Source: Candidatus Bathyarchaeota archaeon (lineage in GTDB: Archaea > Thermoproteota > Bathyarchaeia > Bathyarchaeales > Bathycorpusculaceae). From it: a DNA stretch of 64,000 nt. The notes beneath the pieces are model-generated. The model worked only from the letters and a program-made list of their open reading frames with translations, was not told the origin of the DNA and did not search any database. Shown here piece by piece: positions 1 through 64,000 of this stretch; the first letter of the stretch is position 1, and every line of letters begins with the position of its first letter. The stretch lies in NCBI GenBank assembly GCA_003151735.1, contig PLYI01000026.1, forward strand, positions 1 through 64,000, in the 5' to 3' direction. Position numbers and translations under genes: made by a program.

Positions 1-189
1 GACTTTTTTAGGCGTTATCTTAGACACCAAAGCTAAGAACCCTTTGGGCTTAATGCGATACCAGACCAACAAAATTACTAAAACTAAAATCACGGGGAAT
101 CCAAAGGCATATTCGTACAGTTTTCCACACGGACCTTTTGCTTTCTTAAGAGTAGCTCCAATGGAAGTTATTCTATACGCTATGCAGAT
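1..189 (-). other. Open frame of a possible membrane protein, cut by the left edge
   Basis: On the minus strand one frame is open from an in-frame TAA just upstream of about 189 to the window edge. It encodes a short basic stretch, a hydrophobic helix (FGFPVILVLVILLVWYR) and a basic tail. No ATG, GTG or TTG occurs before the hydrophobic helix, so either a non-standard start is used or this is a decayed gene. The family is not recognised. This is a weak call, kept because the hydrophobic-then-basic pattern looks coding. Confidence 0.25.
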
Positions 190-230
190 TTAAGACTTAT
201 CATCATGAAAACTTGGCATTCTTGTTTCTT

Positions 231-647
231 TTAACTTCCATATTCTAGGTAGTCTAAGATTTCAACAGGTAGGTTTTCAATTACTTTCATTGCTTCAAAA
301 TGTCTTTGCTCTTCAACTTCTTTAATTTTTTTAATTAAGAATTTCTGCCAATATTTCTGTTTTTTATAAAAGTGAAGGTAGATGATAGAAATGTTATTAT
401 CATGACATATTTTCTCTCTATATTCGTAATTGAAGTCCTTGGAACCACAAACTTCAATGTATATCCTTAATTTTGGGATGTAAAAATCGGGTGTCCAAAG
501 TCTCGGGCGTTTTCTTTCATCATGAAGATAGACTGGTGATTCAAAAATCCATGTGAGACCTAGAGCATCCAAAAACTCTGCTACTTGTCTTTCAGAATCC
601 ATCATCTTATCATATTTTAGAGGTTGAAACTTTGATCCTCTCAACAT
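231..647 (-). CDS. PD-(D/E)XK nuclease-like protein
   Basis: This 138-residue protein carries a pattern seen in small PD-(D/E)XK nuclease domains: WTPDFYIP (about residues 51-58), then IYIEVCG (about 62-68), then a downstream Y-x-x-R/K region and a beta strand (SIIYLHF). The PD and E residues fit the metal-binding core. The usual lysine after the glutamate position is not visible, as in variant members where it migrates. Such domains act in DNA repair, restriction or homing endonucleases. It stands alone, with an AT-rich upstream region, and its base composition is more A+T-rich than the metabolic genes. The exact function is unknown; fold assignment is by motif only. Confidence 0.55.
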   Translation of the reverse strand: MLRGSKFQPLKYDKMMDSERQVAEFLDALGLTWIFESPVYLHDERKRPRLWTPDFYIPKLRIYIEVCGSKDFNYEYREKICHDNNISIIYLHFYKKQKYWQKFLIKKIKEVEEQRHFEAMKVIENLPVEILDYLEYGS

Positions 648-803
648 ATAATCAATAATAAGATTTTTATTACTTCTGAATTTGAGCTACATATTTCACT
701 TCATGGGTATTATCATTGAGAGCTAACGAACTAACGAACGAGCTAACGAACGAGCGAAAGAAAGAAGGAGAGAGTAAGAGAGGAATAAGAAGTTGTAGTC
801 GTA

Positions 804-892
804 GTTGTAGGGGTAGTTGTTAGAAGTTACAGAGAGAGAGAGAAAGATTAAATTTTAATCCAACCAAACAGCCAAACTAACTACCCTACAAC
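804..892. repeat. Imperfect inverted repeat, arms 804-823 and 877-892
   Basis: The left arm GTTGTAGGGGTAGTTGTTAG (804-823) is nearly the reverse complement of the right arm CTAACTACCCTACAAC (877-892), differing by small insertions. The 53-base loop contains the GA run and a near-palindrome at 846-860. It could form a long hairpin in DNA or RNA. Function unknown. Confidence 0.5.
846..860. repeat. 15-bp near-palindrome, copy 1 of a pair flanking the RAM gene
   Basis: GATTAAATTTTAATC is itself nearly palindromic, and its exact reverse complement occurs at 1800-1814. The two copies lie either side of the RAM-domain gene at 1228-1727. They could be operator sites for an Lrp-like regulator or simply AT-rich coincidences. 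Confidence 0.4.
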
Positions 893-1182
893 AAACTATA
901 CCTACACACATACAACAACACTCGCACAGTGTGTGCCTATTGCTACATTAAAGATTGGAAATAAATTGGCTTAAAACATGTTAGAGTTACATGGTTTAAA
1001 GATTTTAGCAATCTAGTTTGTGGACAAAGTAAACAGTAGTTTCTATCTGTCCGCAATGAAATCTATCTGGAATTCTCTGGAGTGCGTGTTAGGTTCCGTT
1101 TTTATGGTTATTTGGTAGTCTCTATAAGCAACAGTTTTACACGGAGATTCTAACTTTCTTCTTTGGAATGTTGCAAATTCGC

Positions 1183-1190
1183 TATATTTA
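1183..1190 (+). promoter_or_regulatory. TATA box for the RAM-domain gene
   Basis: TATATTTA lies 38 bases upstream of the TTG start at 1228, leaving room for a short leader that contains a GAGG ribosome-binding site at 1217-1220. Confidence 0.5.
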
Positions 1191-1227
1191 TCAAGTTGAA
1201 GACACTATTGATTCTTGAGGAATAGTT

Positions 1228-1727
1228 TTGAAGGCGTATATGGGTTTATCTTGTAAAGTAGGTGCTTTCAACAGAGTCGTAGATGAACTTATAAAAATGA
1301 ATCTATCTCAAAAAGACGTTTTCCTGCTTTTGGCCCAATTGACATCCTTGTCCAAATTCGCGACTTAACAAGTCTCGATGAATTCGTCAATCAATGGTTT
1401 AACCCGATTAGAAATATGACTACGCAGGAAATGTTGATTGAAAGAACCCAAACGTTTATAGTTATCTCGGAGGGGAAAACGTTTTCTGAAGCACCTTATG
1501 CTTTCCTGTTTTTAAATACTCAACCTAGAAATCTTGAGGAGGTACAAGAAAAACTTCAAGCAATTCCTCAAGTGTTGTCGGCTGACACAGTTTTCGGGCC
1601 TTACGATGTAATAGTTGCGGTGAAGGCAAGGGACAAGGAAGATTTGAAACAGCTTATTTCTCAAATACAAGAAAAAGTTCCACACATCCAAGGAACAGTG
1701 ACTGCAATTGTCGCGTCAATTTACTGA
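1228..1727 (+). pseudogene. Stand-alone double RAM-domain (Lrp/AsnC ligand-binding) protein, frameshifted
   Basis: The intact part (ATG 1416 to 1727, 103 residues) is a RAM domain (LFLNTQPRNLEEVQEKL, then VLSADTVFGPYDVIVAV), the effector-binding module of Lrp/AsnC regulators without the DNA-binding helix-turn-helix. Upstream coding continues: a TTG at 1228 behind a GAGG site opens a frame AYMGLSCKVGAF... through DVFLL, and the continuation FGPIDILVQIRDLTSLDEF lies in the frame of the downstream ORF. The two halves join if one T is restored in the T run at 1328-1331. The whole would be a tandem RAM protein of about 166 residues that could bind small ligands or modulate Lrp partners. Either the genome carries a real frameshift or the sequence has a homopolymer error; only the C-terminal domain would be made as written. 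Confidence 0.75.
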
Positions 1728-1799
1728 GAGACACCTTTAAAAAGCTTAAACAAGAAAAACTCCGTCTATTCCTGTGTGTTTGGGTTTTTGGGTTTGGGG

Positions 1800-1814
1800 G
1801 ATTAAAATTTAATC
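1800..1814. repeat. 15-bp near-palindrome, copy 2 of the pair flanking the RAM gene
   Basis: GATTAAAATTTAATC is the exact reverse complement of the copy at 846-860. It lies between the RAM gene and the next gene, about 120 bases upstream of that gene's TATA box. Confidence 0.4.
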
Positions 1815-1931
1815 TTTTACTTTCTTGTACTCCTGTGACTCAGTCATTTCCAGTACCCAGCAACTCTGCGAATAATGTCTTATTCATGCTTTAGTGATTT
1901 AATGATTGGTAATCTATATTTTCAGACCAGA

Positions 1932-1943
1932 TTTTTTAAATAT
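1932..1943 (+). promoter_or_regulatory. TATA box for the gene at 1975
   Basis: TTTTTTAAATAT lies 32 bases before the ATG at 1975, so the transcript would have a very short leader or none. Confidence 0.5.
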
Positions 1944-1974
1944 GATTTGAAATGATTAGTTGAATGAGTAAGGA

Positions 1975-2403
1975 ATGTCAGTAGCAATAAAAACATATCA
2001 TTCAGTTAAAGAAATTTTAGATACGGTAGATAAGGAAATATCAGCTACCAAGAGCAATTTAGGTAGTTACCTGCGTAAGTTAGATGAGACAAGGACTTTG
2101 GCGGAAAAGTCAAAGAAAATCCGCGACGTTGTAATGAAGTTAGCTAACAAGAAAAATGGAAATACCGAAAATTTGGGAGAGATGGATATAGGTGGCGTGA
2201 AGGTTGTTTTGGATGCGAACGCACTTCATGAATTGACAGCTATTGAAGACGCGGTTAGAAGTCATCAAGAATATTTAATTGTTCTGCAGAGAGTTCGAGA
2301 GGAGCTTAAACCCCTTGATCAGTTGGGGGATACGGATGGTTTGGAATTTATTATCGTAGAAAATAATCGGGTTCCAGAACGCATTTTATTAAAATCCTTG
2401 TAA
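1975..2403 (+). CDS. Hypothetical coiled-coil protein
   Basis: A 142-residue soluble protein of unknown family. Residues 1-60 form a Lys/Glu-rich, heptad-like helix. A central segment (about 60-80) reads GNTENLGEMDIGGVKVVLD, and a second helical stretch (about 85-118) leads to the C-terminus. No signal peptide, membrane segment or metal-binding cysteines are visible. It is a single gene with a close TATA box and no matching neighbour. Coding potential is supported by the promoter spacing and clean amino-acid composition. I do not recognise it and assign no function. Confidence 0.65.
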   Translation: MSVAIKTYHSVKEILDTVDKEISATKSNLGSYLRKLDETRTLAEKSKKIRDVVMKLANKKNGNTENLGEMDIGGVKVVLDANALHELTAIEDAVRSHQEYLIVLQRVREELKPLDQLGDTDGLEFIIVENNRVPERILLKSL

Positions 2404-2575
2404 GGTTAATTTGACTCTTTAACCAAAATCTATTTGGTTTGCTTATTTTATTCGAGAACATTCTTTGTTAGGTTATATTGCGAAATCTGATACAATGCGA
2501 CTATAGAAACACGGCTTATAATGCGAAACCCGATTCCTTCAGTTATAGAAAAATAACTGTGAAAAGGGACCACAA

Positions 2576-3034
2576 ATGGCCATAGCATTTATTCATTCTA
2601 AGAAAGCCTTTCTCGCAACAGCCCTCTTGGTTGTTGTAGTGTTATGTTCAGTTGCTGTGGCCTACGCAGCTGCAACAGTTGGCAGCGTGGCACCATTAAA
2701 GGGCACCGTCATGTACAGCCTCGACAATGCCCAAGCTGGAACATGGAGTACAACCCTCGCCCCTAACTGTCCCACTGCCCCCTGGTACTCAAGACTCGAA
2801 ATCAACAGCGCCGGCTACAAAGGTCCCGTAACAGTAACCTGGAAGCTCCAGCAAGAGACAGGGTTTTCCAGTTGGACGGATGTTTCTGAAATGTCAACGA
2901 CTATGGTACTGTCAGGAAGTGTGCAGAGTATATACGCTACAAACAACGGAGTTTACAGCCAAAGCAATTACAACTGGGGACAAAACGTCACCACATCAGG
3001 AACCTACCGAATAGTTGCGACTCTCACAGCTTAA
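2576..3034 (+). CDS. Secreted small beta-rich surface protein (paralogue of 3557-4030)
   Basis: A 152-residue exported protein. Residues 1-32 are a signal peptide or anchor (charged start, then LLVVVVLCSVAVAYA); the rest is Ser/Thr/Asn-rich and predicted beta. It matches the protein encoded on the other strand at 3557-4030 in several blocks: WYSRLEI against WFAMLEI, WKLQQETG against FQLQQNTG, LSGSVQSIYAT against LSGSSQNIYAS, and a closing NWG...YRIVATL. This indicates duplication and inversion. A purine-rich GGGA precedes the ATG. Small secreted beta proteins of this kind may coat the surface or polymerise, but no known family is assigned. Its stop overlaps the convergent gene at 3031 by four bases. 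Confidence 0.7.
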   Translation: MAIAFIHSKKAFLATALLVVVVLCSVAVAYAAATVGSVAPLKGTVMYSLDNAQAGTWSTTLAPNCPTAPWYSRLEINSAGYKGPVTVTWKLQQETGFSSWTDVSEMSTTMVLSGSVQSIYATNNGVYSQSNYNWGQNVTTSGTYRIVATLTA

Positions 3035-3495
3035 GTTTCTTTTGTTTCTTTGTAGCAATCAATCAATTTGAAGCACATGTAGCATTCATCAGGAGTTGCT
3101 GTGCCCTTGGGCAGACTCCACAGGTAACCAAAATGGTGGTTGCATCCTTCGGGCCTGTCTTTTGGAGGTTCCTCTGCTTTTTTATGATTTTTTCTTTTAA
3201 CCTTCTTGTTTTCCTGTAATTTAACAACTGGAACGGCAACGTCGGTTTCAATGAAGGCTTGGGTTTCTTTGGCTTCCTGTTTGGTAATGGCTACTTTGGT
3301 TTCAACTGCCACAGGGGTTGATTCTGAGGTTTTTAATTCTGGCTTTGTTTCAATAATAGTTTTTGTTGGACTTTTTTCCACTGAGGCTTTGCCTATCCAA
3401 CCATTCCTCTTAAGCACCAAAATGTAAACAGCCAGAATAGCCGCTATTGAGACTATGGTTATGGCTGTGGTTATTTCGACTTGGTATGGAATCAC
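3031..3495 (-). CDS. Membrane-anchored protein with C-terminal Cys/His cluster
   Basis: A 154-residue protein with one N-terminal membrane helix (about residues 9-28, IAAILAVYILVL core), a low-complexity Glu/Lys/Thr-rich linker (about 35-105), and a compact C-terminal module with GCNHHFGYL, then PDECYMCFKLIDC. The spacing of one Cys-His-His and a C-x-x-C...C group suggests a small zinc-binding domain facing the cytoplasm. The linker looks disordered. The start ATG precedes the hydrophobic helix directly. It sits between the two paralogous secreted proteins and is convergent with the first. Function unknown; the metal site is an inference from residue pattern. Confidence 0.65.
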   Translation of the reverse strand: MIPYQVEITTAITIVSIAAILAVYILVLKRNGWIGKASVEKSPTKTIIETKPELKTSESTPVAVETKVAITKQEAKETQAFIETDVAVPVVKLQENKKVKRKNHKKAEEPPKDRPEGCNHHFGYLWSLPKGTATPDECYMCFKLIDCYKETKET

Positions 3496-3556
3496 GGTTA
3501 TCTAAGACAAAGTTGGGTTGTTTGGTTAAAAAAAGGTTGTTGATTCAGCATCAATA

Positions 3557-4030
3557 TTATGCTGAATTAACAGTTACGATTATTTGATAGGCTGCTCCTG
3601 TAAGGCCAGTGCCCCAGTTTTTGTTGCCAGTTATGGTGCCATCGCTTGATGCGTAAATATTTTGAGAACTGCCTGATAACGTTATTGTGCCAGTTGTGAA
3701 TGCTGTCCCGAAGTTTGACCATCCACTTCCAGTATTCTGTTGTAGCTGGAAGGTTACAGTTGCGGATCCGTGGTAGCCTCCAGTTATTTCTAGCATTGCG
3801 AACCAATCGGCCCCTGTTGCTGCTGAAAGAGTTGAAGTCCATGTTGCCCCTACGTCATTAGTGCCACTGTAGCTGATCGATCCGGAGGAGACTCCACCGA
3901 CTGTTACTGTGCCGCCGGTAAATGGTCCGAAGAGAACAGTTGCGTAAACTGTTAGAACTGATGCCATGGCTATTATCATTAGTGTTGTTGCAACGAGAAG
4001 CAGTTTTCTTGATTTTTTTGTGTGATTCAT
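3557..4030 (-). CDS. Secreted small beta-rich surface protein (paralogue of 2576-3034)
   Basis: A 157-residue exported protein with a basic N-terminus (NHTKKSRK), a hydrophobic signal segment (about 11-29), and a Gly/Ser/Thr-rich beta body. The last 80 residues align with the protein at 2576-3034 (LEITGGYHGSATVTFQLQQ, LSGSSQNIYAS, NWGTGL). The higher Gly/Thr content and separate promoter region suggest old divergence. No catalytic residues are visible. A role in the cell envelope or matrix is likely, but the family is not named here. Confidence 0.7.
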   Translation of the reverse strand: MNHTKKSRKLLLVATTLMIIAMASVLTVYATVLFGPFTGGTVTVGGVSSGSISYSGTNDVGATWTSTLSAATGADWFAMLEITGGYHGSATVTFQLQQNTGSGWSNFGTAFTTGTITLSGSSQNIYASSDGTITGNKNWGTGLTGAAYQIIVTVNSA

Positions 4031-4184
4031 TTTTTTCGCCTAATATTTGGATGTATTTTAACTGTCAACTATATTAAGCATTACGATTCAATAATTAATG
4101 TGGCTGTCTGTACAACACATAAACACAAAAATAGTTTCTGCCCAAGTTGCGCGAAAACTTGGCAATTAAAAAAACTGCCGAGGG

Positions 4185-4880
4185 TTACTCAAGGATAATT
4201 CTTGCATCGACTGTTTTTGCGCCTTTCGGGTAAGCCATTACCGGGTTTAGGTCTAGTTCTTTGATTTCTGGGTAATCCATAACGAGGCGCGATGTATTGA
4301 GCAGTATGCATACGAGTGCGTTGATATCTGCTGGCGGCGCATTTCGGTAGCCATTCAAAAGTGGGTAGGCCTTAAGCCGAGTAATCATTTCTTTCGCGTC
4401 CTCAGCTGTTATGGGTGCAACTCGGAAGTTTACGTCTTTTAGAAGCTCCACGAATATGCCGCCTAACCCAAACATGATGGTTTGGCCAAACTGCGGATCT
4501 TTTATTGCTCCAACGATGACTTCGGTAGATTGAGGCGCCATCTCTTGCACCATGACGCCTACGATTTTTGCGTCTGGCTTGTATTTTTTGACGTTCTCAA
4601 TTATTTTGTTGTAGCCGTTTGCGACTTCTGCTGGGGTTTTGAGGTTGACTATGACTCCTCCGGCGTCGGATTTGTGGATGATGTCTGGTGAGACTATTTT
4701 TAAGACGACTGGGTATCCGATTTGGTCTGCTTGGGCTGCGGCTTCTTTTTGGTTTTTTGCGAGGTTGAATTTGGTGACTGGGATGCCGTATTCGGTGCAG
4801 ATGGTTTTGGCTTCTGTTTCGAGGAGTGCTTTTCTGTTTTCTTTTTTGGCTTGGTTGATGATTTTTGCGGTTTGGTTCAA
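4185..4880 (-). CDS. acdB: Acetyl/acyl-CoA synthetase (ADP-forming), beta subunit
   Basis: A 231-residue ATP-grasp protein matching the beta subunit of ADP-forming acetate-CoA ligase, which conserves thioester energy as ATP during acetate or branched-acid formation. Seen: YPVVLKIVSPDIIHKSDAGG (about 56-75), the signature that includes the phosphate-accepting His region of the family; QEMAPQSTEVIVGAIKDPQF; MFGLGGIFVEL; and the terminal ELDLNPVMAYPKG. Length fits a separate beta subunit of about 230 residues. The alpha subunit that carries the CoA-binding domain is not adjacent and not in the window. It is a single gene on the minus strand, divergent from the pilus locus. Confidence 0.88.
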   Translation of the reverse strand: MNQTAKIINQAKKENRKALLETEAKTICTEYGIPVTKFNLAKNQKEAAAQADQIGYPVVLKIVSPDIIHKSDAGGVIVNLKTPAEVANGYNKIIENVKKYKPDAKIVGVMVQEMAPQSTEVIVGAIKDPQFGQTIMFGLGGIFVELLKDVNFRVAPITAEDAKEMITRLKAYPLLNGYRNAPPADINALVCILLNTSRLVMDYPEIKELDLNPVMAYPKGAKTVDARIILE

Positions 4881-5028
4881 GGGTTGTTCCTTCGTTTGTG
4901 TATGTGTTGTTTTGTGGGTTTAAAAATGGTTTTGTTGGTTTTGGGGGTTTTTCTTTTTTGTATTTGTGTATGTGTAGAACATATTGACAGTATGTTGTAG
5001 TGAGACATAATACTTAATAGGAAATGAA

Positions 5029-6789
5029 ATGCCAAATAGTAATCAGGCGCCCACAATGCCAAAACACAACTTCAAAGAATCAATCACAAAAATAAGAACG
5101 AAACTACATCGCACAAACAACGCACTCAAACTAAGCCTCAACAGAAACAAACCAGAACAAACACCCACCAAAACAGAACCCACCCACCGCAAAAAAATTC
5201 AACTACCAAAACTTAAACTGAGATCTAAAAAAGAACAACCCACTACCCAAACTGCAACTGCAACTGCCATAAAAACTCTACCTAAGGACATAAAAATCAT
5301 TGAAAAATACCCTCTGTACGAGCCGTTTGCGCAAGTATTCATAGTTCAAGACCCCAAAACAGGCGAACACAAATACGTTTTAGATGAACTCCAACTTGAC
5401 CCGATGGAACGCGGAATATACACTCGTGTACTTGAAATGCTGCTCGCAGAAATCGAGTCGCCCAAAGAAGAAATAAAGGATCCAAGAAAGTTCTTTGCAG
5501 TAGAAGCAAAAAAAATCGTTGATAAGTACCGAATCAGCATGGGTTGGCTTCCTGATGTTTCATGGTACAAAATCCTCTACTATGCTGAGCGGGATTTGGT
5601 TGGGTTTGGCAAAATTGATCCGTTAATGCGTGATCCCAACATAGAAGACATTTCCTGCGACGGAGTTAACAAGCCAGTTTACATTTGGCACCGCACTTTT
5701 GAGAGCATAGAAACTAACCTTCAATTTGAAAGCGACGAAGTCCTTGACAACCTTGTCGTTAAATTAGTTCACATGGCAGGCAAGCACGTCAGCAGCGCCT
5801 TTCCCATTGTCGACGCTTCACTTCCAGGAAAACACCGCCTAGCCGTAGCTTACAGGCGAGAAATCACACCGTTCGGCACAGCCTTTACCATCCGAAAGTT
5901 CCGCGAAGACCCCTACTCAATCATTGACCTCATCAACATCGGCACATTCACCGAAGAGATGGCCGCGTACCTTTGGGTTTGCCTAGAAAATCGTGCCTCA
6001 GTCATGATGCTCGGAGGCACAGCCGCAGGCAAAACCACTGCTCTTAACGCTTTAGGCTGCCTCATTAAGCCAGGCAGCAAAATTATGACTATCGAAGAAA
6101 CCGCTGAACTCAACCTATCCCACGAAAACTGGGTATCTCTCATCTCAAGACAAAGCTACGGCCTTGGCGGCAGCACCGTAGGTGAAGTAGCACTCTTTGA
6201 CTTGGTAAAGACATGCATGAGGCACCGCCCTGACCTGATGATTGTGGGCGAAGTTCGAGGCCAAGAAGCATACGTTCTGTTCCAGGCTCTGGCAACTGGA
6301 CACGGTGGCATGTGTACTATGCACGCTGAAAACGTCCAGTCAGCGATTCGACGTCTAACCCAGAAACCCATGGATATTTCACCAGCCTACATCCCGCTAA
6401 TGAACATCGTAATGTCTGTGCAGCGAGTTCACTTAGTAAAGAAAGGCGTAAAGAAAGCCTACCGCCGCGTGCTCTCAGTCAATGAAATTGTTGATTCTGA
6501 AAAATGGGTGGAGTGCTTCAAGTGGGATCCAATCAAAGACCTGCAAATCATTGATTTAGATGACAGCTTCTTACTCACGAACTTTTCAGAGCGGCTTGGA
6601 ATAACCCGTGAAGAACTCATCAACGAGATGAACCGGAGAACAGACGTGCTTCGTTGGATGCGCAAGAGCAACATAAGAAGCTACAAAGATGTCGCCAGTA
6701 CAATCGCGGAATATTACGCTAGACCGAAAGAATTCTACCGCAAAATTATGGAGAGCGAGGAGGTCAAACCAGTTGCCATTGCTAAATAA
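5029..6789 (+). CDS. Type II/IV secretion-family ATPase (pilus assembly, TadA/VirB11-like)
   Basis: A 586-residue ATPase that powers pilus assembly at the inner face of the membrane. Residues 1-85 are a Lys/Thr/Pro-rich, probably disordered tail. The GspE/VirB11 core follows, with the Walker A motif GGTAAGKTT at 329-337, the Walker B-like MIVGEVRG (Glu about 408) and the His box GHGGMCTMHAE just after. No FlaH or other archaellum-specific gene is nearby, so this is a pilus rather than an archaellum motor. It starts the locus at 5029-16651. ATG 5029 gives the full basic tail; ATG 5056 is an alternative. The C-terminus overlaps the next gene by 17 bases, implying coupled translation. Confidence 0.9.
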   Translation: MPNSNQAPTMPKHNFKESITKIRTKLHRTNNALKLSLNRNKPEQTPTKTEPTHRKKIQLPKLKLRSKKEQPTTQTATATAIKTLPKDIKIIEKYPLYEPFAQVFIVQDPKTGEHKYVLDELQLDPMERGIYTRVLEMLLAEIESPKEEIKDPRKFFAVEAKKIVDKYRISMGWLPDVSWYKILYYAERDLVGFGKIDPLMRDPNIEDISCDGVNKPVYIWHRTFESIETNLQFESDEVLDNLVVKLVHMAGKHVSSAFPIVDASLPGKHRLAVAYRREITPFGTAFTIRKFREDPYSIIDLINIGTFTEEMAAYLWVCLENRASVMMLGGTAAGKTTALNALGCLIKPGSKIMTIEETAELNLSHENWVSLISRQSYGLGGSTVGEVALFDLVKTCMRHRPDLMIVGEVRGQEAYVLFQALATGHGGMCTMHAENVQSAIRRLTQKPMDISPAYIPLMNIVMSVQRVHLVKKGVKKAYRRVLSVNEIVDSEKWVECFKWDPIKDLQIIDLDDSFLLTNFSERLGITREELINEMNRRTDVLRWMRKSNIRSYKDVASTIAEYYARPKEFYRKIMESEEVKPVAIAK

Positions 6790-8494
6790 ATTCGAAGCCT
6801 GGTCTTTCCGCCTCTTCGGGCGTTTCGCACCATACTTCCTGAAAAATGTCTTCAAACAAACCAAAAGTTCCTTGGAAAAAGGACGGGTGATGATTTATCC
6901 TGAAACATATATTTCATTAATGTTCTTCATTTCATTGTTGACGGTTCCAGTTTCAGTTATAGCAGGAATAGTTGCTTTGCTGTACAGCTTTCTGCCTCTC
7001 TTGATTTTGGTTCCCCTTCCTCTCTTTGTAATGGCAGGATTTTTAATTGTGCCCATGAACAACGCCAGTGATAGAGCCTCAGGGGTGGAGCGTGAAATGC
7101 CTTTTGCTGCGGCATACATCAGTGTCATGTCCTCTGGAGGCATAGCACCCTATACCAGCTTCAAACGGTTAACTCAAGTGGATCTTATGCCGGCGATGAG
7201 TAAGGAAGCCAGAGACATAATCAAAGATGTAGAAATCTTCGGCGTTGACCCGCTCACTGCACTAGATAATGCCGCAAAAAGGACTCCGCTGGACATATTC
7301 AAAGACTTCTTAGGCGGCTACGCTTCAACCGTCATCATAGGCGGAGACATCGGACATTATCTTGAACGTAAAGCAGAAGACATTTTCAGAACTCGAGCGT
7401 TGCGTGTTAAAGCAGCTGCTGAACGATTGGGAATGCTGTTGGAAACTTTCATAATAGTCATGGTTATGATGTCTCTGTGTTTCTACATACTTTTTGCCGT
7501 AAACGGAATACAAAGCGGCGCCAACGCAAGCTCAGACATATCACAGTATTCAGGCATACTTATGTACACTTATATTTTCACGCCAATGCTATCGATGCTC
7601 TTCGTCTACTTGGCGCATAGCATGCAGCCTAAAACTCCAATTGTAGATATGCGACCCTACAAAGTCTTCGGTGTCTCCAGCGTAATCGCCATAGTCGTGT
7701 TTCTGTTGCTTACCAATTTCATGGGAACAATGCAACTTCCATTCTTCACTAGCTTGATAGCTTGGGGTGTTGATTTCCCAGTAGCCATAGCCGCTGCATT
7801 ATTCATTTCTGCAGCGCCAGCCGCTGTCGTGTACATCAGATTAGCCAAAGCTAGGGCCAGCATGGAGCAAGGTGTCTCAAGTTTTCTCCGCGACCTAACT
7901 GAAGTGAGAAAAACAGGACTTTCACCTGAGAAATGCATTGAAAACTTATCCAAACGTGACTACGGAACTTTCACCAAACAACTTAGAAAAATCAGCTCCG
8001 AAATTTCCTGGGGCATCCCAATAAAAAAGGTTATGTCTGATTTCCTTCAGCGTACAAGAAGTTGGATGGTGCAAATAGTCATGTTCCTGCTAGTTGAAAC
8101 CATAGATGTGGGTGGCGGTACAATTCCCATGATTGAATCTTTGGCGCGTTTCAACAATTTGACGCAGGAAGTTGAAAAGGAAAAGAAAATGTCGGTTCGC
8201 CCCTACGTGTTCATGCCGTATTTGGCTTCGATTCTGCTGGTGGCAACCACCATAATGATGATGGGCTTAACCACGGGAATAACTGTTCCGGGTGCAGCGC
8301 CAACAGCGACAAACAATGGATTGATGACTACAGTATTCATGTCGTCAGTTATCTTCAACAGTTTCCTAATCGGAATTGTTGCGGGAAAAATAAGCGAAGA
8401 ATCCGTTGGAGCAGGTTTCAAGCATGCAGCCATCCTGGTGCTTATCTCGATAATTGCAGCCAAGGTAATTCCAAATTTCGTTAAACTCGGATAG
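6773..8494 (+). CDS. Type II secretion F-domain membrane platform protein (TadC/FlaJ-like)
   Basis: A polytopic membrane protein, about 573 residues, that forms the pilus platform driven by the upstream ATPase. It carries two T2SSF-like halves: one around AYISVMSSGGIAPYTSFKRL and IGGDIGHYLERKAEDI, the second around FLRDLTEVRKTGLSPEKCIE and ETIDVGGGTIPMIESLARF. About seven to nine membrane helices are visible. The frame is open back to ATG 6689, but the start is placed at TTG 6773, because a strong GAGGAGGT site (6757-6764) lies 8 bases upstream and the longer reading would overlap the ATPase by 100 bases. The duplicated F-domain arrangement is typical of archaeal pilus loci. Confidence 0.87.
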   Translation: MPLLNKFEAWSFRLFGRFAPYFLKNVFKQTKSSLEKGRVMIYPETYISLMFFISLLTVPVSVIAGIVALLYSFLPLLILVPLPLFVMAGFLIVPMNNASDRASGVEREMPFAAAYISVMSSGGIAPYTSFKRLTQVDLMPAMSKEARDIIKDVEIFGVDPLTALDNAAKRTPLDIFKDFLGGYASTVIIGGDIGHYLERKAEDIFRTRALRVKAAAERLGMLLETFIIVMVMMSLCFYILFAVNGIQSGANASSDISQYSGILMYTYIFTPMLSMLFVYLAHSMQPKTPIVDMRPYKVFGVSSVIAIVVFLLLTNFMGTMQLPFFTSLIAWGVDFPVAIAAALFISAAPAAVVYIRLAKARASMEQGVSSFLRDLTEVRKTGLSPEKCIENLSKRDYGTFTKQLRKISSEISWGIPIKKVMSDFLQRTRSWMVQIVMFLLVETIDVGGGTIPMIESLARFNNLTQEVEKEKKMSVRPYVFMPYLASILLVATTIMMMGLTTGITVPGAAPTATNNGLMTTVFMSSVIFNSFLIGIVAGKISEESVGAGFKHAAILVLISIIAAKVIPNFVKLG

Positions 8495-8505
8495 GAGCCA
8501 TGAAG

Positions 8506-9378
8506 ATGCGAAACAGTCACACAAGTTTACGAAAGGATAAGAAGGCAGTTAGCCCAGCTGTCTCAACTGTCATATTGATGGCTGCTGCAGTCGTCATGAT
8601 TCTGGTGGCGATGACTTACGCAAACAACATCTTAAGCACGAAGGTGGCGCAGAACGAGTACAGCGCTAACAAACAATTCCTTCAAACAACCGGGCAGCAG
8701 ATTGACGATATTGCTTGGACGGTTGGCCGTACACAAACAGTCAGTTTCTCAAGTAGGTATGGATTCGTAAAGTTCCAAGAAGCGGCTCTTAACTACACTT
8801 TCAGTATCCACACCAGTTCAGGATGGAAAAACCAAACTTTGGCTGGCCAGACCGGAATTATCCTCTACAACATGCCTGTGAGCTCCTATTCAATGGGCAA
8901 CAACTATTTTGAACGCCTCCCTTCTGGCGCCAACAGCTCATTTCTTCTATCTGACTCCACCTCGCCAATAAGCCAAGTTATATGCGAAGAAAAATTGCCC
9001 ATGAGTGATGGCAGCTACACTCGAATCGTGCTAATTCCCACTATGAGGGTGCTTACTTCAACGGTGACTAATGGTCAACAGACTTCAAGTTACTTCAAGT
9101 TTTATCTGCCAGACCTTGAAAACGGAACAAACCTCTACAGATCCCAATCTATAACCTTGACAGGTAACGGTATCTCCAAAGTTACCCAAAGCAACGTTGA
9201 CCAAGTGGTCATTAGTCTTAGTTTTCCTCAGGCTGCGTCCCTTGGCTTTGGTTCTTCATTTTTCAATTTTAAAAGCACCACCATAACTCTCAACAGCACT
9301 TCAACTCCGCAGATGACTCCTAACTCAGTTGTTGAATTTTACGTTGGAAAAGTGGTAGTTGCAATCGGACAGGTGTAG
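8506..9378 (+). CDS. Archaeal type IV pilin-like protein (pilin N-terminal domain)
   Basis: A 290-residue exported protein with the archaeal pilin N-terminus: a basic leader (LRKDKK), then AVSPAVSTVILMAAAVVMIL, the hydrophobic helix that packs into the pilus core. Cleavage by the prepilin peptidase at 15836-16651 is expected near the K-A-V-S-P junction. The remainder is Ser/Thr/Asn-rich, with several N-x-S/T sequons. The start is placed at ATG 8506 because the GGAG at 8494-8497 is 8 bases away; ATG 8500 in the same frame is only 2 bases away. The gene follows the platform gene by 11 bases, so it belongs to the same operon. Confidence 0.8.
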   Translation: MRNSHTSLRKDKKAVSPAVSTVILMAAAVVMILVAMTYANNILSTKVAQNEYSANKQFLQTTGQQIDDIAWTVGRTQTVSFSSRYGFVKFQEAALNYTFSIHTSSGWKNQTLAGQTGIILYNMPVSSYSMGNNYFERLPSGANSSFLLSDSTSPISQVICEEKLPMSDGSYTRIVLIPTMRVLTSTVTNGQQTSSYFKFYLPDLENGTNLYRSQSITLTGNGISKVTQSNVDQVVISLSFPQAASLGFGSSFFNFKSTTITLNSTSTPQMTPNSVVEFYVGKVVVAIGQV

Positions 9379-9396
9379 AATTATGGAGGTTAAAGC

Positions 9397-9873
9397 ATGC
9401 CGCAGATAGCACTCGAATACATGATAATGGTTCCCGTCTTAATCTTGCAGATCTTCCTTTTTCCATTAACTGCTTCAATAATCATGAATACTTACGTGGA
9501 TTCCCGCATGACAATTGAAATTCAGGAAATAGCGGGACACATGGGCAGTTCGATACAGCAGCTTTACTATACCATTGACCATGGGTCAATATCTAACGGC
9601 TCTATGAAGATCACCTTAGACACTCCGCCCCTAATAGAAGGTTACGCCTACACAACGACCCTAAGTCATGTGACGCATCAGGATACTTCTTACCAGATCA
9701 TGAATGTCACACTCAAGCTTGTTGGCTCTAAAGATCAAGCTTCAACGATAGTGACACTTGGGCAAGATGTTGATTGGCAAGAAAACTTGGCATTCAATAG
9801 TACCGCCCACTCACTTAGTATGGTCGCTACTAAAACAGCAAATTCCATATGGCTATCCTTTGGAGGAACATAG
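9397..9873 (+). CDS. Pilin-like protein with very short class III leader
   Basis: A 158-residue protein that starts almost directly with a class III signal core: M-P-QIALEYMIMVPVLILQ, matching the Q-x-x-L-E-Y pattern cleaved by archaeal prepilin peptidases. A stop codon two codons upstream and a GGAGG site (9385-9389, 7 bases before ATG) fix the start, so the leader is only two residues, unusually short. The C-terminal part is beta-rich with NVTL and NSTA sequons. It is probably a minor pilin. Its TAG stop is followed two bases later by the next gene's GTG start. Confidence 0.72.
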   Translation: MPQIALEYMIMVPVLILQIFLFPLTASIIMNTYVDSRMTIEIQEIAGHMGSSIQQLYYTIDHGSISNGSMKITLDTPPLIEGYAYTTTLSHVTHQDTSYQIMNVTLKLVGSKDQASTIVTLGQDVDWQENLAFNSTAHSLSMVATKTANSIWLSFGGT

Positions 9874-9875
9874 GT

Positions 9876-11096
9876 GTGGCAAGCGGCGGAATAGATCACA
9901 TGATGGCCTTAATCATTTTCATGGCTGCTTTTCTAATTTTTATCGGGCTCTTTAGTCAAACCATGCAAACAGGAATCGCTTATGAACGCCACAATGCATT
10001 GTCGACGAAAACAAGCGACCTGTTAGACAATATACTTCTGAATCCGGGTATACCTAGCAATTGGGGACAAAGTGATAATGCAATCGTGGGCTTCGGGTTG
10101 CAGGACCCAGATTATTCACAGTACCAGTTGAGTTCTTCTTCTCTTATGCGCTTAACTTCCACTCAGTCGCCTGTTTATTATAATGGCACATACTACAGCA
10201 ACGTAACAGCAGGTTTTGGCGCTTACTTGCTTGCTCCATCCGCAAAGAGCCTCAATTACTCTACCGCGTCTAAACTTCTGGGAATAAACGGCACTTACGG
10301 ATTCCAGCTGGCTCTTACACCAACAATAACGGTTTCAATCCAAAAAATATCTGTTGCACCGCTAAACGTCTTAGTTAACGTTTATGGAACAGGTTACCCG
10401 CTTGCAAATGCTCCCATAAGCTACAGTCTCCTATTAATCAACCCAGATGCAAACGACTATCCCTCATATACAATGATAAGCGGCACAAACACCGCGGACT
10501 CATCAGGCTCAGCGCAACTTGTTTTTCCGCAAATCTCAACTGATAACCAATGTTACGCGCTTATAGTTTCTTCTTATCTTGATGGGCTTCAAGGAATAGG
10601 CTATTATGTACATGATTCCCAATCTTTAACTAAAACAATTGTTCCTTTAATAGACAGTTTTCAAAAACGAACCATTCTGCTTGCACACGGAGATTCTGTG
10701 GGTCAACCTCCGCAGCCTCCAGTGCCCTCGCAGTTGAATTATAACGTTTCATTTGTTATCTTAACGGAAGATTACACCCTGCGCCAAGTGCAATTAGACC
10801 AGTCAACTTCAGTTGGGAACCTGGTTTATTCTGGAAGTGGACAAAACTACGCTTCAATAACTGTTCCCAATAATGACGGAATATTAATTGTAACTTACAA
10901 GAACAATGCAGGTCAATACGGAATTGTTATGATGCCTTGGAGGTTAGATTCCTTGGCTTTTCCCTTAACGTTCGGCGGCAACCCAGCGGGGCAAGAATGG
11001 GTAACAACTGACCTTCGCCAAGTAGACATCGGCGGCATTGCGTACCAAGCAAAACTCGAACTATGGAATCTGCAAGGATATTCGGGGAGTGGCTAA
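9876..11096 (+). CDS. Pilin-like surface protein with Ig-like region
   Basis: A protein of about 406 residues. The N-terminus ASGGIDHMMALIIFMAAFLI has a Gly-Gly then hydrophobic helix like a pilin core. The body is Ser/Thr/Tyr-rich with a beta-sandwich-like section (ISVAPLNVLVNVYGTGYPLA) resembling carboxypeptidase-regulatory or Ig-like modules, and many sequons. An ATG at 9849 in frame would overlap the upstream gene by 25 bases, but GTG 9876 sits 9 bases after GGAGG (9862-9866) and directly after the previous stop, so it is preferred. The gene ends with TAA abutting the next ATG. Likely a pilus-associated minor subunit; no close family recognised. Confidence 0.7.
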   Translation: MASGGIDHMMALIIFMAAFLIFIGLFSQTMQTGIAYERHNALSTKTSDLLDNILLNPGIPSNWGQSDNAIVGFGLQDPDYSQYQLSSSSLMRLTSTQSPVYYNGTYYSNVTAGFGAYLLAPSAKSLNYSTASKLLGINGTYGFQLALTPTITVSIQKISVAPLNVLVNVYGTGYPLANAPISYSLLLINPDANDYPSYTMISGTNTADSSGSAQLVFPQISTDNQCYALIVSSYLDGLQGIGYYVHDSQSLTKTIVPLIDSFQKRTILLAHGDSVGQPPQPPVPSQLNYNVSFVILTEDYTLRQVQLDQSTSVGNLVYSGSGQNYASITVPNNDGILIVTYKNNAGQYGIVMMPWRLDSLAFPLTFGGNPAGQEWVTTDLRQVDIGGIAYQAKLELWNLQGYSGSG

Positions 11097-12452
11097 ATGA
11101 TTCGCACGATTGAAGTTCTTTTTGTGATCATAATTCTCGCTGGCGCATTCGTCACAGTTTCATACTTTACGGTTTTGCCGGAGCCAAGGCAGGTTTCACC
11201 CATAAATCTCAGGCGTCTCTCATTCACAACTTTGCAGACGCTTGATTCAAACTATGCTTTAAGCAGAGCTGCTTTCGAAACCGACAACGCCACAGTCTGG
11301 GGTGGGGTACAAGTTGCACTTTCAGCCTCCTTACCGCCCGACGTGGTATACAACCTTACGGTGTACGATGTGAACGACCAACAAGGACAAGTATACAATT
11401 ACGTAACTTCCATTTCAAACGCTGCCAGCCAAGGCACAACCTCCGATGTCGCCACATACGCAGTGGCTTCTTCGAATGTGACTTTTAACTTTACGCCAGA
11501 GAAAATCGGGGAGAGCATCGGCGGAACAACACTCTATATCCTCAATTGCAGCGATGCAAACGGCTGGTGGATTACAGGTTATACAGCCCAGAGCCTAGCC
11601 CAAGATCTATACAACCTGTTATCGCCTTATTTTACTAATACAGTAATGGTTCAGAATACAACTCAGCTTAGACAACTAATCGATAATCAGACAATTTCTG
11701 GCTCACCCAGCGAGCGGGTTCAAAACGCCGTCGTAATCAATACCTTCGGCGAAAGCGTTCCAATGCCTTCTGAATATTATCAAGGTAATTCCCGCCAAAA
11801 TCTAGGTTATGATCCGGCTGCTCAAAGCAATTACGGCTACGGCTACGTTAAGTACTGTTGGACTTTGGGAAATACTGTTCGTATGTACAATTGGACTTGG
11901 GCCAGCATTGTCGGTTACCCCTTTTATTATGTTAGCAACAACGGAGTTTTCTCAAGTGGCCAGAACGGTTGGGGTATTTATGGAATGAAAATGACTAGCC
12001 AAGGTGGATCAATAGCCTTTCTCCAAGGCTTAGACAATCAACCGTATACCTATGATGCAACTGGTGTCGCTAGCGATGTTGGGGGCGTTACCCTTACGAA
12101 CCAAGCCATTGAATTCACCAATTATTACGGAATTTACCCTTCGGCATACCAAACATCTACAAGAGCACTATCTAACTCCATATTGCAAAGTTATCATCTG
12201 AGCATTGGATTTAACGTTTTCAATCCTGTTGGAACTAACAATCCTGGTGCAATATACAATCACAAGGCATCAGGTTCATCGAACATTACGGGGTCGCTTT
12301 TAGCTTTAGGGTTAACCCGAACACCCGATGTTCGAGTTACAGGTTTAAGTCTTCTCTCGTATTATCAGCCAAGACTCTATGCTTCCCAGTATACAGCAGC
12401 TGGCACCACGAGAATAGTAATTTTACAATTGGGTTTAGTGGGGAGTGGTTAA
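11097..12452 (+). CDS. Pilin-like surface protein
   Basis: A 451-residue exported protein that opens with a single hydrophobic helix (MIRTIEVLFVIIILAGAF) and continues as a Ser/Thr/Asn/Gln-rich extracellular domain with numerous N-x-S/T sites. The segment IGGTTLYILNCSDANGWWI begins a Rossmann-like section ending in VVINTFGESVPMP. The ATG immediately follows the upstream TAA, and its own TAA immediately precedes the next ATG, so translation is coupled across the five-gene run. No enzyme motif is visible. It is placed as part of the pilus by context, not by family. Confidence 0.68.
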   Translation: MIRTIEVLFVIIILAGAFVTVSYFTVLPEPRQVSPINLRRLSFTTLQTLDSNYALSRAAFETDNATVWGGVQVALSASLPPDVVYNLTVYDVNDQQGQVYNYVTSISNAASQGTTSDVATYAVASSNVTFNFTPEKIGESIGGTTLYILNCSDANGWWITGYTAQSLAQDLYNLLSPYFTNTVMVQNTTQLRQLIDNQTISGSPSERVQNAVVINTFGESVPMPSEYYQGNSRQNLGYDPAAQSNYGYGYVKYCWTLGNTVRMYNWTWASIVGYPFYYVSNNGVFSSGQNGWGIYGMKMTSQGGSIAFLQGLDNQPYTYDATGVASDVGGVTLTNQAIEFTNYYGIYPSAYQTSTRALSNSILQSYHLSIGFNVFNPVGTNNPGAIYNHKASGSSNITGSLLALGLTRTPDVRVTGLSLLSYYQPRLYASQYTAAGTTRIVILQLGLVGSG

Positions 12453-15400
12453 ATGAACAATAAAGGTCAATTTTCAATCATAGCTGCTTTGCTTGTTGCG
12501 GTAGTTTTAATCGGTTCAGTGATGACAACTTACTCTGCAATACGCTACAGCCCCGTTCAAGGACAGCCTCAAATCTTAAGTTCAGTAGATGAAAGCAATC
12601 AGGCGCTAAAGCAGCTTTTAGGCTTTACTGTGGGGTATTATGGTTCGGTTTTGAAAGTTACTGGTAACGTGACTTATGCTCAACAATTAGCTAACAATTA
12701 TTTCGATAGTGGTCTAACGAATGCGGGAGCTATTAAACCAGAGTGGGGTCTATCGTTAAATAATACTAATTTGGAACTTAAAGCCAACTGGTTTACGAAT
12801 GATAGTTACAGTCAAGGTGACATGAACGTCACTTATGATTTGAACGGTTTAGGCATTACAGGAGTAAGCTATTCTGCCTCAACTCGATTAGAGGTACAAG
12901 TATCAGACATTAACTCAACAACACAAGCACAGTTCAAGATATTAACAGATAACGGCGAACCCTTAATCAACCTTGGAGATAGCAGCATAAAGTTCTACCG
13001 TTATGTGTATGGAAATCTAACATGGGATTTCTCATCGCCGACTAACATAATTTCAAATGAAGATGGAACCTATTTAGTTGATCTTCCTCCAGGGGTTTCC
13101 GGCAACTCCTACGTGGTTCAAGTGGAAGATACCCGCGGACTCTCAGTTCTGGCGTCAGCATTTAGCGAATTTACAACTTCAATCGCCTGGAACACAACCG
13201 GGTTTAAACTCACCCCGGATTATGTTGACAGTGCCAACTTGAATGTTTTGGGAACTCACAGTAACTTCAACGCCCAACAAAACGGACCAGACGGTATCTA
13301 CGACACTTTGACGGAAGCAGCTTCAGGATCAACATATGTGCCTAGCTACCCTACAAATTATAACCTCTTAGGATCAACTACATTAGCAGGTGGCTCCACA
13401 AGCAGCTTACAAGTTAATGATGGATCTTACATGAGTTTCGACTCTTATGTTGGGTCTTTTGGTGGCTCAGCCATTTTCGGATACAACACTCAAGGTGGAT
13501 CAACTACAGGAATAAATAATATAGTTGGTTCCAAGTTCACAATCACTCAGGCTGGCCTTGCGACTAATATAACTGCGTATTTGAACTCGGGGGGTTCAGC
13601 GTTCAAAGCTCAAGCCGCAATTTATTCTAGTGATGGTAGCACTCGAATCGGAACAACAGAGGGGAAAGTTTTCAATAATGCAAATGGTTGGGTGACATTC
13701 AACTTTATTTCTCAGCCGATTTTAGCAGCTTCTACAGATTATGTTTTAGTTGTCTGGTCAAACTCAAGCAATGTTAATATTTACCGTGATAATGGTGCGG
13801 CAGAAAGATTCCAGGCAAGTGGAACCTATTCTACTTGGCCTGCATCTGTTAGCGACCAAGGTAGTAAACGAACGTTTAGTATCTACTGTACTTACTCTCC
13901 TGCAAACCAATACACAGCACAGGTTGAGTTAACTGGAAATTCCACCGCTTCTTTTCCTTGGGCTGATCTTGCTTGGACAGTGGATGGTTCCGCTTCCCAA
14001 GGTGGTGTGTCTGCGACTTTCCGACTCTATAACTCGGCGACAGGACAATATGCAAGTAGCGGGGACGGGTTTATGACTGTTACATTGGGAGCAGGTGACC
14101 AGACAAAGCTTCAAACAATAATTACCAACCCTGCAAGTTTTCTTAACAGCAGTGGATACTGGAAAGTCAATATAACTGCTGTTAAGTCTGCTTCGACGCC
14201 CTTTGACCTCAATTTGGACTTTGTACAGTATAATCCAGATACTCCCAATTATGCGCTAAATCTTCAAGAGCAATGGACAAACGTTAACGCCACAAACCTC
14301 CGCCAAGATTTATGTATAAAAACAGGCACCATGAGCTCTGAGCCTTTGACTGTGCAGATTTTGCATGCTGGCAAATGGCAGAACCTAACAACGCTGACTC
14401 CCAATTACTTCAACAATGTTTCCCTCGCGCCATACATAGATTCAACAACTCTTACCATCCGCTTTATAGATGGCAATAACGCCACAGACCCGATTCAAGA
14501 CAGCTGGAACATCGATGCAGTCTACCTGCAAGATGAGCCCGACATCAACTTCCTTGTCAACCTGCAACAATCCACATTCACGATGGAAGTATTGCAGAAC
14601 GGCACGATGAGATGGCTTGGTCAAAACATGCAGTTAACTACCCAAACCTTGCCAATTCCTCCAATCCCCGTAAAAGCAATTCATATTAATCAAACCATCA
14701 ATGGCGTAAATCAGGAAGTCCCCTTCCAAATTGAAGATTGGGGATCCAACTACCAAATACCACTGGGCTTAACAAGCAATACTACACTTTTCGGCAATAG
14801 ACAAATGATTGTTTTCCTCTTAAACGGCAAAGTCTCTGATTTCACGGTTTGGTGGGATGGAAACGACGTGGCGACCCAGACACCACTAGCATTTACTAAC
14901 AAGTACTTCACCAACGACAATCCCAACGCCAATCCGCCAACTCTTTCAAACGGCTACGTTACTCTATCAATTGGAGGCTTTAACGTTAAAGCAACTGTAG
15001 GCTCAACATCAAGCACATCAAATTTCATCCGCATAAACCAGCAAGCAAGTACATACGGCGCAGGCGCAGCATTCGTCATTCACCACGGCATAGTCAGAGA
15101 TGTCATCCAGCAAGAGGCGGAATGGAACAACGGACCACCAGGGTCCCCCAACCTGTATGCAAACATCGTCTTAACGTTACCAGCAAACGCGACCTACTAC
15201 ACATATCAGCTACGAATAATGTTCATTGATTCAGCTCAAATACGCTCCATCACAGATTTATCTCCAATCCAGTTAGCAACATCTCTTAGTTCCCCACAGT
15301 TGCAAACCGAAAACGGCACACTTGCTGGCTCCCCCATTCTCCAGAATGGAACTGGAACATTCATTAACGGTACAAGCGGCAGCTGGACACAGCATCACTT

Positions 15401-15725
15401 TAGCCAATTTACAACTCAAGACAATGTTAAAGGAGCGGGTATAATGTTCACTGATATAGCTAACCAAAAACTTTACGCGTTTGATTCATTCGCTGGAAGC
15501 AGTTCTAAAGGCGGTTTAAAAGTTGGTGCTGCATCACTTGAGATGGATCCTGTGAGTTCAGGGCAGGTTCCATTTACATTCGCCTATGACATTACTTGGC
15601 AGGGCGCTGTAGCGACGTTTGATGGAACCACGCCATTGTGCAATTTGTATGATAGTACAACACCGATGGGACTTTGGATTTTGGTTGAGTATCCGCCTAC
15701 GTTGACGGTCACTCCGAAAAGCTAA
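12453..15725 (+). CDS. Giant pilin-like surface adhesin, 1090 aa
   Basis: A 1090-residue exported protein that begins with a class-III-type signal (NNKGQFSIIAALLVAVVLIG), where cleavage is expected after Gly in KGQ. The N-terminal 180 residues resemble the preceding pilin-like proteins. Residues about 305-482 form a separate beta-sandwich unit (from GSTTLAGGSTSSLQVNDGS to TYSPANQY), similar in feel to carbohydrate-binding or DUF4082-like adhesion modules. The remaining 600 residues are further beta-rich domains. No C-terminal membrane helix or CTERM is present, so attachment would be through the pilin-like helix. Sequons are abundant. It is the largest gene of the locus and likely the tip adhesin. 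Confidence 0.72.
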   Translation: MNNKGQFSIIAALLVAVVLIGSVMTTYSAIRYSPVQGQPQILSSVDESNQALKQLLGFTVGYYGSVLKVTGNVTYAQQLANNYFDSGLTNAGAIKPEWGLSLNNTNLELKANWFTNDSYSQGDMNVTYDLNGLGITGVSYSASTRLEVQVSDINSTTQAQFKILTDNGEPLINLGDSSIKFYRYVYGNLTWDFSSPTNIISNEDGTYLVDLPPGVSGNSYVVQVEDTRGLSVLASAFSEFTTSIAWNTTGFKLTPDYVDSANLNVLGTHSNFNAQQNGPDGIYDTLTEAASGSTYVPSYPTNYNLLGSTTLAGGSTSSLQVNDGSYMSFDSYVGSFGGSAIFGYNTQGGSTTGINNIVGSKFTITQAGLATNITAYLNSGGSAFKAQAAIYSSDGSTRIGTTEGKVFNNANGWVTFNFISQPILAASTDYVLVVWSNSSNVNIYRDNGAAERFQASGTYSTWPASVSDQGSKRTFSIYCTYSPANQYTAQVELTGNSTASFPWADLAWTVDGSASQGGVSATFRLYNSATGQYASSGDGFMTVTLGAGDQTKLQTIITNPASFLNSSGYWKVNITAVKSASTPFDLNLDFVQYNPDTPNYALNLQEQWTNVNATNLRQDLCIKTGTMSSEPLTVQILHAGKWQNLTTLTPNYFNNVSLAPYIDSTTLTIRFIDGNNATDPIQDSWNIDAVYLQDEPDINFLVNLQQSTFTMEVLQNGTMRWLGQNMQLTTQTLPIPPIPVKAIHINQTINGVNQEVPFQIEDWGSNYQIPLGLTSNTTLFGNRQMIVFLLNGKVSDFTVWWDGNDVATQTPLAFTNKYFTNDNPNANPPTLSNGYVTLSIGGFNVKATVGSTSSTSNFIRINQQASTYGAGAAFVIHHGIVRDVIQQEAEWNNGPPGSPNLYANIVLTLPANATYYTYQLRIMFIDSAQIRSITDLSPIQLATSLSSPQLQTENGTLAGSPILQNGTGTFINGTSGSWTQHHFSQFTTQDNVKGAGIMFTDIANQKLYAFDSFAGSSSKGGLKVGAASLEMDPVSSGQVPFTFAYDITWQGAVATFDGTTPLCNLYDSTTPMGLWILVEYPPTLTVTPKS

Positions 15726-15835
15726 GCCTCCAAAAACTGCTCGACTCCATTGTGCGATTCAGCGATTACCGACAAAATCTTATTAGCATAAACCATCAAC
15801 ATGCTACACAATAACAGCTGAAGGGTGCACCACAA

Positions 15836-16651
15836 ATTCAATCTATTCAAGCGATCCTGATAGGGGCAAGCATAACAATTTCCTTAGCTGTCTTGTTCTA
15901 TGCTTCTTGGAGTGACTACAAAACACGTGAAGTAAGCAACCGCGTCTGGGCAATCTACGCACCCATAGCCATCGCATTATCTTTGACTGAACTGCTTTTG
16001 TATGAGCCTTCCCAGTGGCCCATCTACGGTTTAAGCGTAGGTGTGACCGTGGGGCTGGCGCTTTTGCTGTTTTACGCTGGCGGCTTCGGCGGCGCAGATT
16101 CAAAAGCCCTCATGTGCATTGCAGTAGCCCTGCCCTTTGCTCCTTTGGCTTTGTTTACCCCTTTGCTAGCGGTGTCACCAACATCACAAGTTGTATTTCC
16201 AATAACTATCTTTGGCAACGCGGTTTTGTTCGCGGCGGCAAGCGGCATATATATGATACTGCGCAACATCATCTGGCACAAAAAAACCAAAACCTCAATG
16301 TTTCCTGGTGCCCTCGCGTCTGAATCAATTGGGAAAAAGTTTCTTGTATTGATTACTGGTTACAAGATGAAGGTTTCTAAGGTGAAAGAGAAATGGCATA
16401 TTTTTCCATTGGAAGATGTGGATGACCAATTTGTTAACTTGAAACGTAAGCTCGTTATTGTGCCTCATGATGAGGGACGCGAAAAAATCGTTGAACGCTT
16501 ATCGAAAGCTTCTGAAGAAGGCAAAATTGACGGTTATGTTTGGGCGACGCCTGGGTTGCCTATGTTGATTTTTGTTACTTTAGGCTTTATTGTTGCCCTG
16601 TTTCTTGGGGATTTTGTGTGGTTGCTGGTTAGGCTTGTTTTAGGCGCCTAA
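15836..16651 (+). CDS. FlaK-type prepilin/preflagellin peptidase (A24 family)
   Basis: An integral-membrane aspartic protease that removes class III leaders from pilins. It aligns with archaeal FlaK through its length: first catalytic Asp in SWSDYKTREVSNRVW, second in GGFGGADSKAL (the usual GxGD with the second Gly replaced by Ala), then GYKMKVSKVKEK and the closing WATPGLPMLIFVTLGF. The first canonical start, TTG 15893, would remove the first membrane helix. The frame continues upstream without ATG, GTG or TTG to a stop at 15812 and encodes IQAILIGASITISLAVLFYA, matching FlaK helix 1. ATT 15836, 8 bases after GGGTG (15823-15827), is therefore taken as the probable start. An indel linking GTG 15825 is an alternative. 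Confidence 0.82.
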   Translation: MQSIQAILIGASITISLAVLFYASWSDYKTREVSNRVWAIYAPIAIALSLTELLLYEPSQWPIYGLSVGVTVGLALLLFYAGGFGGADSKALMCIAVALPFAPLALFTPLLAVSPTSQVVFPITIFGNAVLFAAASGIYMILRNIIWHKKTKTSMFPGALASESIGKKFLVLITGYKMKVSKVKEKWHIFPLEDVDDQFVNLKRKLVIVPHDEGREKIVERLSKASEEGKIDGYVWATPGLPMLIFVTLGFIVALFLGDFVWLLVRLVLGA

Positions 16652-16661
16652 AAACTGAAAA

Positions 16662-16889
16662 TTACTGTAAAAGGTTTTTGCTTCGTTTTGAATATGAAAT
16701 CGACGCGGTAACCATGGAGACTGAGCCGAAACCGACGAATGCGAGGGCAATTCCCCGATACGGGTAAGCTAAACTTAAACTTAAAGCCGCGTTGTTGCCG
16801 ACTGCACCTTGATATGAATAAAAGAACATGGCTACTGCAAACAAAGTAATTGCAATAAGTAGTAAACTAACTTCTGTTTTGAACTTCAA
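16662..16889 (-). CDS. Small two-helix membrane protein
   Basis: A 75-residue protein with two hydrophobic helices (about 7-28 and 45-65), a short Gly/Asn loop and a basic C-terminus (YSKRSKNLLQ). No conserved enzymatic residue. It is convergent with the prepilin peptidase, ending 10 bases from its stop. A C-terminal position-in-locus role is possible but not supported by sequence. Moderate confidence because it is short but has sensible membrane topology. Confidence 0.55.
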   Translation of the reverse strand: MKFKTEVSLLLIAITLFAVAMFFYSYQGAVGNNAALSLSLAYPYRGIALAFVGFGSVSMVTASISYSKRSKNLLQ

Positions 16890-16981
16890 ACTCCTCTACC
16901 CCTTTCCAAGTATATGAATCCATACTTAAATCAAAAGGTTATTTTAGCCTTTTGGAATTTACCCTCTGTAGGAGCCTTCTC

Positions 16982-18061
16982 ATGTCTTTCGCAAATTGCA
17001 AAACGGATCTGCTGAGCTTTCTGAAAAAAAACCTTAAAGAATGCAAAGTCGTTGTATTGCCTGATTTCTTCCTTGACAGACTCATAAATCTTGATTGGGA
17101 TGCCGCCGAGTTTTCTGGGTTGGTTGAGGAAGTGGCTAAAAGGAAGGGCGGAAGCTTAGACGGAATCCCTCAGGCTGACCTGCGCGGGGGAAACGCCATT
17201 AACGTTGCAGCAGCCTTGGCCCGTTTAGGTGTGGAAGTCACGCCCATTGTTTGCACGAGTGAATTTGGCTTGGAACAAATCAAATACCACTTCAAAAACA
17301 CCCCCATCGACACCTCACATATAGAAACCCGCGGAAAAGCATCAATGACAACCGCGTTAGAATTCAAAAACCAAAATGAAAAAACCAACGTTATGCTCCG
17401 AGATTTAGGTTCGTTAGCAGATTTTGGGCCTGCAAACCTCGATGAGCGCGATTTTTCCTTGATTGAAGATGCCGATTATGTATGCGTTTTTAATTGGGCA
17501 GGAACCTTAAGGTTTGGTACCGAGCTGGCTCAAGCTGTTTTTGAATGGAAAAAGCGGATTGGCAAAGGTAAGACTTACTATGATACTGCTGACCCGACTC
17601 CAAAGACCAAAGAAATTCCTGATTTGATAACGAAGGTTCTGAAAACTAACAGAGTGGATATCTTAAGTCTAAACGAGAATGAAGCAATAACCTACGCAAG
17701 CCTCCTCGACGAGAGCTTAAAAGAGAAGCTAACGCTGGGGTTTGCGGAATTAGCAATGGAATCGGCACGGGTTTTAGCCAAGAGTTTGCCTGCAAGAATT
17801 GACTTGCATACCACGGTTTTCTCAGCCACTTTGAAGGGGAAAAGCGAGGTTATTGTTCCAACGTTTAAAGTTAAGGTTCTGCGGGCTACTGGAGCAGGTG
17901 ACGCATGGAATGCAGGTAATATCTTGGGTGACCATAATGGGCTCTCTGAGGAGTGCCGTTTAACCTTGGCAAATGCTGTTTCCGCCTGCTACCTGTCAGA
18001 CGCTGAAGGAGTACACCCGACCAAAGCAAAACTTTCCATGTTTCTTAGAAATTATGTTTAG
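16982..18061 (+). CDS. PfkB-family carbohydrate kinase
   Basis: A 359-residue sugar kinase of the PfkB/ribokinase family. The N-terminal substrate motif is seen as DLRGGNAINVAAALARLGVE and the C-terminal anion-hole motif as ATGAGDAWNAG with the catalytic Asp at about 307. The middle part LSLNENEAITYA fits the family's switch region. The frame is open back to TTG 16952, but ATG 16982 lies 7 bases after GGAG (16971-16974) and is taken as the start. The substrate cannot be read from sequence. It precedes glmM-glmU by about 70 bases with a separate TATA box, so a sugar or aminosugar substrate is likely but unproven. Confidence 0.82.
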   Translation: MSFANCKTDLLSFLKKNLKECKVVVLPDFFLDRLINLDWDAAEFSGLVEEVAKRKGGSLDGIPQADLRGGNAINVAAALARLGVEVTPIVCTSEFGLEQIKYHFKNTPIDTSHIETRGKASMTTALEFKNQNEKTNVMLRDLGSLADFGPANLDERDFSLIEDADYVCVFNWAGTLRFGTELAQAVFEWKKRIGKGKTYYDTADPTPKTKEIPDLITKVLKTNRVDILSLNENEAITYASLLDESLKEKLTLGFAELAMESARVLAKSLPARIDLHTTVFSATLKGKSEVIVPTFKVKVLRATGAGDAWNAGNILGDHNGLSEECRLTLANAVSACYLSDAEGVHPTKAKLSMFLRNYV

Positions 18062-18070
18062 GTGGATGCC

Positions 18071-18083
18071 AAATTATTTTAAG
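18071..18083 (+). promoter_or_regulatory. TATA box for glmM-glmU
   Basis: AAATTATTTTAAG lies about 50 bases before the ATG at 18131, in the short gap after the kinase gene, and suggests that glmM-glmU can be transcribed independently. Confidence 0.45.
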
Positions 18084-18130
18084 CAACAAGCCGCTACCAT
18101 GCAGGTAACAGTTAACTTAGGTGTATATGG

Positions 18131-19489
18131 ATGGCTAAACTGTTCGGAAGCTCAGGCGTTAGAGGTTTAGCAAACGTAGATTTAACTCCGCTTCTCACTT
18201 CCAAAGTTTCTTCAGCAGTCGCGACTCATGCAAAAACAAAAAAAGCCACAGTTGCCCGCGACACTCGGGTTTCAGGCGGAATGCTTGAAGACGCTCTGGT
18301 TTCAGGTTTGATTTCATGTGGCACGGACGTTTTGCTTTTAGGTATGTTGCCGACGCCTGCTCTGGCTTATTTGACAAAAGCGTTAGGTGCAGACGTGGGT
18401 TTTATGCTTACAGCTTCCCATAATCCGCCACAGTATAATGGCATTAAAGTGTTCAATGGCGACAGCTTATCCTACACAGACGAAGACCAAGATGCTGTAG
18501 AAAAAATCGTGGCAGAAGGCAACTTTACCTTAGCGGATTGGCGGAAACTCGGCAGAGCCACGTCCGCGGATGCAGGTCAGATTTACTTGGATATGGTGCA
18601 GGAAGCGGTTTCTCTGAAAAAACAGTGGAAAATTGTTGTTGACCCGGGATGCGGCGCCGCGTTTAATGTTGCCCCACAAATGCTAACGACTATGGGCTGC
18701 AAAGTCACCGCATTAAACGCCCAACCAGACGGATATTTTCCCGCAAGAAAATCCGAACCCACCGCAGAGTCACTGCGAGACCTCGCAAAAACTGTACAAG
18801 CCCTCGGAGCCGACATAGGAATTGCTTTTGACGGAGATGCTGACCGAGTTGCATTCGTTGATGAACATGGAGCATTTGTCAATTTTGATCGGTCATTAGC
18901 TGCTTACGGTGCCTTTTCACTTAAGCGCAACGGCGGCGGAACCGTAGTTACAAACGTTGAAGCATCAATGTGTGTTGAAACGATGGCTGAAAAATACGGC
19001 GGAAAAGTCGTACGAACCCGTGTGGGCGACATTTACGTTTCCGAAGCCATCAAACGCGAAAGCGCCGTTTTCGGCGGCGAACCATGCGGCGCATGGGTAC
19101 ATCCCCATATTCATCTGTGCCCCGACGGACCGCTTTCTGCAGCCCTTTTCCTTGCGGCACTAGAGGAGGAATGCAAGAGCGTTTCAGAATTCATCGCTGA
19201 GGTTCCAGAATACATTACAATGAGAGAAAACATCGCCTGCAAGAACGATCAGAAATACAAGTTAGTGGAAAAACTCGGCGACTCCCTAAAAACCGCGTTT
19301 CCAGCGTACACAGATTTCTCCACAGTCGACGGCGCAAGATTAGCCCTCAAAAACGGTTGGCTACTTGTTCGGGCATCGGGCACAGAACCTCTTATCCGCC
19401 TAACCGTCGAAGGCGAATCCCCAGAAGCGGCAAAAGATATAACCCAAAAGGCAACAGCACTAATACACAAACAAATCGAGGCACAATAA
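18131..19489 (+). CDS. glmM: Phosphoglucosamine mutase (phosphohexomutase)
   Basis: A 452-residue alpha-D-phosphohexomutase that interconverts glucosamine-6-P and glucosamine-1-P for UDP-GlcNAc synthesis. Motifs in order: LFGSSGVRGLAN at the N-terminus; the phosphoserine loop MLTASHNPPQYNGIK with catalytic Ser at about 96; metal-binding AFDGDADRVAFVD; sugar-binding GGEPCGAWV; and phosphate-binding VRASGTEPLIRLT near the end. Length is typical of archaeal GlmM. One base separates it from the downstream nucleotidyltransferase, so the pair forms an operon. Specificity for glucosamine rather than mannose phosphates is inferred from this pairing. Confidence 0.9.
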   Translation: MAKLFGSSGVRGLANVDLTPLLTSKVSSAVATHAKTKKATVARDTRVSGGMLEDALVSGLISCGTDVLLLGMLPTPALAYLTKALGADVGFMLTASHNPPQYNGIKVFNGDSLSYTDEDQDAVEKIVAEGNFTLADWRKLGRATSADAGQIYLDMVQEAVSLKKQWKIVVDPGCGAAFNVAPQMLTTMGCKVTALNAQPDGYFPARKSEPTAESLRDLAKTVQALGADIGIAFDGDADRVAFVDEHGAFVNFDRSLAAYGAFSLKRNGGGTVVTNVEASMCVETMAEKYGGKVVRTRVGDIYVSEAIKRESAVFGGEPCGAWVHPHIHLCPDGPLSAALFLAALEEECKSVSEFIAEVPEYITMRENIACKNDQKYKLVEKLGDSLKTAFPAYTDFSTVDGARLALKNGWLLVRASGTEPLIRLTVEGESPEAAKDITQKATALIHKQIEAQ

Positions 19490-19490
19490 C

Positions 19491-20771
19491 ATGAAAGCTG
19501 TACTGTTAGCTGCAGGCGCAGGCGAAAGGCTCATGCCCATAACGGCAACACGCCCAAAACACCTCATTAAAGTCGGCGGAAAACCAATCCTGCAGTTCTG
19601 CTTAGAAGCAGTTCAAAAGGCTGGAATAACCGATGCAATAATTGTTACCCACTACATGGGCGATGCTATACGCAGCTATTTTGGCGACGGTGAACAACTT
19701 GGGTTAAAACTAACTTATGTGGAGCAAAAAGCGATTCAGGGCACAGGCAACGCGGCAGAAGTAGCTGAACCATACGTCGACGGCGATTTCGTTTTGATTT
19801 ACGGTGATTTACTGTTCGGCCAAGATACCGTTAAACAGATTCTATCTCAATTCAAAAAGGGAAAAACCGCAGCAGTCATGGGCGTAGTTCCCGTTGACAC
19901 ACCTGAGAGCTACGGCATAATCGAGCAAGATGCGGAAGGAAAAGTCAAGCGTACAGTGGAAAAACCAGCTCCAGGAAAAGCACCTTCGAACCTTGCCAAC
20001 GCTGGAGTTTACGTTTTTTCAAAGGAAGTCTTCGATAAAATTAAACAAACCAAAGCCTCAATCCGCGGCGAATGGGAACTCACAGACGCCATAACGATGC
20101 TTGCTGAAGAGGGTAAAACGGTTTTGTCGTCTCAGATTTCTAAAGACGATTGGTTTGATGTGGGCAGGCCGTGGGATTTGCTTGACGCTAATAATTGGGC
20201 TTTGAAGAGAATGGATCACAAAGTGTTAGGCACCGTGGAGCAAGGGGCACATTTGATTGGTCCAGTCACGGTTGCGGAATTCGCTCGTGTTCGCTCGGGC
20301 GCCTACATTGAAGGTCCAGTCTTCATAGACGAAGAAGCCGACGTTGGACCAAACTGTTACGTCCGCTCGGGCACAAGCATAGGAAAAAAAGTCCGGGTCG
20401 GTAACGGCTGCGAAATCAAAAACAGCATCATCATGGATGGCACCCACGCAGGACATCTATCATACGTTGGCGACAGTATCCTTGGCGAAAAATGCAATTT
20501 AGGCGCAGGCACAATAATGGCGAATTTGCGCTTCGACGATGGACAAATCAAGATGATGGTGAAAGATCAATTGGTTAACACGGGGCGGCGAAAGCTCGGC
20601 GCGGTCTTCGGTGACTACGTGAAGACAGGAATAAAGTCGTTATTCATGCCGGGCGTAAAGGTTGGCGCAAACAGTTGGGTAGGAGCCAACTTTATGGTTG
20701 AACGAGATTTGCCAGCGAATACAATTGCGTTGCTAAAGCAGAATAGCGAAATAAAAGAAAAGAAAAATTAA
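19491..20771 (+). CDS. glmU: Bifunctional sugar-1-P nucleotidylyltransferase / acetyltransferase (GlmU-like)
   Basis: A 426-residue two-domain enzyme. Residues 1-230 are a nucleotidyltransferase with the signature VLLAAGAGERLMPIT, then RPKHLIKVGGKPIL, and a catalytic Asp region (LIYGDLLFG). From about 250 a left-handed beta helix of hexapeptide repeats (VRSGAYIEGPVFIDEEADVG) ends with the acetyl-CoA-binding part (ANLRFDDGQIKM). Archaeal relatives acetylate glucosamine-1-P and transfer UMP to give UDP-GlcNAc. It directly follows glmM. The product would feed glycoprotein or lipid-linked sugar synthesis, consistent with the sequon-rich surface proteins and GT39 genes in this window. Confidence 0.88.
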   Translation: MKAVLLAAGAGERLMPITATRPKHLIKVGGKPILQFCLEAVQKAGITDAIIVTHYMGDAIRSYFGDGEQLGLKLTYVEQKAIQGTGNAAEVAEPYVDGDFVLIYGDLLFGQDTVKQILSQFKKGKTAAVMGVVPVDTPESYGIIEQDAEGKVKRTVEKPAPGKAPSNLANAGVYVFSKEVFDKIKQTKASIRGEWELTDAITMLAEEGKTVLSSQISKDDWFDVGRPWDLLDANNWALKRMDHKVLGTVEQGAHLIGPVTVAEFARVRSGAYIEGPVFIDEEADVGPNCYVRSGTSIGKKVRVGNGCEIKNSIIMDGTHAGHLSYVGDSILGEKCNLGAGTIMANLRFDDGQIKMMVKDQLVNTGRRKLGAVFGDYVKTGIKSLFMPGVKVGANSWVGANFMVERDLPANTIALLKQNSEIKEKKN

Positions 20772-20778
20772 TTTTTTT
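20772..20778 (+). terminator. Oligo-T terminator after glmU
   Basis: A run of seven T directly after the stop codon fits the oligo-T termination used by archaeal RNA polymerase. No hairpin is required or seen. Confidence 0.4.
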
Positions 20779-20877
20779 ATGATGTTTGTTCGTGTATTTC
20801 TGTTGTACTAGTCATTTAGTATCGTTAGTCTCAATAAACAATAAAAGGGAGTTAAATCACATTAAAAACGGTAACCC

Positions 20878-22170
20878 TTGGAAATCCATAAACACTACAA
20901 AAAAAGCTTCATAATACTATCATTGCTAATAACAGGCTTGTTCGTAACCTTTCAAGTTAATCTTCTGACCAATAACCTTGTAGCTTCAGGCGAAATGGGC
21001 ACGCAGGTGGGTGGAATAATAACAAGCGACACTATATGGACAGCGGCAAACAGCCCCTACACCATAACAAGCTTAATCCAAATTCCAGAAAACGTCAATC
21101 TGACAATCGAGCCAGGAGTAACAGTCACTGCTCAATCAGGTATTGGAACAATGTTTCTAATCAACGGAGTCATCCAAGCCCACGGCAACGCAACAAACAA
21201 AATCATCTTTGATGGTAATGGCGACACAAACTTCTTTAAAACAAATCACCCCGTTTCTAACGGATACCTGGATTTGGATTACTGTATTATTAGAAATGGT
21301 CAAAGTGCTTTTTGGTTTGACAACACCGGCTCCTTTAACTTGACAAATTCAGAACTCAGTAATTTGTCACAAGAATCATATTTGTGGTATCCCTCTCAAG
21401 ACACATACATCGAATTTAACGCATTCGTAAATACAACAGGCATAAAAATAGGGACAGACGATTATTCCTCCAATTCTTCAGGATTTGTTTTTATAAAATA
21501 CAACCTTTTCATCAACAACCAAGGATACGTAATTAACAACTTTGCAAGCTATGGATTAAGCAAAACCTCTGTTAACAACAACTCTTTCGCTGGAACTTCT
21601 GGAATAATCCTAGAAGTAGAGAAAACTTCAACTACGGCAGACATGGATGCTACCCAAAACTATTGGGGAACAAGTGATACATCAATTATTGCGTCTATGA
21701 TTTATGACAAAAACAATGATTCTTCATGTTCCAGCTTCATAAATTACTCACCGATTCTTGATGCTCCTGACCCTGAAGTTCCAGTAGCGCCAGCTCCCAC
21801 GCCTTCTCCGTCTCCAACGCCAATTCCTACAGATACTCTCACCCCTGCACCATCGCAAACCCCTGTCCCTACAAATACACCTGGCAATACACCCGTGCCC
21901 ACCAGCGACCCAGACCCATCCTCTTCGCCTAACACAACACCAACATCCACACCTACATCATCACCATCCAATTCACCAATTCCAAATCAAACATCTAACC
22001 CGACAAATGCACCTTCTAATCCAACTGTTAACCCGAGTTCTGCTTTCCTACGCACCGATCCCTCAGCTACACCTACTATCCCAGAGTTTCCCATGTCGAC
22101 AGCACTACTAATTTTACTTGTTACAGGCGTAATGGCTTCATTATTGATGAAAAGAAAACTTGGTCATTGA
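20878..22170 (+). CDS. Secreted beta-helix surface protein with PEF-CTERM-like anchor
   Basis: A 430-residue exported protein. Residues about 9-25 are the signal helix. A right-handed beta-helix-like region follows (TIEPGVTVTAQSGIG; LINGVIQAHGNATNKIIFDG), then a Pro/Thr/Ser-rich stalk of about 110 residues, and a tail TIPEFPMSTALLILLVTG followed by helix and MKRK. The P-E-F, hydrophobic helix, basic end order is that of PEF-CTERM anchors processed by archaeosortases; no archaeosortase gene is in the window. The start is TTG 20878, the only codon before the signal helix. Relatives or relics of the same architecture are found at 51662-52112 and 33407-33603. Confidence 0.75.
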   Translation: MEIHKHYKKSFIILSLLITGLFVTFQVNLLTNNLVASGEMGTQVGGIITSDTIWTAANSPYTITSLIQIPENVNLTIEPGVTVTAQSGIGTMFLINGVIQAHGNATNKIIFDGNGDTNFFKTNHPVSNGYLDLDYCIIRNGQSAFWFDNTGSFNLTNSELSNLSQESYLWYPSQDTYIEFNAFVNTTGIKIGTDDYSSNSSGFVFIKYNLFINNQGYVINNFASYGLSKTSVNNNSFAGTSGIILEVEKTSTTADMDATQNYWGTSDTSIIASMIYDKNNDSSCSSFINYSPILDAPDPEVPVAPAPTPSPSPTPIPTDTLTPAPSQTPVPTNTPGNTPVPTSDPDPSSSPNTTPTSTPTSSPSNSPIPNQTSNPTNAPSNPTVNPSSAFLRTDPSATPTIPEFPMSTALLILLVTGVMASLLMKRKLGH

Positions 22171-22212
22171 ATTGCTGTTTTATGTGACATAGTAGGCATT
22201 TGGTTCTTCTGC

Positions 22213-22365
22213 CTATGAAGAACGACATTTTGGAAATTTCTTTCTTTGATTGACCATGAATTTTGTTATATCCGCTAAGTCGACTAGTACTCTATGTTTG
22301 AGTTCTATTTCTGCATTCAGGTTAAGGTGTTCTTTGTCTAGAAAGTTGTAAGATGTCCAAGAAGA
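22213..22365 (-). other. Open stretch that may be a gene relic
   Basis: One minus-strand frame is open for about 50 codons between stops and reads like protein (FLDKEHLNLNAEIELKHRV, then DLADITKF). It has no start codon except a late internal Met. It may be the end of a decayed gene. The family is not identified. The rest of the gap to 22569 is A+T-rich with no gene. Confidence 0.25.
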
Positions 22366-22569
22366 TTAATTCCTTTCTCTATCTTGTATATTTTAGTTGC
22401 GAGTTAATTGAGGTTATGTTTTTTGAGCTTAGGCAAGCGGTTGCTTTGGGCTGTGGAGGCGTATTATGGCTAATTAATATTATTTTTGTTATTTTTATTA
22501 TTTAAAATATATTATTATTACTTATTTTAGATTGATACTTTATTATGATAATTCTGATGTTTTTAGGGC

Positions 22570-22580
22570 AAAAATTATAA
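22570..22580 (+). promoter_or_regulatory. TATA box for the beta-propeller surface protein
   Basis: AAAAATTATAA lies about 42 bases before ATG 22622, at the end of a strongly A+T-rich region (22460-22560). It supports transcription of the following gene. Confidence 0.5.
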
Positions 22581-22621
22581 GCGATGATGATGAATAGTTG
22601 GACCGTTAAACGAGGGCTATC

Positions 22622-25237
22622 ATGCTCGTCGTTCGACAAGATATATGGAGAAAAGAAAAAATGCAAAATATAAAAAGTAAAACTATGGCTATTATGATTG
22701 CTTTGCTTCTAACAATATCAATGGGCTCAACTCTAATGATGCCCACCGCAAGCGCACACACGCCCCCCTGGATAATAACTCCAGTAGCTTACGCCTTCGC
22801 GACTCCAACCCCAATCGGTGTTGGTCAAACAGGAGAAATTTTCGGCTGGCTTAACTATGCGATCAGTGGAACTTTAATAACAAATAACATCCGATTCCAT
22901 AACTACCACTTTATCGTTACAGCACCAGACGGCACAGTACAAACATTCGATTTTCCCTATGTCGCTGACTCAACGTCTTCACAAGCCTTTACTTACACAC
23001 CTACCCAAGCAGGCACCTACAACATAACGTTCCTCTTCCCAGGCCAAACATACGATTTTGGCGGCCAATATCAAGGTGACTACTATACACCCGCTAACGC
23101 ATCATACTTGTGGACTGTTCAGGAACAGCAAGCAGGAGCACTTTCTCAAAATCCACTTCCAACTGAATACTGGGCTCGACCAATAAATCAAGAACAAAAC
23201 ATTAACAACGCTATGACTATCGGATCAAACTGGCTAGGCGGCGACTCACAATCTTCAGGCTTGATGACATTGCCCGCAAGTTACATCCAGTATAACGGTG
23301 CTGCACCTCTAACTCCACACGTAATGTGGACCAAACCAGTCGAATTCGGTGGCGCACTCGGAGGACAAATACAGCAACCACAACAAGCAGCTGATACTCC
23401 TGGCGCATACTACTCGGGAATGGCATACAACATTCGATTCACCAATCCAATGATTGTCAACGGAATCCTCTATTACCAAAAACCCCTGGGATATTCTGGT
23501 AGTGGTGGAGGAGAAGTTGCAGTAGATTTGCAGACTGGAGAAACAGTGTGGACCAATGATAACATTTTCCCAACATTCGCGACAATTATCAATTTCCAAA
23601 CACCTAACGGCTACGGACCTGGCGGTGCCCAATTATGGCAAATTTCTGGGTCAACATGGCTTGGCTATAATGCATTCGACGGGAAAAACGTGTTCAACAT
23701 AACAAGTGTTCCTTCAGGCACCACAGTGAGATTCAATGATGGCAACATAGGCAAATACCAATTCAGCTACAATACAGTAACAAAAACTGGCTGGCTAGCT
23801 CTATGGAACGTAAGTAGATTAATCAGCGGTAACTCAGATACATGGTCAGGTCCTAATCGTTCTTTCGCTGGAAACTCAAGCACTGCTTACAGTTGGAACG
23901 TAACAATAACCGCAGATTTGACAGGCGATACTAACCCAACTATCATCGGTGTTGTTCCAGGTAGCGAAATATTGGGAGCTAGCAGCAGCCTCGCAACTGT
24001 TTCGCAGCCTAATCCAAACCATGACCCATGGACAATCTGGGCATTAAGTGACAATCCAGCAACAGAAGGAAACCTCACTTGGATAAAGCACTACGCAGCG
24101 CCACCATTCAATCAAACACAAATGTTCGCTACGCAACCCATAGATCCAACGACTCTTACATTCGCTATGACGATCGCTGAAACTGGTCAACGTTTAGGCT
24201 ACAGCCTTACCACTGGAGAAAAACTTTGGGGTCCCCTTGGTGTACAACCTGGATTCCAATACTACAGTTCACGTGAAGGTGTTCCATACATGGGAGTCCT
24301 TTACGTGTCTGGTTTAGGTGGAGAAGTTCAAGCATATTCAATGACAAACGGAACTTTACTATGGACGTACGGGAACGGAGGAGTAGCAGGAAACTCTACA
24401 GAAATGGCAAACAATGGGCCTTGGGGCTTGTATCCAACTCACGTTGCAGTCTTTGCCGCAGGAGTTCTCTACACTTTCTCAGGTGAACATTCACCAACCA
24501 ACCCACTCTACAACGGAGAATTGACACGTGCACTCAACGCTACTACCGGAGCAGAAATCTGGACACTGCTAGATTGGTCTGGCTGTGGTCTTGGCAACTC
24601 AATGCAATCTTTCCCTGTCGCTGATGGCTACGGAGTGATGTTCAACTGCTACGACAGTCAAATATACGTTGTTGGGCAAGGATCCAGCCAATTGACTGTT
24701 ACAGCACCTAACACTGTAACAACCGTAGGTGTACCATTAACAATTAGAGGTACAATCACAGACATTTCAGCCGGCACAAAGCAAAACCAACAAGCAACAA
24801 ACTTCCCCAATGGAGTTCCAGTTGTTTCTGACGCAAGCATGAGCGAGTTCATGGCAGCCCTCTACGAAGATCAAGCAATGCCAAACAATGTAACCGGTGT
24901 TCCAGTTATAATTTATGTACTTGACTCAAACGGTAACTATAGAACCATCGGCACAGTTACAAGCGATGCAAACGGCATGTACTCGTTAACATGGATGCCA
25001 GATATTTCAGGCGACTTCACAGTCTACGCGAAATTTGCAGGTACACAAGGTTACTTTGGCTCATCTGCTGAAACATCCTTTACCGCAGTCAACGCACCCG
25101 CAACACCAACACCAACCGCACAACCACTGACATCTGTTACTGACCAATACTTTGTTCCTGCTGTCGCAGGAATCATTGTTGCAATCGTCATAGTCGGCGC
25201 AGCACTCGCATTATTGACTCTAAGAAAGCGAGCATAA
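22622..25237 (+). CDS. Large secreted PQQ-like beta-propeller surface protein with C-terminal anchor
   Basis: An 871-residue exported protein. A signal helix (about 21-44, IMIALLLTISMGSTLMMPTA) is followed by an N-terminal beta-sandwich (about 55-160), then a PQQ/BamB-like propeller with repeat cores such as DLQTGETVWTNDN, SLTTGEKLWGPLG and MTNGTLLWTYGNG, each beginning with a strand and ending in a W. A C-terminal Ig-like domain (about 695-835) and a terminal membrane helix (AGIIVAIVIVGAALALL) with RKRA complete it. ATG 22661 behind GGAG (22647-22650) is an alternative start that would still keep the signal helix. No cofactor-binding residues are evident, so it is probably a structural or binding protein of the envelope. 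Confidence 0.8.
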   Translation: MLVVRQDIWRKEKMQNIKSKTMAIMIALLLTISMGSTLMMPTASAHTPPWIITPVAYAFATPTPIGVGQTGEIFGWLNYAISGTLITNNIRFHNYHFIVTAPDGTVQTFDFPYVADSTSSQAFTYTPTQAGTYNITFLFPGQTYDFGGQYQGDYYTPANASYLWTVQEQQAGALSQNPLPTEYWARPINQEQNINNAMTIGSNWLGGDSQSSGLMTLPASYIQYNGAAPLTPHVMWTKPVEFGGALGGQIQQPQQAADTPGAYYSGMAYNIRFTNPMIVNGILYYQKPLGYSGSGGGEVAVDLQTGETVWTNDNIFPTFATIINFQTPNGYGPGGAQLWQISGSTWLGYNAFDGKNVFNITSVPSGTTVRFNDGNIGKYQFSYNTVTKTGWLALWNVSRLISGNSDTWSGPNRSFAGNSSTAYSWNVTITADLTGDTNPTIIGVVPGSEILGASSSLATVSQPNPNHDPWTIWALSDNPATEGNLTWIKHYAAPPFNQTQMFATQPIDPTTLTFAMTIAETGQRLGYSLTTGEKLWGPLGVQPGFQYYSSREGVPYMGVLYVSGLGGEVQAYSMTNGTLLWTYGNGGVAGNSTEMANNGPWGLYPTHVAVFAAGVLYTFSGEHSPTNPLYNGELTRALNATTGAEIWTLLDWSGCGLGNSMQSFPVADGYGVMFNCYDSQIYVVGQGSSQLTVTAPNTVTTVGVPLTIRGTITDISAGTKQNQQATNFPNGVPVVSDASMSEFMAALYEDQAMPNNVTGVPVIIYVLDSNGNYRTIGTVTSDANGMYSLTWMPDISGDFTVYAKFAGTQGYFGSSAETSFTAVNAPATPTPTAQPLTSVTDQYFVPAVAGIIVAIVIVGAALALLTLRKRA

Positions 25238-25258
25238 AACCATCAAATATCCAACAAT

Positions 25259-25281
25259 CTTTTCTTTTTTTTGTTTTATTT
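25259..25281 (+). terminator. T-rich terminator after the beta-propeller gene
   Basis: A pyrimidine stretch with runs of four to eight T begins about 20 bases after the stop codon, typical of archaeal termination. Confidence 0.45.
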
Positions 25282-25468
25282 ATAAATCGCTACTTTAAGC
25301 GTAAGCGCCTAGAATATCCGTAAATAGCGCAGGAAACACCAGAAAAGCCTTAAATTCCATTTCCAATAGAGAAGCAATAATCTAATCGCTATCTTTTTTG
25401 GTTTCTATTTAAATCAAAGATAAATAGTTGTAATGCAATTTCATGTAACAATCAAGGAGAAATAAAAG

Positions 25469-25891
25469 TTGTCTGTAGCGCAAAGAAAGTACTTCACTGA
25501 TGTGGCAACGTTAGCTGATAAAACTGTAGCTGTCGTCACCACTAACGGAAAAACATTCAACGGCACACTCATCGGCGTAAACCCTGATAATCTAAGCCTT
25601 AGTTTAACCGATGTAAAAGACGAATCTGGAAAACTCCTAAACCGCCTAGTCCTCAACGGATCTGTAGTCATGTCAATATCCAGCGCAGAGAAACCCTTCG
25701 ATCTCAAAGCCCTCGCCAATAGACTGGAAAAAGTGTTTCCAACAATGGTTAAACTCTACGATGACAAGGGATTCATCTGGGTTATGGATAAAGTAAAACT
25801 TACCGAGAAAGGCGTTGTGGAAGGTTCAGGACCAGCCGCTGACCGCGTTCAGAAAGTATACGATACATTCATGAGCGAAGTTAAAGCCTAA
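25469..25891 (+). CDS. Lsm/Sm-like RNA-binding protein with C-terminal domain (SmAP3-like)
   Basis: A 140-residue protein. Residues about 1-75 form an Lsm fold: Sm1 motif (VAVVTTNGKTFNGTLIGVNP) and Sm2-like RLVLNGSVVMSI. The C-terminal 65 residues (LANRLEKVFPTMVKLYDD and following) are the extra alpha/beta domain seen in SmAP3-type archaeal proteins. These proteins form rings that bind U-rich RNA. The start is TTG 25469 after an AAGGAG site. It overlaps the convergent PAC2 gene by four bases at their stops. Assignment by motif is solid for the Lsm fold; the subtype is inferred from the C-terminal domain. Confidence 0.8.
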   Translation: MSVAQRKYFTDVATLADKTVAVVTTNGKTFNGTLIGVNPDNLSLSLTDVKDESGKLLNRLVLNGSVVMSISSAEKPFDLKALANRLEKVFPTMVKLYDDKGFIWVMDKVKLTEKGVVEGSGPAADRVQKVYDTFMSEVKA

Positions 25892-26637
25892 ATAAACCAG
25901 CGCAGTTGCTGCTCTTCCTTCTTCTTTTCTTCTGTTATACTTCGTACAACACCAAAGGACTCTAACATCTTTTTGATTTCTTCGCCTGTAACTTCCAGCC
26001 CTGACAAATCAACACTTAGATACAAGTATTTACCAAGCGTAAGTAGCGCGTAACGTGCAGCGTTTACATCAGGGTTCATTCCAGGCGTATCCACGAGAAG
26101 AGAGAAACCCTTCAAATCCCTAATTGCAGCTAACCCGATGGATAAACCTGCAATGCCAAAGACGTGGCCAACCATAACTTTTGTGCCTAAATCAAGCGCC
26201 TGCTGCATCGTCTCCAAATCAGTTGCAGTACTGTAAATTCCCGGCACAGGCTGCGCCTCATCTTTTTTAAAGCCGCCTATGGAAATTACGAACCGGCAGC
26301 CAAACTCCTGCGCTATATCAAGCACTTTACCCACTAACTCGTATTGTCCAACAGTGGTCAACGCCTGAGTGTTCCCGTACCAGATTATGAGGTCGCGTTC
26401 GCCATCCCGTTTGGCATAGTAGAGTTCGTTTATGGGTGTGCGTGCTCCGCCGTCGCCTGTGGTTATTGCAAAATCCTGGAATGATGAGGAGAAAATCTGG
26501 ACAAATCTTGTGGCTTTCAACTCTTTAATCAAATGCAGGGCTGCAATGTTAGCTACAAATCCGATGCCTGGTAATCCTTCGATTAGGATGGGATCGTTTA
26601 AGGTTGGTTTTTCGCTTATGTCAATTGAGCAAACCAT
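25888..26637 (-). CDS. PAC2-family proteasome assembly chaperone
   Basis: A 249-residue protein of the PAC2 family, archaeal relatives of which (PbaA/PbaB) help assemble or activate the 20S proteasome. Seen: LIEGLPGIGFVANIAALHLI near the N-terminus, the central FVISIGGFKKDE and VFGIAGLSIGLAA, and DTPGMNPDVNAARYAL. The C-terminus ends in R-W-F-I, so the last three residues are hydrophobic-Phe-X, similar to the HbYX motif that docks into the proteasome; Tyr is replaced by Phe. The gene is divergent from tgtA. No proteasome gene lies in the window. Confidence 0.82.
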   Translation of the reverse strand: MVCSIDISEKPTLNDPILIEGLPGIGFVANIAALHLIKELKATRFVQIFSSSFQDFAITTGDGGARTPINELYYAKRDGERDLIIWYGNTQALTTVGQYELVGKVLDIAQEFGCRFVISIGGFKKDEAQPVPGIYSTATDLETMQQALDLGTKVMVGHVFGIAGLSIGLAAIRDLKGFSLLVDTPGMNPDVNAARYALLTLGKYLYLSVDLSGLEVTGEEIKKMLESFGVVRSITEEKKKEEQQLRWFI

Positions 26638-26701
26638 GACTGTGCACTTCGGTGGGTATTTAGATGAACAATGCGATATAAGGTTGCCTAAGGAGGGCTA
26701 T

Positions 26702-26710
26702 GTTTTTTAT
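26702..26710 (+). promoter_or_regulatory. TATA box for tgtA
   Basis: GTTTTTTAT lies about 33 bases before the TTG start at 26743, suggesting a leaderless or nearly leaderless transcript. Confidence 0.4.
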
Positions 26711-26742
26711 AAGCGAGCTACGCATCTTGTTTAGGTTTCACT

Positions 26743-28383
26743 TTGAGCTTTGAAATTAAAGAAAAGGACTTGCTTGGCAGAATTGGCAAACTTAAAACCA
26801 AAAGCGGCATAGTCGAAACACCACTCTTGTTCCCAGTTATCAACCCCAGCATCCAACCCATCCCACCTCAAAAGCTCAAGGACACATTCGGTTTCCAAGC
26901 AGTCATCACAAACTCCTACATCATCAAAAAAAGGTTTGACAACAAACCTGTAGAGTTGGGTTTGCACAAGTTTCTTGGTTATGACGGCGCAATTATGACG
27001 GATTCAGGCGCCTACCAAATCCTCGTTTACGGGGACATTGATGTTTCCCAAAAAGAAATCGTTGCTTACCAAGAGGGAATAGGCAGTGACATCGCAACCA
27101 TACTTGACATTCCTACAGGCTGGAAAGTAACCAAAGAACAAGCCGAAGTAACTGTGGCAGAAACTCTTCGGCGCGCCAAAGCCTTTTTCAAGGAAAAAAC
27201 CCGCGATGACATCCTGTGGGTTGGTCCTGTACAGGGTGGAAAGCATCTTGATTTGGTGGCTAATTCGGCGGTTGAAATGGGAAAGTTGCCCTTCCAAATC
27301 CACGCGTTGGGAAGCCCAACTGAAGTTATGGAAAGCTACCGCTACGATGTCCTGGCAGATATGATTCTTACCGCGAAAAAGGGCTTACCTATCGAGCGTC
27401 CGTTGCACCTGTTTGGCGCTGGACACCCATCCATGTTCGCTTTGGCAGTTGCATTGGGCTGTGACCTCTTTGACTCAGCAGCCTACGCATTGTACGCTCG
27501 TGAGAATCGTTACATGACTGAGAACGGCACATGGCGAGTGAACGAACTGGATTATTTCCCATGCTGCTGTCCCAGATGCTCCGCGGAAACGCCACGCGGC
27601 TTAGAGAGAAAAACTCCGAAGGAACGGGAAGTTTTCCTCGCTGAACATAACCTCTACGTTTGCATCGCCGAATTAAAGCGTATTAAACAAGCCATATGCG
27701 ACGGAAGACTATGGGAACACACGGAAATGCGGGTTCACGCTCACCCCGCCCTGCTCTCAGCCTTAAAACACCTACGGAACCACGCCGACTTCCTAGAAAA
27801 ATACAGCCCAACCGCCAAAACCAGAGGCTTCTTCTACTTCAACTCAGTAGGGCTTGCACGACCAGAAATCACCCATTACCGCAAACGCCTAACCGAACGG
27901 TACAACCCGCCTGCAGAAGCGAAGGTGCTTTTGCTTGTCCCCCAAACCAGAAACAAACCTTTCCATAAAGCACCCGAATTCAAAAAAATCAGGCAACTGT
28001 TCAAAAGCTTAGGCAAAGGACTTTCAGGTCAGGTGCATGTATGCGTATATTCCGCTCCGTTTGGCTTGGTTCCGTTGGAGCTGGATGAAGTTTATCCGCT
28101 GTCGCAGCATGAGGCGGCACATCCATTTGATTTGGAAACTGTAGAATACGTTGCACACCAAACCGCCGAGTACATCAAGCGATCCTCTTACAAAAGCGTT
28201 GTTTTGTTAAATGACCCCAAACATTGGAGCGACACCGTTAAAAAAGCATGCGCAAAAGCTTGTAAAACCGCGGAATTACCGCTTGATTCCGTAGATGCCA
28301 ACGTGCAGGGAAGCAGAGCCATTTTTAGCCGTTTAGAGAACATTCTGCGGGAACAGTTAACCGGAAAACCAGAAACGAAATAG
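26743..28383 (+). CDS. tgtA: Archaeal tRNA-guanine(15) transglycosylase
   Basis: A 546-residue enzyme that exchanges guanine 15 of the tRNA D-loop for preQ0, the first step of archaeosine formation. The catalytic barrel carries MTDSGAYQILVYGDIDV (active-site Asp about residue 87) and PVQGGKHLDLV, LHLFGAGHPSMFALAVALGC, and the zinc site CCCPRC with further Cys/His downstream. After about 360 an archaeal C-terminal domain follows. No PUA domain is apparent at the end, unlike the roughly 580-residue euryarchaeal enzymes, so the RNA-binding module may be encoded elsewhere. The start is TTG 26743. It is divergent from the PAC2 gene. Confidence 0.88.
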   Translation: MSFEIKEKDLLGRIGKLKTKSGIVETPLLFPVINPSIQPIPPQKLKDTFGFQAVITNSYIIKKRFDNKPVELGLHKFLGYDGAIMTDSGAYQILVYGDIDVSQKEIVAYQEGIGSDIATILDIPTGWKVTKEQAEVTVAETLRRAKAFFKEKTRDDILWVGPVQGGKHLDLVANSAVEMGKLPFQIHALGSPTEVMESYRYDVLADMILTAKKGLPIERPLHLFGAGHPSMFALAVALGCDLFDSAAYALYARENRYMTENGTWRVNELDYFPCCCPRCSAETPRGLERKTPKEREVFLAEHNLYVCIAELKRIKQAICDGRLWEHTEMRVHAHPALLSALKHLRNHADFLEKYSPTAKTRGFFYFNSVGLARPEITHYRKRLTERYNPPAEAKVLLLVPQTRNKPFHKAPEFKKIRQLFKSLGKGLSGQVHVCVYSAPFGLVPLELDEVYPLSQHEAAHPFDLETVEYVAHQTAEYIKRSSYKSVVLLNDPKHWSDTVKKACAKACKTAELPLDSVDANVQGSRAIFSRLENILREQLTGKPETK

Positions 28384-28429
28384 CTCGGAAACTTTTTTAG
28401 TTCTGGCTGTTGAACTATATCAAGTAGAC

Positions 28430-29071
28430 TTGTCTTTGAGAACTCATGGAGATGTAACTATAGAACCTCTGTACGCCGACTTCCACATTCACACGGTTTA
28501 TTCTGCAGACTCCGTTATCCAACCTAAAACGCTTGTTGATAAGCTTGTTGCGCACAGTTTCATTAAGGTTGCAGCCGTCACCGATCATGACAGCGTACGC
28601 GGTTGTAAGGCAACGGTTGAGTTGGCTGCCGCTTACCCAGATATTTTGGTGATTCCGGGTGTAGAAGTCAGCACAACGGAGGGTGACGTGGTGGTTTTGG
28701 GGACATACGAGTTGCCGCCTAAACCCTGGACGCCCGAAGCTGTCGTGGATTTTGCCAGATTAATCGGTGGCGTTTCTATCGTTGCTCATCCCTTCAGGAC
28801 TTATGGCATGGGTGAACGTGCCAGAAAATACAAAGTTGACGCTATCGAAGTCCTAAACGGCGGCTCCAGCCAAGACGCAAACGATGAGGCGAAAGACTTT
28901 GCTAAGAACTTGGGTTTACCAGGCACCGCTGGCAGCGATGCTCATCAAGTGTCAGAATTATTCAGTGTTTACAACAAAGTCGATGCTGCAATGGACATTG
29001 ACTCAGTTTTGAAAGCCGTAAAAAACGGCGCTGTGTCGGCGCAGGCTAGCCGAGGGTCAATACATTTTTAA
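28430..29071 (+). CDS. PHP-domain metal-dependent phosphoesterase
   Basis: A 213-residue PHP-family protein. Metal-binding motifs in order: YADFHIHTVYSADS (first H-x-H), TDHDSVRG, PGVEVSTTEGDVV, VAHPFRTYG, and TAGSDAHQVSEL near the end, the five motifs of PHP domains. Relatives hydrolyse nucleotide or histidinol phosphates; the substrate here is not known. The start is TTG 28430. The gene follows tgtA by 46 bases and precedes a beta-CASP nuclease by 54 bases, so an RNA or nucleotide role is plausible but unproven. Confidence 0.8.
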   Translation: MSLRTHGDVTIEPLYADFHIHTVYSADSVIQPKTLVDKLVAHSFIKVAAVTDHDSVRGCKATVELAAAYPDILVIPGVEVSTTEGDVVVLGTYELPPKPWTPEAVVDFARLIGGVSIVAHPFRTYGMGERARKYKVDAIEVLNGGSSQDANDEAKDFAKNLGLPGTAGSDAHQVSELFSVYNKVDAAMDIDSVLKAVKNGAVSAQASRGSIHF

Positions 29072-29125
29072 AACAGCAAAGATTCCTTTTTAATCGTTAA
29101 CGTTAACAAATGGATTTGGTCCTGA

Positions 29126-30385
29126 TTGGTGCAAGTTGGATTTTTAGGTGGAGCCCGAGAAGTTGGAAGAATCGGAATAACTGTTAAGACAGCGAAGACT
29201 CAGGTTGTCTGCGATTACGGTGTTATGCTTGATAACGAACCAGGTTTCCCCATGCATGTTCCCCCAAAAGAAGTCAACGCCGTCATCTTAACCCACAGCC
29301 ACCTTGACCACTCCGGCGCCGTCCCTATCTTCTACATCAACGATAAAAAACCCCTCTACACAAACAAACTCAGCTTAGAATTAACCCAGCTTCTAGTAAA
29401 AGACTTCATCCACCTATCCAGCTACTACCTGCCCTTCGAATACCTTGAATTAAAAACCATGATGAACAACAACAGACACCTGGATTTTGGCGTTGAAGAA
29501 CCCATCGGCGACATGAAAATAAGACTGTTCAACGCAGGTCACACTCCTGGAAGCTCACAAGTGCTAATGGAAGCAGAAGGCAAACGCATACTCTACACAG
29601 GCGACTTCAACTTGGAAGACAGCAAACTGTTAGCAGGAGCTCCTATGAACTACGGCGATTTAGACGCAGTTGTCATAGAAAGCACCTATGCGGATGCTGA
29701 CCACACGGAACGTTTAGAGCTTGAGCGGCAGTTTGTGGAAGCCTGCACGATTGCTGTTGAAGCGGGCGGAACCGTGCTTGTGCCTGCGTTTGGTGTGGGG
29801 CGTTCACAGGAGATAGCGTGTGTTTTAGCTGCTCACCACTTTGAATACCCTGTAACCTTAGATGGCATGGCTCGTGAAGCAAGCCGAGTCATAATGAACT
29901 ACAAAGAATTCCTCAAAGACCCCAAACTATTCATGAATGCCATGCACTCAGCCGAATGGGTAGAAGGCTGGAGAGACAGGCGCAGAGCTCTTAAGACGCC
30001 GGGCGTAATTATTTCCACTGCTGGCATGCTGAAGGGTGGTCCAGCCGCATTTTATATTTCAAAACTTGGCAAAAAAGCAAACAACGCCGTCTTCTTAGTC
30101 AGCTATCAAATTCCTGGAACACCCGGACGCGAACTCATGGAGAAAGGCGTCTGCACCATCGATGGCCAAGTTCGCAAAATCAAAGCACAGTATCGCCATT
30201 TCGACTTCTCTTCCCATTGTGGCGCAAGCCTGCTCAAAGAAGCGCTGCGGCGGCTAGGCGGCAAACCCAAAGTTTTCGTTGTCCACGGCGCAGAAGGCAA
30301 CTGTGAATTGTTTGCAAACTGGGCGAAAACAGAGTTAGGTTTAGATGCTGTGGCTCCTCGGACTGGAGAAACCTACCAAATTTAG
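29126..30385 (+). CDS. Metallo-beta-lactamase/beta-CASP RNA nuclease (aCPSF2-like)
   Basis: A 419-residue MBL-fold hydrolase of the beta-CASP group, which includes archaeal aCPSF and aRNase J. Seen: GGAREVGRIGI at the start, metal motif LTHSHLDHSG (about 55-64), FNAGHTPGS, LYTGDFN, ESTYADA, then beta-CASP parts PAFGVGRSQEI, STAGMLKGGPA and closing FDFSSHCGASL and VVHGAEGNC. No N-terminal KH domains, so it is the short aCPSF2-like form rather than aCPSF1. The start is TTG 29126 or GTG 29129. It probably processes or degrades RNA. Confidence 0.86.
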   Translation: MVQVGFLGGAREVGRIGITVKTAKTQVVCDYGVMLDNEPGFPMHVPPKEVNAVILTHSHLDHSGAVPIFYINDKKPLYTNKLSLELTQLLVKDFIHLSSYYLPFEYLELKTMMNNNRHLDFGVEEPIGDMKIRLFNAGHTPGSSQVLMEAEGKRILYTGDFNLEDSKLLAGAPMNYGDLDAVVIESTYADADHTERLELERQFVEACTIAVEAGGTVLVPAFGVGRSQEIACVLAAHHFEYPVTLDGMAREASRVIMNYKEFLKDPKLFMNAMHSAEWVEGWRDRRRALKTPGVIISTAGMLKGGPAAFYISKLGKKANNAVFLVSYQIPGTPGRELMEKGVCTIDGQVRKIKAQYRHFDFSSHCGASLLKEALRRLGGKPKVFVVHGAEGNCELFANWAKTELGLDAVAPRTGETYQI

Positions 30386-30395
30386 GTTGACGTAA

Positions 30396-30947
30396 ATGAA
30401 AGTTGGGATTTTGCAGGTTGGGCAAGTAGCGCCCCACGTTTTGGCTGTTGTTGAAGATGGCTTAACAAAAACTTTCCCCGACACCTCAGTTTCCGTAATC
30501 AGGGAACCCTTGCCTGTTCCTCTGAATGCATTTGATAAGAAACGCAACCAATACAATTCCACCATAATTCTAAATGAAGTCAGAGTTTATGCGGCTAAAA
30601 GTCACGATTTCCATCGTGTTTTAGGAGTTGTTGACGTTGACATCTTCACATCTGGTTTAAACTATGTGTTCGGCGAAGCCTACACTTCTGGAAACGCCGG
30701 ATTGATTTCGCTTTGGCGGCTTAAACCAGAATTCTACAAAGACAAACCCGACATGGCACTCTATTTATTGCGGGCGCAAAAGGAAGCAATCCACGAAGTG
30801 GGACATACTTTGAACGTTCGGCATTGCCCACGGTCGCTGTGCGTTATGCATTTTTCCAACTCCATTTTTGACACCGATAAGAAGCAAAACTTATTGTGTG
30901 ACGAATGCTACTTGCAAACGGCAATAGCCATAGCTAATTTAGGGTAA
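30396..30947 (+). CDS. amzA: Archaemetzincin zinc metalloprotease
   Basis: A 183-residue protein of the archaemetzincin family. The zinc-binding signature HEVGHTLNVRHC is followed by the family's cysteine cluster RSLCVMHF and LCDECYLQ, which bind a second zinc. The N-terminus KVGILQVGQV is also typical. Proteolytic activity has been shown for some family members but physiological targets are unknown. It starts 11 bases after the beta-CASP gene stop and is followed by the presenilin-like protease after 6 bases, so these three appear to be one transcription unit. Confidence 0.9.
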   Translation: MKVGILQVGQVAPHVLAVVEDGLTKTFPDTSVSVIREPLPVPLNAFDKKRNQYNSTIILNEVRVYAAKSHDFHRVLGVVDVDIFTSGLNYVFGEAYTSGNAGLISLWRLKPEFYKDKPDMALYLLRAQKEAIHEVGHTLNVRHCPRSLCVMHFSNSIFDTDKKQNLLCDECYLQTAIAIANLG

Positions 30948-30952
30948 CCGAC

Positions 30953-31855
30953 GTGACTGAGCAATCGAAACCTGAACTGTCGAAACCTGAGTCGAAAGAG
31001 CAGGACAAATTCAAATTCCAAATAATCTACCTAGTTCCCATCCTAGCCAGCCTCTTATTCGGCTTAGGCTGCGCCTACTTGCTGGCACCTCAGGCAACAG
31101 GAGGAATTTCAGCTACGCCATTCACGGGAAACACAGCGAGCGCCTCCATCGGCAACGCCTTCTACTTCGTAATCTTAGTAGCGGTGGCGGCCACCGTCTT
31201 CTACTTCCTGATTAAACGCAAAAACCAGCGGGTAATCAAAGGATTAATTGTCCTTGCTATGACAACCGCGTCGCTTTTGCTATCGATAATCTACTTGTTC
31301 GCTCTTTTTCCCCCATTCAACGGCGTCGACTACGCGGTAATCGCCACGGCCATAGGCATAACTGTTCTATTTGACCTGGCTATTTTTCGGTTCGGCAGCA
31401 CTCCAAGGAACGTCGCAGTAATCGGCGTTGGCGGAGCGCTCGGAATTTTCTTTGCCAAATTCATCTTATTGCCCAGCGCAATCTTAATCTTGGTTTTCCT
31501 CGCGATCTACGATGTGATTGCAGTCTACAAGGGTCCAGTGGGCAAGATTGCGCAGTCATCAGGTCTCGACACGCTTCAAGGTTTGAGTTTTTCTTTCAAG
31601 GACATACAGATGGGTTTGGGCGACTTAGTTTTTTACTCAATGTTGATGGGTGTGATGTTCTTTAGTTTTCCACAAAACCTGTTGCCTACCGCGCTGGCTT
31701 TAGTCGGCATCGTGGCAGGTTCCATTCTAACGTTTTTTATGCTTGAGAGAAAAGGCATTTTTCCCGGTTTGCCCTTCCCGATTTTCTTTGGGTTGGCTGC
31801 TGGGCTAATCGTTGCCTTGCTTCTCGGATTGCCTTTTCCAATCGCGCTGGTTTAG
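30953..31855 (+). CDS. Presenilin-like intramembrane aspartic protease (A22)
   Basis: A 300-residue polytopic protein with about nine membrane helices and the presenilin/SPP catalytic pair: LAIYDVIAVY (Asp about 187) and MGLGDLVFYS (GxGD, Asp about 224), plus a GLPFPI segment near the end in place of the PAL motif. Such enzymes cleave peptides inside membranes. Residues 1-20 are a charged cytoplasmic tail. The start is GTG 30953. It lies directly behind the archaemetzincin gene, suggesting a joint proteolytic function. Confidence 0.85.
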   Translation: MTEQSKPELSKPESKEQDKFKFQIIYLVPILASLLFGLGCAYLLAPQATGGISATPFTGNTASASIGNAFYFVILVAVAATVFYFLIKRKNQRVIKGLIVLAMTTASLLLSIIYLFALFPPFNGVDYAVIATAIGITVLFDLAIFRFGSTPRNVAVIGVGGALGIFFAKFILLPSAILILVFLAIYDVIAVYKGPVGKIAQSSGLDTLQGLSFSFKDIQMGLGDLVFYSMLMGVMFFSFPQNLLPTALALVGIVAGSILTFFMLERKGIFPGLPFPIFFGLAAGLIVALLLGLPFPIALV

Positions 31856-31870
31856 CCAACTGCCAATTGG

Positions 31871-31880
31871 GGAACCTTTA
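31871..31880 (+). promoter_or_regulatory. TATA-like box for the DUF362 gene
   Basis: CCTTTAAACC lies about 50 bases before GTG 31931 in the gap behind the presenilin-like gene. Confidence 0.4.
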
Positions 31881-31930
31881 AACCACACATCCAGCCATAA
31901 AAAGCAGGTGTCTTTACGGAAAAATCAACT

Positions 31931-32746
31931 GTGGCAATTGTTAAAGGCGAGCGAGGGCATGAACCCGTTTTTAAAGCATTAGATTTGATTGATTACGAAT
32001 CTGCGTTGGCTGGTTACAAAAAGGTTCTGATAAAAGTCAACTTTATCACGACGATGACTTGGGATTCGGGTGCTACGACTGACCCGATGGTTGTTGAAGC
32101 GATAATTCAGCGGCTAAAGAAACTGCCCGTGGAAATCTACGTGGTTGAATCTGACGCAACCATGACTAACGCGGATAGCGCCTTTAAAGCCACAGGCATG
32201 GCAGAGATGTGCAAGCAATATGATGTAGAATGCCTTAACCTGCGGCACGTAAAAGACAAAGTCAAAATCAAAATCCCCAACTGCGAAACCCTAAAAGACA
32301 TAACCGTGCCCCGCATCGTAACCGAATCTGCCATAATCAGCGCTGCCAAAATGAAAACTCACATGGCAACCAAAGTCACGTTAGGCATGAAAAACATGTT
32401 CGGACTTTTACCCGACAAGTTCAAAGCAAAATACCACGCGAAAGGCATAAGCAAAGTCGTAGTAGACATCAACACAGTCCTCAAACCACACTTAATTGTA
32501 ATCGACGGTTTCGTCGCCATGGAAGGCAGAGGACCAACCAACGGTTCACCTGTCAAAATGGATCTAATAATCGCAGGCAAAGACCCAGTTGCTACCGACG
32601 CGACAGGCGCACGAGTTATGGGCTTAGACCCTCATGAAATCAGCCATATTAGAACAGCTAACCAAAAAGGACTAGGCAACATCGACAACATAGAAATCAT
32701 CGGGTCAAAACTCGAGGATGTGCAGAGAATATTTAAGAGAAACTGA
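31931..32746 (+). CDS. DUF362 domain protein
   Basis: A 271-residue protein of the DUF362 family. Typical stretches are KVLIKVNFITT, ATTDPMVVEAII, YVVESDATM, then ISAAKMKTHMATKVTLGMKN and IDGFVAMEGRGPTNG, and CPVATDA-like DPVATDATGARVMG. Some DUF362 proteins carry ferredoxin domains; none is present here and no cysteine cluster is seen. The biochemical role is unknown. The start is GTG 31931, which gives the family's usual N-terminus. Confidence 0.8.
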   Translation: MAIVKGERGHEPVFKALDLIDYESALAGYKKVLIKVNFITTMTWDSGATTDPMVVEAIIQRLKKLPVEIYVVESDATMTNADSAFKATGMAEMCKQYDVECLNLRHVKDKVKIKIPNCETLKDITVPRIVTESAIISAAKMKTHMATKVTLGMKNMFGLLPDKFKAKYHAKGISKVVVDINTVLKPHLIVIDGFVAMEGRGPTNGSPVKMDLIIAGKDPVATDATGARVMGLDPHEISHIRTANQKGLGNIDNIEIIGSKLEDVQRIFKRN

Positions 32747-32796
32747 ACAAGGCTGGCTGAATTTTAGTGAAAATAGGGATAGATTTGGAGTAGAGA

Positions 32797-33363
32797 ATGC
32801 CGAAAATTAGAGAAAGCGGGATGCCCGAAGAAGATGTGTGGACCAGTTTCTTTGCTCCAGCCAAAATACTGAGAATCCTTGGGTTAAGTAAGGGCGTGTT
32901 TGATGTGGCAGATTTTGGCTGCGGCTACGGAACATTCACGTTGCCGGCTGCAAACATGGTTAAAGGAAAAATCTACGCGTTTGACATTGAACCACAGATG
33001 ATAAAAATAGTGGATCAAAAAGCAAAAAAACTCAACAAAGACATTGTGGTGCCAATTCTTCGAGATTTCGTATCTGAGGGATCAGGACTTGGGGATTTGA
33101 GTGTTGACTTCGTTATGCTTTTTAATATTCTTCATTTTGAAAACCCAATCGGTTTGCTAAAGGAAGCCTACCGGATTCTAAGGTGCGGCTGAAAAGTGGG
33201 GATTATTCATTGGATTTATGATGCATCAACGCCAAGAGGCCCACCATTGGAAATCAGGCCGAAACCTGAACAATGTAGGCAATGGGCTGAATCTGCAGGA
33301 TTTATTTTTGAGAAAAAATTCGGTTTGAAACCCTACCATTATGCCCTTCTGCTCAGAAAATAA
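32797..33363 (+). pseudogene. Class I SAM methyltransferase interrupted by an in-frame TGA
   Basis: The first 131 residues form a SAM-dependent methyltransferase: VADFGCGYGTFTLPAA (motif I), IYAFDIEPQMI, and FVMLFNILHF. The frame hits TGA at 33190-33192 in the place where the family has the GG turn before the next strand (YRILRCG then stop). The same frame then continues to TAA 33361 with family-like sequence: KVGIIHWIYDASTPRGP and ESAGFIFEKKFGLKPYHYALL. One base change (GGA to TGA) explains it. Elsewhere in the window TGA ends genes, so recoding is unlikely; a nonsense mutation or base error is more likely. Confidence 0.75.
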
Positions 33364-33406
33364 ACTATCTGTTTTCTCCAAACCCATTGGCGTTTTCGAA
33401 GCCCAT

Positions 33407-33603
33407 TTAGATGTACTTTGCCAGCTCTATTTGTCGGGCATTTTTTCGCTTTAACATCAATGTAACAATGAGTACTCTGGCTATTAATGCGATGATTACT
33501 ATCTCGGAGTTGAATTCTGGGATTGTTTTTTGTAGCCTATTGGATCTAAATAGGATACCTATGCAGAAACCTATAGGGGGAAGGTCTGTATTGGCGGTTT
33601 TCT
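33407..33603 (-). pseudogene. Relic of a PEF-CTERM surface protein C-terminus
   Basis: One minus-strand frame between a TAG near 33604 and a TAA at 33407-33409 ends with TIPEFNSEIVIIALIARVLI, a helix and MLKRK. This is the anchor found at the end of the 20878-22170 and 51662-52112 genes. No start codon, signal peptide or beta-helix region precedes it, so it appears to be a left-over tail. The plus-strand ORF here is its shadow. Nothing else is seen in 33364-33791. Confidence 0.5.
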
Positions 33604-33791
33604 AAGCTATAAGCCTGTTGAAAATTGTTTCTTAAAATAAGGGGAGGGGAGGTTCTTCAGATTACAATACATAGGCAAACCTTAATTTCTCATACTGCAA
33701 CCTACTTTTGTTTCCTTTTGAATTGCCGTTTTTGGAAAAGCATTATAGCCTAGAACCCAAACCCATTCTCTGTTTAGGATGAGAACCTCTG

Positions 33792-34454
33792 ATGTTGGTT
33801 GCTGGTGTTGACGAAGCTGGGCGCGGATGTGTTATCGGTCCCTTAGTTGTTGCTGGCATCGCAGTGCAAGCTGAGAATTTGCCGTTGCTGGTCGAGTTGG
33901 GCGTGAAAGATTCAAAACTTCTCACAGCTAAAAAACGCGAATCACTCTATCCAGAAATAATAAAGTTAACCGAAAAACACCATATCATAAAACTTCCGCC
34001 TGCCCAAATTGACAAAGTCGTTTTGAGCGTTCGAACACTGCATAAATTGAATCGCCTGGAAGCTCAAACCATGGCGAAAATAATTGAAATTCTGAGACCT
34101 GATGAAGCGTATGTTGACGCCGCAGATGTTTTGGAGCATCGATTCGGAAATCACGTTAGCGAATGTCTCAAATTCAAAACAAAAATTATATCTCAGCATA
34201 AAGCAGACAGAACTTTCCCTGTTGTGTCGGCGGCTTCCATTATAGCCAAAGTAGAACGTGACGGCGAGATTGCAAAGTTAAAAATTAAATACGGCGATTT
34301 TGGCAGTGGATACTTAACTGACGAGAAAACCATGGTTTTTCTTAAGCGGCTGCTGGATGGGAACGGCGACTACCCGAGTTGTGTGAGGAAATCTTGGAAG
34401 CCTGCGCAAAGAGCAAAAAATGAACACGGCTCAACGCAGTTAAAGCTGATTTAA
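33792..34454 (+). CDS. rnhB: Ribonuclease HII
   Basis: A 220-residue RNase HII that cuts the RNA strand of RNA-DNA hybrids, removing primers and misincorporated ribonucleotides. The active-site residues are in VAGVDEAGRGCVIGPLVVAG (Asp and Glu) and VKDSKLL, followed by EAYVDAAD and SIIAKVERD. Length and motif order match archaeal RNase HII. It stands alone ahead of the TrmB-CBS regulator. Confidence 0.92.
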   Translation: MLVAGVDEAGRGCVIGPLVVAGIAVQAENLPLLVELGVKDSKLLTAKKRESLYPEIIKLTEKHHIIKLPPAQIDKVVLSVRTLHKLNRLEAQTMAKIIEILRPDEAYVDAADVLEHRFGNHVSECLKFKTKIISQHKADRTFPVVSAASIIAKVERDGEIAKLKIKYGDFGSGYLTDEKTMVFLKRLLDGNGDYPSCVRKSWKPAQRAKNEHGSTQLKLI

Positions 34455-34495
34455 GCAGCTTGTTATTGTGTTTTGTAGCGTCAAAAAAGATACAA

Positions 34496-34505
34496 TTTAT
34501 AAATA
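34496..34505 (+). promoter_or_regulatory. TATA box for the TrmB-CBS regulator
   Basis: TTTATAAATA lies 52 bases before ATG 34558. Its position inside the longer open frame shows that the upstream start at 34468 cannot be the one used from this promoter. Confidence 0.6.
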
Positions 34506-34557
34506 CCGACAATATTACCTTACTATTAACAAACGGGTTTTATACGGCGGTAACTCG

Positions 34558-36237
34558 ATGAGTGAAAAAGATGTAACAAGGTTCCTCCAAATTCTGGGTT
34601 TATCTAAAAGAGAAATTCAGGTTTACATGTTTCTTGCCAAAAGCGGCGTCCAATCAACCAGTTTCGTAGCCAAACGACTAAAGATGGAACGCGTCCAGGC
34701 TTACCGCACCTTCAAGAAGCTGCAGGAAAAAGGCTTCATTGAAGCAACCTTGGAGCGGCCTACAAGGTTCACGATTGTTCCCTTTGAAGCTTTAGTCGAC
34801 AATTTTATCAACACAAAGAAGAACGAAGTCGTAAACCTCAACGACCAAAAACAGAGCCTTTTAACAGCTTGGCAATCAATCAGCGCTCCTGAATCAGAAT
34901 ATCCCGTTGCTAAATTCTCAATCATAACGGGGAAAAAGAAGATTCACTCCAAAATGATCACCATGATTGAGGAATCAAAATCTGAAGTAATCGTTCTCAC
35001 AACCGCGTTGGGATTAATTCAAGAAGATATTGCAGGAATTTTTGATGCAGCTGTCACTCCATCTCAAGAACGTAATGTGCAAACTCAAATAATCACTGAA
35101 ATTGCCATGGAGAACCTCAAGGTTGTGGAGAGAATTGACCAAAGCATTGCAGAGGATAAACTTAACATTAAACTTCGGCATGTTAACATGAGCTCAAAGT
35201 TTTTCCCACGCTTTTTAATTAAAGATGAAGAAGAAGCCCTACTCTACGCGCCCTTCGGAAACGAAGCCTCAGTGTTGAACCTTGAGGATGAAGGTTTATG
35301 GATAAACGATAAAATGTTTATTTCTGTTTTGAAAGCGTTTTTTGTGCAGATGTGGCAGAGCGGGGTTGATGCTTCAAGACGAATAGAGGAGCTTACAAGC
35401 GGGATACCCATCGGCGAAACCCTTGTTATCAAAGGTGTTGAAGAAGCATGGAATAAAGTTACTAAGATTTTGGATTCAGCCAAAAACGACGTCGTGGTAA
35501 TTGCTTCTTCGCAGAGCATAAACCGACTTGCCGAAGACGACCCAATAGTGAAATACTTTAAAAAAGGCTTAAACATCCGCATAATGGCTTCTATCGATTT
35601 AGATAATTTGGAACCAGCTCAAAAGCTGGCAAGAGACTACGAAGTTAAACATGTCCCAATAAGCTACTTGACCATGATGCTGGTTGATAACAAGCACCTG
35701 TTCATGTTTAAGATGCCGCCGCTTAGCGATTTTGGCACCGAATCTGCCTTCTATTTAGCTGACACCTTCTACTCCAGCGACCCCAGCCAAATTGAAAGAG
35801 TAAGTGAAATGCTCGATGACATATGGAAACGCGGCATAGATATAACAGAAATCAGCAGTCAAGCGGGCACAAAACTGCCAACTGTAGCAGTTACCACATC
35901 AGAGACAGTGGCTAAAACCGTTGATAAAATGCTACAGAACAACGTGACATCCGTCTTAATTACTGAAAACCAAAAACCCATAGGCGTAATCAACGACCGC
36001 GAACTGTTAAGAGAAATCGTTGACGCACGAAAGGACCCGATTAAGACTCTTGCCAAAAACATCAATTACACGCCACTCATCATCTTGGAAGGTGACGAGT
36101 CAATGATTACCGCTATGAAACTCATGGGTGAAAAAGGCTTCAAGCGAGCAGTCATGGTTAAAAACGGACAATTAATCGGCATGTTGACTGAAGAGGCAGC
36201 TAAAAAAGCGCTGAAAATGAAAGCGTCCGTTCCATAG
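34558..36237 (+). CDS. TrmB-family transcriptional regulator with tandem sensor and CBS pair
   Basis: A 559-residue regulator. Residues about 1-75 are the TrmB winged helix (FLQILGLSKREIQVYMFLAK; MERVQAYRTFKKLQEKGFI). Two TrmB/PLD-like sensor repeats follow (ITGKKKIHSKMITMIEES at about 120, and a second at about 285-425). Residues about 435-555 hold a CBS pair (MLQNNVTSVLITENQKPIGV; MKLMGEKGFKRAVMVKNGQL), which binds adenine nucleotides. TrmB proteins sense sugars and control sugar transport and glycolysis; CBS adds energy-state sensing. It lies upstream of TIM and the debranching enzyme. ATG 34558 is chosen because the TATA box lies inside the longer open frame. Confidence 0.8.
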   Translation: MSEKDVTRFLQILGLSKREIQVYMFLAKSGVQSTSFVAKRLKMERVQAYRTFKKLQEKGFIEATLERPTRFTIVPFEALVDNFINTKKNEVVNLNDQKQSLLTAWQSISAPESEYPVAKFSIITGKKKIHSKMITMIEESKSEVIVLTTALGLIQEDIAGIFDAAVTPSQERNVQTQIITEIAMENLKVVERIDQSIAEDKLNIKLRHVNMSSKFFPRFLIKDEEEALLYAPFGNEASVLNLEDEGLWINDKMFISVLKAFFVQMWQSGVDASRRIEELTSGIPIGETLVIKGVEEAWNKVTKILDSAKNDVVVIASSQSINRLAEDDPIVKYFKKGLNIRIMASIDLDNLEPAQKLARDYEVKHVPISYLTMMLVDNKHLFMFKMPPLSDFGTESAFYLADTFYSSDPSQIERVSEMLDDIWKRGIDITEISSQAGTKLPTVAVTTSETVAKTVDKMLQNNVTSVLITENQKPIGVINDRELLREIVDARKDPIKTLAKNINYTPLIILEGDESMITAMKLMGEKGFKRAVMVKNGQLIGMLTEEAAKKALKMKASVP

Positions 36238-36251
36238 CCACCATCCACTAA

Positions 36252-37004
<753 letters not shown>

Positions 37005-37018
37005 GCACGTGAAGACCC

Positions 37019-37900
37019 TTGAAGGTTGAACCTGAATGCGAATCATGCCTGCTTTCACGGGCACAAATACAAACATATCAAGCCACCACAAACCCCGCGC
37101 TGCGTTTTAGGTGCTTAGCGGAAATCGTTAAACTTTTAAACCGCGAATTCAAACCCACGTCGGTGGCGGCGGATATTGGCACAAAAAGAGACCGCATAAT
37201 CAGGCAATTAACAAGTTGCAATGACCCTTACAAATACAACAAGAAACTGGCTAACGAAAGAGCACTAAAAATGCGTTCACACGCAAAAAAATATGTTGAG
37301 TCAGGTTACAACCAGCAGGAGCGATTCAAGAAAGCTTGTTTATGCGCCATCGTTGGGAACATTATGGAGTTTGATATTCCCGGCCACAAGTTTACTTTGA
37401 ATAGTTTGGCAGGCTGCATTAGGGAAGCTGCTAAAGACCTGGTTATTGACGATATCGACAAGGCTTATGAGTTGGCGAAGAAAGCTCAGAGCGTTTTATT
37501 TTTGGCGGATAACGCGGGCGAAATAGTTTTTGACTCGCTGCTGGTTGAGCAACTCAAGAACATGGGGTTAAAAGTCATCTATGTTGTTAAAGGTGGACCC
37601 GTAATTAACGATGCCACAATGGAAGATGTGGAAATTTCCAATATCGATAAGCTCGCCGACGAGGTAATAACCACAGGCTGCGACGCAGTTGGCTTGCAGA
37701 AAAAAGAAGTCTCCGTTGAATTCCTAAAAGTCTACGACGCCGCCGAACTCGTTTTCGCCAAGGGCATGGGATACGCTGAAACCCTCACCGAATACAAACT
37801 AACAAAACCTCACCTGCTAATGTTCCGCACAAAATGTGTTCCCGTCGCAAATTATTTCTGTGTTCCACGAGACAAAAACATAGCAAAGCTGATGCCATAA
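37019..37900 (+). CDS. DUF89 (ARMT1-like) damage-control phosphatase
   Basis: A 293-residue metal-dependent phosphatase of the DUF89 family, proposed to hydrolyse damaged sugar phosphates and similar side products. Seen: N-terminal PECESCLLSRAQ, the catalytic loop LFLADNAGEIVFDSLL (Asp-Asn for metal), VKGGPVINDATMED, and LVFAKGMGYAETL. The family has subgroups; this resembles the archaeal short form. The neighbouring TIM and debranching enzyme make sugar phosphates plausible substrates. Its stop is one base before the next ATG. Confidence 0.85.
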   Translation: MKVEPECESCLLSRAQIQTYQATTNPALRFRCLAEIVKLLNREFKPTSVAADIGTKRDRIIRQLTSCNDPYKYNKKLANERALKMRSHAKKYVESGYNQQERFKKACLCAIVGNIMEFDIPGHKFTLNSLAGCIREAAKDLVIDDIDKAYELAKKAQSVLFLADNAGEIVFDSLLVEQLKNMGLKVIYVVKGGPVINDATMEDVEISNIDKLADEVITTGCDAVGLQKKEVSVEFLKVYDAAELVFAKGMGYAETLTEYKLTKPHLLMFRTKCVPVANYFCVPRDKNIAKLMP

Positions 37901-37901
37901 A

Positions 37902-39977
37902 ATGAATTTGCCAGCCATAACCTATCCTAAAGAAGCTCTTTCGCATTTTGGCGAACTAATCGAGAAGGAATGGCTGATAACTAACGGCTTAGGCAGTTAT
38001 GCCTCCTCAACGGTACTTGGAATTAATACGCGGAAGTATCATGGATTGCTTGTTGCCGCGTTGGATCCGCCTGGAAACCGCACAGTTTGCCTCTCAAAAA
38101 TCGATGAAGACATCTATGTTGGTGATGATGTTTTCAGGTTGGGCTCTAACGAATTTCACGACATGATTTATCCAGACGGCTACAAGTTGATTAACCCGTT
38201 TTCAATTTCCCCGTTTCCCACATACACCTATGAATTGGGAAACCTTCAAGTGAGCAAAACCATTTTCATGCCCAAAAACAAAAATGCCGTAGCCATAACC
38301 TACAAAGTCACAAACAAAAACCAATCAGATGTTAAAGTCAGGCTGTATCCACTTTTAACATGCAGATACTACCACACAGTAGTTGACCGATCAAAAATCC
38401 CGTTGAATTTCACCCTTAAAAGCTCTAGCGCACGGTTCCTAGCGATTTTTCAGCGTCCCCAAGCCACAATCGTTTGCCGTTCAACCGACGGAGAAGTCAT
38501 TGAAAAAGTAAACTGGATAAACCGCTTGAACTATCGTGATGAGGCTCTGCGGGGCGAAACCAACGTTGACGATTGTTTCCAGCCTGGGTATTTTGAGTTG
38601 CAAGTGTTAGCCAACGCGGAGAAAGAGTTTGCGGTAACATGTGCCGTAAGTCATGAAAGCCAAGGCGCAGACGAAATTTCGGATTCAGTTGGAAGTACAA
38701 TCCGCGGCGTAAAAGCTGCCTTCAATCAAGAGGTAAATCAGAAATCTGAGTTGCTCGCGAATTTTCACCGCGAACACCCTGATGTACCAATGAGTGATTG
38801 GCTAAACTGGATTCTGCTCGCTGCTGACTCATTCATTGTGGAAAATGCCGCTGGCAAAAAAGCCGTCATTGCTGGGTACCATTGGTTTGAGGCATGGGGC
38901 AGAGACACCTTCATTTCGCTACCGGGGCTCCTTCTGATAACTGGCAGGTACAACGACGCTAAAGATACCCTGCGAAGTTACATTGAGTACTGTAAGAGCG
39001 GGTTGATTCCCAATTTTATTTCCGACAAATCAGGCATCCCCGTTTACGACACTGTTGACGCTACCTTATGGTATGTTAACGCTGTGTTGCAATACGTCAA
39101 GTACACTGGCGACTGGGGGTTTGTTAAAGATGAGTTGTGGGAGAAACTCCAGGGTATAGTTGAGAACCATCAGAAAGGCACCTTGTTTGGTATCCGTGTG
39201 GATGAGGACGGGTTGCTTATGCATGGTCCAAGACTCACTTGGATGGATGCCTCCGTAGGAAACGACGTGATTACGCCCAGAACAGGAAAAGCAGTGGAAA
39301 TCCAAGCCCTCTGGTACAACACCCTGCGAACCATGGAGTTATTCACAAACAAATTTGAGGAGCGAACCTTTGCGGAAAATTACGCGACGTTGGCAGACAA
39401 GGCTCGCCAAAGCTTCAACGAGAAATTCTGGAACCCAAAAGTCGGCTGCCTATTCGACGTGGTTAATGGTGAAGCTGTGGACGCTTCTATTCGTCCCAAC
39501 CAAATATTCGCTGTCTCACTCGACTACACCATACTCGAAAGCGAAAAATGCCATAAAGTCGTTGACACCGTGAACCGTGAGCTTGCGACACCTTACGGAC
39601 TAAGAACGCTGTCGCTGGGCGACCCCAAGTTCGTCGGCAAATGCGTTGGTAACGTTCGAAGCAGAGACATGGCTTACCATAATGGAACGATTTGGCCTTG
39701 GCTGCTGGGACCTTATGTTACCGCGTACCTGAAAGTCAACGACTATTCTGCCAACGCACGCCAACAAATGTTGGAAAACCTCGTTTTGCCCCTGTTTACC
39801 ACTGGAATCCATCAGGGCGGCTTAGGAACAATAAACGAAATCTACGATTGCGACCCACCAAACGAACCCAGAGGCTGCATCGCACAGGCTTGGAGTGTCG
39901 CTGAGCCACTGCGAGCTTACGTGGAAGACATTTTGCAGGTTAAACCAAAATATTCAAAAGAAATTTCAGGAATTTAG
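37902..39977 (+). CDS. Glycogen debranching enzyme (GH133, amylo-alpha-1,6-glucosidase)
   Basis: A 691-residue enzyme with an N-terminal beta-sandwich (EWLITNGLGSYASSTVLGIN, TRKYHGLLVAALDPPGNR) and a C-terminal alpha/alpha barrel with catalytic segments WFEAWGRDTFISLPGLLL (Asp about 336), TWMDASVGNDVITPRTGKAV and YHNGTIWPWLLGPY. These match archaeal/bacterial GH133 debranching enzymes, which release glucose from alpha-1,6 branch points. It implies glycogen or another branched alpha-glucan as a store. The gene overlaps the convergent galT by four bases. Confidence 0.9.
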   Translation: MNLPAITYPKEALSHFGELIEKEWLITNGLGSYASSTVLGINTRKYHGLLVAALDPPGNRTVCLSKIDEDIYVGDDVFRLGSNEFHDMIYPDGYKLINPFSISPFPTYTYELGNLQVSKTIFMPKNKNAVAITYKVTNKNQSDVKVRLYPLLTCRYYHTVVDRSKIPLNFTLKSSSARFLAIFQRPQATIVCRSTDGEVIEKVNWINRLNYRDEALRGETNVDDCFQPGYFELQVLANAEKEFAVTCAVSHESQGADEISDSVGSTIRGVKAAFNQEVNQKSELLANFHREHPDVPMSDWLNWILLAADSFIVENAAGKKAVIAGYHWFEAWGRDTFISLPGLLLITGRYNDAKDTLRSYIEYCKSGLIPNFISDKSGIPVYDTVDATLWYVNAVLQYVKYTGDWGFVKDELWEKLQGIVENHQKGTLFGIRVDEDGLLMHGPRLTWMDASVGNDVITPRTGKAVEIQALWYNTLRTMELFTNKFEERTFAENYATLADKARQSFNEKFWNPKVGCLFDVVNGEAVDASIRPNQIFAVSLDYTILESEKCHKVVDTVNRELATPYGLRTLSLGDPKFVGKCVGNVRSRDMAYHNGTIWPWLLGPYVTAYLKVNDYSANARQQMLENLVLPLFTTGIHQGGLGTINEIYDCDPPNEPRGCIAQAWSVAEPLRAYVEDILQVKPKYSKEISGI

Positions 39978-41014
39978 ATCTTTATCGTTTTTCGTAGGCT
40001 GTCGGCTGCAGTTTCTGGCGTGACTGTGTTGATGTAGGTTCCTGTGCTTTTTTCGAAGCCTGCCCACGTTGCGAGTTTAGGGTATACTTCCAGGTGCCAG
40101 TGGTAGCTGTCTTGGGCATCGCTGTTTAGGGCTAGGTGGATGCCGTAGTTGTATGGTGGGTTGTTGACTAAGGTTTTTAGGGCTTTGAGGCTGGCTTTTA
40201 GGTTTTTTGCGAACGCAGAAACCTCGGGCGCTGTGAGGTTTAGGATGTTTGGGCTGTGCCTTTTGGGAATTATCCAGAACTCCATCGGGTTAATGCTCGC
40301 GTAAGGCGCTAAAACCACAAAATCTTCATCTTCAGAAATAAGCCTTGAGCTCTTAGTTTCCCGCTCGATAATATCGCAGAACGCGCATTTCCGGTGTTCA
40401 TCGTAGAATTTCTTGCTTGCATTTATCTCGTCTTGGATGGTTGTGGGAACGATAGGGGTTGCGATTATTTGGCTGTGCGCATGAGAAAGCGACGCTCCCG
40501 CTTCCAAGCCGTGATTGCGGAAAATCGACACGTACTTAACGTAGGGTTTTGCGCTTAACTCTTTGAGCCTGTCGACGTATGCGTTTATGACTAGTTCCAG
40601 CTGAGGCAACCCGGCGTCGGCGGGGTCTTCATCGTGGTTTGGCGATTCAACAATAACCTCGTGGTGCCCAATCGCATCCCACAAAAAATCGTTTTTTGCG
40701 ACGTGTTTTTCGTCTTCGGGTTGTTTGGGTGGGCTGAAAGCTGGGTAAAGGTTTGGGATAACGCGCACCAGCCAATTCTTGGGGCGCTCACCAGTCAAAG
40801 GGTCTTGGCTACGTTTTATCTCGCCGTTTTCTTTTAGGTAGAGCATCAGGGCTGGCGGCGTCATGTTTTCGTTGCCAACGCATATGGGGCAAACCGCGGT
40901 TTTAGCTGCTTCAGGTTTGGGTTTGGCGAAGTCGGTTGGTCTGCGACCGCGTTCAGTGGCAATTACAACCCAGCGATCAAGCAAATAGTCCTTTCTAAGT
41001 TCATTATAAGGCAT
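39974..41014 (-). CDS. galT: Galactose-1-phosphate uridylyltransferase
   Basis: A 346-residue HIT-superfamily enzyme that exchanges UMP between UDP-glucose and galactose-1-P. Seen: an N-terminal YLLDRWVVIATERGRRP, zinc site residues in CPICVGNE and CAFCDIIERE, the active-site HAHSQIIATP, and the C-terminal DSYHWHLEVYP. Length matches the archaeal/Thermotoga type. It could also act on other hexose-1-phosphates. It is convergent with the debranching enzyme and divergent from the glycosyltransferase gene at 41121. Confidence 0.9.
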   Translation of the reverse strand: MPYNELRKDYLLDRWVVIATERGRRPTDFAKPKPEAAKTAVCPICVGNENMTPPALMLYLKENGEIKRSQDPLTGERPKNWLVRVIPNLYPAFSPPKQPEDEKHVAKNDFLWDAIGHHEVIVESPNHDEDPADAGLPQLELVINAYVDRLKELSAKPYVKYVSIFRNHGLEAGASLSHAHSQIIATPIVPTTIQDEINASKKFYDEHRKCAFCDIIERETKSSRLISEDEDFVVLAPYASINPMEFWIIPKRHSPNILNLTAPEVSAFAKNLKASLKALKTLVNNPPYNYGIHLALNSDAQDSYHWHLEVYPKLATWAGFEKSTGTYINTVTPETAADSLRKTIKI

Positions 41015-41120
41015 CGCTAAGCACCCGTATAGTTTGGGGCAGAATTCTTATTAACCTTGCTTGGCGAGCGCTTTTTGGGAGAATGCGCAAATCTTATTTT
41101 ATCTTCGATTAACATAGCAA

Positions 41121-42531
41121 GTGAAGTCAGCGCACGCATGGATTGAAAAGAGGGGGATAAATCTGCTCAATAAAGTAGGCACCAAAAAATTACTAATCGA
41201 AATCTCACCCCTCGTAATCATCCTAATCGGTGTTGCACTGGTCGCGTTTTCGCTTGGTCCCTACCAAAGCTACGACACAAACCTGGAGTTTGAAGCCGCA
41301 TCAAATGTGGTTAAAACGGGCGTTCCCTACGTGAAGGCTTATGGCACAGCGATTGATGAGCCGCCACTTGGATTCTACGTTGAAGCGTTGTTTCTTAGGG
41401 TTTTTGGTTTATCAACAGGCACTGACGTGACTTTGGTGACTTTTTTTGGGTTTGGCTCTGTAGTCTTAATGTACATGGTCGGCAAGGAATTGTACGGCAA
41501 ATCAACAGGACTTGTTGCAACTGCCCTCTTTGGTTTGAACCCCTGGCAACTTGCACTTTCCCGAAGTTTCCTCATCGATACACAATGCCTCTTCTTCAGC
41601 CTACTATGCCTGCTTACAGGCGTTTGGGCTATCAGAAAAGGCTCAGTCAAAATCGCCCTATTCTGCGGAATGGTTTTTGCCGCCGCTATCCTCACAAAGT
41701 TCTACGCAGCTTTCATTCTCATTCCTCTGCTTTTGTTTTATCTTTATTCTCGACCCAAAAAACCAAAACTTATCCTTAGCCAACTAGCCGCATTCTCAGT
41801 GCCCGCGCTTGTGTTTGCCTCCATATGGTACCAAGTTGCTCTCGGGCACTCGCTACTCTGGATTTTTCACCACAACGACTTTGCCGACGTAATTCCCGCC
41901 AGCACCGGAGTCACTAGTTCACCTTTTTTTTGTAACTAATTTCCTCTTGAATTATGGGTTAGGAATTTACTTTGCTGCAGCTATCGCTTTTTCCTTGTTT
42001 TTGGGTTTCTTGCTTAGAAAATATTTTTCCAAAACAGTGATTGTCGATTTGATCTGTTTAGTAACAATTACGTTTATCGTTAGTGTTAATACTGTTTTGG
42101 GGGCGGTTTTGAATCTTAATGTTCCTTATTTTAGCGCTCTCAAATACGATTTTCAAGCGTTGCCCTTTCTTGTTTTAATTGGGGCTTCGTTGAGTTTCAA
42201 AGGAATTTCACTGTTACAAGCGGCAAAGTTAAAGGCGGCTTCGAAAAAGTGGGTGTTTTATCTGGCTGCCGCAGCGGCGGTAATTCTGCTTGTTGCCTCC
42301 TTGTTTTCAAGCATGTATTATGTAAATGCGATTTCCAAACGCGATTACCTGCAGTACCGAGTGGAGCCACAAGTTGATTACGGATATGCCCTGCTGAATC
42401 CTACGCCGATAACCTCTGGAAGCCAACTTATGGCTATTCAGTATTTAAGCTTCGCAATTGTGTTGACTGGACTACTTTGGGCAAGTAGGCATAAGCTCAA
42501 ATGGTATTTCATGCGAGGAAACGCTCAATAA
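41121..42531 (+). pseudogene. GT39-like membrane glycosyltransferase, split by a T8 frameshift
   Basis: Two consecutive ORFs (41121-41939, 272 residues; 41947-42531, 194 residues) together form one ArnT/PMT-type transferase of about 470 residues with about ten membrane helices. The first part has the acidic lumenal loop (YDTNLEFEAASNV, then TAIDEPPLGFY) and NPWQLALSRSFLIDTQ. As written it ends SSPFFCN-stop. Reading seven rather than eight T at 41924-41931 continues as SSPFFVTNFLLNYGLGIYF into the second ORF. These enzymes add sugars from polyprenyl phosphate to proteins or lipids. The T8 tract may be a sequencing error, a mutation, or a phase-variable switch. Confidence 0.78.
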
Positions 42532-42599
42532 TGCTTAAACTTTTTAGGAGTTTGTGCAGGAATTTTCTTTCAGTCAAGTTCAAAGTGATAATTGGAAGC

Positions 42600-42607
42600 T
42601 TTTATAT
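42600..42607 (+). promoter_or_regulatory. TATA box for the second GT39 gene
   Basis: TTTTATAT lies 47 bases before ATG 42655. Confidence 0.45.
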
Positions 42608-42654
42608 CCGTGCCCATTATAGTTTGAGCAGCTATCTCTACAGCGCTGAGAACT

Positions 42655-44259
42655 ATGGTTGATTTGTCAGGTGCAAAAATTTTAACTCAGCTAAAAGCGC
42701 CCCAAAACAAGTGGAGATTAGCTTTCGCTGCTTTAGCCATCAGCTATTTTGTTATTCTTCTGCTAAACCTTACCAATCAACCATTCAACTGGGACGAAGT
42801 CACACACCTAAACCGCGCCTTAGAGCTGAAAAACGGGCTCTTCCATGACTTCGTCCGTGACTCGTTTTATCCCCCTCTTTACTCCGGTTTCACAACCGTT
42901 TCCTTTGACTTGTTTGGCGCAAGTGTTTTTTCCGCCCGCTTAGTTTCCGCATCCTTCAGCATCCTTACGCTTGGGGTAGTGTTTGAATTAGCCTACAACA
43001 TGTACGGCGGAAAAGTCGCGTTGATTTCAGCTGCGCTTTTGGCGGTTATGCCAGGCTATTTTTGGCTTTCCCGGCTTGCTTTGCTTGAAGTGATGCTTGT
43101 CTTTTTTTTCACGTTGTCGCTGTTTTTCTTTTACCGATGGCTAACCTCTCGGAAAAACTGGATGCTGGTTTTAAGCGGGTTAGCTTTGGGCTTTGGATTT
43201 TTGACCAAATATCAGGTAATTGCCGCCGTTATTGTCATGGCTGTTAGCATGCTGGTTTTAGGAAGAGGTCAGTTTAGGCGGTTGTTCTCACGGTTTACGC
43301 TGCTTATTGTTGCTGCGTTAGCGGTGATTATTCCCTGGCTTGCAATTGCCTACAATGTTCTTTCTTCATATATTTTCAGTCAGTGGATGTACGCCCTACA
43401 GATGGGAAACCCCGGAAGATTCCTCTACAGCGTCCGCTTTCCCATTCCAATATTCTACTTGATAGAAATGACCTGGCCCTACAGCGACGTACATCCAGTT
43501 TCCATACTTCTCTATATTGTTGGGTTAGCCGGTTTAGGCTTACTTGTTTGGCGGCACAAAAAGGAAGACAAGTTCGTTTTCGTCTGGTTCATCAGTGTGC
43601 TTGTGTTCTTCACAGTTATTTCAAACAGGGAGTGGCGTTACGTGTTAACGCTTTTCCCAGCCCTGGCAATCTCTGCTTCAGCGCTCATCGTGTTTGCCTA
43701 CGATAAACTTCACAAAACATGGTCACATAGTGTGAGTTTAAACAGGAAGAAAACTGCGAAAGTTGCCGCTGGACTTTTGGTGGTGTTTCTTGCTGGCGCA
43801 ATGGCTTACAGCGTAAACGACATTTACATCAACGTAAAAGAAAAAAACATCAACATCGAAATCCAGCAGGCAACAGCCTACGCCTCAGCCAACATCGACG
43901 GCAACCAATCCATCCTAATTCTATGCCCGTTCAACTATTTCAGCCAAGACATGGTCAGCTTCTACCTCTGGGTCGACGGCAAACCCCAAGTCCGCACCCT
44001 CCAGTACCCAGAATTAGCCGTTGACACTTACACGCCAACCTTCAACATCACCGAATTGATCGGTTTATGCAAACAGAACAACGTAAAATATGTCTTCACC
44101 TACGAAAACGGCGGCTTAACACCCTACTTCAACACCACACTAACCCTAGTCGACATCTACATCCAACTATACAATTCAAAAAACTTCACTGGAATAACAC
44201 CAGGAGAAACATTCGGCCAACAACCGCGAAGAGTTCTACTTCTAGAATTCATCGGATAA
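42655..44259 (+). CDS. GT39-family membrane glycosyltransferase
   Basis: A 534-residue polytopic protein of the ArnT/PMT type. The first lumenal loop carries FNWDEVTHLNRALELKNG with the expected Asp-Glu pair. GGKVALISAALLAVMPGYFW and GLALGFGFLTKYQ follow, and about ten to eleven helices are visible; the C-terminal about 130 residues are an external domain (NVKYVFTYENGG). The donor is probably a polyprenyl-phosphate sugar. It follows the frameshifted paralogue and has its own TATA box. Together the two could decorate pilins and other surface proteins, but the acceptor is not known. Confidence 0.8.
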   Translation: MVDLSGAKILTQLKAPQNKWRLAFAALAISYFVILLLNLTNQPFNWDEVTHLNRALELKNGLFHDFVRDSFYPPLYSGFTTVSFDLFGASVFSARLVSASFSILTLGVVFELAYNMYGGKVALISAALLAVMPGYFWLSRLALLEVMLVFFFTLSLFFFYRWLTSRKNWMLVLSGLALGFGFLTKYQVIAAVIVMAVSMLVLGRGQFRRLFSRFTLLIVAALAVIIPWLAIAYNVLSSYIFSQWMYALQMGNPGRFLYSVRFPIPIFYLIEMTWPYSDVHPVSILLYIVGLAGLGLLVWRHKKEDKFVFVWFISVLVFFTVISNREWRYVLTLFPALAISASALIVFAYDKLHKTWSHSVSLNRKKTAKVAAGLLVVFLAGAMAYSVNDIYINVKEKNINIEIQQATAYASANIDGNQSILILCPFNYFSQDMVSFYLWVDGKPQVRTLQYPELAVDTYTPTFNITELIGLCKQNNVKYVFTYENGGLTPYFNTTLTLVDIYIQLYNSKNFTGITPGETFGQQPRRVLLLEFIG

Positions 44260-44430
44260 AAGGTTAAGCTGGTAAACAAAAATCTACAGAATCCTAAGGC
44301 GGGTAGGTCGGCAGTAAAGTTTTCTGTAGCCATTAATATGTTGAAATCCGAATCTGAGTTTCGCCGTAAAAGCTAATGCTTATTTGCTTCTTGCCTCTTT
44401 GGAGACGAGAAATTGTTGCTTAAGTTTTAA

Positions 44431-44541
44431 CTATGCTTCGCCTAGTTTCTGAAGGTAATCCAGAAACTTTTCCAGCTCAGCCTTATCCATATTCACAAGC
44501 TCGGTGCGTTCAGCTTTCACGTATCTGCGGAAAGACTCCAA
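44431..44541 (-). other. Small acidic/basic helical ORF, possibly second half of the small membrane gene
   Basis: The frame encodes ESFRRYVKAERTELVN, then MDKAELEKFLDYLQKLGEA, a well-formed helical C-terminus. It is open further upstream to about 44575 but contains only TTG 44541 as a usable start and no ribosome-binding site. It may be the C-terminal part of the membrane ORF at 44567-44680 separated by a single-base shift. Confidence 0.35.
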
Positions 44542-44566
44542 GCATTGATTAGAAGAAACATTTTGC

Positions 44567-44680
44567 TTAACAGTTCTTTACCTGCTCACGCTCAATTTTT
44601 ATGCGGTACAGTGTAGCTACGAAAGTTGCGAAAACTACCATGGTATTGCTTACAATTACAATCAGCGAAATGTCAACCAT
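44567..44680 (-). CDS. Small single-helix membrane protein, 37 aa
   Basis: A 37-residue ORF (MVDISLIVIVSNTMVVFA start) with one membrane helix and a charged tail (RIKIEREQVKNC). A GGAG site (AAAGGAGTT) lies 10 bases before the ATG, supporting expression. The downstream frame at 44431-44575 could extend it as a cytoplasmic helical domain if one base is missing. Function unknown. The remaining gap 44260-44430 shows nothing recognisable. Confidence 0.45.
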   Translation of the reverse strand: MVDISLIVIVSNTMVVFATFVATLYRIKIEREQVKNC

Positions 44681-44743
44681 GAGCGCTAACTCCTTTATGG
44701 ATAATAAGATAGGGGGATTTTCAGCTTATTTTCCCTTTCGCTG

Positions 44744-45973
44744 CTAGTGACAATTGTTGTTTTCGGGCAGTATCTTCAGTATGCGAAGGACTTTCTTGAA
44801 TTCTTCCTCTTTCAGCGATGCTCTGCGTCCGTTTGCGTACATATCTTTGACTCTATCCACAACTGTAGCGACAGTTTCGTCGTCTGGAACGTTTCCTGAC
44901 AGCTCAGTTATTTTGTGTTTGATTATGCCTTTGCCAGATTGTTTGCCGATGGTTAAGCGCCGTATGTTGCCGACTAGTTCAGGCGGGTAAGGTTCATAGG
45001 TCCATGGGTCGTTGAGGACGCCGTGGGTGTGGATTCCTGATTCATGCGCGAACCCGTAGTCGCCAACGATCGCTTTGTTAGGCGGCACTATGAAACCTGT
45101 TGCTTTGCCAATGTAGTCTGCGGTTGCCTTAAGCTTCTCGGTTTTGCCCTCGTATTTCAAGATGCCATAATGCAAGTACAAGTTTAACAGAACTTTTTCT
45201 GTCTCCGCGTTACCTGCACGTTCGCCAATTCCAAGGTACGTTGTGCTAGCATATACTTTGTCCCAGATGCCTGAGGCAGCCTTAATTGCAGCTATTGTGT
45301 TTTCAACTGCGTTTCCAAAGTCGTCGTGTGCATGCATTTCGATTGCGCCGATGCGAGTTTCCTTCTTGATGGCAACTACTTTAGCCGGGATGCCGTTGGG
45401 CAGAGGAGCTTGAGGGTCAGATAATCCGATGCCGACAGTGTCGCATATGCGGTAACATTCTGCGCCAGCATCCGCAACAGCGTTGATGAAGCGTTTTTCA
45501 AAGTTCCAGTCTGCTCGGGTGCTGTCTTCGCCATGAACGAAAGTTCTTAAACCGCACGTCTTAGCTGCATACTCAGTTACGTCAACTACGTTGGCTAAGA
45601 TTTGCTCTTGGGTTTTTTCTGGCCATTTAGCCTTGAAATGTATGTCTGAAACGGGATGTGAGATGCCAACTTCTTGGAGTCCGCACTGGACGGCGCTATC
45701 GATGTCTTCTTTGACGGCTCTGCACCAGCCTGCAACTCGTAAATCAAGATGTAAGTCCCCGATTAGTTTGGCGGCTTTTTTGTCTGGTTCTTGGTAGTGA
45801 AATAATTCGATTCTTTCGACTCCTATTTCGTTGAGTAGCTGTGCGATTTTTGCGGCGTCTTTGGGTCCTGCGGCTAAGCCTGGCATCTGGATGCCGTCGC
45901 GAAGTGTGGTGTCATCTAGGATTGGTTCCGTTTTTAGGGGGTGAAGTTTGAAATAGAAGTCTTTTATATCCAT
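44744..45973 (-). CDS. Homocitrate/2-isopropylmalate synthase-family enzyme (possible Re-citrate synthase)
   Basis: A 409-residue enzyme of the DRE-TIM metallolyase superfamily that condenses acetyl-CoA with a 2-oxo acid. Seen: LDDTTLRDGIQMPGLA (D-R-E/metal region), CDTVGIGLSDPQ, EMHAHDDFGNAVENTIAA (His-x-His metal site), GIGERAGNAETE and the C-terminal HESGIHTHGVLNDP. There is no C-terminal allosteric domain as in full LeuA. The sequence could be homocitrate synthase, a coenzyme-B-type AksA, citramalate synthase or the Re-type citrate synthase known in some anaerobes; motifs do not separate these. It is monocistronic. A TCA-type role is conceivable because malate dehydrogenase is also in the window. 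Confidence 0.8.
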   Translation of the reverse strand: MDIKDFYFKLHPLKTEPILDDTTLRDGIQMPGLAAGPKDAAKIAQLLNEIGVERIELFHYQEPDKKAAKLIGDLHLDLRVAGWCRAVKEDIDSAVQCGLQEVGISHPVSDIHFKAKWPEKTQEQILANVVDVTEYAAKTCGLRTFVHGEDSTRADWNFEKRFINAVADAGAECYRICDTVGIGLSDPQAPLPNGIPAKVVAIKKETRIGAIEMHAHDDFGNAVENTIAAIKAASGIWDKVYASTTYLGIGERAGNAETEKVLLNLYLHYGILKYEGKTEKLKATADYIGKATGFIVPPNKAIVGDYGFAHESGIHTHGVLNDPWTYEPYPPELVGNIRRLTIGKQSGKGIIKHKITELSGNVPDDETVATVVDRVKDMYANGRRASLKEEEFKKVLRILKILPENNNCH

Positions 45974-46099
45974 TTATGCTCTTCTCTGTCTTGTTTTATT
46001 TTATTCTGATGTACTTTTGTAATGGTAAATAACGCTTGAATGTAATTGATAAACGTTGCTCCATACTTTTTGTAAATTTGTCCAACGGTATACGTGACC

Positions 46100-46129
46100 T
46101 TAAAACAAAATTACTTGTCATTAGACAAG
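46100..46129 (-). terminator. Hairpin-plus-T terminator-like element after the rnp2 operon
   Basis: On the minus strand a perfect stem (CTTGTC, loop TAAT, GACAAG; 46114-46129) is followed by a T-rich stretch (AATTTTGTTTT), 20 bases past the rnp2 stop. Confidence 0.45.
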
Positions 46130-46148
46130 CATAAACTTTACATTCAAA

Positions 46149-46463
46149 CTAGCCAATACTAGAATAAAGCGCCTTCAACGTCCCAGAAACGGCCAAAGCA
46201 TGCATCGACCCCGTCTTACCAGCCACAGCAGTAACCGCAGCCAACGAAGCCCGCACAATCGGCAAAGAAGCAAGCGAAGTACGAATAACAAAAATTTTGC
46301 GTTCCCCATCAAAATTAATCAAAGCCAAACCCGTCAAACTTGCCCCCACTTCACCATACAACTTTGTCACGGACCCCCAAACCGCATCCATAAACTCCCG
46401 CTCACTTGGCAAACCCTCGTACTCTAGTTGCAGAGCAAGGTAACGGCGTTTAACACGTTTCAA
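46149..46463 (-). CDS. rnp2: Ribonuclease P protein component 2 (Pop5)
   Basis: A 104-residue Pop5/Rpp14-family protein. The start MKRVKRRYLALQLEYE and middle GSVTKLYGEVGASLTGLAL match archaeal Rnp2, which pairs with Rnp3 to activate the catalytic RNA of RNase P. It overlaps the end of rnp3 by four bases, and it is the last gene of the eL15-eL13-COG1325-rnp3-rnp2 run, an order seen in other TACK archaea. Confidence 0.88.
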   Translation of the reverse strand: MKRVKRRYLALQLEYEGLPSEREFMDAVWGSVTKLYGEVGASLTGLALINFDGERKIFVIRTSLASLPIVRASLAAVTAVAGKTGSMHALAVSGTLKALYSSIG

Positions 46464-47194
46464 ACTGATTTGCCCTCCTTAACTACGGATATGCCTGGCG
46501 CAATAAACCTTGAACTAAGCTTCTCTCGGTTACGTAGAACAACCGCGGCAGGATTGGTGGAAACAGCGTCTAAAGCATGCTCCTCATCTAACCCGAACAA
46601 ATAAGCTAAACTCGCCAAATCCCTTGGCTTACGCAGCAAATTCTCCTCGCCGACACCGCTTGAAACAACAACAGGCACATGGAACTCAAGTGCAACAGCA
46701 ACTTCACGGCGTAAACTCGAAAGCAACCTGACTCGGGCTGGGCCTTCCATAACGAGCAGGGGTTTAACGTCAACCTCTAAAGCCGCTAAACTGCAGCTGG
46801 CAAGTTCAGCTTCAGCTCGATCAAAAAACCGTTTATGGTAATCAAGACTTGGAAAATTCAAAAGGTCAACACGTCTGTCTTTGGCGGCTTGGCGTGCAAC
46901 CTCTTTAGAATCGCAAACTATGCATATGACTTCGAATTGTCGCCTGAACTTGCGTAGAAAACGCATCAGGTCTTCTTGGGTTCGAGGTTTAAAATCTGCA
47001 CGTAAAACAAAGTCTAAGCCAAGTTTGGTGCATGCGGCTTTGAGTGCCGCTACTTCAGTTTCTTGCAATCCAGAGGTGAATGGAATACTGATGTAATGGT
47101 GGCCCAGTTGGGCGGCTTTAGTGATTAGGCGTTGCGTTGCCTGTTGGTCTTTGGGGTTAATGTGCAAATGTAAATCGGCGAAGGTTCGGGTCAT
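46460..47194 (-). CDS. rnp3: Ribonuclease P protein component 3 (Rpp30)
   Basis: A 244-residue TIM-barrel protein of the Rpp30 family (FADLHLHINPKD at the start, DLLNFPSLDYHKRFFDRAEA in the middle, EFHVPVVVSSGV and RKPRDLASLAYLFGL towards the end). It forms a heterotetramer with Pop5 to support tRNA 5' end maturation. It overlaps COG1325 by four bases upstream and rnp2 by four bases downstream, indicating tight translational coupling. Confidence 0.9.
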   Translation of the reverse strand: MTRTFADLHLHINPKDQQATQRLITKAAQLGHHYISIPFTSGLQETEVAALKAACTKLGLDFVLRADFKPRTQEDLMRFLRKFRRQFEVICIVCDSKEVARQAAKDRRVDLLNFPSLDYHKRFFDRAEAELASCSLAALEVDVKPLLVMEGPARVRLLSSLRREVAVALEFHVPVVVSSGVGEENLLRKPRDLASLAYLFGLDEEHALDAVSTNPAAVVLRNREKLSSRFIAPGISVVKEGKSV

Positions 47195-47637
47195 GTTAGC
47201 AACCCAGTTTGCTTGGAAATCTCTGTTATTTCCTGTGCAGTTTTGTTTTTGAAGTGGATTTTAAGGTGGATAGGGTCATTTTGAGAAAACTTTAATGCTC
47301 CTAAAAAGGCAGATTGCTTGTCGAAGCGGAGGTAAAGGTTGCCTTTTTCAAGATGCAGTTTGAGGCAGCGGTTTAACTCTTCCTTATCCAGCGCACCAAG
47401 CTCTTTGCCAAATTTTTCCAATGTTTTGGGCAAAAGTTTTTTGTCTGTTAGTTTAGAGGTAAAAAGAATAATGGGGTTTCCATGATGCCCCGTGCAGTTG
47501 GTTTTTTCGAAAACAAGGGGGTCCGACAGTTCCGCTGGCAATAGGTTGCGTACGGCTGTTTGGACTTTACTTGGGTCTTCGGTTGCGTGTGCGAAGACCC
47601 TTATATCTATGTAGGCTATTGGCGGTTTAGCAGACAT
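47191..47637 (-). CDS. COG1325 RNA-binding protein (exosome-associated family)
   Basis: A 148-residue archaeal protein of the COG1325/PF01877 family. Typical features: YIDIRVFAHATEDPSKVQTA, TNCTGHHGNPIILFTSKL and LYLRFDKQSAFLGAL. Structures of the family resemble ribosomal L5-like RNA-binding folds; a link to the exosome or to ribosome biogenesis is proposed from gene neighbourhood. It sits between eL13 and rnp3. Confidence 0.85.
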   Translation of the reverse strand: MSAKPPIAYIDIRVFAHATEDPSKVQTAVRNLLPAELSDPLVFEKTNCTGHHGNPIILFTSKLTDKKLLPKTLEKFGKELGALDKEELNRCLKLHLEKGNLYLRFDKQSAFLGALKFSQNDPIHLKIHFKNKTAQEITEISKQTGLLT

Positions 47638-47670
47638 TAGGCACCGGATTTGTGTTGTGTATTTGGGCTT

Positions 47671-47910
47671 TTAGCTTTTTTGTTTGAATGTTGGCTTTGG
47701 TTTTTTGGTTTGCGGGGTTGCTTTGGCGTGTGCTTTGATGCAGTCTACGTTTTCTTGGTGGGTGGATTTGCGTTTTACGTCAACGCGTAACCCGATTTGT
47801 TTGGCTTGCTGCTTGTTTACGCCTGCTTCTTTGAGTTCGTTGGGGCTAAAGCCTTGGCCGATGCTTTTTTTGCCGTTTTGTTTTGTTATGACGATTTTAA
47901 GGTGATGCAT
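47671..47910 (-). CDS. rpl13e: Ribosomal protein eL13 (short archaeal form)
   Basis: A 79-residue basic protein matching the archaeal L13e core: GQGFSPNELKEAGVNKQQAK and IGLRVDVKRKSTHQENV. The short length is typical for TACK archaea, where eL13 is present, and this supports the lineage assignment. Its ATG overlaps the stop region of eL15 by one base, so they are translated from one message. Confidence 0.83.
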   Translation of the reverse strand: MHHLKIVITKQNGKKSIGQGFSPNELKEAGVNKQQAKQIGLRVDVKRKSTHQENVDCIKAHAKATPQTKKPKPTFKQKS

Positions 47911-48518
47911 TATTTGCCTCCTTTCAGTTGGTGGTCGCCGTGGCGTCCTGTGTTGCCGACTCTGTGGCTTGGACGAGCTTTCTCTGAGCCTCTGCCGCGG
48001 TGGTGAAGTCCCCTTACGTTTTTACCTGCGCTTGTCATGCTGCGGAAGACTCTGCTGGCATGCTGTGGTTCCGCTATCCAGCCGACATCTTTGTCAGTTT
48101 TTATGGTTGGCGCGTTAGGGTCAAGAAGTATAACTTCAAACCATTTGTGTTTGCCGTCTTCGCCTACCCAGTAACTGTTTAAAACTTCTAGGTTGGGGAA
48201 TCTTTTGGCGGTTCGTTCCTCTGCGATTAATCGGATGCTTTTTCCCGGTTTAAATTTGGCAACACCCATACGTTTGGGGCGTCGTCCTGACCGAGGACGT
48301 AGTTTTCTTAATCCTCCTCTGCGGACTTTTGCTCGGGCAACTACGAAGCCTTGTTTTGCTTTGTAGCCGAGTTTTCTTGCGCGGTCGAGTCTTGTAGGGT
48401 GCTCGATGCGTAAAACTGTTGGTTGTTTGCGCCACTGCACTAAGCGTTGGCGCATGAGTTCTTCAACGAAGCTTTTTTCGGGCTGAGCCCATTCTTCTGC
48501 TATGTATTTATATGCCAT
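47910..48518 (-). CDS. rpl15e: Ribosomal protein eL15
   Basis: A 202-residue highly basic large-subunit protein: [56 protein letters not shown], and closing [17 protein letters not shown]. The length and motifs are those of archaeal L15e. GGAG lies about 10 bases before the ATG. It is the first gene of the RNA-processing operon running to 46149. Confidence 0.93.
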
Positions 48519-48558
48519 CTAAATTTTTCTCCTACGTGTATTGTTTGCTTACGGTTCA

Positions 48559-48596
48559 GTCCCGAAGGACCACATCCCAACGGACACGGTTGTCCG
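48559..48596. other. Two small perfect hairpins upstream of eL15
   Basis: GTCC-CGAA-GGAC (48559-48570) and CGGACA-CGGT-TGTCCG (48581-48596) lie 41-78 bases upstream of the eL15 start and could be in its 5' leader on the minus strand. An ORF on the plus strand (48541-48771, 76 residues) covers them but resembles nothing known. The rest of 48600-49021 shows nothing firm. Confidence 0.4.
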
Positions 48597-49021
48597 CCTG
48601 CAATTTCACATCAAAGGTGCCTGCAATGAAATAAACCTTTCCAGCGGAACAGGTGGTTTAGGCGAGTTAGGTTTCATAGATTGGTTACGTGATGACCGCC
48701 CGCCATGGTTAAACACTGAATTTCGGCATATTAATGCGCTTGTTTTTAACCAATCAGACCTCTCCCTATAGGTTTCTGCAATGAGTTTCTATTGGGATCC
48801 AAATATGAACCAAATATGAATGTGAATGCCAGTTACACGTGTTCCCGATCCTTGTAGGCAGACATCGCTCAGGCTGCATCGTATTTATGGGCTAAGTTCC
48901 TTGTATCGGCAGGCAGGAATTTGAACAAATGCACAGTTAACCACGGTTTGTTGTCTTATTATTGAAATTTAGGCTCTTAAAACCATAATTTATTGAACAA
49001 ACAGATAATTTTTTATCTAAC

Positions 49022-49345
49022 ATGCAGCTAATACTGTCATGGAGAAAGGTAATGGAGAAATCTTGGATGATAGTTCAAGAACCAATACCTCACTGGAACA
49101 ATTTTACTGTCCCAGAGCTAAAAGAGATTCTGGAACATTGTAGAGCATTGGAGAGACTGGGGATTCCCCAAGACGAAGAAATGATTACCGCAATTGAAAG
49201 AGACATCAAAATGCGAGAGAAGAAAATAAGCACGCTTCGCGTTTGCTTTGAACCGAAACACACAAAAATAAAACAGCAAACAGAAAACCGAATCAATAAC
49301 AAAAAGCAACAACCACAAAGCATCATATTGGAACAAACGGCCTAA
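49022..49345 (+). CDS. Small hypothetical protein
   Basis: A 107-residue ORF; ATG 49052 (MEKSWMIVQEPIPHW) is a likely alternative start. The middle (PELKEILEHCRALERLGIPQ) is helical and well formed; the C-terminal 40 residues are Lys/Gln/Asn-rich and probably disordered. No known domain or signal peptide. It is convergent with the fibrillarin gene. Supported mainly by composition and reading-frame length. Confidence 0.45.
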   Translation: MQLILSWRKVMEKSWMIVQEPIPHWNNFTVPELKEILEHCRALERLGIPQDEEMITAIERDIKMREKKISTLRVCFEPKHTKIKQQTENRINNKKQQPQSIILEQTA

Positions 49346-49397
49346 CAGACGGAAACACTATTCTGTAATTCCAATGCTCGCTGATTCTTTCCAAAAA

Positions 49398-50096
49398 TCA
49401 TAGGTGTTGCGCTACAATCATGGCGTGTGCTTTATCGTAGGGTTCTAAATCGACGATTTCTTTAACGTCAAAGCCTCTGTTTCTTAAAATGTTGGCTTCC
49501 TGCCGATAAACCGCGTTAGGCTCCATAGTTACATCGATGCTCTGCGATTTGCATGCCAGCATTACCCAGCCTTGTGGTTTGAGGAAAACATCTGCGTTGT
49601 CAGCCAGCAGCTTTGCCTGTTCAGGCTGCGCCACGTCACAGTAGATTGAGTCAACCTTGCCTGAAATGAACATGGCGTATCGCTCGGGCATTCGGGCGTC
49701 TTCCAGCATAGGTGAAATGTTTGTTCGGTAAGCTGCAACGTTGTTAACTAAATCCCTAATGGAACGCTGCGCAAATTCAACGCAGTAAACATGCCCAGCA
49801 TCACCGACGATGTCTGAGACATGGCTGGGAGTGGTTCCTGAAGCAGCCCCCAAATACAGCACTTTAAAGCCCGGTTCAACAGGAACGTTTTGGACGCCTT
49901 TAATGATGGCTCCTGCAAGTTTGCTGCGGAAAGCGTCCCAAACACGGTATTCAACATACTTGAATTTGAAAAGTCGTTCGCCGTAAACTCTCAATCCGGG
50001 GGTTAGGTTTTTTGTAGCGAGGCGTTGTGCACCGTCTTCAAGCATTACTTGGTATATTTCTTTGAATTTTGGGTGCGGTTTAACTTTCAGGTGCAC
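49398..50096 (-). CDS. flpA: Fibrillarin-like rRNA 2'-O-methyltransferase
   Basis: A 232-residue SAM-dependent methyltransferase, catalytic subunit of box C/D ribonucleoproteins. Seen: KPHPKFKEIYQVMLEDG, LATKNLTPGLRVYGERLF, motif I VLYLGAASGTTPSHVSDIVG, VYCVEFAQRS, and LKPQGWVMLACKSQSIDV. The frame is open a further 70 codons upstream, inside the Nop5 Gly-rich tail, but the family N-terminus starts at GTG 50096 (V-H-L-K-V-K-P-H). It therefore overlaps nop5 by 17 bases. Nop5 is directly upstream, the usual pairing. Confidence 0.9.
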   Translation of the reverse strand: MHLKVKPHPKFKEIYQVMLEDGAQRLATKNLTPGLRVYGERLFKFKYVEYRVWDAFRSKLAGAIIKGVQNVPVEPGFKVLYLGAASGTTPSHVSDIVGDAGHVYCVEFAQRSIRDLVNNVAAYRTNISPMLEDARMPERYAMFISGKVDSIYCDVAQPEQAKLLADNADVFLKPQGWVMLACKSQSIDVTMEPNAVYRQEANILRNRGFDVKEIVDLEPYDKAHAMIVAQHL

Positions 50097-51498
50097 GTCT
50101 TTCTGGTCCCCGATTTGGACCGCCGCCGCCTCCGCCGCGTCGATCGCCTCTATCTCGTCCGCCGCCATAACTGAAGTTGCGGCCTCCTCCACCGCCACCG
50201 TGTCGTGGAGGTCTTGGACCTCGGTCGCCGCCGCCAAAGTTTTTACCACCGCCCCTGAATCCGCCTCGATCGTCTCTTCGTGGAGGTCGTTGTTCTCTGC
50301 GTTCAAATGACCCTTCAGGTCTCGGTTTGGATTCTTTTGGCGCTGGCGGTTCCTTGTATTTTACGTGGATTTCTTCTATGCGTTTGTTAATGTCTGCTTT
50401 CAGTTTGTCTCCGATGTAGTGTCCTTGTCCGAAAGCGTCTGCTCTGGCTGCGATGGCAAGTTTGCCTGCGATGACTCTTGCTATTTTTCCCCGTTGCCAT
50501 CTTTTCGCGTCATGGAGTAGGGTGTGTTGGAAGATTAAGCCGTGTTTTGGTGGTCGGGCTCCTGTTTTTAGGCTGCGGAAGAGTGCTTTTTCTGCGCCTA
50601 TGACTTGTATGGTGCTTGCTGGTCTCATAGCCAAGTTCTGTAGGCTTCCAGCCATGGCGATTAAGCGTGCTCCGAGAAGGGCTCCTGCAACTGTGCGTAC
50701 GTTAGGCGCCAACTCCTCCATGGTGCGGTCAACATAGTCTTCCATGTTCTTGCGTAGCAAATAGAAATCAAGCACATCCTTAGCCAAGGCTTGAATCATC
50801 TCTAAGTCGGCTTCTGCAATGTCTGCGCCCATGGATGATTCAGCTGCTTTTGCAACAAGTTGCGTTCGTTCTTTTGGAATGTTTTCTTTCTCCAAATTCT
50901 CAACCGAAAAGTTTTCTCTGTCGCCCAAGTTCACAACGAGTCGTGAGTAAGTTTCATGTTTCTCAACTAGACGGTCAAGTTCAGGGAAATAGACGCCGTA
51001 CCATTCGCGGAGTCTGCCCATGAAGAGGTTGACGGTTTGGTCTAAACTGTCGAGTGTTTGAATGGCTTGGGCAACGATTAAATCGCGTTTTCCAGAGGCG
51101 CCCTTAATTCTTAATTTTGCAAGTTCCAAGCTGACACTGCGGTTCCAAACGCTGAGTTCTTGCTCGTCTTTAGCAAAGCCTGATTCAATTGCCACTTCAC
51201 CCATCCGTGAATGCAAAACTGCGATTTCCGCTGGCTTAGCTACTTCAACGGGTATTTTCATCTTTTTCTGAGCTTCCTCTGCCAATTTGGCGGATTCAAA
51301 AACAAACGTGTCGTAACCTACGCTTGCAAGAAGTGAGATTAGCGATGACATTTGATCTGATAATTTTCCAGACTCGGTTTTAAGCAGGTTTTTTGCTGCG
51401 TCCTGCGCCTTTTTTGGAAACAGAGCTTTTTCAACTAAGCCGTTGTTTTCGTCGAAGGCTGCTACACCGAAGGGAAATTGAACTATGAATATTTTCAT
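50080..51498 (-). CDS. nop5: Nop5/Nop56 box C/D RNP core protein with RGG-rich tail
   Basis: A 472-residue protein. After an N-terminal domain that binds fibrillarin, a coiled coil follows (about 130-260), then the Nop domain with MAGSLQNLAMRPASTIQVIG and TGARPPKHGLIFQH, which binds L7Ae-RNA. Residues 388-472 are an extra tail rich in Gly and Arg (GGFRGGGKNFGGGDRGPRPP) with repeated RGG/GGR. Archaeal Nop5 proteins usually end in a short Lys-rich stretch instead; RGG/GAR domains are typical of eukaryotic fibrillarin and nucleolin. The tail's coding sequence contains the fibrillarin start. Confidence 0.9.
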   Translation of the reverse strand: MKIFIVQFPFGVAAFDENNGLVEKALFPKKAQDAAKNLLKTESGKLSDQMSSLISLLASVGYDTFVFESAKLAEEAQKKMKIPVEVAKPAEIAVLHSRMGEVAIESGFAKDEQELSVWNRSVSLELAKLRIKGASGKRDLIVAQAIQTLDSLDQTVNLFMGRLREWYGVYFPELDRLVEKHETYSRLVVNLGDRENFSVENLEKENIPKERTQLVAKAAESSMGADIAEADLEMIQALAKDVLDFYLLRKNMEDYVDRTMEELAPNVRTVAGALLGARLIAMAGSLQNLAMRPASTIQVIGAEKALFRSLKTGARPPKHGLIFQHTLLHDAKRWQRGKIARVIAGKLAIAARADAFGQGHYIGDKLKADINKRIEEIHVKYKEPPAPKESKPRPEGSFERREQRPPRRDDRGGFRGGGKNFGGGDRGPRPPRHGGGGGGRNFSYGGGRDRGDRRGGGGGGPNRGPERRAPES

Positions 51499-51661
51499 TT
51501 TCTTGGCCCCAATAAACTATGTATTGTCACTACATTGTCTTAATAAATCGTTTCGTTGCATCCAATCAAAAAACCGCATTTTCCATGCTACGGAACCTAT
51601 TTTCAGGGAGTCAGGATATTTGCAGAAAAGTAAATTCCCAAAAAACCCATGCCGTTGAATG

Positions 51662-52112
51662 TTACATCGCCTGTTTTCTTCTGTGTGCTATTACCGCCAC
51701 CATGGTCACTAGAAGTACGATTGCGACAATGGCTGCAGAGAACTCAGGAATTGTAGGCGTTGGAGTTGAGACTGGGGTTGGTATGGGGGTTGGCGAAGAA
51801 GTAGTTTGCGACAGTGTTGAAGGAAATCATGTTTTGGTTAGTTCCCCGCGCTTGCAGCGTTCCATTAACCAGTATGTAAAAGCCGTTGAGGTTCACTGTG
51901 ACTCCGGGCTCTATTGTTAAGGTAACTCCGTTGTTCACTAAAATGTTGCCTGTAATGTTATAAGGGCTGTTTGCAAGCGTCCAGGTGGTATCGCTACCAA
52001 TTATTCCGCCAAAACTTACGCCTTGAGCTAAGCCGACCTCAAGGTTGTAAAACAAAAACAATCCACTAGACAACAGAAAGATCAGCAAAACAGTAAAAAG
52101 CGTTTTCTGCAA
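51662..52112 (-). pseudogene. Truncated, frameshifted PEF-CTERM surface protein
   Basis: The first part (52112 down to 51744, 122 residues) has a signal helix (LFTVLLIFLLSSGLFLFY) and the same motif order as 20878-22170: IGSDTTWTLANSPYNITGN, TIEPGVTVNLNGF, LVNGTLQARG. It then runs out of frame. In the next frame the stalk and anchor follow: TSSPTPIPTPVSTPTPTIPE then F, a helix (AIVAIVLLVTMVAVIA) and HRRKQAM, stop at 51662. The long beta-helix middle of the paralogue is absent. This points to an internal deletion that also broke the frame. Confidence 0.7.
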
Positions 52113-52277
52113 CTTAAAACACTAATAAGGATAAGTCAGTTTGCCCTAAAAAACGTTCATAAGCCTTTATGTTTTTTTCGGTTGACTTTATCTGATAGAG
52201 CAGATGAGGCCGAACTTTTTCAGGTTGATTTGTATTCTCGGTTTCAAAAAAGTTAATACGAACAGCCTATAAATTAG

Positions 52278-53219
52278 TTGAAAACAAGGATGCGACAAGA
52301 GATATCCGCTGACAAATTGGGCTTGACCGATTCCAAACAAAAGAAAAGAAGCGATAAAGTAGTGACCATTGGGCTCATCCAAACATATGTTTCAGAAAAC
52401 ATAGCGGAAAACATGGCAAAAACCGCGGAGAAGATTGAGGAAGCCGCAAAAAAAGGCGCCCAAATCATCTGTCTCCAAGAACTCTACAGAACAAGATATT
52501 TTCCGCAACAACAAAACCAGAATGTTAAAGACTTGGCTGAGATTATTCCTGGAGAATCCACCAAACTGTTTTCTGAACTCGCGAAAAAACACAGGATAGT
52601 CCTCATTGCACCTTTGTTTGAGAAAGCCAAAAACGGGAAATTCTACAATTCAGCCGTAGTAATCGGTTCAAACGGCGAAATCTTGGGCACTTACCGTAAA
52701 GCCCACATCCCACAAGATCCATACTTCTACGAAAAAGACTATTTTGTGGCAGGAGACACGGACTACCCTGTTTTCCAGACAGGTTTCGCCCGCATTGGCG
52801 TGCTCATCTGCTACGACCAATGGTTCCCTGAACCCGCCCGAATAAACGCGTTGAGCGGCGCAGAAATCATTTTTTACCCAACCGCCATCGGCTACGTTAA
52901 AGGCTGCACTTCAGCGGACGGCGACTGGCATGACGCTTGGAAAACCGTTCAACGCGCCCACGCAATCGCAAACGGAGTCCACGTTGCCGCAGTTAACCGC
53001 GTCGGTGAGGAAGGGGAATTGGAGTTTTGGGGCGGCTCATTTGTCTGTGATTCTTTCGGCAAAGTCCTTAGGGAAGCGAGCACAACAAAAGAGGAAGTAG
53101 TAATCGCTCAAATTGATTTGAGCGAAAATAAGAGAATTCAGGATGGATGGGGTTTTCTGAGGAATCGTCGCCCCGACACTTACAATCCGCTCACAAAAAG
53201 AGGCGCCGGCGATGAGTAG
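52278..53219 (+). CDS. aguB: N-carbamoylputrescine amidase
   Basis: A 313-residue nitrilase-superfamily amidohydrolase that turns N-carbamoylputrescine into putrescine. The catalytic triad is visible: Glu in ICLQELYRTRYFPQ, Lys in YRKAHIPQDPYFYEKDYF, Cys in GVLICYDQWFPEPARINAL. Its ending (DGWGFLRNRRPDTY) is typical. The start is uncertain: TTG 52278, ATG 52290 or an internal GTG in VVTIGLIQTYVSEN; most relatives begin near the last. It overlaps aguA by 8 bases, giving the agmatine-to-putrescine pathway. Confidence 0.9.
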   Translation: MKTRMRQEISADKLGLTDSKQKKRSDKVVTIGLIQTYVSENIAENMAKTAEKIEEAAKKGAQIICLQELYRTRYFPQQQNQNVKDLAEIIPGESTKLFSELAKKHRIVLIAPLFEKAKNGKFYNSAVVIGSNGEILGTYRKAHIPQDPYFYEKDYFVAGDTDYPVFQTGFARIGVLICYDQWFPEPARINALSGAEIIFYPTAIGYVKGCTSADGDWHDAWKTVQRAHAIANGVHVAAVNRVGEEGELEFWGGSFVCDSFGKVLREASTTKEEVVIAQIDLSENKRIQDGWGFLRNRRPDTYNPLTKRGAGDE

Positions 53220-54261
53220 CCAAGCCAAAACCTGCCGTGAACAAGGCTATAGGATGCCTGCGGAATGGGAGAAACATGATGCTATTTGGTTAGCTTGGCC
53301 GTATGATCCTACAACTTTTCCAGACAGGGTTGAACGCGTCGAAATAACTTACGTTCAGATTGTTAAGGAGATTCATGAGGGCGAGCGGGTAAACCTTTTC
53401 GTGAAAGATGAGCAAACAAAACAGAAAGCAACCCAACTCTTCAAAGCAGCAGACATTAACTTGACGCAAATCAATTTTTATGTTTTCGGTTACGCTGACG
53501 TTTGGTTTAGGGACTATGGACCAGTATTTGTTCAAAACCAGAACCACGAGTTAGCGATGATTCACTGGAACTTTAACTCGTGGGGAGAAAAATACGAGAC
53601 ACTGCTAAAAGACAAAGCTATTCCGGAAGTCATTAACAAAAAAATGGAGTTAAAATGCTTCAAGCCCAACATCGTTTTGGAGGGAGGCTCAATAGACGTC
53701 AACGGCAAAGGAACCCTCCTGACAACGGAGCAGTGCCTACTTAACCAGAACCGCAACCCAGACCTCAACAAGAAACAAATCGAAAAGTACCTATCCGATT
53801 ATTTGGGCGTTAACAATTTCATTTGGCTAAAAAGAGGTATCATCGGCGACGACACCGATGGACACATCGACGATTTAGCCCGCTTCGTAAACCCCACAAC
53901 AATTGTCTGCGCGTATCAAGAAGACGAAAACGACGTAGACTACGACGTCCTAAAAGAAAACTATCAAATCCTATGCCAAGCAGTTGACCAAGATGGCAAA
54001 AAACTAAGGATTGTCAAGTTGCCCATGCCTAAAGTAGTCAGCGACGAAGATGAACGATTACCTGCAAGCTACACAAACTTTTACATTGGTAACGAAAAGG
54101 TTTTGGTTCCAGTTTTTGACCACAAGAACGATGCGGCGGCGCTGTCGATTCTGCAGGATTTGTTCCCAACCCGAAAAGTCGTGGGTATCCGGTGTGTTGA
54201 TTTGGTTTATGGGTTTGGCACAATTCACTGTATCAGCCAGCAGCAGCCCTGCCCAGTCTAA
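53212..54261 (+). CDS. aguA: Agmatine deiminase
   Basis: A 349-residue guanidino-modifying enzyme (PPAD family) that converts agmatine into N-carbamoylputrescine and ammonia. Seen: RMPAEWEKHDAIWLAWPYDP, DVWFRDYGPVFV, VLEGGSIDVNGKGTLLTTEQ, GDDTDGHIDDLARF and the nucleophile Cys in FGTIHCISQQQP. The gene overlaps the amidase gene, so both enzymes are made together. The product putrescine would support polyamine needs. Confidence 0.93.
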   Translation: MSSQAKTCREQGYRMPAEWEKHDAIWLAWPYDPTTFPDRVERVEITYVQIVKEIHEGERVNLFVKDEQTKQKATQLFKAADINLTQINFYVFGYADVWFRDYGPVFVQNQNHELAMIHWNFNSWGEKYETLLKDKAIPEVINKKMELKCFKPNIVLEGGSIDVNGKGTLLTTEQCLLNQNRNPDLNKKQIEKYLSDYLGVNNFIWLKRGIIGDDTDGHIDDLARFVNPTTIVCAYQEDENDVDYDVLKENYQILCQAVDQDGKKLRIVKLPMPKVVSDEDERLPASYTNFYIGNEKVLVPVFDHKNDAAALSILQDLFPTRKVVGIRCVDLVYGFGTIHCISQQQPCPV

Positions 54262-54299
54262 GACTAAAGCACACCATGACAACAGTTCTCTTTTTAGTT

Positions 54300-54309
54300 A
54301 AGTTTAAAC
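54300..54309 (+). promoter_or_regulatory. TATA-like box for the HTH-NrdD-like gene
   Basis: AAGTTTAAAC lies about 60 bases before ATG 54368. A purine-rich GGAGAGAGTAAGG precedes the start codon. Confidence 0.4.
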
Positions 54310-54367
54310 TCCGCACCAGCATAATAGGTAAACCCCACAGTTTGAGGAGTTCAGGAGAGAGTAAGGT

Positions 54368-56584
54368 ATGGTTAATCAGTCTCCGCATCGTGCACGCGGC
54401 GTCAAAGTGCTAAAAGCCGTCTCGTCACCTCTCAGACTGCAAATCCTAAACCTGCTCTTCGACAAAAGCGCTCTGTCCTACACCGAACTTATGAACCAAC
54501 TAAAAATGAACCCCAGCCGCGACGCAGGAAGATTCGCCTACCACCTAAAATTCCTGCTAAAAGCAGATTTGCTTGAGGCAGATGTTGAATCAAAAAAGTA
54601 TTTTTTGACAGATCTTGGCAAGATGGTTTTGGATGTTGCTGACCGCGTCGAAAAGAAGGCGGTTAAACCGCGGGGTATGTTGGTTCGCACGTCACATTTG
54701 ACGCTTGAAGAATTTGATGTTAACAAAATCGCGAATTCGCTGATCAAAGAGGCAAAGGTTCCAGCGGAGTTGGCGCAGAAGGCAGCTAAAGAAGCAGAGA
54801 AACGCCTCGTAAAATCAAAAACAAAGTATCTCACAGCGTCGCTCATCAGAGAAGTTGTGAACGGCATTTTAGTTGAGAAAGGCTATGAGGATTACAGAAA
54901 TAAACTCACCCGCGTCGGCTTGCCAATCCACGAGGTAACCGCTCTCGTTGAATCCAAAGACACCGCCCAAGATGCAGACGCAACAATCAGTAAAGCCGGT
55001 CAAACTGTTCTGGGCGAGTACACGTTGCTGAATATTTTTCCAAGAGACATTGCAGACGCCCATCTTTCAGGAGCCATCCACATCGAAGGCTTAGGCACAT
55101 GGATCCTAAAACCCAACGAAGTGATCCATGACCTACGGTACTTTTTTCAACATGGCGTTAAACTTGACAACCCCCTCCAAGTCGCCATGGACGCGCCCAC
55201 CGACCTAAAATCGGCATTATCTATCGCGTTTAACGTTATTTTGCATGCCAGCAAAGAAACCAACCGAACTCAAACCTTCAACTACTTCAACGTGTTCCTA
55301 GCGCCCTATGTCCGTGGCAACGAAGTTGCAAAGATAAAAGAGAACCTGCGTTTGTTCATACAGAACCTCAACCAGCATGCAGAGGCTACGTTGGGTTTGG
55401 AACTTTCGATTCCAGCGTTAACCGGGGAAAAAGAAGCCATCGGTCCACAGGGCAAAACAAAAGGCAAATACAGCGACTTCACCCAAGAAAGCCAGCTAAT
55501 AGCTTCCCTTGTCATCGATGTCTTCGCCGAAGAAAGCACCAGCAAACCGCTGCTCAGCCCAAGACTGGTCATAAAAATCAACAGCGCCGCCTTGAGTGAT
55601 GAAAACGCAAAAGCCATTCTCCTCAAAGCGCACCAGTTAGCGGCAAAAAGTGGAACCCCATACTTCGCTAACATGACCAAGAAGGAAAATGAAAATGTGG
55701 CTTTTTCCTCTTCAGGCGTGAAATTCGCAGCTGATTTGACTGGCGACTGGGAAACTGACACCTTGCGGACGGGGTGCCTTGGCTGCGTAACAATTAATCT
55801 GCCCCGAATTGCGCTGGAATGTGAGAAGGACAAAAACAAATTCCAGGAGTTAATGCGGGAACGATTTGAGCTTGCAGCCCGAGCGTTAGGCATAAAGAAC
55901 AATGCAATCAAGCAGTTTGGGAAGAATTCCTTGCCTTTTCTTTTGCAGAAATCCGGCGGTGACACTTATTTCCGACTGGAAAACTGCTCACGAATAATCA
56001 ACCTAGCAGGTTTCCGCGAAGCCACCGAAGCTTTCACCGAAAAAAACGTCAACTCGGAAGAAAGCCGCAGATTCGCCGAAGAAACAATCCAGAACCTCTT
56101 AGCATTCAAACAGAAAATCGGCAGAAAACATGGGAAACGCCTCTACCCCGTCATCCTCGGAAGTTCAGAAGCATCTGAGCGGCTGGCGCAGCTGGACGTG
56201 GAGAGATTCGGCGTTGCCAAAGTGAAGTTTTCAGGAACAAGAGACAAACCCTATTATTCAACTGCTAAACGCTTCCAAGTGAAAGCCGCTGAGCTCCTAA
56301 GCATCCAAACGGAGATGCTTGAAACTGCGCAGAAGTGGAAGGGTTTGAATGCAGGCGGAAACCTAAACATCATCGAGCTTGAAGGCGCTGAATACAAACC
56401 TGAAACCCTGCTGAATCTAACACTTCGCCTGATGGAGAATCAATCCATCGAATTCTTCACCTACAACCGCCTAATCAGCTTCTGCGACAACTGCAAGAAA
56501 AACTGGTTCGGCACACTGCACAAATGCCCCTCCTGCGGCTCCATGAGCACGCTGACAACGTTTGACCGCTTTACCTCAACTTAA
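54368..56584 (+). CDS. Winged-helix / ATP-cone / NrdD-like fusion lacking the glycyl-radical site
   Basis: A 738-residue fusion. Residues about 1-85 are an ArsR-like winged helix (VSSPLRLQILNLLFDKSALS). Residues about 105-190 are an ATP-cone (FDVNKIANSLIKEAKVPAEL), the (d)ATP-sensing module of ribonucleotide reductases and NrdR. The rest has the class III reductase fold (HIEGLGTWILKPNEVIHDLR; TGCLGCVTINLPRI, Cys 470 and 473; SIEFFTYNRLISFCDNC). The zinc ribbon Cys 706, 709, 720 and 723 is kept. After it, NrdD enzymes have an R-V-T/C-G-Y motif with the radical glycine; here the protein ends DRFTST, with Ser 737 at the glycine position. The usual Cys-containing catalytic segment reads FSSSGVKF. 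No activase gene (nrdG) is nearby. A nucleotide-sensing regulator is inferred; a divergent enzyme is the alternative. Confidence 0.8.
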   Translation: MVNQSPHRARGVKVLKAVSSPLRLQILNLLFDKSALSYTELMNQLKMNPSRDAGRFAYHLKFLLKADLLEADVESKKYFLTDLGKMVLDVADRVEKKAVKPRGMLVRTSHLTLEEFDVNKIANSLIKEAKVPAELAQKAAKEAEKRLVKSKTKYLTASLIREVVNGILVEKGYEDYRNKLTRVGLPIHEVTALVESKDTAQDADATISKAGQTVLGEYTLLNIFPRDIADAHLSGAIHIEGLGTWILKPNEVIHDLRYFFQHGVKLDNPLQVAMDAPTDLKSALSIAFNVILHASKETNRTQTFNYFNVFLAPYVRGNEVAKIKENLRLFIQNLNQHAEATLGLELSIPALTGEKEAIGPQGKTKGKYSDFTQESQLIASLVIDVFAEESTSKPLLSPRLVIKINSAALSDENAKAILLKAHQLAAKSGTPYFANMTKKENENVAFSSSGVKFAADLTGDWETDTLRTGCLGCVTINLPRIALECEKDKNKFQELMRERFELAARALGIKNNAIKQFGKNSLPFLLQKSGGDTYFRLENCSRIINLAGFREATEAFTEKNVNSEESRRFAEETIQNLLAFKQKIGRKHGKRLYPVILGSSEASERLAQLDVERFGVAKVKFSGTRDKPYYSTAKRFQVKAAELLSIQTEMLETAQKWKGLNAGGNLNIIELEGAEYKPETLLNLTLRLMENQSIEFFTYNRLISFCDNCKKNWFGTLHKCPSCGSMSTLTTFDRFTST

Positions 56585-57505
56585 TTATTTTACGGCGCCA
56601 AGCACCAACGAAAGCAGCGTCATCCTCACTACGATGCCATTCCAGACCTGCTGGAAATACTTTGCCTGTGGAGTCGCATCTACTTCAGCGGCGATTTCAT
56701 CCACCCGGGGCAGCGGATGGAGGATTATCATGTCTTTTTTTGCGCCCTTGAGGGTTTTTAAGTCGATTTTGTAGGCGCCTTTAACTTTGGCGTATTCCGC
56801 AGCGTCGGGGAAACGTTCCTTTTGGATTCTGGTGACATAGAGGACGTCGATTTTGGGGATTGTGGCTTCGAGGTTTGCGTTTTCGGTTACTGGGATTTTA
56901 CTTTTTATGGTTTGGAGCACGTCTTTTCGCATGCGCAGGCTTTCAGGAGAGACAAGGAACAACTCGACATTGTAGAGTGCAAGTGCATAAGCCAGAGAGT
57001 GAACAGTTCGCCCATACCGCAAGTCGCCAACCAACGCCACCTTTAACCCATCAATTTTGCCCTTCTCTTTGCGCATAGTGTACAGGTCAGTGAAAGCTTG
57101 GGTGGGATGCTCTTGAGCGCCTGTGCCACCATTAATAACTGGTACCTTCGCTACATCTGCAGCTAATTTGGCTGAGCCTTCTAAACTATGCCTGAGCACG
57201 ATTGTATCAGCATAATTTTCCACAGTACGCACGGTGTCCGCGAGGTTTTCGCCTTTGCGGGCAGAGGTTATGTCTGGTTCAGCGAACCCGATGTAGTTTC
57301 CGCCGAGTTTGAGCATGGCGGTTTCAAAGCTTAGGCGTGTGCGCGTGCTGGGTTCAAAGAATAATGTTGCGAGGATTTTGCCTTTCAGCATGTCGGAGCC
57401 TGTTTTAGCAAGCGGCTCCATGGTTTTGCTAACATCCAAAATATGGTTGATTTCCTGTTGCGAGAAGTCTTCGATTGATATGATGTCTCTTCCCTTGAAC
57501 TCCAA
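56585..57505 (-). CDS. pyrB: Aspartate carbamoyltransferase catalytic subunit
   Basis: A 306-residue transferase that makes carbamoyl-aspartate in pyrimidine synthesis. The carbamoyl-phosphate motif FFEPSTRTRLSFETAM, the loop AEPDITSARKGE, VINGGTGAQEHPTQAFTDLY, and HPLPRVDEI are all present; length is standard. No regulatory subunit gene (pyrI) is adjacent in the window. The gene is convergent with the NrdD-like gene and their stops abut at 56584/56585. Confidence 0.95.
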   Translation of the reverse strand: MEFKGRDIISIEDFSQQEINHILDVSKTMEPLAKTGSDMLKGKILATLFFEPSTRTRLSFETAMLKLGGNYIGFAEPDITSARKGENLADTVRTVENYADTIVLRHSLEGSAKLAADVAKVPVINGGTGAQEHPTQAFTDLYTMRKEKGKIDGLKVALVGDLRYGRTVHSLAYALALYNVELFLVSPESLRMRKDVLQTIKSKIPVTENANLEATIPKIDVLYVTRIQKERFPDAAEYAKVKGAYKIDLKTLKGAKKDMIILHPLPRVDEIAAEVDATPQAKYFQQVWNGIVVRMTLLSLVLGAVK

Positions 57506-57608
57506 TAGTTAGCACCCAAAAACAAGAAGCCGCCAACTGCTAAATAACACTTTGTATGCTTGCTGCGCTTTTTTTCTTGACCCTTGTTAGTGCTTATATG
57601 CTTTTGTT

Positions 57609-57618
57609 GTTGTACAAC
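57609..57618. promoter_or_regulatory. Perfect 10-bp palindrome upstream of the small Cys protein
   Basis: GTTGTACAAC is a perfect palindrome 39 bases upstream of the TATA box at 57657. It could be an operator. It lies in the divergent gap between pyrB and the small gene. Confidence 0.4.
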
Positions 57619-57656
57619 GACTGCAACACATTTTTAATAACAGGACCAAGCAATAG

Positions 57657-57666
57657 TATTTTAAAA
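57657..57666 (+). promoter_or_regulatory. TATA box for the small Cys-containing protein
   Basis: TATTTTAAAA lies 34 bases before ATG 57701, which favours that start over GTG 57689. Confidence 0.5.
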
Positions 57667-57700
57667 TCAAGTAAGCGAAAACTTGTAGGTGTTTTTAAAA

Positions 57701-57895
57701 ATGGAAACAGTTTTAAAACAAATTTCTAACCGAGAAACACAAAAAGAAAGTTTTAGTTCACGCGGATACATGCCACGAGTATATGAAGTTCGGGCTCCAT
57801 GCCAATGGCTTAAAAATTGCTACGACGGAAAATGCCCCGCTTTCATTAGGCAGAACGGGAATTTTTACTGCGCCAAAATCAAGGCCACAATATAA
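57701..57895 (+). CDS. Small protein with four conserved-looking cysteines
   Basis: A 64-residue protein with cysteines spaced C-x5-6-C-x5-C-x10-C in APCQWLKNCYDGKCPAF and FYCAKIKA. The pattern could bind zinc or an iron-sulfur cluster. The N-terminal half is polar and helical. TATA box spacing supports ATG 57701; a GTG at 57689 is the upstream alternative. Not a known family to me. It is followed by the convergent malate dehydrogenase gene. Confidence 0.6.
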   Translation: METVLKQISNRETQKESFSSRGYMPRVYEVRAPCQWLKNCYDGKCPAFIRQNGNFYCAKIKATI

Positions 57896-57923
57896 ATTTC
57901 TTCTTCTTTTTAGTTTTAACAGC

Positions 57924-58835
57924 TTAATCTTTCAGTGCAGCTATTGCTTCTTTCACAACGGCAACTGATTTATCAAAACGTTCCTTTGTTTTATTAGACA
58001 ATTCAAGCTCAATTATTTTTTCAACACCCTTCTTCCCTAAAACCACAGGCACGCCAATTGAGACTTCTGAAGTGCCATATTCTCCGCATAAGCATGTGGA
58101 GACGCTCATAACGCGGTTTCTTCCAGTCAAAATTGCATCTGCCATAATTGCGATTACCATGCCAGGAGCGTAAACGGTGCTGCCTTTTAGCTGGATCACG
58201 TCTGCGCCTGATGTTACGGTTGCATGGTAAATTTTGTCCATCTGTTCCTCTGTTAGCAGGCTCGTTGCGGGTATGCCTGAAACTGAAGCGTACTCGAAAA
58301 GTGGCACCATGGAGTCGCCGTGTTCACCAATCACCAAACCTCGTGTATCCTCCCGGGAAACGCCCAGTTCATTGGCAATGTATGTTCTAAAACGCATAGA
58401 GTCTAATATGTTGCCCATGCCGAAGAGTCGGGTTCGGGGAAAACCCGTTTCCTTGTACGAAATAAATGTCATGATGTCAACGGGGTTCGTAACTATCATG
58501 AGTTTGCAGTGGGGGGCGTATTTGACTACTTGTTTCACGATGGTTTTTACGATTTGGGCGTTGGTGTTCATGAGGTCAAAACGAGTCATGTCTGGTCTTC
58601 TGCCAAGTCCAGCTGTCACAATCACCAGTTCCGAACCCGCCATTTCTTTGAAGTCGCTGGTTCCGCGGATTTTTCCGTCAAACTCGATGGCGGGCGCCGC
58701 CTGCATCATGTCCAACGCTTCACCCTGCGCCGCCTTCTCGTTAGTATCAATCAAAACTACATCGCTAATCTTATACCGCAAAATATCAAAAGCTGCTGCG
58801 CTTCCAACTTTGCCAGCGCCGATAACAGTTATCAT
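57924..58835 (-). CDS. mdh: Malate dehydrogenase (LDH/MDH family)
   Basis: A 303-residue NAD(P)-dependent dehydrogenase. The Rossmann motif VIGAGKVGSAAAFDIL begins the protein; the specificity loop TAGLGRRPDMTR carries the second Arg expected for malate rather than Gln for lactate; NPVDIMTF and the catalytic His in GEHGDSMVPLF follow. It interconverts malate and oxaloacetate. Cofactor preference is not clear; Asp in VVLIDTNE suggests NAD. Single gene on the minus strand. Confidence 0.92.
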   Translation of the reverse strand: MITVIGAGKVGSAAAFDILRYKISDVVLIDTNEKAAQGEALDMMQAAPAIEFDGKIRGTSDFKEMAGSELVIVTAGLGRRPDMTRFDLMNTNAQIVKTIVKQVVKYAPHCKLMIVTNPVDIMTFISYKETGFPRTRLFGMGNILDSMRFRTYIANELGVSREDTRGLVIGEHGDSMVPLFEYASVSGIPATSLLTEEQMDKIYHATVTSGADVIQLKGSTVYAPGMVIAIMADAILTGRNRVMSVSTCLCGEYGTSEVSIGVPVVLGKKGVEKIIELELSNKTKERFDKSVAVVKEAIAALKD

Positions 58836-58965
58836 ACCACAAAACCCATTAAGACATGATTAAAACGTGGAATATAACTAAAGCGCTTCAGCAAAAAGCC
58901 TAGAAAAGGCGAAAAAACAACAAAAAAGGCTTAAATTCCATTTCCAACACATCAAAAAAAGAAAG

Positions 58966-59769
58966 TTAGGGTTTTATTGCTGAAACCTTGATGCTGACAA
59001 CCGCATCTGAAATATCTGCTATTTCCTTTTTCGTTAGCTTTTGCTCTTCAACGAATACTCTGACATCTGGCTCTTCCAGCAACATTTCAGGCAAATGATC
59101 CTCCGCCACCACGTCAACTTGCCCAAACCCCGCCTGCTTAATCTTGTCAAGATAATCCTCTTTCAAGTCTGCGCCAGCAACGCATCCAACATATGCTAAA
59201 ACGCTGCCTTTCACTTTTTCCGGCAAATCCTTAAGCAGAACCATATCTGAAATCATGAGCCGACCCTTGGGTTTTAACACTCGAAAAACTTCCTTGAACA
59301 CGCGTTGTTTGTCGGGTGAGAGGTTGATGACGCAGTTGCTGATGATGATGTCGGCGGTGTTGTCTGCGATGGGTAAGTTCTCGATTTCTCCAAGCCGAAA
59401 CTCCACGTTTTTGTAGTTGCTCTTTTTGCAGTTGGCTCGTGCCCGCTCCAGCATCTCCGCGGTCATGTCTACGCCGATGACTTTGCCCTTTGACCCTACT
59501 TTTTTAGCCGCTAAAAAGCAATCTAAGCCTCCGCCTGAACCTAAATCGATGACGGTTTCGCCTTCTTTGAGTGATGCCAGGGCTACTGGGTTTCCGCAGC
59601 CAAGGTTCAAGTCTGCGCCTGCGGGAACTGAAGCTAATTCGCTTTTGCTGTAGCCTATTTGCTGGCTGGTTGATGAGCTTGATGAGCAACCGCAGCCGCA
59701 CGGCTGGGTGGTTTTAGCTATTTTACCATATCGTTCTCTTACTACGCTATGTACTTTTTCTTGTTTCAT
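58966..59769 (-). CDS. arsM: Arsenite methyltransferase
   Basis: A 267-residue SAM-dependent methyltransferase of the ArsM type. Cysteines [10 protein letters not shown] at about 24-33 come first, then [20 protein letters not shown], motif [15 protein letters not shown], and the arsenic-binding Cys in [12 protein letters not shown] and [10 protein letters not shown]. Together they methylate As(III) to volatile or less toxic forms. It overlaps the upstream AbrB-type gene by four bases, so the two are co-translated. Confidence 0.9.
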
Positions 59770-60032
59770 TTTTCCATCTCCGGCTGGAAAACGTTTTTGA
59801 AGACTGGGCCTAACAGGTTTTTTACTGTGTTTTCTAAGGCGTCAACTTTTAGCATGACGATGCAGCAGATTTCGTTGTCGCGTTGGAAGCCGATGATTGC
59901 GAGTTTGTCGTTGGGTTTTATTTTTGCTTTTTCTCTGAGTTCTTTTGGGAGGACGATTTGTCCTTTTGCGTCTACTGTGACGACTGCGTCGATTTTGCAG
60001 CATTCATTGTTACTGCAATCTTTACTTGTCAT
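59766..60032 (-). CDS. Cys-rich AbrB/SpoVT-type DNA-binding protein
   Basis: An 88-residue regulator. The swapped-hairpin AbrB fold is seen in [20 protein letters not shown] and [16 protein letters not shown]. The N-terminus CSNNECC and a second pair (EICCIVML) provide cysteines that could bind arsenite or metal. Similar proteins accompany arsM and hgcAB-like genes. It likely regulates its own operon with arsM in response to As(III), an inference from cysteines and overlap. Confidence 0.78.
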
Positions 60033-60093
60033 GTGAATTTCACAGAAGAAGTAGTATTTGTAAGAATATTTAGGTTTTTCTAAAAAATCAGAA

Positions 60094-60552
60094 TTATCTT
60101 ACAATTATGACGGGGCAAGGAGCCAAATGAGCAACCTTCTCACTAATATTACCCAAAAACATCTCCCTCACCCTCCCCAAACCCCGATGCCCAACCACAA
60201 CAACATCAAAACCGCCATCCCTAGCCACAGCAACAATCTCCAAAGCGGGATCACCCTCAACATACTTCCAAAAAACTTCAACGCTATCCTTAACCGTTTT
60301 CGCGTGGGCAACTGCTTTATTTAGAATTTCTTCATGAAACTTCCGCAGATCCTTAGCAAATACTACCATACTTTCCCCTGAAACCGTCGTAGGCTCCATA
60401 GGAACCGCACCCATCATCGGCGACTCACTGACATTCAAAACGGTGACGGCAGCACCGAATTTTTCTGCCAAATCAAGTCCAAAATCTAAAGCTCTGTTAG
60501 AATTTTCCGAGCCATCAACTGCAACTAAAACCTTGCGAATCAAACAGTGCAC
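60094..60552 (-). CDS. Universal stress protein (UspA family)
   Basis: A 152-residue UspA domain: VLVAVDGSENSNRALDFGLD at the N-terminus and the ATP-binding motif VVVGHRGLGRVREMFLGNIS, then CPVIIV at the end. The G-x2-G-x9-G pattern predicts ATP binding. A single gene beside the arsenic operon; its precise role is not known. Confidence 0.88.
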   Translation of the reverse strand: MHCLIRKVLVAVDGSENSNRALDFGLDLAEKFGAAVTVLNVSESPMMGAVPMEPTTVSGESMVVFAKDLRKFHEEILNKAVAHAKTVKDSVEVFWKYVEGDPALEIVAVARDGGFDVVVVGHRGLGRVREMFLGNISEKVAHLAPCPVIIVR

Positions 60553-60680
60553 TCTCAGAAAAAATATGTTTTTTTAGCCATTAAGCTTTTCCTAACCTTA
60601 AAGCCGCGCCAGTCAAATTCAAGTATGTTTTTTGGGCATGCTTGCGAACATTTTTTACCCTTTAACAATATAAGGATAAA

Positions 60681-62357
60681 GTGTTACTTTATAGTGAGAA
60701 ACTCGTTGGGGGTACGTCGATACATAAGCATATTCAAGTTGTAATAGTCATGCTTATCGCATTAACTCTTCTTCCAGCACTCAATCTTAATCTTTCTCCA
60801 GTAAACGCAGTCGACGCACAATCCTCTTGGACTATCATGAAGCCCATGACTATTGCACGGGGAGAATTCGGCGTGGCTGTTGTAAATGGAAAAATCTATG
60901 CCATCGGCGGCTTAAACGGAAACAATCTGCCAGTCAGCGTTGTTGAAGAATACGATCCTCAAACAAACGGGTGGACAAGCATGATGCCGATGCCTACCCC
61001 CAGAAGCGGTTTTGCCATCGCCGTTTACCTAAACAAAATTTACGTCATAGGCGGAACAGTTGGCAATGGATACGTTGGAAACAACGAGGTATTTGACCCG
61101 ATAAGTAACTCTTGGGAAACAAAAGCATCTATGCCTACGCCGAGAGCAGATTTATCTGCAAACATAGTTAACGATAAAATCTACCTTATCGGCGGCAAAA
61201 AATATTCAAACATAAGCCCCTTTTCCTCTGGCACCACTATAAACGAAGTTTATGACCCAGCCAACGACAGCTGGAGCACAAAAACGCCGTTGCCCACAGC
61301 TGTTCAGGGTTACGCTTCAGCTGTTGTTGATGGCAAAATCTACATTATAGGCGGTTCATTTGATTCCTCGGTGCTGCCAAACTCTCACATAACAGGCGCT
61401 AATCAGGTTTATGACCCTCAAACTGGCAATTGGAGTTTAGCTGCAAATTTACTTAATGCTGACAACTTTGGGGCAGCTGGGGCAACAGAAGGTAATATGG
61501 CTCCAACAAGAATCTATTGTGTAGGCGGCTATTCGGGTGGGGAATTTAGTGGACAACTTCAAGAGTATAATTTAGAGAACAATTCTTGGAGTCTTGCAGA
61601 GTCGATGCCGACTCCTAGAGCCTACTTGAGTGTGGCTGTTGTGAACGATGTTTTGTATGCTATCGGCGGGTTTGATGGAAAGAACTGGCTTGGCGTCAAC
61701 GAACAGTATAAGCCCATTGGGTATGGAACGGTTGCGCCAAGGGTGCAGATAACCTCTCCTGAAAACAAAACTTACTCTTCCGTATCATTGGCGTTTACAG
61801 TTAATAAGGGAACGCAATGGATGGGTTACAGTTTAGATAAAGGGGCAAACGTGACGATTAATGCAGAAACCAACCTTTTTAATCTCTCCCAGGGAGCCCA
61901 CAACGTAACAATCTATGCTAACGACAGCTTGGGCAACATGGGTTTTTCGAACACAGTTTTCTTTTCTGTAGATACAGTTCCTCCAAACATCAATATGATC
62001 CTTCCACAAAATCAATCCTACGATTCATCTGACATTCAATTGACGTTTACGTTAAATGAAACGGCCTCGTATTTGGCGTATAGTTTGGATGGTCAAGAGA
62101 ACATAACGATTCTGGGAAACGTTACTTTGCCAGCCTTATCTAATGGTTCTCACACGTTAACCCTTTATGTAACTGACGATGTGGGTAACTCAGCTGAGAA
62201 AACAGTTTCCTTTAACATTGCTCCTTTCCCGATTATTGCAGTTGTGGCGGCATCAACCATAGTAATTATCGCTGTGTCTGGGGGATACTTGGTGTTTAAG
62301 CATAGAAAATCAAGTAGCGGCAAGAATAGCGAACACCAAAAAGTTGGTTCTCTTTAA
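60681..62357 (+). CDS. Secreted Kelch-propeller protein with C-terminal anchor
   Basis: A 558-residue surface protein. A signal helix (VIVMLIALTLLPALNL) is followed by about six Kelch repeats, each with a G-K-I-Y-x-I-G-G core (NGKIYAIGGLNGN; NKIYVIGGTVG; NDKIYLIGGKK; DGKIYIIGGSF; NDVLYAIGGFDG) and a W around the turn. Two Ig-like domains (about 350-440 and 440-530; SPENKTYSSVSLAF) and a membrane helix with HRKSSSG end it. The start is GTG 60681, though the TATA-like sequence just upstream is close. Probably a sugar- or protein-binding envelope protein. Confidence 0.78.
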   Translation: MLLYSEKLVGGTSIHKHIQVVIVMLIALTLLPALNLNLSPVNAVDAQSSWTIMKPMTIARGEFGVAVVNGKIYAIGGLNGNNLPVSVVEEYDPQTNGWTSMMPMPTPRSGFAIAVYLNKIYVIGGTVGNGYVGNNEVFDPISNSWETKASMPTPRADLSANIVNDKIYLIGGKKYSNISPFSSGTTINEVYDPANDSWSTKTPLPTAVQGYASAVVDGKIYIIGGSFDSSVLPNSHITGANQVYDPQTGNWSLAANLLNADNFGAAGATEGNMAPTRIYCVGGYSGGEFSGQLQEYNLENNSWSLAESMPTPRAYLSVAVVNDVLYAIGGFDGKNWLGVNEQYKPIGYGTVAPRVQITSPENKTYSSVSLAFTVNKGTQWMGYSLDKGANVTINAETNLFNLSQGAHNVTIYANDSLGNMGFSNTVFFSVDTVPPNINMILPQNQSYDSSDIQLTFTLNETASYLAYSLDGQENITILGNVTLPALSNGSHTLTLYVTDDVGNSAEKTVSFNIAPFPIIAVVAASTIVIIAVSGGYLVFKHRKSSSGKNSEHQKVGSL

Positions 62358-62554
62358 ATTTCTATGGTTTTCTTACATTTCAATGGGAAAATTTAAGTAA
62401 ACATAAATAGCCTAAAAACAGGGTTTTACTAATTAGTTTAAAGTATTATTTAGAACAAATAACTTAGCCTACATATGCTTCGTTTTATTGTTTTAAAAAA
62501 AGGACGATAGGTTACATGATTTTGATTTCATTGAGCCTCTTAATTTTTGTTAGT

Positions 62555-63124
62555 CTATTTTTTTAACGAAGTAAATGGATAAATTCTTTCCAATTTTACC
62601 TTTGTTTCATAACCAATTAATTTTTTCAAGTTATTTTCATATTTCTCAAGTGCGTCAATTACTTGAGTGAATCCATAGTCTGGAAGAACTGTCCCCTTTA
62701 AAATTTCAGTTAAAGTTTCGTCAATCCTTATTTCTATTATGTGTAATATCCAAATATCAAGGTCTTTTGGGAAAAGAAAATTTATCTCTTGCCATTTTGA
62801 AACGTAGAACTCGTGTAACTTCTTTTTTGCTTCATCAACCACTTTAATATTTTGTTGTAATGTAGTACCTGTACCATTAAAAATCAGAGTAGTTAACTGA
62901 AGTTCTAATAAATTCAGGGAAGAGCTCAGGTTTACGACATAGCCGAATAATGGCTTGATGATATCATTCATATTCTTGGATAGTTCTCGTCTATACTCCA
63001 TTTCAGTTGCGTGTTCTTCTTTTTTTGCTTCAATGCGTGAACTTGTCCAATATCCAATTAGTAAACCTAATGTTGTTCCACCCAATGTTCCAAGAACAGA
63101 AATGATAGAATCCCATTCACTCAT
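62555..63124 (-). CDS. Hypothetical membrane-anchored helical protein
   Basis: A 189-residue protein with one membrane helix near the N-terminus (about 6-27: VLGTLGGTTLGLLIGYW) followed by a charged coiled-coil-like section (SRIEAKKEEHATEMEYRREL) and helices to the end. Base composition is more A+T-rich than average for the window. No known domain recognised and no operon partner. The gaps on either side (62358-62554 and 63125-63251) show no gene. Confidence 0.55.
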   Translation of the reverse strand: MSEWDSIISVLGTLGGTTLGLLIGYWTSSRIEAKKEEHATEMEYRRELSKNMNDIIKPLFGYVVNLSSSLNLLELQLTTLIFNGTGTTLQQNIKVVDEAKKKLHEFYVSKWQEINFLFPKDLDIWILHIIEIRIDETLTEILKGTVLPDYGFTQVIDALEKYENNLKKLIGYETKVKLERIYPFTSLKK

Positions 63125-63251
63125 TTTATCATCTTTAATGATTTGTTCTATTGTTATTAATTATTAGGCTTTTCTTGATTCACTTGCAGAGTATGTTAAT
63201 TTTTTAGATGTTTTTCAGATTTTTGATGGGTAACTTGTTGGATAGTTATCT

Positions 63252-63553
63252 TTACGAAAACTCTCCACCGCACATCGGACATTCTATTGGTGACTTGCGT
63301 TGAAAGTACATTAGTTCATATGAGCATAGGGAACAGAAGTAAATTTGGCATTTCGGGCAACATTTGACGCCACCACCAACCATTTCACAGCAAGGAAAAC
63401 ACAGGTTTTTTTTCTAACAGGTTTATCACACATTTTTTTAGGGATTGTTACTTTAAGGCTGCGGTTTACTTGACCTATGAAAAATTGGAATACTTTTATG
63501 TCAATTGCTTTCGAAAAAGGTTTAGGAGTCAAATGCGTCCTATTCGTTTTCAT
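63252..63553 (-). pseudogene. Small zinc-ribbon protein, frameshifted in an A8 run
   Basis: From ATG 63553 the frame encodes about 48 basic residues ending KKMCDKPVRKK, then shifts at the run 63406-63413 (A8 on this strand). Restoring one A continues as LCFPCCEMVGGGVKCCPKCQ, then IYFCSLCSYELMYF, and IECPMCGGEFS with stop at 63252. The four C-x-x-C-like pairs make a clear double zinc ribbon. As written a longer unrelated 85-residue ORF results. Likely function: protein or nucleic-acid binding; unknown in detail. Confidence 0.65.
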
Positions 63554-63643
63554 TGATTTGAGAAACAATTCCCAAATAAAATAACAAGACCCAAAATGTT
63601 ATTAGAGCAAAGTCGCCTATAGCAAATTGGAGAAGCGTGCATT

Positions 63644-64000
63644 TTGAACAAAGGAGCAACAATTTTGCTCATTCTGCTCATGGCTACATCGTCATTGTTT
63701 GTTTTCAATTCCCAATGGGCGAAGGCAACCAGTCCACTCACCATACAATGGACCAATACATATGGAGTTCCTGCCAATCAAACCGCAGGTGCCTTAACCC
63801 AAACAACCGACGGAGGATTTGCATTAGCCTGCACGAATAATTCTTACGAAGCTAATATGCCTGTATTAACATATGAGGGGCTGGCTGTTAGGACTAACTC
63901 GGTCGGTAGTTTGTTGTGGACTCATAGTATCCCAGTCGCCACATATCGGGGGGTGTGGTCCTTCGGAGCAATGCAAACGCTCGATAATGGCTATGTATTT
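63644..64000 (+). CDS. Secreted protein, partial (runs off the right edge)
   Basis: An open frame of 119 codons from TTG 63644 (GGAG 63629-63632 upstream) reaches the window end without a stop. It starts with a signal helix (ATILLILLMATSSLFVF) and continues with IQWTNTYGVPANQTAGAL and QTTDGGFALACTNNSYE, similar to secreted proteins with repeated T-x-D-G-G-F beta strands. Likely another cell-surface protein. Confidence 0.7.
   Translation, partial: MNKGATILLILLMATSSLFVFNSQWAKATSPLTIQWTNTYGVPANQTAGALTQTTDGGFALACTNNSYEANMPVLTYEGLAVRTNSVGSLLWTHSIPVATYRGVWSFGAMQTLDNGYVF

Follow-up and report, generated by a model that had tools for sequence, protein, structure and literature searches.

What does a gene do that carries the fold of an anaerobic ribonucleotide reductase (RNR), breaks off where the radical glycine should stand and begins with a putative DNA-binding domain? 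Such a gene lies at positions 54368–56584 of the forward strand in the 64,000-nucleotide stretch of Bathyarchaeia DNA analysed here (the window) and encodes a protein of 738 amino acids, in which an ArsR-type helix-turn-helix (HTH), an ATP-cone and an NrdD body lead to the C-terminus FDRFTST. The original prediction, whose coordinates, length and named residues proved correct, was a nucleotide-sensing transcription factor built from a dead reductase. This is still the best reading available, and its support now has a phylum-wide basis.

All parts named in that prediction could be confirmed. The winged-helix/ArsR-type HTH spans residues 14–88 (54407–54631, + strand) and matches HTH_5 at residues 20–70 (Pfam, 9.3e-6, 25.9 bits against a cut-off of 22 bits), DUF7347 (7e-7) and, in a profile match, the ArsR structure 6j05 (E 0.004). 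The ATP-cone follows at residues 105–176 (54680–54895; PF03477, 1.5e-6) with the signature V106-R107-T108-S109. The NrdD-like body at residues 205–734 (54980–56569) scores 224 bits against NRDD (PF13597, 4.8e-66), and the closest solved structures both by sequence and by fold are the class III reductases 9d3x, 4coj and 1hk8 (AF2 model against 9d3x, E 9.6e-25). The full-length AF2 model has a mean pLDDT of 74, with good values for a large part of the NrdD body and weak ones for the HTH, and a model of the N-terminal part was poor (pLDDT 52). The zinc-ribbon cysteines 706, 709, 720 and 723 (56483–56536) are each 97–98% conserved among 130 members of the family. Upstream, the element GTTAAGTTTAAACT (54297–54310, + strand), which has one exact match in the window and is kept in the majority of 30 distinct upstream regions, is probably the BRE/TATA promoter of the gene. 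Two genes directly upstream on the same strand (52278–54261), which we read from their sequence as a carbon–nitrogen hydrolase and an agmatine-deiminase-like gene and which presumably resemble a polyamine pathway pair, recur in several orthologous loci.

The gene is intact. All 14 full-length orthologues (63–93% identity), taken from GTDB genomes labelled Bathyarchaeota, Bathycorpusculum, Crenarchaeota or Nitrososphaerota, stop at the same place with FDRFxST, one of them with two extra residues; because they share this end, a frameshift is rejected, as had been argued from the alternate reading frames. Against the nearest aligned orthologue (L002) dN is 0.048 and dS 1.15, giving a dN/dS of about 0.04 that rests on this one pair, dS being saturated in most other comparisons. 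The gene is under purifying selection. With a common C-terminal end in orthologues of independent assemblies and this low ratio, frameshift, assembly error and pseudogene were excluded.

The catalytic residues tell what kind of protein is being preserved. Ser737, which is followed only by Thr738 and the stop (56576–56584), aligns with the radical glycine of the canonical NrdD of the same genome (RVVGYL), as predicted. The stretch SSSGVKF, part of the segment FSSSGVKF that had been singled out for its missing catalytic cysteine, aligns with the canonical MCCRL, and Gly450-Val451 (55715–55720) stand opposite the Cys-Cys pair. Both catalytic-cysteine columns are occupied by other residues in the window protein, and no cysteine was found in it at or near the column of the thiyl-radical cysteine (Cys416 in the P. 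copri enzyme, PMC11226230; Cys290 is the T4 counterpart). We extended the comparison to 149 proteins, comprising 130 HTH-bearing members from Bathyarchaeia and other Thermoproteota and 19 canonical NrdDs. The motif RVxGY is absent from all 130 and present in 17 of the 19, the remaining two being truncated. A cysteine corresponding to T4 Cys79, the second catalytic cysteine, which is missing from some known NrdDs too, occurs in none of the HTH-bearing members versus all canonical enzymes; at the Cys290-like column the count is 12 of 130 versus 19 of 19, and the column is otherwise freely variable (L, I, V, F, S, T). Nine members have a glycine at the radical-glycine column, never together with a complete catalytic set. 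Two members of one family (L069 and L071, f10) have both cysteine and glycine at their columns but lack the Cys79-like cysteine and the tyrosine after the glycine, and their relative L068 has phenylalanine at the cysteine column. Judged by its residues, the reductase part of the family is catalytically dead, as had been claimed for the window protein: not one of 130 members has the full catalytic set.

What the family has conserved is of a different nature. Conservation is highest in the HTH (mean majority-residue conservation 95%, alignment A1) and in the ATP-cone, where V106, R107, T108 and S109 are each found in more than 95% of the 130 members. The lysine of the canonical Lys-Arg pair of the cone is valine in the fusion and Arg107 is kept, and thus the binding of ATP or dATP, or the ligand preference, may differ. 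In the NrdD body, Asn477, Arg480, Gly548 and Asp610 are retained, Trp245 is invariant (phenylalanine in most canonical enzymes), and Gly450 plus a variable residue take the place of the canonical cysteine pair, followed in most Bathyarchaeia members by a new motif, DWExDTLRTG, that is missing in ammonia oxidisers. In three families (f29, f35, f39) the body is eroded further and HTH and ATP-cone are retained, and several groups have lost the C-terminus. Most Bathyarchaeia families outside that of the window (f1) have a longer C-terminal tail that can be aligned with the canonical one and in which the glycine is replaced (SRSSAKYLPL, GRSSYGLLPF and similar). The window's family has therefore lost an end that in its relatives had no function left.

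The survey for the same fusion that the original prediction called for was made with a family profile, which was run against 257 genomes from the class and 398 from the phylum Thermoproteota. Full-length HTH-bearing homologues occur in most Bathyarchaeia families searched, with f25–f27 as clear exceptions, and in many other Thermoproteota families, including ammonia oxidisers identified by AmoA (f29, f61, f58). No HTH-bearing member with RVxGY was among those read from these genomes, nor did the search across class and phylum reveal close homologues with an intact radical glycine and catalytic cysteine. In a tree that left out L061, a fragment at a contig edge that includes part of the HTH, and nine long, duplicate or partial rows, a single branch separates 51 HTH-bearing members from 19 canonical NrdDs (SH-aLRT 100); since the root is not known, a single origin of the fusions is favoured by this tree and not proved. 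One Bathyarchaeia genome (G139) has two canonical NrdD genes (contigs C32 and C33), and in one of these an in-frame stop interrupts the matched stretch.

The neighbourhoods of the gene point to deoxynucleotide supply. Its immediate successor is canonical nrdD in about eight groups of family rank; for the class II gene nrdJ the number is about five, and for dcd one or two. Directly upstream of nrdD and on the same strand it is found at L100 (f23), L101 (f21), L102 (f22, with nrdG next) and L119 (f6), and by coordinates it lies ahead of nrdD in f7, f9 and f47. At two loci of f4 (L117, L118) it is likewise upstream of nrdD on the same strand, with a gene for a glutaredoxin-like protein in between (10823–11179 in L117), likely the reductant for that NrdD. 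Upstream of nrdJ it stands in 28 Nitrosopumilaceae genomes, with a gap of about 130–250 bases, and also in f58, f61, f71 and f18 (L110); in f35 and f39 nrdJ lies elsewhere. At L157 (f64) the gene directly after it (10125–10664) is that for dCTP deaminase (dcd), another dNTP gene, and L158 (f60) has the same layout, its next gene being probably dcd by position and size. In most other loci, including the window, the neighbour is a convergent pyrB (56585–57505, − strand, in the window; synteny in 28 of 35 loci with the fusion gene), often with pyrI, identified by Pfam, behind it; pyrB is also the neighbour in f46, f62 and f66. In the window the two stops abut (56584/56585), and in its family the fusion gene does not adjoin nrdD.

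NrdR, rare in archaea (PMC9110341), is missing from most genomes checked: TIGR00244 matches were obtained in four of 29, all of the window's family. The single match in the window genome is on contig C80, away from the fusion gene, within an nrdR-nrdD-nrdG operon (L017, 698–3962). The canonical NrdD of this operon groups with a Bacilli enzyme in the tree, and the lineage therefore probably acquired a bacterial-type operon together with its own repressor. The promoter before nrdR carries AGTGT/ACACT dyads, which we take to be similar to NrdR boxes and which suggest that regulator, enzyme and site were transferred together. The L225 promoter TACACTATAAATAGTGTA likewise resembles NrdR boxes. By eye, no operator common to the window's fusion gene and the nrdRD promoter of its genome was found.

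A possible operator did emerge in the ammonia oxidisers. The fusion gene is present in 57 of 61 sampled f29 genomes. Nine AmoA-positive genomes have no other NRDD gene and do have a class II NrdJ, so the fusion cannot serve there as the class III enzyme, and a glycyl-radical role is not plausible in these nine. The gap between fusion and nrdJ in Nitrosopumilaceae often carries a dyad, which reads TATGAAnTTCATA in 11 loci and takes the form of YGAAnTTCR variants in other loci. This core was counted 23 times in 16 loci behind the fusion gene against 0.85 expected from mononucleotide shuffles, where the motif was defined after looking, some sites fall beyond the start of nrdJ, and the genomes and loci, being related, are not independent; upstream of the fusion gene there were two sites against 1.2 expected from shuffling. 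Across ten genomes, picked because they carry the palindrome, TATGAAnTTCATA occurs one to three times per genome, and in five of them the copy at nrdJ is the only one. The palindrome, seen in part of the Nitrosopumilaceae, is a candidate operator and an indirect hint of sequence-specific DNA binding as a dimer.

We consider it likely, from the genomic evidence, that the fusion regulates the transcription of genes for dNTP supply in Thermoproteota, chiefly RNR genes, with the whole dead reductase as its sensor. Several lines of evidence argue for this: none of 130 members has a complete catalytic set while canonical NrdDs keep one; fusions and canonical NrdDs separate on one branch; conservation peaks in HTH and ATP-cone while the NrdD body erodes further in some groups; in many genomes the gene precedes whichever RNR gene is used, nrdD or nrdJ, and in one or two groups dcd; in nine AmoA-positive genomes the fusion cannot be the class III enzyme; a palindrome that is rare elsewhere stands before nrdJ in several ammonia oxidisers; and NrdR is absent from most genomes checked. 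Against it count the fusion gene's distance from nrdJ in f35 and f39, the restriction of the palindrome to part of the Nitrosopumilaceae, the poor model of the N-terminal part, the lysine-to-valine change, which may alter ATP/dATP binding, and above all the window's own lineage, the weakest point, where the fusion gene is not beside nrdD and nrdD has its own NrdR.

A known class III NrdD moves between a dimeric and a tetrameric state under the influence of ATP and dATP at its ATP-cone (PMC11226230), and NrdR acts on the transcription of RNR genes by forming oligomers that depend on nucleotides (PMC9110341). If the fusion works in an analogous way, its assembly and its contact with DNA should change with the nucleotide pool. 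The ArsR-type HTH would bind an operator; the ATP-cone, perhaps together with the allosteric sites of the emptied NrdD dimer, would bind nucleotides such as ATP or dATP; and the resulting change of quaternary state would switch DNA binding, so that RNR expression tracks the nucleotide pool by the logic of NrdR with different parts. DNA binding, the ligand and the direction of regulation are what we infer here. As to history, we lean slightly towards a scenario that starts, in an ancestor within the Thermoproteota, with the duplication of an anaerobic reductase and its conversion into a nucleotide sensor that binds DNA. This sensor would since then have acted as chief controller of RNR genes across much of the phylum, would have stayed beside the RNR gene even where class II replaced class III and would fill the place of NrdR in bacteria.

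Four other explanations were weighed against an RNR regulator. The dead subunit might act on the protein level, binding an active reductase and inhibiting or tuning it, with the HTH serving protein contacts or DNA tethering. That many genomes have its gene as the immediate neighbour of nrdD or nrdJ, and that it retains the NrdD fold, which normally dimerises, would fit. We nevertheless regard this as unlikely, for the gene accompanies RNR genes of class II as well as of class III and, in the window's family, of neither; NrdJ would not be expected to form a heterodimer with the fusion; and the best conserved parts are HTH and cone. Quite unlikely, too, is a DNA-binding regulator of other genes, for instance pyrBI or a wide regulon, with the RNR neighbourhood as a relic of a duplicated nrdD operon. 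The convergent pyrB of most lineages, the separation of the gene from nrdD in the window's family and the nrdR of the window genome speak for it; but a relic leaves the adjacency to nrdJ or dcd unexplained, neither being an NrdD paralogue, and pyrB, being convergent, is not driven from the promoter of the fusion gene. An enzyme of altered chemistry that needs no glycyl radical would account for the retained fold with Asn477, Arg480, Gly548 and Asp610 and for the 12 cysteines at the Cys290-like column, yet is very improbable given that the Cys79-like cysteine and RVxGY are missing throughout, that the Cys290-like column varies so freely and that several groups have lost the C-terminus. The chance of an error in sequencing or assembly, or of a pseudogene in decay, is negligible, since this would explain the missing motif and nothing else in the face of the end shared by independently assembled orthologues and the low dN/dS against L002.

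The proposed RNR regulator would have consequences beyond this locus. The family is a concrete candidate for the control of RNR levels in archaea, in a phylum that includes ammonia oxidisers, and an NRDD match in an aerobic archaeon is no ground for annotating an anaerobic reductase. If the reading is true, a transcription factor would for the first time be seen to derive from an entire ribonucleotide reductase: a complete metabolic enzyme that has lost its catalysis and now serves as sensor in the transcription factor of its own pathway. In the open-access literature, with subscription journals and arCOG notes outside the search, we found no description of an HTH, ATP-cone and NrdD fusion.

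Three known systems invite comparison. With NrdR, the RNR repressor of Zn-ribbon and ATP-cone, the fusion shares an ATP-cone as nucleotide sensor behind a DNA-binding domain and a gene that often adjoins RNR genes (PMC9110341), a link seen in many lineages and not in the window's own. Unlike NrdR, it has an ArsR-type HTH and no N-terminal Zn-ribbon, carries a whole dead NrdD behind the cone, is not homologous over its length and occurs where NrdR is mostly absent. With the class III enzyme NrdD it is homologous over ATP-cone and body, keeps the zinc-ribbon cysteines and finds its best PDB matches there, but it has an additional N-terminal HTH, neither the radical glycine nor a full catalytic cysteine set (neither cysteine in the window protein) and an NCBIfam NrdD equivalog score of 243.9, below the cut-off of 326. 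With ArsR/SmtB-type winged-helix regulators it shares the HTH_5 match above cut-off, whereas its HTH is joined to ATP-cone and NrdD and scores below the HTH_metalloreg cut-off. As a regulator the fusion would belong to a known kind, the nucleotide-sensing regulators of RNR, and what is new are its parts, found in no regulator that turned up in the literature.
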